In this document: in pieces, positions 1-14,944 of the stretch
Layout of the letters: the number at the start of each line of letters is the position of its first letter
How positions within the stretch are numbered: position 1 is the stretch's first letter
Origin: an uncultured Neisseriaceae bacterium
Lineage (GTDB): Bacteria; Pseudomonadota; Gammaproteobacteria; Burkholderiales; UBA11063
DNA length: 14,944 bases
Direction: 5' to 3'
NCBI GenBank assembly: GCA_903891375.1
Contig: CAITEL010000112.1
Span: forward strand, 1 to 14,944
Position numbers and translations under genes: made by a program
The notes under the pieces: generated by a model
What the model was told of the DNA's origin: nothing
Seen by the model: the letters and a program-made list of their open reading frames with translations, nothing else
Databases searched by the model: none

Positions 1-1
1 A

Positions 2-175
2 ATATTCAATAATTATAAGAAAAGAAAACTTCTTGAAAAAATACTTCACCCTTTGGTAATTGCAGAAATAAAAAGATACATAACGCAATTTAAAATAAAG
101 AACCGGATTATTATTTTTGAAGCGCCTTTACTTTTTGAAGCAAGAATGGAAAAAATGGCCGATATTATTGTGGTT
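2..175 (+). other. coaE: Dephospho-CoA kinase (CoaE) fragment fused in frame to fmt
   Basis: The translation upstream of the Fmt part contains RKLLEKILHPLVIAEIKRY and later APLLFEARMEKMADIIVVV. These fit the middle of CoaE, which phosphorylates dephospho-CoA in the last step of CoA synthesis: the conserved HPL motif, the PLLxE motif, and the strand ending in (A)D-x-x-x-V-V. By recall this corresponds to roughly residues 75-130 of E. coli CoaE. The ATP-binding P-loop would lie left of the window, and the C-terminal third of CoaE is missing. The exact junction cannot be placed, because ADIIVVV fits both CoaE and the Fmt strand before AYG. The assignment rests on motif recognition; no alignment was run. 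Confidence 0.75.
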
Positions 176-862
176 GTGGCTTATGGCTTAATTTTACCTA
201 AAGAATTTTTAGAAGTACCTCGATTTGGGTGCGTAAATATCCATGTATCACTATTACCTAAATATCGTGGAGCTGCCCCAATTCAACGAGCAATAATTGC
301 AGGAGAAACCGAGTCTGGCATTACTCTTATTCGGATGAATGAAGGACTTGATACTGGAGATATTCTCATGCAAGAATCTACACTTATTGAAGATAACGAA
401 ACTTCTGGTAGCCTACACGATAAATTAGCTGAACTAGGTTCTCAAATGATTATTAATTATTTATATAATTATAAAACTATCATCCCTACCGTACAACCTA
501 ACTTGGGCACAAGTTATGCGCATAAAATCAATAAAACTGAAGCTAAAATAAATTGGCAAGAAAATGCATTAAGTATATCACGCAAAATTAGAGGTTTTAA
601 TCCAGTACCAGGATGCTTCAGCACATTAAATGGTCAAGTAATAAAAATTTGGCAAGCTGAAGTTGGAAAATACACCAGCAATCAAACGTATGGCACAATA
701 ATTCAATGTACTAAGAACAGTATTGTGGTTGTCTGTGGTGAGAATTCAACTCTAATTATAAAAGAATTACAAGAGGCTGGTAAAAATAGATTAAACATGC
801 AACAATATTTATTAGGTCACTCTGACTTAACTGGTAAATTATTTTCTAATGATGGTAATTAA
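2..862 (+). CDS. fmt: Methionyl-tRNA formyltransferase, N-terminus replaced by a CoaE-like segment (5' partial)
   Basis: From about position 160 to the stop this frame is Fmt, which formylates initiator Met-tRNA using 10-formyl-tetrahydrofolate. Visible hallmarks are VVAYGLILP, NIHVSLLPKYRGAAPIQ and LDTGDIL. Counting residues from the TTG at 53, the catalytic Asn, His and Asp are N62, H64 and D100, equivalent to N106, H108 and D144 of E. coli Fmt. A normal C-terminal domain follows (KINWQ, IRGFNP). The first ~80 Fmt residues, with the AGTP motif and the SPVK folate/tRNA loop, are absent. The frame has no stop back to position 2, and that upstream part resembles dephospho-CoA kinase (separate entry). 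TTG at 53 lies inside the CoaE-like part and lacks a Shine-Dalgarno, so it is probably not the start; the real start is outside the window. Formylation activity is doubtful without the N-terminal fold. No terminator hairpin is evident after the stop. Confidence 0.85.
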   Translation: MFNNYKKRKLLEKILHPLVIAEIKRYITQFKIKNRIIIFEAPLLFEARMEKMADIIVVVAYGLILPKEFLEVPRFGCVNIHVSLLPKYRGAAPIQRAIIAGETESGITLIRMNEGLDTGDILMQESTLIEDNETSGSLHDKLAELGSQMIINYLYNYKTIIPTVQPNLGTSYAHKINKTEAKINWQENALSISRKIRGFNPVPGCFSTLNGQVIKIWQAEVGKYTSNQTYGTIIQCTKNSIVVVCGENSTLIIKELQEAGKNRLNMQQYLLGHSDLTGKLFSNDGN

Positions 863-992
863 CTAATTTTCTAACTCAAACACTCACAATTTATTTTCTA
901 CATACATCAATACGCAGAATAGAATTGCAGGCTCACAGGAAATTGCTAAACATTTATAAAAAATTTTATTACCGCAAGGGCGAGTATTGTAT

Positions 993-998
993 TATAAT
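993..998 (+). promoter_or_regulatory. Possible -10 element upstream of the exported-protein gene
   Basis: A perfect TATAAT lies in the 286-nt gap between fmt and the gene at 1149, with a TG dinucleotide a few bases before it. No convincing -35 hexamer stands 16-18 nt upstream, so this is a weak call. If used, transcription would start near 1005, at the foot of the hairpin at 1004-1042, and leave a 5' untranslated region of about 145 nt. The rest of the gap (863-990 and 1043-1130) shows no other gene or clear element. Confidence 0.3.
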
Positions 999-1003
999 AA
1001 TGC

Positions 1004-1042
1004 TACTACTACTATATATGTTAACCATATAGCTAGTAGTAC
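1004..1042 (+). repeat. Imperfect inverted repeat / hairpin in the upstream region
   Basis: The arm TACTACTACTATATATG and the arm CATATAGCTAGTAGTA flank a TTAAC spacer and pair over about 14-15 positions, with a bulge near the centre of the stem. The 5' arm includes a short CTA trinucleotide run at 1003-1014. The element lies about 107 nt before the GTG start of the exported-protein gene, just after a possible -10 box. It has no T-tract directly after it, so a simple intrinsic terminator for fmt is unlikely. A 5' mRNA hairpin or an operator are both possible. Confidence 0.4.
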
Positions 1043-1148
1043 AAAAGGGTTAAAAGCTACATCAAGTTTAAACTCAGGTTGTTATTAACCGATTGGTGTA
1101 CGAAATATTTAATTAAATTTTATCTAAGTTAAGTGAGGAGTCTTTAAC

Positions 1149-1622
1149 GTGAAAAAGTCGCTTGTTCTACTAATGTCGCTTGCAGCTAGTGCATCTTGGG
1201 CTAAACATTATTACAATGTGTGTTATTATAATTGGAGCAATAGCCCAGTCTCTTACAATAATGATGGGATTACCCATAAATGGAAAGATCGTGCAACTTT
1301 GACTGGTTCTGGGGAAATAGTTGCTGGACAAAACAAATGCTTTCAGACTAATGATGAAACAATGTTTATCACTCATTATGTGACATTTTATGTAAATAAT
1401 AAATGGTATGGCGTAACAGACCCTGGATTTACTAAACCTTATGCGATAGCCCAAGGCGCCACTGCCAAAAAAGGTGGTAAACTTGGCAACAAAGTTGATG
1501 GTTCAGGACATGATCAATACAATCTTAACGTACACGTTATGACTAATGGTGAAACTATACTAAGCTCATCTAAAGATCCCAAAGATACTGATGACGTTAT
1601 TATACCTCGTTTATTTAAATAG
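1149..1622 (+). CDS. Small exported protein of unknown family
   Basis: I do not recognise the family. The first 18 residues form a typical Sec signal peptide: KK, then a hydrophobic LVLLMSLAASA stretch, then S-W-A before the predicted cut at A18/K19. The mature protein of about 139 residues would enter the periplasm or be secreted. It has two cysteines (C25 and C64) that could form a disulfide, is rich in Tyr, Trp, Asn and Gly, and contains alternating short strands such as THYVTFYVNNKWYGV, which suggests a small beta-sandwich. The GTG start is supported by AGGAG at 1136-1140, eight bases upstream, and by the signal peptide beginning exactly there. The gene stands alone: 286 nt separate it from fmt and 132 nt from the next gene. 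An inverted repeat follows its stop. Confidence 0.85.
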   Translation: MKKSLVLLMSLAASASWAKHYYNVCYYNWSNSPVSYNNDGITHKWKDRATLTGSGEIVAGQNKCFQTNDETMFITHYVTFYVNNKWYGVTDPGFTKPYAIAQGATAKKGGKLGNKVDGSGHDQYNLNVHVMTNGETILSSSKDPKDTDDVIIPRLFK

Positions 1623-1649
1623 CTCACTGGTATTAATTCTATTGTCATA

Positions 1650-1691
1650 TTTTGATGGCTTATGTGGGATAAATACACAGCGCCATCAAAA
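1650..1691 (+). terminator. Inverted repeat after the exported-protein gene (possible terminator)
   Basis: TTTTGATGGC (1650-1659) and GCCATCAAAA (1682-1691) are perfect 10-bp complements around a 22-nt spacer. The spacer holds a second small pair, TGTG (1664-1667) and CACA (1676-1679). The element begins 28 nt after the stop at 1622. The left arm has a T-run and the right arm an A-run, so read on the plus strand no T-tract follows the stem. It may be a stabilising hairpin or a weak terminator. Confidence 0.35.
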
Positions 1692-1754
1692 CACTTATGA
1701 ACAATTACTTGAACCGTTATCAAAATTTAATCTTTTTAGTGTCAAAATATAATA

Positions 1755-2336
1755 ATGTCTAAATTAAATAAATGCTTAATGCTATCTTTATTATCAATAT
1801 CGATGCTCAATGGTTGTGCTATTATTGCAATTAGCACAGTAGCAGTTGTTGCTGGTGTTACAGCAGTAGTAACAACCGATCCGAGACGCTCGGGAACAGT
1901 TGTAGATGATAATACAATTGCAACTAAAATTCAATCGCATATTTCTGCAGATTTTCCAGACTCAAATATTTACGTAACTTGTTATAATGGTGTTGTTTTA
2001 TTATCTGGGCAGGCTAGCACAAAAAAAGCTAAAGACAGTGCCACATTTGATGCAAAAACACAGCCAGGCGTAAAACGAATCTATAATTATTTAGATGTTA
2101 GATTACCGCAATCATTTTCATCACGCACAGATGATTCTTTTACAACAACACAAATAAAAACCAAACTCTTAAGCCTAAAAGATGTCAGTAGCAATAATGT
2201 CAAAGTTGTCACCACAGATTCCGTAGTTTATCTATTAGGAATTGTCACAAAAGCCAATGCCAATGCCATTGCATCTGCTGCTGCAAGTGTTAATGGAGTG
2301 ACTAAAGTAGTTACATTATTTGAATATACATCATAA
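1755..2336 (+). CDS. dolP: BON-domain outer-membrane lipoprotein, DolP (YraP) type
   Basis: This is a 193-residue lipoprotein, close to the ~190 residues of E. coli DolP. Residues 1-20 are a lipoprotein signal peptide ending in the lipobox LNG-C21. Alanine follows the cysteine, so Lol sorting to the outer membrane is expected. A hydrophobic Val/Ala stretch leads to TDPRRSGTVVDD (41-52), a DolP hallmark. Two BON domains follow at about 52-117 and 126-193, with motifs YNGVVLLSG and TDSVVYLLG. DolP binds anionic phospholipids and supports outer-membrane integrity and BAM function; that role is transferred from the family. In many proteobacteria dolP lies beside diaA and yraN, but here the neighbours are an exported protein and gshA. 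No clear Shine-Dalgarno precedes the ATG. The start is fixed by the signal peptide. Confidence 0.85.
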   Translation: MSKLNKCLMLSLLSISMLNGCAIIAISTVAVVAGVTAVVTTDPRRSGTVVDDNTIATKIQSHISADFPDSNIYVTCYNGVVLLSGQASTKKAKDSATFDAKTQPGVKRIYNYLDVRLPQSFSSRTDDSFTTTQIKTKLLSLKDVSSNNVKVVTTDSVVYLLGIVTKANANAIASAAASVNGVTKVVTLFEYTS

Positions 2337-2364
2337 TCAACAATTTATATTGTCTATATGCTCA

Positions 2365-2393
2365 TTGTTTTTTAATACCTAAAACTTTATAAA
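2365..2393 (+). promoter_or_regulatory. Candidate sigma-70 promoter for gshA
   Basis: TTGTTT (2365-2370) and TATAAA (2388-2393) are separated by 17 nt, a good fit to a housekeeping promoter. Transcription would begin near 2400, leaving a leader of about 20 nt before the gshA ATG at 2421. The location between dolP and gshA suggests gshA can be transcribed independently. In an AT-rich genome such matches also occur by chance. Confidence 0.4.
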
Positions 2394-2420
2394 TAGTTAT
2401 ATCGCGATGAAAGAGAAAAA

Positions 2421-3698
2421 ATGCATAAAATACCCAATTTAAAAACCGCTTTAAATGTTCCGCTCTTAGAATTAGAAAAAATTTGCTTACAACATCAACA
2501 TGAAATTGAACACTGGTTTAGAAGCAAATGGCATACCAATAAACCACCTTTTTATGGCTCAGTTGACTTAAGAAATAGCAGTTATAAACTTACACCTGTT
2601 GATATGAATCTATTCCCTGGTGGTTTTAATAATATTAATCCTGACTTTATCCCACTAGCCGTACAAGCCGTTAACAACTTAATTGAACGATACTGCCCAA
2701 ATGCTACAAAAGTTCTTTTAATCCCTGAGAACCACACTCGCAATCTAGCATACTTGAAAAACGTGTATACTTTAAATTTCATTTTAGAGCAAGCTGGTAT
2801 CAAAACTGTCATCGGTTCATTATCTGAAGAAATAACTGAAGCAACCACTATAAATGTGACTGACGAATTAACCATGACGTATTACCCATTAATACGTGAA
2901 AATAATCGCATTAAAACAACAAATGGATTTGATGCATGTACTATATTACTCAATAATGATCTCTCTAATGGTAAACCTGCAATTTTAGAAAATATTGAAC
3001 AAATCCTCCTCCCTCCGCTAAATGCTGGATGGTATATGCGTAAAAAAACTAATTATTTTACGCAATATGATATAGTTTGTGACGAATTTGCTAATGTAAT
3101 TAACATTGACCCATGGCTGATTAATGCTTACTTCGATATTGCAACAGATCTTGACTTTGCTAATAACCAAGGTATTGAAATATTAGCACAAAAAGTTGAT
3201 ACAATCATTAATAAAATTAAAAGCAAATATGCAGAAAATAATATAACAGATACCCCATATGTAGTAGTAAAGGCTAATAACGGCACATATGGAATGGGGA
3301 TTATGACAGTTAAATCTGGAGATGAAATTTTAAAAATTAATCGCAAATCTAAAAATAAAATGGCGGTAATAAAAGATGGGCAAACTGTACACGACGTAAT
3401 CATACAAGAAGGTGTTTATACATTCGAAAAAATTAATAATCAGGTGTCAGAGCCAGTTATCTACATGATGGATTCCGCAGTTATTGGTGGGTTTTATCGA
3501 GTTCACCCAAAAAAAGATGTAAATGAAAACTTAAATGCAATGGGAGCACACTTTATTCCACTAACATATGCATGCGAAGCACTACCAGGAAAAACAAAAC
3601 ACCCAGAATGTTGCGCACCAAATAGATTCTACACATACAGTGTCATCGCTCGGTTAGCCTTACTCGCAAGTAGTTATGAAATTAAAACTTATTTGTAA
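2421..3698 (+). CDS. gshA: Glutamate-cysteine ligase (GshA, PF08886 type)
   Basis: This is predicted to ligate glutamate and cysteine with ATP, the first step of glutathione synthesis, in the cytoplasm. The 425-residue length and motifs fit the GshA family typical of Betaproteobacteria and Acidithiobacillus rather than the E. coli type. Landmarks are SVDLRNSSYKLTPVDMNLFP (47-66), PGGFNNI just after, IPENHTRN (101-108), WYMRKKTNYF (204-213), VVKANNGTYGMGIMTV (282-297, the likely nucleotide-binding part), IQEGV (328-332) and IGGFYRVH (355-362). A purine-rich AAAGAG stretch lies just before the ATG at 2421. gshB, which often follows this gene type, is not in the window; a VOC-fold gene comes 105 nt later instead. 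Family assignment is by motif recognition and is strong, while the catalytic details are inferred from the family. Confidence 0.92.
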   Translation: MHKIPNLKTALNVPLLELEKICLQHQHEIEHWFRSKWHTNKPPFYGSVDLRNSSYKLTPVDMNLFPGGFNNINPDFIPLAVQAVNNLIERYCPNATKVLLIPENHTRNLAYLKNVYTLNFILEQAGIKTVIGSLSEEITEATTINVTDELTMTYYPLIRENNRIKTTNGFDACTILLNNDLSNGKPAILENIEQILLPPLNAGWYMRKKTNYFTQYDIVCDEFANVINIDPWLINAYFDIATDLDFANNQGIEILAQKVDTIINKIKSKYAENNITDTPYVVVKANNGTYGMGIMTVKSGDEILKINRKSKNKMAVIKDGQTVHDVIIQEGVYTFEKINNQVSEPVIYMMDSAVIGGFYRVHPKKDVNENLNAMGAHFIPLTYACEALPGKTKHPECCAPNRFYTYSVIARLALLASSYEIKTYL

Positions 3699-3803
3699 TC
3701 ATTTAATTAACACGGAAGTGCAATAAAATACGCTTATATATAAATATACTGTTGTATTTGATTTGAATATATTTTGTGGTTTTATTTATAAAGGAGAACG
3801 AAA

Positions 3804-4229
3804 ATGATTGATCATACTGGATTAATAGTAAGTAATATTGAAATCAGCAAAAAATGGTATGCACAAGCCCTAAAATCCATCGGATATGGCATATTGATGG
3901 AATTTAGCGCACAAGATGTAATAAACTCTAACTCAGGTGTTCATGTAACTGCTTGGGCAGGAATTGGGGAAATTAGCACCCAAAAACCAGATTTTTGGAT
4001 CTCGGAGGCAACCGCAACAAAATCAGCTACAAATCCACCATTACATATAGCTTTTAGAGGTAGACGTTCTCAAGTTGACCAATTCTATAAAGATGCCACT
4101 GCTGCTGGAGGTAAAGATAATGGAAAACCTGGATTAAGACCACATTATCATCCAGATTACTATGGCGCATTTGTGCTAGACCCTGATGGCAATAATATTG
4201 AAGTTGTCTGCCACGATAAAGTAGAATAA
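3804..4229 (+). CDS. VOC-superfamily (glyoxalase/dioxygenase fold) protein
   Basis: The 141 residues form one vicinal-oxygen-chelate module. The opening IDHTGLIVSNIEISKKWYAQAL (2-23) is the classical first beta-alpha unit with His4. PPLHIAF (78-84) supplies His81, and the end, VLDPDGNNIEVVCH (124-137), supplies Glu133. These three residues match the usual metal-ligand positions, so a metal-dependent enzyme such as a lactoylglutathione-lyase-like protein or a resistance/dioxygenase relative is likely. The substrate cannot be read from sequence. AAGGAG at 3791-3796, seven bases before the ATG, is the clearest Shine-Dalgarno on the plus-strand side. The position after gshA makes a glutathione-linked role conceivable, but the 105-nt gap and its own strong ribosome site do not prove co-function. 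Confidence 0.88.
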   Translation: MIDHTGLIVSNIEISKKWYAQALKSIGYGILMEFSAQDVINSNSGVHVTAWAGIGEISTQKPDFWISEATATKSATNPPLHIAFRGRRSQVDQFYKDATAAGGKDNGKPGLRPHYHPDYYGAFVLDPDGNNIEVVCHDKVE

Positions 4230-4233
4230 CCAC

Positions 4234-4279
4234 ATATACTCGAACAGATTCAGACATGCGTGAATCTGTTCGAGTATAT
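4234..4279. terminator. Perfect 19-bp inverted repeat between convergent genes
   Basis: ATATACTCGAACAGATTCA (4234-4252) and its exact complement TGAATCTGTTCGAGTATAT (4261-4279) flank the 8-nt loop GACATGCG. The element starts 4 nt after the VOC stop and ends 36 nt before the stop of the minus-strand yceI gene. Such a placement suits a bidirectional terminator. No run of T follows on either strand, so it differs from a textbook intrinsic terminator. It could also be a member of a dispersed repeat family. Confidence 0.6.
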
Positions 4280-4315
4280 TACAAAACTTGGGTATTGTAT
4301 AATGCACTTATTCAA

Positions 4316-4831
4316 TTACTCAACAAAAACCTCTGCTTCAATTTTTAACTTTACTGTGTCACCAATACCTGGTAAATATGCACTCATGCCAAAATCAGAA
4401 CGCTTTAATTCACTTTTAGCAGTAAAACCTACACTCTTCTTATTGGTCATAGGATTAACCCCAATTAAATTCATTGATGCATTTAGTACGAGTGATTTAG
4501 TCACACCAAGTAACGTAAAATCACCTTCTACCTTTGCGGTTTTATTATCTATCATAGTAATTCTAGTGCTTTTAAATCTTGCCTCAGGAAATTCCTCACA
4601 ATTAAAAAAATCTTTACTTTTTAAATGCTCATTGAATTTGTCAATCCCTGTAGATAAAGTATTAATATCTATCACAACATTTAAAGCACTCTGTTCTGGA
4701 ATCTCTTCATTAAACGATAAATCACCATCTATCTGCGTAAACTGACCTTTAGGCGACGAAAAACCAAAGTGGCTACAACACCACATAACAGAGGTGTGCA
4801 TTGGGTCAAATTTATAACTTAATGTACTCAT
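4316..4831 (-). CDS. YceI-family lipid-binding protein, cytoplasmic form
   Basis: This encodes 171 residues of the YceI family, lipocalin-like beta barrels that bind isoprenoid or fatty amide ligands. Visible family features are the opening YKFDPMHTSVMW with HFGFSSPKGQF (a D-x-x-HS / H-x-G pattern), the central HLKSKDFFNCEEFPEARFKS, GDFTLLGVTKSLVL, and the closing SDFGMSAYLPGIGDTVKLKI. Many relatives carry a signal peptide, but this one starts directly in the first strand and so is probably cytoplasmic. I chose ATG at 4829-4831 (MSTLSY) because GGAG at 4838-4841 sits 6 nt upstream. A start four codons earlier, TTG at 4843, would overlap that site. It lies 28 nt after phzF, so the two are probably co-transcribed. 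The ligand is unknown. Confidence 0.9.
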   Translation of the reverse strand: MSTLSYKFDPMHTSVMWCCSHFGFSSPKGQFTQIDGDLSFNEEIPEQSALNVVIDINTLSTGIDKFNEHLKSKDFFNCEEFPEARFKSTRITMIDNKTAKVEGDFTLLGVTKSLVLNASMNLIGVNPMTNKKSVGFTAKSELKRSDFGMSAYLPGIGDTVKLKIEAEVFVE

Positions 4832-4837
4832 GTTATT

Positions 4838-4841
4838 CTCC
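4838..4841 (-). promoter_or_regulatory. Shine-Dalgarno that sets the yceI-family start
   Basis: On the minus strand GGAG is followed by six bases and then ATG at 4831. A longer reading frame would begin with TTG at 4843, whose next codon GAG includes part of this site. The shorter start is therefore the better call. Confidence 0.65.
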
Positions 4842-4859
4842 AACTATAGTTTATTTATT

Positions 4860-5654
4860 TTAGATGAGTTCCTCAACTTGTCCACTAATATAAATACAAT
4901 CTTTACTATACCTAGTATTTATGATACATGGATTATTTAAAAACTCGCCTTGATGAACAGTTAAGTCTAATTGTAATGAATGCGTAATTGCAGCAGCCGC
5001 AACACCTGTTGCTCCATCTTCTAATCTAGCATCAACATGATTAAAGTTGCGCCCATATATGTTTACATTATCTATTTTAGCATAAACATAACACCCGCTG
5101 ATTTTATTTGCTTGACTCCACTCATGTATTAACGATAAATTAGGATCTAAACTGCTCAGAATATTGACATTTTCTACTTCAACGAATAATTTGGGACTAC
5201 CAACTGAGTTGATAAAATAACTAAGAATCTGAATTGGATTAGTTTGGGTATTATTTATAAATAATTGTATTATCGCATTATCAACAATAACCTCTGGAAA
5301 TGGTTTTGGATCCAATTGTAACCAAATATTATTGTCTGGTTGTGTGGCTGTGATTTTTTGTTTACTTGGGGTGATTAATGTTAATTGAGAAACATCTGTG
5401 TGTTCGTTAAAGTACTGATATGCAACAGCTAGTGTTGCGTGTAAACATAATGGGCTACGCATATGTGGATAGTAAAAATCTAATGAAATCACTGTATCGT
5501 TGATTGGATTTAAAAATACGCTAGCATGATATTGCTTTTCTTGGGTTAATTGCAACCTTTCAGCTACACTTAGATTTTCTGCTCCACTAATGATAGTAGC
5601 TAGATTACCCGTATTTCTTTTACTACCAAAACATTTAAATGTGTTTGTTTTCAT
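4860..5654 (-). CDS. PhzF-family protein with atypical active site
   Basis: This 264-residue protein has the two-lobed PhzF (phenazine-biosynthesis-like, diaminopimelate-epimerase fold) pattern. KRNTGNLATII (12-22) is the N-terminal GN motif. PLCLHATLAVAY (68-79) is the first-lobe motif. GRNFNH with LEDGATGVAAAA is the second-lobe signature near residues 200-225. PhzF isomerases use a glutamate in an N-L-S-E-x-x-F context; the equivalent stretch here is QYHASVFL (41-48), with Ala44 where the Glu would be. The usual C/A-G-H is CLH (70-72). Activity may thus be lost or changed. It is predicted cytoplasmic. It precedes the yceI-family gene by 28 nt and follows an 82-nt gap. Only a weak Shine-Dalgarno is visible. 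Its role is unknown, and no phenazine genes are near. Confidence 0.85.
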   Translation of the reverse strand: MKTNTFKCFGSKRNTGNLATIISGAENLSVAERLQLTQEKQYHASVFLNPINDTVISLDFYYPHMRSPLCLHATLAVAYQYFNEHTDVSQLTLITPSKQKITATQPDNNIWLQLDPKPFPEVIVDNAIIQLFINNTQTNPIQILSYFINSVGSPKLFVEVENVNILSSLDPNLSLIHEWSQANKISGCYVYAKIDNVNIYGRNFNHVDARLEDGATGVAAAAITHSLQLDLTVHQGEFLNNPCIINTRYSKDCIYISGQVEELI

Positions 5655-5682
5655 AATTTAATCTTGTTTTATTGTTATATAA

Positions 5683-5740
5683 CACCTCCAACGCTCACGG
5701 ATAATCTGTGCGAACGAATACCACCAGCACTAGGTATCAG
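5683..5740. other. Locally GC-rich intergenic patch
   Basis: This 58-bp stretch between the 96-residue gene and phzF is about 52% G+C by direct count, against roughly one third for the surroundings. It contains a small interrupted repeat of ATACC/GGTAT type on the minus strand. I see no tRNA, terminator or recognised insertion-sequence end in it. It may hold the phzF promoter region or be a remnant of inserted DNA. Confidence 0.3.
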
Positions 5741-6027
5741 CTTAAATCTAGCACATAGTCTCTAGCAACGTTATTCATTGCAAGACATAAATTTAATAAA
5801 AAATTAATTGAATCATCTGGAGCTGGCTTCTTAAAAATTGAGTCAATATTTTCTATATATCGCCATTCTGTAAATGAGTTACTAAATTCAGACAATTTAT
5901 TCTTAAATTTATCCAAGTTAAAATTTTCATTACTTAATTTATTGTACTTACAAAAACTTTCATATATTATATTAAAGTTATTAAGAATCTTAGTTTTAAT
6001 AGCTTCATGCGTAAAAATCAGACTCAT
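5737..6027 (-). CDS. Hypothetical protein, 96 residues, after nuoN
   Basis: I do not recognise the family. The product is soluble-looking, mostly helical, and rich in Asn, Phe, Lys and Ser. It has no signal peptide and no membrane segment. Residues 51-59 (SFTEWRYIE) and 74-91 (INFLLNLCLAMNNVARDY) loosely recall the C-terminal part of HEPN-like or abortive-infection proteins, but this is only an impression. The frame opens with an in-frame stop just two codons before ATG 6027, so a longer N-terminus is not available here and the gene could be the tail of a once larger protein. No good Shine-Dalgarno is seen. It begins 45 nt after nuoN on the same strand and may be read from the nuo transcript. 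Betaproteobacterial nuo operons often end with other small genes, and this one does not look like them. Confidence 0.55.
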   Translation of the reverse strand: MSLIFTHEAIKTKILNNFNIIYESFCKYNKLSNENFNLDKFKNKLSEFSNSFTEWRYIENIDSIFKKPAPDDSINFLLNLCLAMNNVARDYVLDLS

Positions 6028-6072
6028 ATGAATTTATCGTTCCCATAAGATACATCTAACTTAACTAATGCA

Positions 6073-7512
6073 TTATCCTGAAATAAGTTTTAAACAAAAC
6101 GCCATAACTCCACTAGGGACAATTCCTAAAACTAATAATGTTAGTGCATTTAGCATTAGTACCGACCGTGATACAATATTCACATCTGCCAAACGTAAAT
6201 CAATCGTATTTTCATCAAAATACATCACTTTAACAATACGTAAATAGTAAAATGCACCAATAAACGACATAATTACAGTATATGTTGCCAGTTTTATATA
6301 ACCTACGGCAATTAATGCTTCTAAAATCTTAAATTTAGCATAAAATCCAGCTAAGGGTGGAATTCCAGCTAATGAAAACATTACCAGTAATATTATTCCA
6401 GCATAAATAGGATGCGTCTTACTCAAACCTTTAAGATCATCAATACTCTCACATTCATAACTACCACGAGACAACATAGTTAACGCACCAAAACCTGCTA
6501 ATGATGTTAAAACATAAATTATCGTATAAAATAATGTTGAAGATATTCCATCAACAGAAACCGTCATAAGACCAAAAGCAACAAATCCCATATGCGCTAT
6601 AGTAGAATACCCCAGCATCCGTTTAATATTTGTTTGTGCAATTGCTACTATGTTTCCGATAAATAAGGATAATACCCCCAAGAGCGCAAGCATTAATGAC
6701 CACTGAGGACTCAATAACACTAAACCATTTATTAGAAAACGAATTACAAATACCACACCTGCTATTTTTGTAACCGTTCCAATTATAGTAGTTGTTGCCA
6801 AGGATGAGCCTTCGTAAACATCAGGAATCCACATATGAAACGGAACTAAACCAAGTTTAAATACTAAACCAGCAACAACAAATACTAAGCCAAAAACTAA
6901 TAAGGCATTGTTTGGTACATCACTCTGATACGTGTATTTAATTACTTCTTCTAACTGTAATTGACCACCAGTTGCCCCATATATAAATGAAATTCCAAAT
7001 AACAACAAGCCAGAACCTAGCGCACCTAAAATAAAAAACTTCATTGCCGCTTCAGTTGATTTTATATTATCACGGTTTAATGCCACTAATGCATATAAAG
7101 CTAATGATAATAATTCTAAACCAACGTACAATATCAACATGTTATCTGCAGAGATCATAACCATAATACCGAGTATTACAAATAGAAAAATTGCGTAGAA
7201 TTCACCTTTTTGTAATTTTTTATCTGTAATATACTGCTTTATATAAAGTACCACAATAAAACTTACTATATAGGTTACTAGTTTCATTCCCTGAGCCAAT
7301 GAATCTAAAATAAACATATTATTGAAGGCAAGTTGTGTATGTGGATTGTAGACCAACACTTGCACTATATACACAGAGATTAAAGCAATTAAAGTTATCC
7401 CCGTATTAATCGATTTTTTATCTTCACCAACAAAAGCATCTACTAATAATATCAGCACTATCATTGCTGCCATAAGTATTTCCGGCAAAGCTGGTATTAT
7501 ATTCATATTCAT
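6073..7512 (-). CDS. nuoN: NADH-quinone oxidoreductase subunit N
   Basis: This is one of the three antiporter-like proton-pumping subunits of the complex I membrane arm. The 479 residues fit the family (about 480) and form around 14 membrane helices. Key residues are Glu133 in LYVGLELLSLALYAL and Lys219 in FKLGLVPFHMWIPDVYEG, the equivalents of the conserved channel Glu and Lys. NIKRMLGYSTIAHMGF and LAGIPPLAGFYAKF are further signatures. The ATG at 7512 is preceded by AAGG on the minus strand; a second in-frame ATG lies two codons on. It starts 21 nt after nuoM, and it is the last nuo gene of the operon. Confidence 0.98.
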   Translation of the reverse strand: MNMNIIPALPEILMAAMIVLILLVDAFVGEDKKSINTGITLIALISVYIVQVLVYNPHTQLAFNNMFILDSLAQGMKLVTYIVSFIVVLYIKQYITDKKLQKGEFYAIFLFVILGIMVMISADNMLILYVGLELLSLALYALVALNRDNIKSTEAAMKFFILGALGSGLLLFGISFIYGATGGQLQLEEVIKYTYQSDVPNNALLVFGLVFVVAGLVFKLGLVPFHMWIPDVYEGSSLATTTIIGTVTKIAGVVFVIRFLINGLVLLSPQWSLMLALLGVLSLFIGNIVAIAQTNIKRMLGYSTIAHMGFVAFGLMTVSVDGISSTLFYTIIYVLTSLAGFGALTMLSRGSYECESIDDLKGLSKTHPIYAGIILLVMFSLAGIPPLAGFYAKFKILEALIAVGYIKLATYTVIMSFIGAFYYLRIVKVMYFDENTIDLRLADVNIVSRSVLMLNALTLLVLGIVPSGVMAFCLKLISG

Positions 7513-7533
7513 GTATTATTACCTTATTTTAAA

Positions 7534-9021
7534 TTAAAGTTTAGATTGCATAGCTAGTGCAATTACGTCTTTTACCCCAAGTTGCATTTTCGCAATAAAT
7601 AACTCTGGATATATCCCCATAACCAATACCGACACAGCAAGTAAAAACAACACAATAAACTCATGCGAATTCACATCAGACATCTCATCAACATGTTTAT
7701 TGTTTATTTCACCAAATATAGTCCGCTTATACATCCATAAAGTATAACCAGCACCTAAAATTAAAGTTAAACCCGCAAGAAATGCATACATTAAATTAAC
7801 TTGTACAGCACCCAAAATAACCATAAACTCACCAACAAAACCAGATGTACCAGGTAAACCAGAATTTGCCATGGCAAATAACATATAGAAAGTAGCAAAA
7901 ATTGGCATTTTACTCGCAACACCACCATAATCGGCAACATTTCTTGAATGCACTCTATCATACATAACACCAATACACATAAACATTGCAGCTGATACAA
8001 AACCATGTGAAATCATTTGTACAACTGCACCTTGCATCGCCCATGTGTTTAAGCTATTACCCACAAACATGAAACAACCTAAAGTTACAAAACCCATATG
8101 CGATATTGAAGAATAAGCAACTAATTTTTTCATATCTTTTTGTACAATTGCAACTAAGCCAATATAAACAATAGCAATTAACGATAATGTAATCATTAAT
8201 CCTGATAATGTTCTAGACGCATCAGGTACAATCGGCAAAATAAAACGGAAGAAGCCATACCCACCTATTTTTAAGGTAATCGCAGCCAATACCATTGAAC
8301 CACCTGTTGGCGCTTCAGGATGCGCATCAGGTAACCATGTATGCACAGGCCACATCGGAACTTTCACTGCAAACGAAAAGAAAAATGCAATAAATATAAG
8401 AATTTGTGGCACCATCGCTAGTTGAGTATGATAATAAGCAAAAATATTAAACGTTTTACCACTTACATTATATAGATAAATTAAGGCAATTAGCATTAAC
8501 AAAGAACCAAGCAATGTATATAAGAAAAACTTAATTGCGGCATATACTCGATTCGAACTACCCCAAACACCTATGATTAAATACATTGGGATTAACATTG
8601 CTTCAAAGAATACATAAAATAAAATTGCGTCAGTTGCACAAAATGCACCAGAAATAAATCCAGTCATCAATAAAAACATACTGTTATACAATGCCACTTT
8701 AAACTTTATAACCTTAAATCCAGCAATAATCACTAATAAGGTAATAAAATTATTTAGAAATACGAATGGCATAGATATTCCATCAACACCAACAGCATAA
8801 TTAATGTGAAGACTAGTTATCCACGGAATATTCTCTACAAACTGCAAGCCAGAAATACTCGCATCAAATATAATGAATACGATTAAAGATAATACTGTGG
8901 CAATCAATGCCCCAATTAATGAAATTAATCGTGCTAACGAATCATTTTTACCTGCAAAAAGAACCACTACACCTGCTATAATCGGAGTCCATACAGTTAA
9001 ACTTAATAAATAATGCATCAT
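7534..9021 (-). CDS. nuoM: NADH-quinone oxidoreductase subunit M
   Basis: This is an antiporter-like proton channel subunit of complex I in the inner membrane. The 495 residues form about 14 helices. Glu140 in FFEAMLIPMYLIIGVWG and Lys220 in FAVKVPMWPVHTWLPDAH, followed by PEAPT, are the conserved charged residues of the proton path. VAYSSISHMGF and GLPGTSGFVGEF are also standard. The gene starts with two adjacent ATG codons (9021 and 9018). AAGGGATAGGG stands directly upstream, and its AAGGG is the likely ribosome site. It lies only 10 nt after nuoL and 21 nt before nuoN, consistent with one transcript and close translation coupling. Confidence 0.98.
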   Translation of the reverse strand: MMHYLLSLTVWTPIIAGVVVLFAGKNDSLARLISLIGALIATVLSLIVFIIFDASISGLQFVENIPWITSLHINYAVGVDGISMPFVFLNNFITLLVIIAGFKVIKFKVALYNSMFLLMTGFISGAFCATDAILFYVFFEAMLIPMYLIIGVWGSSNRVYAAIKFFLYTLLGSLLMLIALIYLYNVSGKTFNIFAYYHTQLAMVPQILIFIAFFFSFAVKVPMWPVHTWLPDAHPEAPTGGSMVLAAITLKIGGYGFFRFILPIVPDASRTLSGLMITLSLIAIVYIGLVAIVQKDMKKLVAYSSISHMGFVTLGCFMFVGNSLNTWAMQGAVVQMISHGFVSAAMFMCIGVMYDRVHSRNVADYGGVASKMPIFATFYMLFAMANSGLPGTSGFVGEFMVILGAVQVNLMYAFLAGLTLILGAGYTLWMYKRTIFGEINNKHVDEMSDVNSHEFIVLFLLAVSVLVMGIYPELFIAKMQLGVKDVIALAMQSKL

Positions 9022-9031
9022 GCCCTATCCC

Positions 9032-11029
9032 TTAACTAAATATCAAACTGGTACAGAAAGTTAACAAAATAATAACTCCTAGGACCATAAAAGTAGCATA
9101 ACTATTTACGTATCCACTTTGTAATTTTCTAAATACCCTAGAGTACCACTCAACAACTTTTGCTGAACCATTTACAATTAAACCATCAATAATTACCATA
9201 TCACCAATTGTCCATAAGAATTTCCCAATACCACGTCCAAATGGTGCAAATAGCTTAATATACAGGTCATCCATATAGTATTTTTTATCTAATAAATTAT
9301 ATACTGGTTTTATGATGTTAACAAACTTTTGCGATAAACCATCAACTTTATGGAATACAAATGCAACAATGATACCTGCCAAGGCAAGATAAACTGGTGG
9401 TTCTTTAAAACTATCAATAATCATATTTATTGGGGTAATAGTTTCTTCTGCAAAACGTTGTGTAATCCATGAAATATTAAATACACTTCCATCTAAAATA
9501 GCTCCACCAACAAATAACTTCAGCCCTAGCCAACCAATTATAACAGATGGAATCGCCATTAATATCAATGGTAATGTCACTACAAACGGCGATTCTTTTG
9601 GGTTAGTGTGCCCACCATGATGTTCATCATGCCCATGATGGGAATGGTCGTCGTGTATATCCCTAAAACGCTCTTTACCATGAAAGGTCATAAAAATTAA
9701 CCTAAAACTATATAATGCAGTAACAAAAACTGAAGCATAAACCGTAAATACTGCAAATGCACCACCTGGTAAACCGTGTTGATAAGCCACCACCGCCGAG
9801 GTAATAATCATATCTTTGGAAAAGAAACCAGCAAATGGCGGAATCCCAGCTAAGGCTAAACTGCCAAGTAACATTGTAATGTATGTGATTGGCATATATT
9901 TAGCAAGTCCACCCATTTTACGCATGTCTTGTTCGTGATGCATCGCTAAAATAACAGAACCAGCAGCTAAGAATAGTAATCCTTTAAAGAATGCATGAGT
10001 CATAAGATGGAATATCGCAACCGAATACGAACCGCAACCTAATGCCACCGCCATATAACCTAACTGAGAAAGTGTGGAGTACGCAACAACTCGTTTGATA
10101 TCCGTTTGAATAATCCCAAGAATCCCTAAGAAGAAACAATTAATCCCACCTGCATAAATAATAACAGATAACGCCGTCTCGGATAAATTAAACATTGGCG
10201 ATAATCGTGCTACCATAAATATACCAGCGGTAACCATTGTTGCCGCATGAATTAATGCAGAGATTGGTGTTGGACCTTCCATCGAATCAGGTAACCATAC
10301 ATGTAATGGAAACTGTGCTGATTTACCCATCGCACCAATAAACAATAAAATACACATAACTGTAATTATGTTCCAATCAGTACATGGTAACATAACTTGA
10401 GTTAAACTTGATACCTTAGCAAATACATCAACATAATTAAGTGAGCCACAATATGCAAATACTAACCCGATACCAAGTAAAAAACCTAAATCACCAATTC
10501 TATTAATCAAAAATGCTTTTAAATTGGCAAAGATAGCCGATTCACGTTTATAATAAAACCCAATCAACAAATATGATACCAATCCAACACCTTCCCAGCC
10601 AAAGAAAAGTTGCATAAAGTTGTTAGACATCACAAGGATAATCATCATAAACGTAAATAACGAAATGTAACTAAAGAATCTTTCGTAACCATCTTCTTCT
10701 GCCATATAGCCTATTGTATAAATATGCACCATAAGTGATACACTAGTTACTACTACCAACATTATTGAGGTTAAAGTATCAATTAATATGCCCACAGAAA
10801 ATGTCTGACTACCAACAGTTAACCAAGTATATAGTGGCCCATTATATGTAATATGCTCAAGCTGTACTTGATAAAGCACAATATATGAACATACCGTAGA
10901 AATCAACACTCCCAATATTGTAAGTGTGTGACTAGGTTTTTTACCAAGCTTAACCCCGAAAATGCCAACTATAACAGAGGCAATAAGCGGTGCTAATATT
11001 ATCGTTAAGTACAAAGAGGTTCCTACCAT
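9032..11029 (-). CDS. nuoL: NADH-quinone oxidoreductase subunit L
   Basis: This is the distal antiporter-like subunit of the complex I membrane arm, 665 residues, with a long C-terminal lateral-helix region after about residue 500. Conserved features are Glu146 in FFGWEGVGLVSYLLIGFYY, Lys236 in GKSAQFPLHVWLPDSMEG, followed by PTP, the HAATMVTAGI helix, VVAYSTLSQLGYM and LAGIPPFAGFFSKD. A histidine-rich loop, HDDHSHHGHDEHHGGH (459-474), precedes KESPFVVTLPLILMAIPS. A similar His-rich insert occurs in NuoL of some other proteobacteria. The start is backed by AGGGA at 11038-11042, eight bases upstream. It lies 17 nt after nuoK and 10 nt before nuoM. Confidence 0.98.
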   Translation of the reverse strand: MVGTSLYLTIILAPLIASVIVGIFGVKLGKKPSHTLTILGVLISTVCSYIVLYQVQLEHITYNGPLYTWLTVGSQTFSVGILIDTLTSIMLVVVTSVSLMVHIYTIGYMAEEDGYERFFSYISLFTFMMIILVMSNNFMQLFFGWEGVGLVSYLLIGFYYKRESAIFANLKAFLINRIGDLGFLLGIGLVFAYCGSLNYVDVFAKVSSLTQVMLPCTDWNIITVMCILLFIGAMGKSAQFPLHVWLPDSMEGPTPISALIHAATMVTAGIFMVARLSPMFNLSETALSVIIYAGGINCFFLGILGIIQTDIKRVVAYSTLSQLGYMAVALGCGSYSVAIFHLMTHAFFKGLLFLAAGSVILAMHHEQDMRKMGGLAKYMPITYITMLLGSLALAGIPPFAGFFSKDMIITSAVVAYQHGLPGGAFAVFTVYASVFVTALYSFRLIFMTFHGKERFRDIHDDHSHHGHDEHHGGHTNPKESPFVVTLPLILMAIPSVIIGWLGLKLFVGGAILDGSVFNISWITQRFAEETITPINMIIDSFKEPPVYLALAGIIVAFVFHKVDGLSQKFVNIIKPVYNLLDKKYYMDDLYIKLFAPFGRGIGKFLWTIGDMVIIDGLIVNGSAKVVEWYSRVFRKLQSGYVNSYATFMVLGVIILLTFCTSLIFS

Positions 11030-11046
11030 TTTATCCGTCCCTAAAA

Positions 11047-11352
11047 TTAACCTTGTAGTTTATCCATATCTTGAACATTGATGGAGCGTAAATTACGAAA
11101 AAGAATAATTAATATTGCCAAACCAATCGCTGATTCTGCGGCAGCAACAGTCAAAGTAAAAAATACAAATATTTGCCCAGCAATATTATGCAAAAAACTT
11201 GAAAAAGTTATAAAATTAAAGTTTACCGCTAACAACATTAACTCAATTGACATTAACACCACAATTATGTTTTTTCGATTTAAAAATATACCCATAACTG
11301 CTATAGCAAATAATATTGCTGACAATATTAAAAAATGTGTCATTCCGATCAT
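11047..11352 (-). CDS. nuoK: NADH-quinone oxidoreductase subunit K
   Basis: This is a small three-helix membrane subunit of complex I (101 residues, the usual length) that contributes to a proton pathway. Glu37 in [15 protein letters not shown] and Glu73 in [12 protein letters not shown] match the two essential membrane glutamates (Glu36 and Glu72 in E. coli). Its ATG at 11350-11352 overlaps the nuoJ TGA by four bases (ATGA), which implies translational coupling. GGAGGAAG within the nuoJ end acts as the ribosome site. An alternative ATG three codons on (MTHF) is less well placed. Confidence 0.98.
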
Positions 11353-11984
11353 TTCACTTCCTCCTTATTTTGAGGCTCTAAATTATCAACCTCCACCTCT
11401 GCTGGCATGTTTATCATTTCAAACCTATCACTCGCTTTTACTGAAACTTGTTTTCTAATATCTTGATACTTCGCATTTTTATCAGTTTTACGTAAAGTTA
11501 TGGCAACCGCAGCAACTAACCCAAGTAATAGTATCATTGATGCCAACTCAACTGGATAAGAATATTGTGTATACAATACCCAACCTAGTTGATTTGCATT
11601 ACTAATGTTATTACTCACCACTTCAGGTGAGCCAGTAATAACCATTGGTTTATTGAGTATAACTAAAACCATCTCAACCAGAACAATAATACCAAGCAAA
11701 ATCGCTAAAGGTAAATGTTTCCAAAACCCTTTACGCATAGTTTCAACATCAATATCTAACATCATAACTACAAATAAAAATAACACCATTACTGCGCCAA
11801 CATACACAACAATAAGCACTAACGCTAAAAACTCAACATTTAACATCAACCACAAACAAGCAGATGTTACAAAAGCTAAAACTAAAAATAAAACTGAGCT
11901 TATTGGATTTTTTGATGTAACAACCTTTAACGCAGAAAACACTAAAATTATCGCAAAAACATAAAATAACACTGTGGTTAGCAT
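11349..11984 (-). CDS. nuoJ: NADH-quinone oxidoreductase subunit J
   Basis: This is a membrane-arm subunit of complex I with about five transmembrane helices. The 211 residues include the conserved [22 protein letters not shown] followed by [20 protein letters not shown], the broken helix that links quinone reduction to proton movement. The last ~45 residues are hydrophilic and charged ([15 protein letters not shown] to the Glu-rich end), as is common in beta- and alphaproteobacterial homologues. GGAG precedes the ATG at 11984. It begins 12 nt after nuoI and overlaps nuoK by 4 nt. Confidence 0.97.
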
Positions 11985-11996
11985 AACTTCTCCAAT

Positions 11997-12479
11997 CTAC
12001 CTATATTTCTTATCAGAATCTCTATTTTTTGCAATGACCGATTCATATTTATCCCCAATAGCTAACAGCATTTCTTTAGTATAAAATAAATCTCCACGCT
12101 CTTCTCCATGATATTCATGGATTGATGTCTCTACTATTGCATCAACTGGACACGCCTCTTCACAAAATCCACAAAAAATACATTTCGTTAAATCTATATC
12201 ATACCGTGTAGTACGTCTGGTTTTATCTTCACGTTCATGTACATCAATAGTTATAGCTAAAGCTGGGCACACTGCCTCGCATAGTTTACAACCAATACAG
12301 CGCTCCTCACCATTTGGATAACGTCTTAAAGCATGTAATGCCCGAAATCTTGGCGAAAGAGGTGTTTTCTCTTCAGGGTATTGTACCGTTACCTTACGAG
12401 TAAATAATACACGCCAAGTAACACTCATCCCTTTGAATAACTCAAGTAATAAATATGTTTTTAAAAATCTCTTAATCAT
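11997..12479 (-). CDS. nuoI: NADH-quinone oxidoreductase subunit I (2x 4Fe-4S)
   Basis: This is the ferredoxin-like subunit that carries clusters N6a and N6b between NuoG and NuoB in the peripheral arm. The cluster ligands are complete: C61, C64, C67 and C71 in [12 protein letters not shown], and C100, C103, C106 and C110 in [12 protein letters not shown]. The N-terminal amphipathic part ([19 protein letters not shown]) anchors it at the membrane. The 160-residue length is typical of the short form found in alpha- and betaproteobacteria and mitochondria. The ribosome site is weak (GAG). It starts 51 nt after nuoH and ends 12 nt before nuoJ. Confidence 0.98.
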
Positions 12480-12530
12480 CTTTTATCTCATTTATGTTTT
12501 ATAAAATTTAACCACTGTTTGCAGGGTGTT

Positions 12531-13577
12531 TCAATGCCAAATGTTTAATGGCGACACAATCCATGCCCCAACAACAAAAATCCAAATTAATGTAATTGGT
12601 AAAAAAACTTTCCAACCTAAACGCATGATTTGGTCGTATCTATAACGTGGGAACGTAGCACGGTACCAAATAAAGCCAAACAACAAAATACATACTTTAA
12701 TAAATAACCAAATAAATCCCGCACTACCAATCAATCCCCATGATACAGGAAACGGTGACAACCATCCGCCTAAAAACATTAACGAGGCTAAAGCAGAAAT
12801 TAATACCATGTTTAAATATTCAGCCAACATAAATAATGCAAATTTAGTCCCAGAATATTCAACAAAGAAACCTGCTACAATCTCCGATTCACCTTCACAT
12901 ACGTCAAATGGCGCTCGATTTGTCTCCGCAACCCCAGAAATCAAATACACTAGAAACATTGGGAACAAAGGTATCCAATTCCAAGACAAAATACTCCCGC
13001 CCATCATTCCTTGTGCCTGTCCGTTTACTATTCCATTTAAATCTAAGGTGCCTGACACCATAAGTACACCCACAATAGCAAATCCCATAGCTAATTCGTA
13101 TGATATCATTTGCGCTGTAGCACGTACCCCACCTAAAAATGAATATTTAGAATTACCTGACCAACCAGCTAATACAATCCCGTACACTCCAAGTGATGAA
13201 ATGGCCAAGATATATAAAACAGCGGCATTAACATGAGTAAACACTAACTCTGGAGAAAAAGGTACTACCGCCCAAACCAAAATAGCACAAATTAACAGTA
13301 ATACTGGTGCAAAACTAAATATGCCACCACTTGCTTTGGTCGGCATGATAAGTTCTTTAAACACAAATTTAAATAAATCTGCAAAAGGTTGCAATAATCC
13401 TTTTGGTCCAACCCGATTGGCCCCTAAACGAGCATGCATATAGCCCAAAAGTTTTCGTTCAGCAAAAGTAACATAAGCAACAAATATTGTTATTGGTAGA
13501 ACAATAGCAATTGCCATTAATAACTTCCAAATAAAATAACCCCAAGCATTACCTAAAACGTGTTGTAAAGTTTCCAT
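12531..13577 (-). CDS. nuoH: NADH-quinone oxidoreductase subunit H
   Basis: This is the eight-helix membrane subunit that joins the two arms of complex I and forms much of the quinone chamber. The 348 residues fit the beta/alphaproteobacterial length. Signatures are [20 protein letters not shown] (39-58), [15 protein letters not shown] (61-75), [15 protein letters not shown] (151-165) and the charged loop [16 protein letters not shown] (217-232) followed by [11 protein letters not shown]. The loop glutamates that line the quinone cavity are present. No Shine-Dalgarno is evident upstream of the ATG, only an A-rich run. It lies 54 nt after nuoG and 51 nt before nuoI, the widest spacings within this operon. 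Confidence 0.98.
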
Positions 13578-13631
13578 TTTTTTATTTACACCATAAAATC
13601 TATATTAATTGAATTCAAAAACAATGAGTTA

Positions 13632-14944
13632 TCATGCATTAATTTCAATTGAATCAAACCGACCACTAAAACCACATGTATCATTATTAACTGCCAACAT
13701 AACAACTGTGTTTGGTAATTTATCTGTAATTACCACATTAAATTTACGCACATAGCCCTGTTGCTTCACTTGTGAATTACTTAAATCGTCAATTCTAATT
13801 TTATTTGCAAGCTCTTGCGAAATCATAAGAGATGGCAAATTAGCTAATTTAGTTTCTTGTAATGATTGCGCCCTACGTGTAATACTATCCACGTAATACA
13901 TGTTTTGTATACCAATACGTATTAATGCACTTAAATCTGGCTTAGAAATCTTAATATTTGCATGACAAACTTCATTGTTTAAATACATTGCTGTATTTTC
14001 TAAATTTCTTATTTCCAAACGCACCTCTTCAATACTATTGTGTTCAAAACCTTCCACATTCAAGTTATTAGCTAAGACTCTCAACACCTTCCACCCTGGT
14101 TTAGAATCACCCAGTGGACGAGTAACACCATTAAATTTCTGCCAAGTTCCCTCTAAGTTAACAAATGAACCAGCTGTTTCAGTAAACGGTGTTATTGGCA
14201 GTATAACATCTGCGTACGATAGCATATGCTCGTTTATATATGGACTCATCACAACTACTGTTTGCGCTCGTGTTAGCGCATTTAAGGCTAATTTTGAATC
14301 ATATGCGTCACATTCTAATTCTGTATTTAACAGTACATACGCACGTCTTGGTTCTTCAAGCATCTGTTTTACGTTTTTACCAGTAATTTGTATTTTTTGG
14401 TTAAATGTAGTTTTATATGGAACAAAACCAATAACATCAGCACCAACTTCATTAGCTTTAGCCACAAGATGACCAAACTTACCATTTATATTTTTTGCTA
14501 ACTGTTGGCTTAATCTCACTAATTCTGAGTAGTTTGATTGCATCCTAGCTATATCACCCAATATTATAAAAGCATTATTTTTAATACTCTCAATTATTTT
14601 CTTTGCTGGTTCAGTTATCTCTACTTGCGATAAATCCAGTATATTATTATCGTTAGTTCCCGTACCTTTTACTAGTTGTGCTAATAGGTAGCTAAATTCA
14701 CGTGGATCACAAGTTAATTGATTGCTAACATCACACAGTAAATCTTCTCTAATTGTATTAATAACATTTAGTTCCATCCCATTTTTGACAGCTTTGCGAA
14801 TTTTAGATGCCAATAATGGATGCTCTTCTCGTATAAGGCTACCAATTACTAATATCGATTTACTATTTAACACATCACTTAATTTAGCACCTAAAAAACT
14901 ACTACCATTTTGGGTGCCATCCAAACTAAAATCATTTTGGGATA
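13632..14944 (-). CDS. nuoG: NADH-quinone oxidoreductase subunit G, C-terminal part (5' end outside window)
   Basis: This is the molybdopterin-oxidoreductase-like domain of NuoG, the large iron-sulfur subunit of the peripheral arm. About 437 residues are visible, and the frame stays open to the right edge, so the true start and the N-terminal iron-sulfur part lie beyond it. The TTG at 14924 is an internal leucine codon, not a start. Counting from it, SYADVILPITPFTETAGSF (236-254) and NLEGTWQKFNG (256-266) are the recognisable family motifs, with SPYINEHMLSYADV just before. The fold is kept in complex I without a working molybdenum site. It ends with TGA at 13632-13634 and is followed by nuoH. 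Confidence 0.95.
   Translation of the reverse strand, partial: SQNDFSLDGTQNGSSFLGAKLSDVLNSKSILVIGSLIREEHPLLASKIRKAVKNGMELNVINTIREDLLCDVSNQLTCDPREFSYLLAQLVKGTGTNDNNILDLSQVEITEPAKKIIESIKNNAFIILGDIARMQSNYSELVRLSQQLAKNINGKFGHLVAKANEVGADVIGFVPYKTTFNQKIQITGKNVKQMLEEPRRAYVLLNTELECDAYDSKLALNALTRAQTVVVMSPYINEHMLSYADVILPITPFTETAGSFVNLEGTWQKFNGVTRPLGDSKPGWKVLRVLANNLNVEGFEHNSIEEVRLEIRNLENTAMYLNNEVCHANIKISKPDLSALIRIGIQNMYYVDSITRRAQSLQETKLANLPSLMISQELANKIRIDDLSNSQVKQQGYVRKFNVVITDKLPNTVVMLAVNNDTCGFSGRFDSIEINA

Follow-up and report, generated by a model that had tools for sequence, protein, structure and literature searches.

The open reading frame that joins a dephospho-CoA kinase (CoaE) to methionyl-tRNA formyltransferase (Fmt) at the left edge of the contig examined here is, with a probability of about 95%, an artefact of metagenome assembly, in which a graph join linked sequences from two organisms, and not a new protein. 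That the join is technical in one form or another, whether through a graph error or a chimeric molecule, is close to certain. The window analysed is the entire contig C112 (14,944 bases) of the host assembly G000. Of the two readings offered by the initial annotation, the technical one, in which the assembly was joined at a short stretch of shared sequence, was borne out, on the grounds that the DNA is identical up to base 182 to a coaE gene from another phylum and that the host coaE is intact and unmatched by the DNA of window positions 1-180; the alternative of a true fusion, a scar or a product of gene conversion was not. The left edge comprises the following features:

2-862, + strand: hybrid CoaE-Fmt frame of 286 amino acids, with no internal stop and open at the contig edge
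1-160, + strand: foreign coaE piece of the Firestonebacteria type, 100% identical to part of contig C107 of genome G108, matched by the Pfam CoaE family and cut by the contig edge
161-182, + strand: join zone of approximately 22 bases, encoding DIIVVVA, that fits either gene and is delimited by the end of donor identity and the start of congener conservation
183-862, + strand: genuine fmt of an Aquella-like betaproteobacterium without its first approximately 80 codons, matched by TIGR00460 and 73% identical to protein P0008

The passage of one uninterrupted frame from CoaE into Fmt, as described initially, was confirmed by domain searches. Pfam assigned residues 1-61 to CoaE (45.6 bits against a cut-off of 27), residues 50-152 to Formyl_trans_N (122 bits) and residues 175-273 to Formyl_trans_C (96.2 bits), whilst NCBIfam identified a dephospho-CoA kinase over residues 1-60 and fmt over residues 51-274, the TIGR00460 score being 233.6 bits (cut-off 201.5) over profile positions 78-305 of 315, with positions 1-77 unmatched. 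When residues 1-57 were searched alone, CoaE families and zero formyltransferase families were retrieved from Pfam and NCBIfam, hence the suggestion that the first ~55 residues might lie closer to Fmt N-termini was answered in the negative. Both terminal domains are incomplete: the formyltransferase N-terminal domain (PF00551) is represented only by profile positions 77-179 of 181, and the kinase domain (PF01121) by positions 72-131 of 180. The N-terminal loop of CoaE binds the nucleotide, and judging from the donor protein this loop lies before the contig edge. The product had been proposed to lack the C-terminus of CoaE and the N-terminus of Fmt, which holds, with the correction that the start of CoaE is also absent, because the contig begins there and the first residue of the window corresponds to residue 77 of a 200-residue donor protein.

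Residues 1-60 of the frame were found to be 100% identical to P0001, an intact CoaE of 200 amino acids. A search of named genomes with P0001 aligned to five relatives recovered at least three loci, two of them in Candidatus Firestonebacteria metagenome-assembled genomes (MAGs; 62% and 70%) and a third in a distant Dehalococcoidales record (31%). Window positions 1-200 were searched at the DNA level against 45 genomes from the phylum of the 70% Candidatus Firestonebacteria MAG and were matched in seven of these. One stretch, G108:C107:29228-29409, was 100% identical to window positions 1-182 (182/182), the next best of the 45 genomes reaching 73%. Beyond base 182 this identity is lost, and of the 300 positions that follow, compared in register, only 90 agree. 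The coaE gene of G108 is complete (200 amino acids) and follows a DNA polymerase A frame in the interior of the 46,228-base contig C107; by eye, a single residue close to the C-terminus distinguishes its product from P0001, hence P0001 originates from a near relative. Window positions 1-182 are identical to part of an intact coaE from the phylum of Candidatus Firestonebacteria, but encode only donor residues 77-136, the N-terminus falling past the contig edge and the C-terminus being replaced by Fmt.

G000 and G108 were compared in both directions. When the whole window was compared with G108, only positions 1-182 and one 78% stretch (10223-10327, in a frame read by eye as nuoL) were matched, and comparison of the 3.2-kb donor locus with G000 returned window positions 1-182 and one 74% stretch on contig C23. 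At high identity, the contig edge is all that G000 and G108 have in common. No match to window positions 1-180 was detected in 99 relatives, and within G000 these positions matched only themselves and 27 bases on contig C351, which lie in another gene, by eye one encoding a permease-like membrane protein. What was found is thus the signature of an inter-genome chimera, namely a part identical to another organism with the identity ending at a word compatible with both. Counting against a chimera, the donor stretch is assembled whole in G108, with no break visible there. GC content does not clearly separate the parts, being 26% at positions 1-150 and 25-41% in the other 150-base stretches of positions 1-1500.

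The position of the join was delimited with 19 fmt loci, 18 from the same genus and one from the same order, of which 14 were readable by a motif on either strand; L008, L016, L018, L019 and L026 could not be read in this way and stand outside the counts that follow. Conservation between the window and the congener fmt genes starts at an Asp codon at position 161, this residue being Asp in 14/14 loci. It is preceded by Pro in 12 loci, by Ala in one and by Ser in one, and identity further left is mostly low; at these preceding residues the window has the Met-Ala of the donor. Since donor identity ends at 182 and congener conservation begins at 161, the join must fall within these ~22 bases, so that the short shared sequence anticipated by the initial annotation stands, whilst its placement near 155-175 has been shifted to 161-182. 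The length of the shared word, as judged from relatives, is 22 bases, and would be longer only if the preceding codon also agrees. For genomes of 2.08 and 2.7 Mb, a rough estimate that assumes independent bases with the composition of the window and donor locus predicts 13 shared 21-mers, 3.6 22-mers and 0.26 24-mers by chance.

Common assemblers begin with k near 21. The Firestonebacteria-type coaE and the Aquella-like fmt may share a word of ~22 bases coding DIIVVV(A), in which case the assembler, having missed or not chosen the true path through the fmt N-terminus, would have walked via this word into the coaE of the other organism, and would have stopped ~160 bases on, at what is now the contig edge. 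Such a k-mer mechanism would presuppose that one sample or co-assembly contained both organisms. At this point a similar strand is encoded in the same frame by both families, which explains why the reading frame survives the join. In its treatment of chimeric contigs, a review of metagenome assembly describes how shared k-mers link the graphs of several genomes and so give rise to such contigs (PMC7299287). The present case resembles these in that two organisms are joined at a short word, but that treatment speaks mainly of closely related species, whereas here the organisms belong to different phyla and the frame happens to be kept across the join.

A chimeric library molecule or read, formed by ligation or by PCR template switching at the shared word and then used by the assembler at the edge of a low-coverage gap, would look much like a graph error. 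The foreign piece extends past the shared word for ~160 bases, which by the usual read lengths is of the order of one short read and would suit such an origin; it amounts, however, to a variant of the technical explanation already given, and the shared word makes a graph error sufficient, so that we consider a chimeric molecule improbable.

The host assembly of 2,075,562 bases in 422 contigs is rated 94.3% complete and 3.34% contaminated. An intact host coaE is located on contig C206 (174.5 bits), and the sole other CoaE match in the assembly is the window piece itself. The Fmt part of the frame matched proteins of Aquella oligotrophica, an Aquella MAG, and Burkholderiales and Neisseriaceae MAGs among the 120 matches listed of 7996, and aligned with residues 79-311 of P0008. 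From about residue 54 onward it is thus an ordinary Fmt (TIGR00460) of Aquella-like bacteria, differing from these in that foreign sequence stands in place of the first ~80 codons. An Fmt N-terminus was not found elsewhere in G000 when P0008 was searched against the whole assembly at E values up to 10, nor did tblastn with residues 1-80 of P0008 detect one in the loci of the two deformylase genes (L036 and L037) or the locus of the host's own coaE (L028). Of the complete copies expected elsewhere, that of coaE was located, whereas for Fmt neither a second copy nor an N-terminus was found in the assembly, which fits a gap at the contig edge better than a duplicated gene.

The sequence that belongs to the left of the window was sought through synteny. 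In five of the 14 congener loci (L009, L010, L015, L017 and L021) the frame before fmt is ribH, called by Pfam in L010 and L015 and by eye in the other three; most other loci carry a different frame at this position, and L011 begins too near fmt to tell. The only ribH of G000 is situated at C163:11033-11446, at the end of a contig of 11,447 bases, where the frame runs off without a stop near its last codons; the frame preceding it (within L050, G000:C163:9533-11447) was read by eye as ribBA. No overlap between the end of C163 and either the window or the donor locus was detected for words of 12 to 21 bases, which indicates a gap between C163 and the window. Gene order makes the ribH end of C163 the likely left neighbour of the window in the genome. 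If so, a single gap interrupts both C163 and C112, with the 160 foreign bases at its edge. The absent stretch would comprise the end of ribH, a spacer and ~80 fmt codons, which the search with P0008 did not recover from the assembly.

A real and very recent cross-phylum recombination, in which a piece of Firestonebacteria coaE entered the Aquella-like fmt at the short shared word and left a hybrid frame with no intact Fmt, would account for the frame being open across the join and for the failure to find a second Fmt in an assembly rated as largely complete. The transfer would nonetheless have to be recent enough to preserve 182/182 identical bases between phyla, would require loss of the Fmt N-terminal part, and would need the contig edge to fall by coincidence within the insert and the ribH contig to end at that gap too. 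Nor was the fusion encountered elsewhere: a formyltransferase domain is absent from all seven matches to residues 1-60, a CoaE domain is absent from the 120 matches listed for the whole frame (of at least 7996), and full-length Fmt relatives, unfused and in open frames of 312-356 amino acids, occur in 18 of the 22 same-genus genomes, the other four yielding only a fragment or weak matches. Several independent results therefore point away from a biological fusion, and recombination is regarded as very improbable, more so than a chimeric molecule. A deletion scar or gene conversion involving the host's own coaE was rejected, as window positions 1-180 have no DNA match to C206.

Searches bearing on a phage or plasmid origin were negative, with none of six candidate stretches in a viral contig collection (viral_contigs) encoding a relative and window positions 1-1000 having no match in a plasmid collection. 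No tRNA gene is present in the window.

As biology, the CoaE-Fmt frame read as an assembly artefact is of no consequence, but it is useful as a caution. At a contig edge, a word of ~22 bases that encodes a similar strand in two families can give rise to a hybrid frame that mimics a fusion of two conserved genes, and automatic annotation could record such frames as fusion proteins if the foreign half is not followed back to the genome it came from.

Downstream of fmt, the contig continues with the following genes:

1149-1622, + strand: small secreted-looking protein with a GTG start, without a Pfam or NCBIfam match
1755-2336, + strand: BON-domain lipoprotein (PF04972, 93.2 bits), also found after fmt in L010 (by Pfam) and in L011 and L015 (by eye)
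2421-3698: glutamate-cysteine ligase of the TIGR02049/PF08886 type (565.9 and 580.5 bits)

By eye, frames resembling that at 1149-1622 come after fmt in L010, L011 and L015, and further downstream in L014 and L017. In L010, L011 and L015 the small protein carries the motif VCYHN or similar and is followed by the lipoprotein, the same order as in the window; this protein represents a lineage-specific family without a name. After the BON lipoprotein, the glutamate-cysteine ligase is succeeded by genes for a glyoxalase-family protein, a YceI protein, a PhzF-like protein and an unnamed protein, and then by part of a nuo operon, in which NuoN, NuoH and NuoG were assigned by profile, and those lying between N and H were read by eye from gene order and sequence. 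A frame of 96 amino acids without a Pfam or NCBIfam match (5737-6027) adjoins nuoN. Another, of 161 amino acids on the + strand (4260-4745), overlaps most of the - strand YceI gene and is probably a chance frame.
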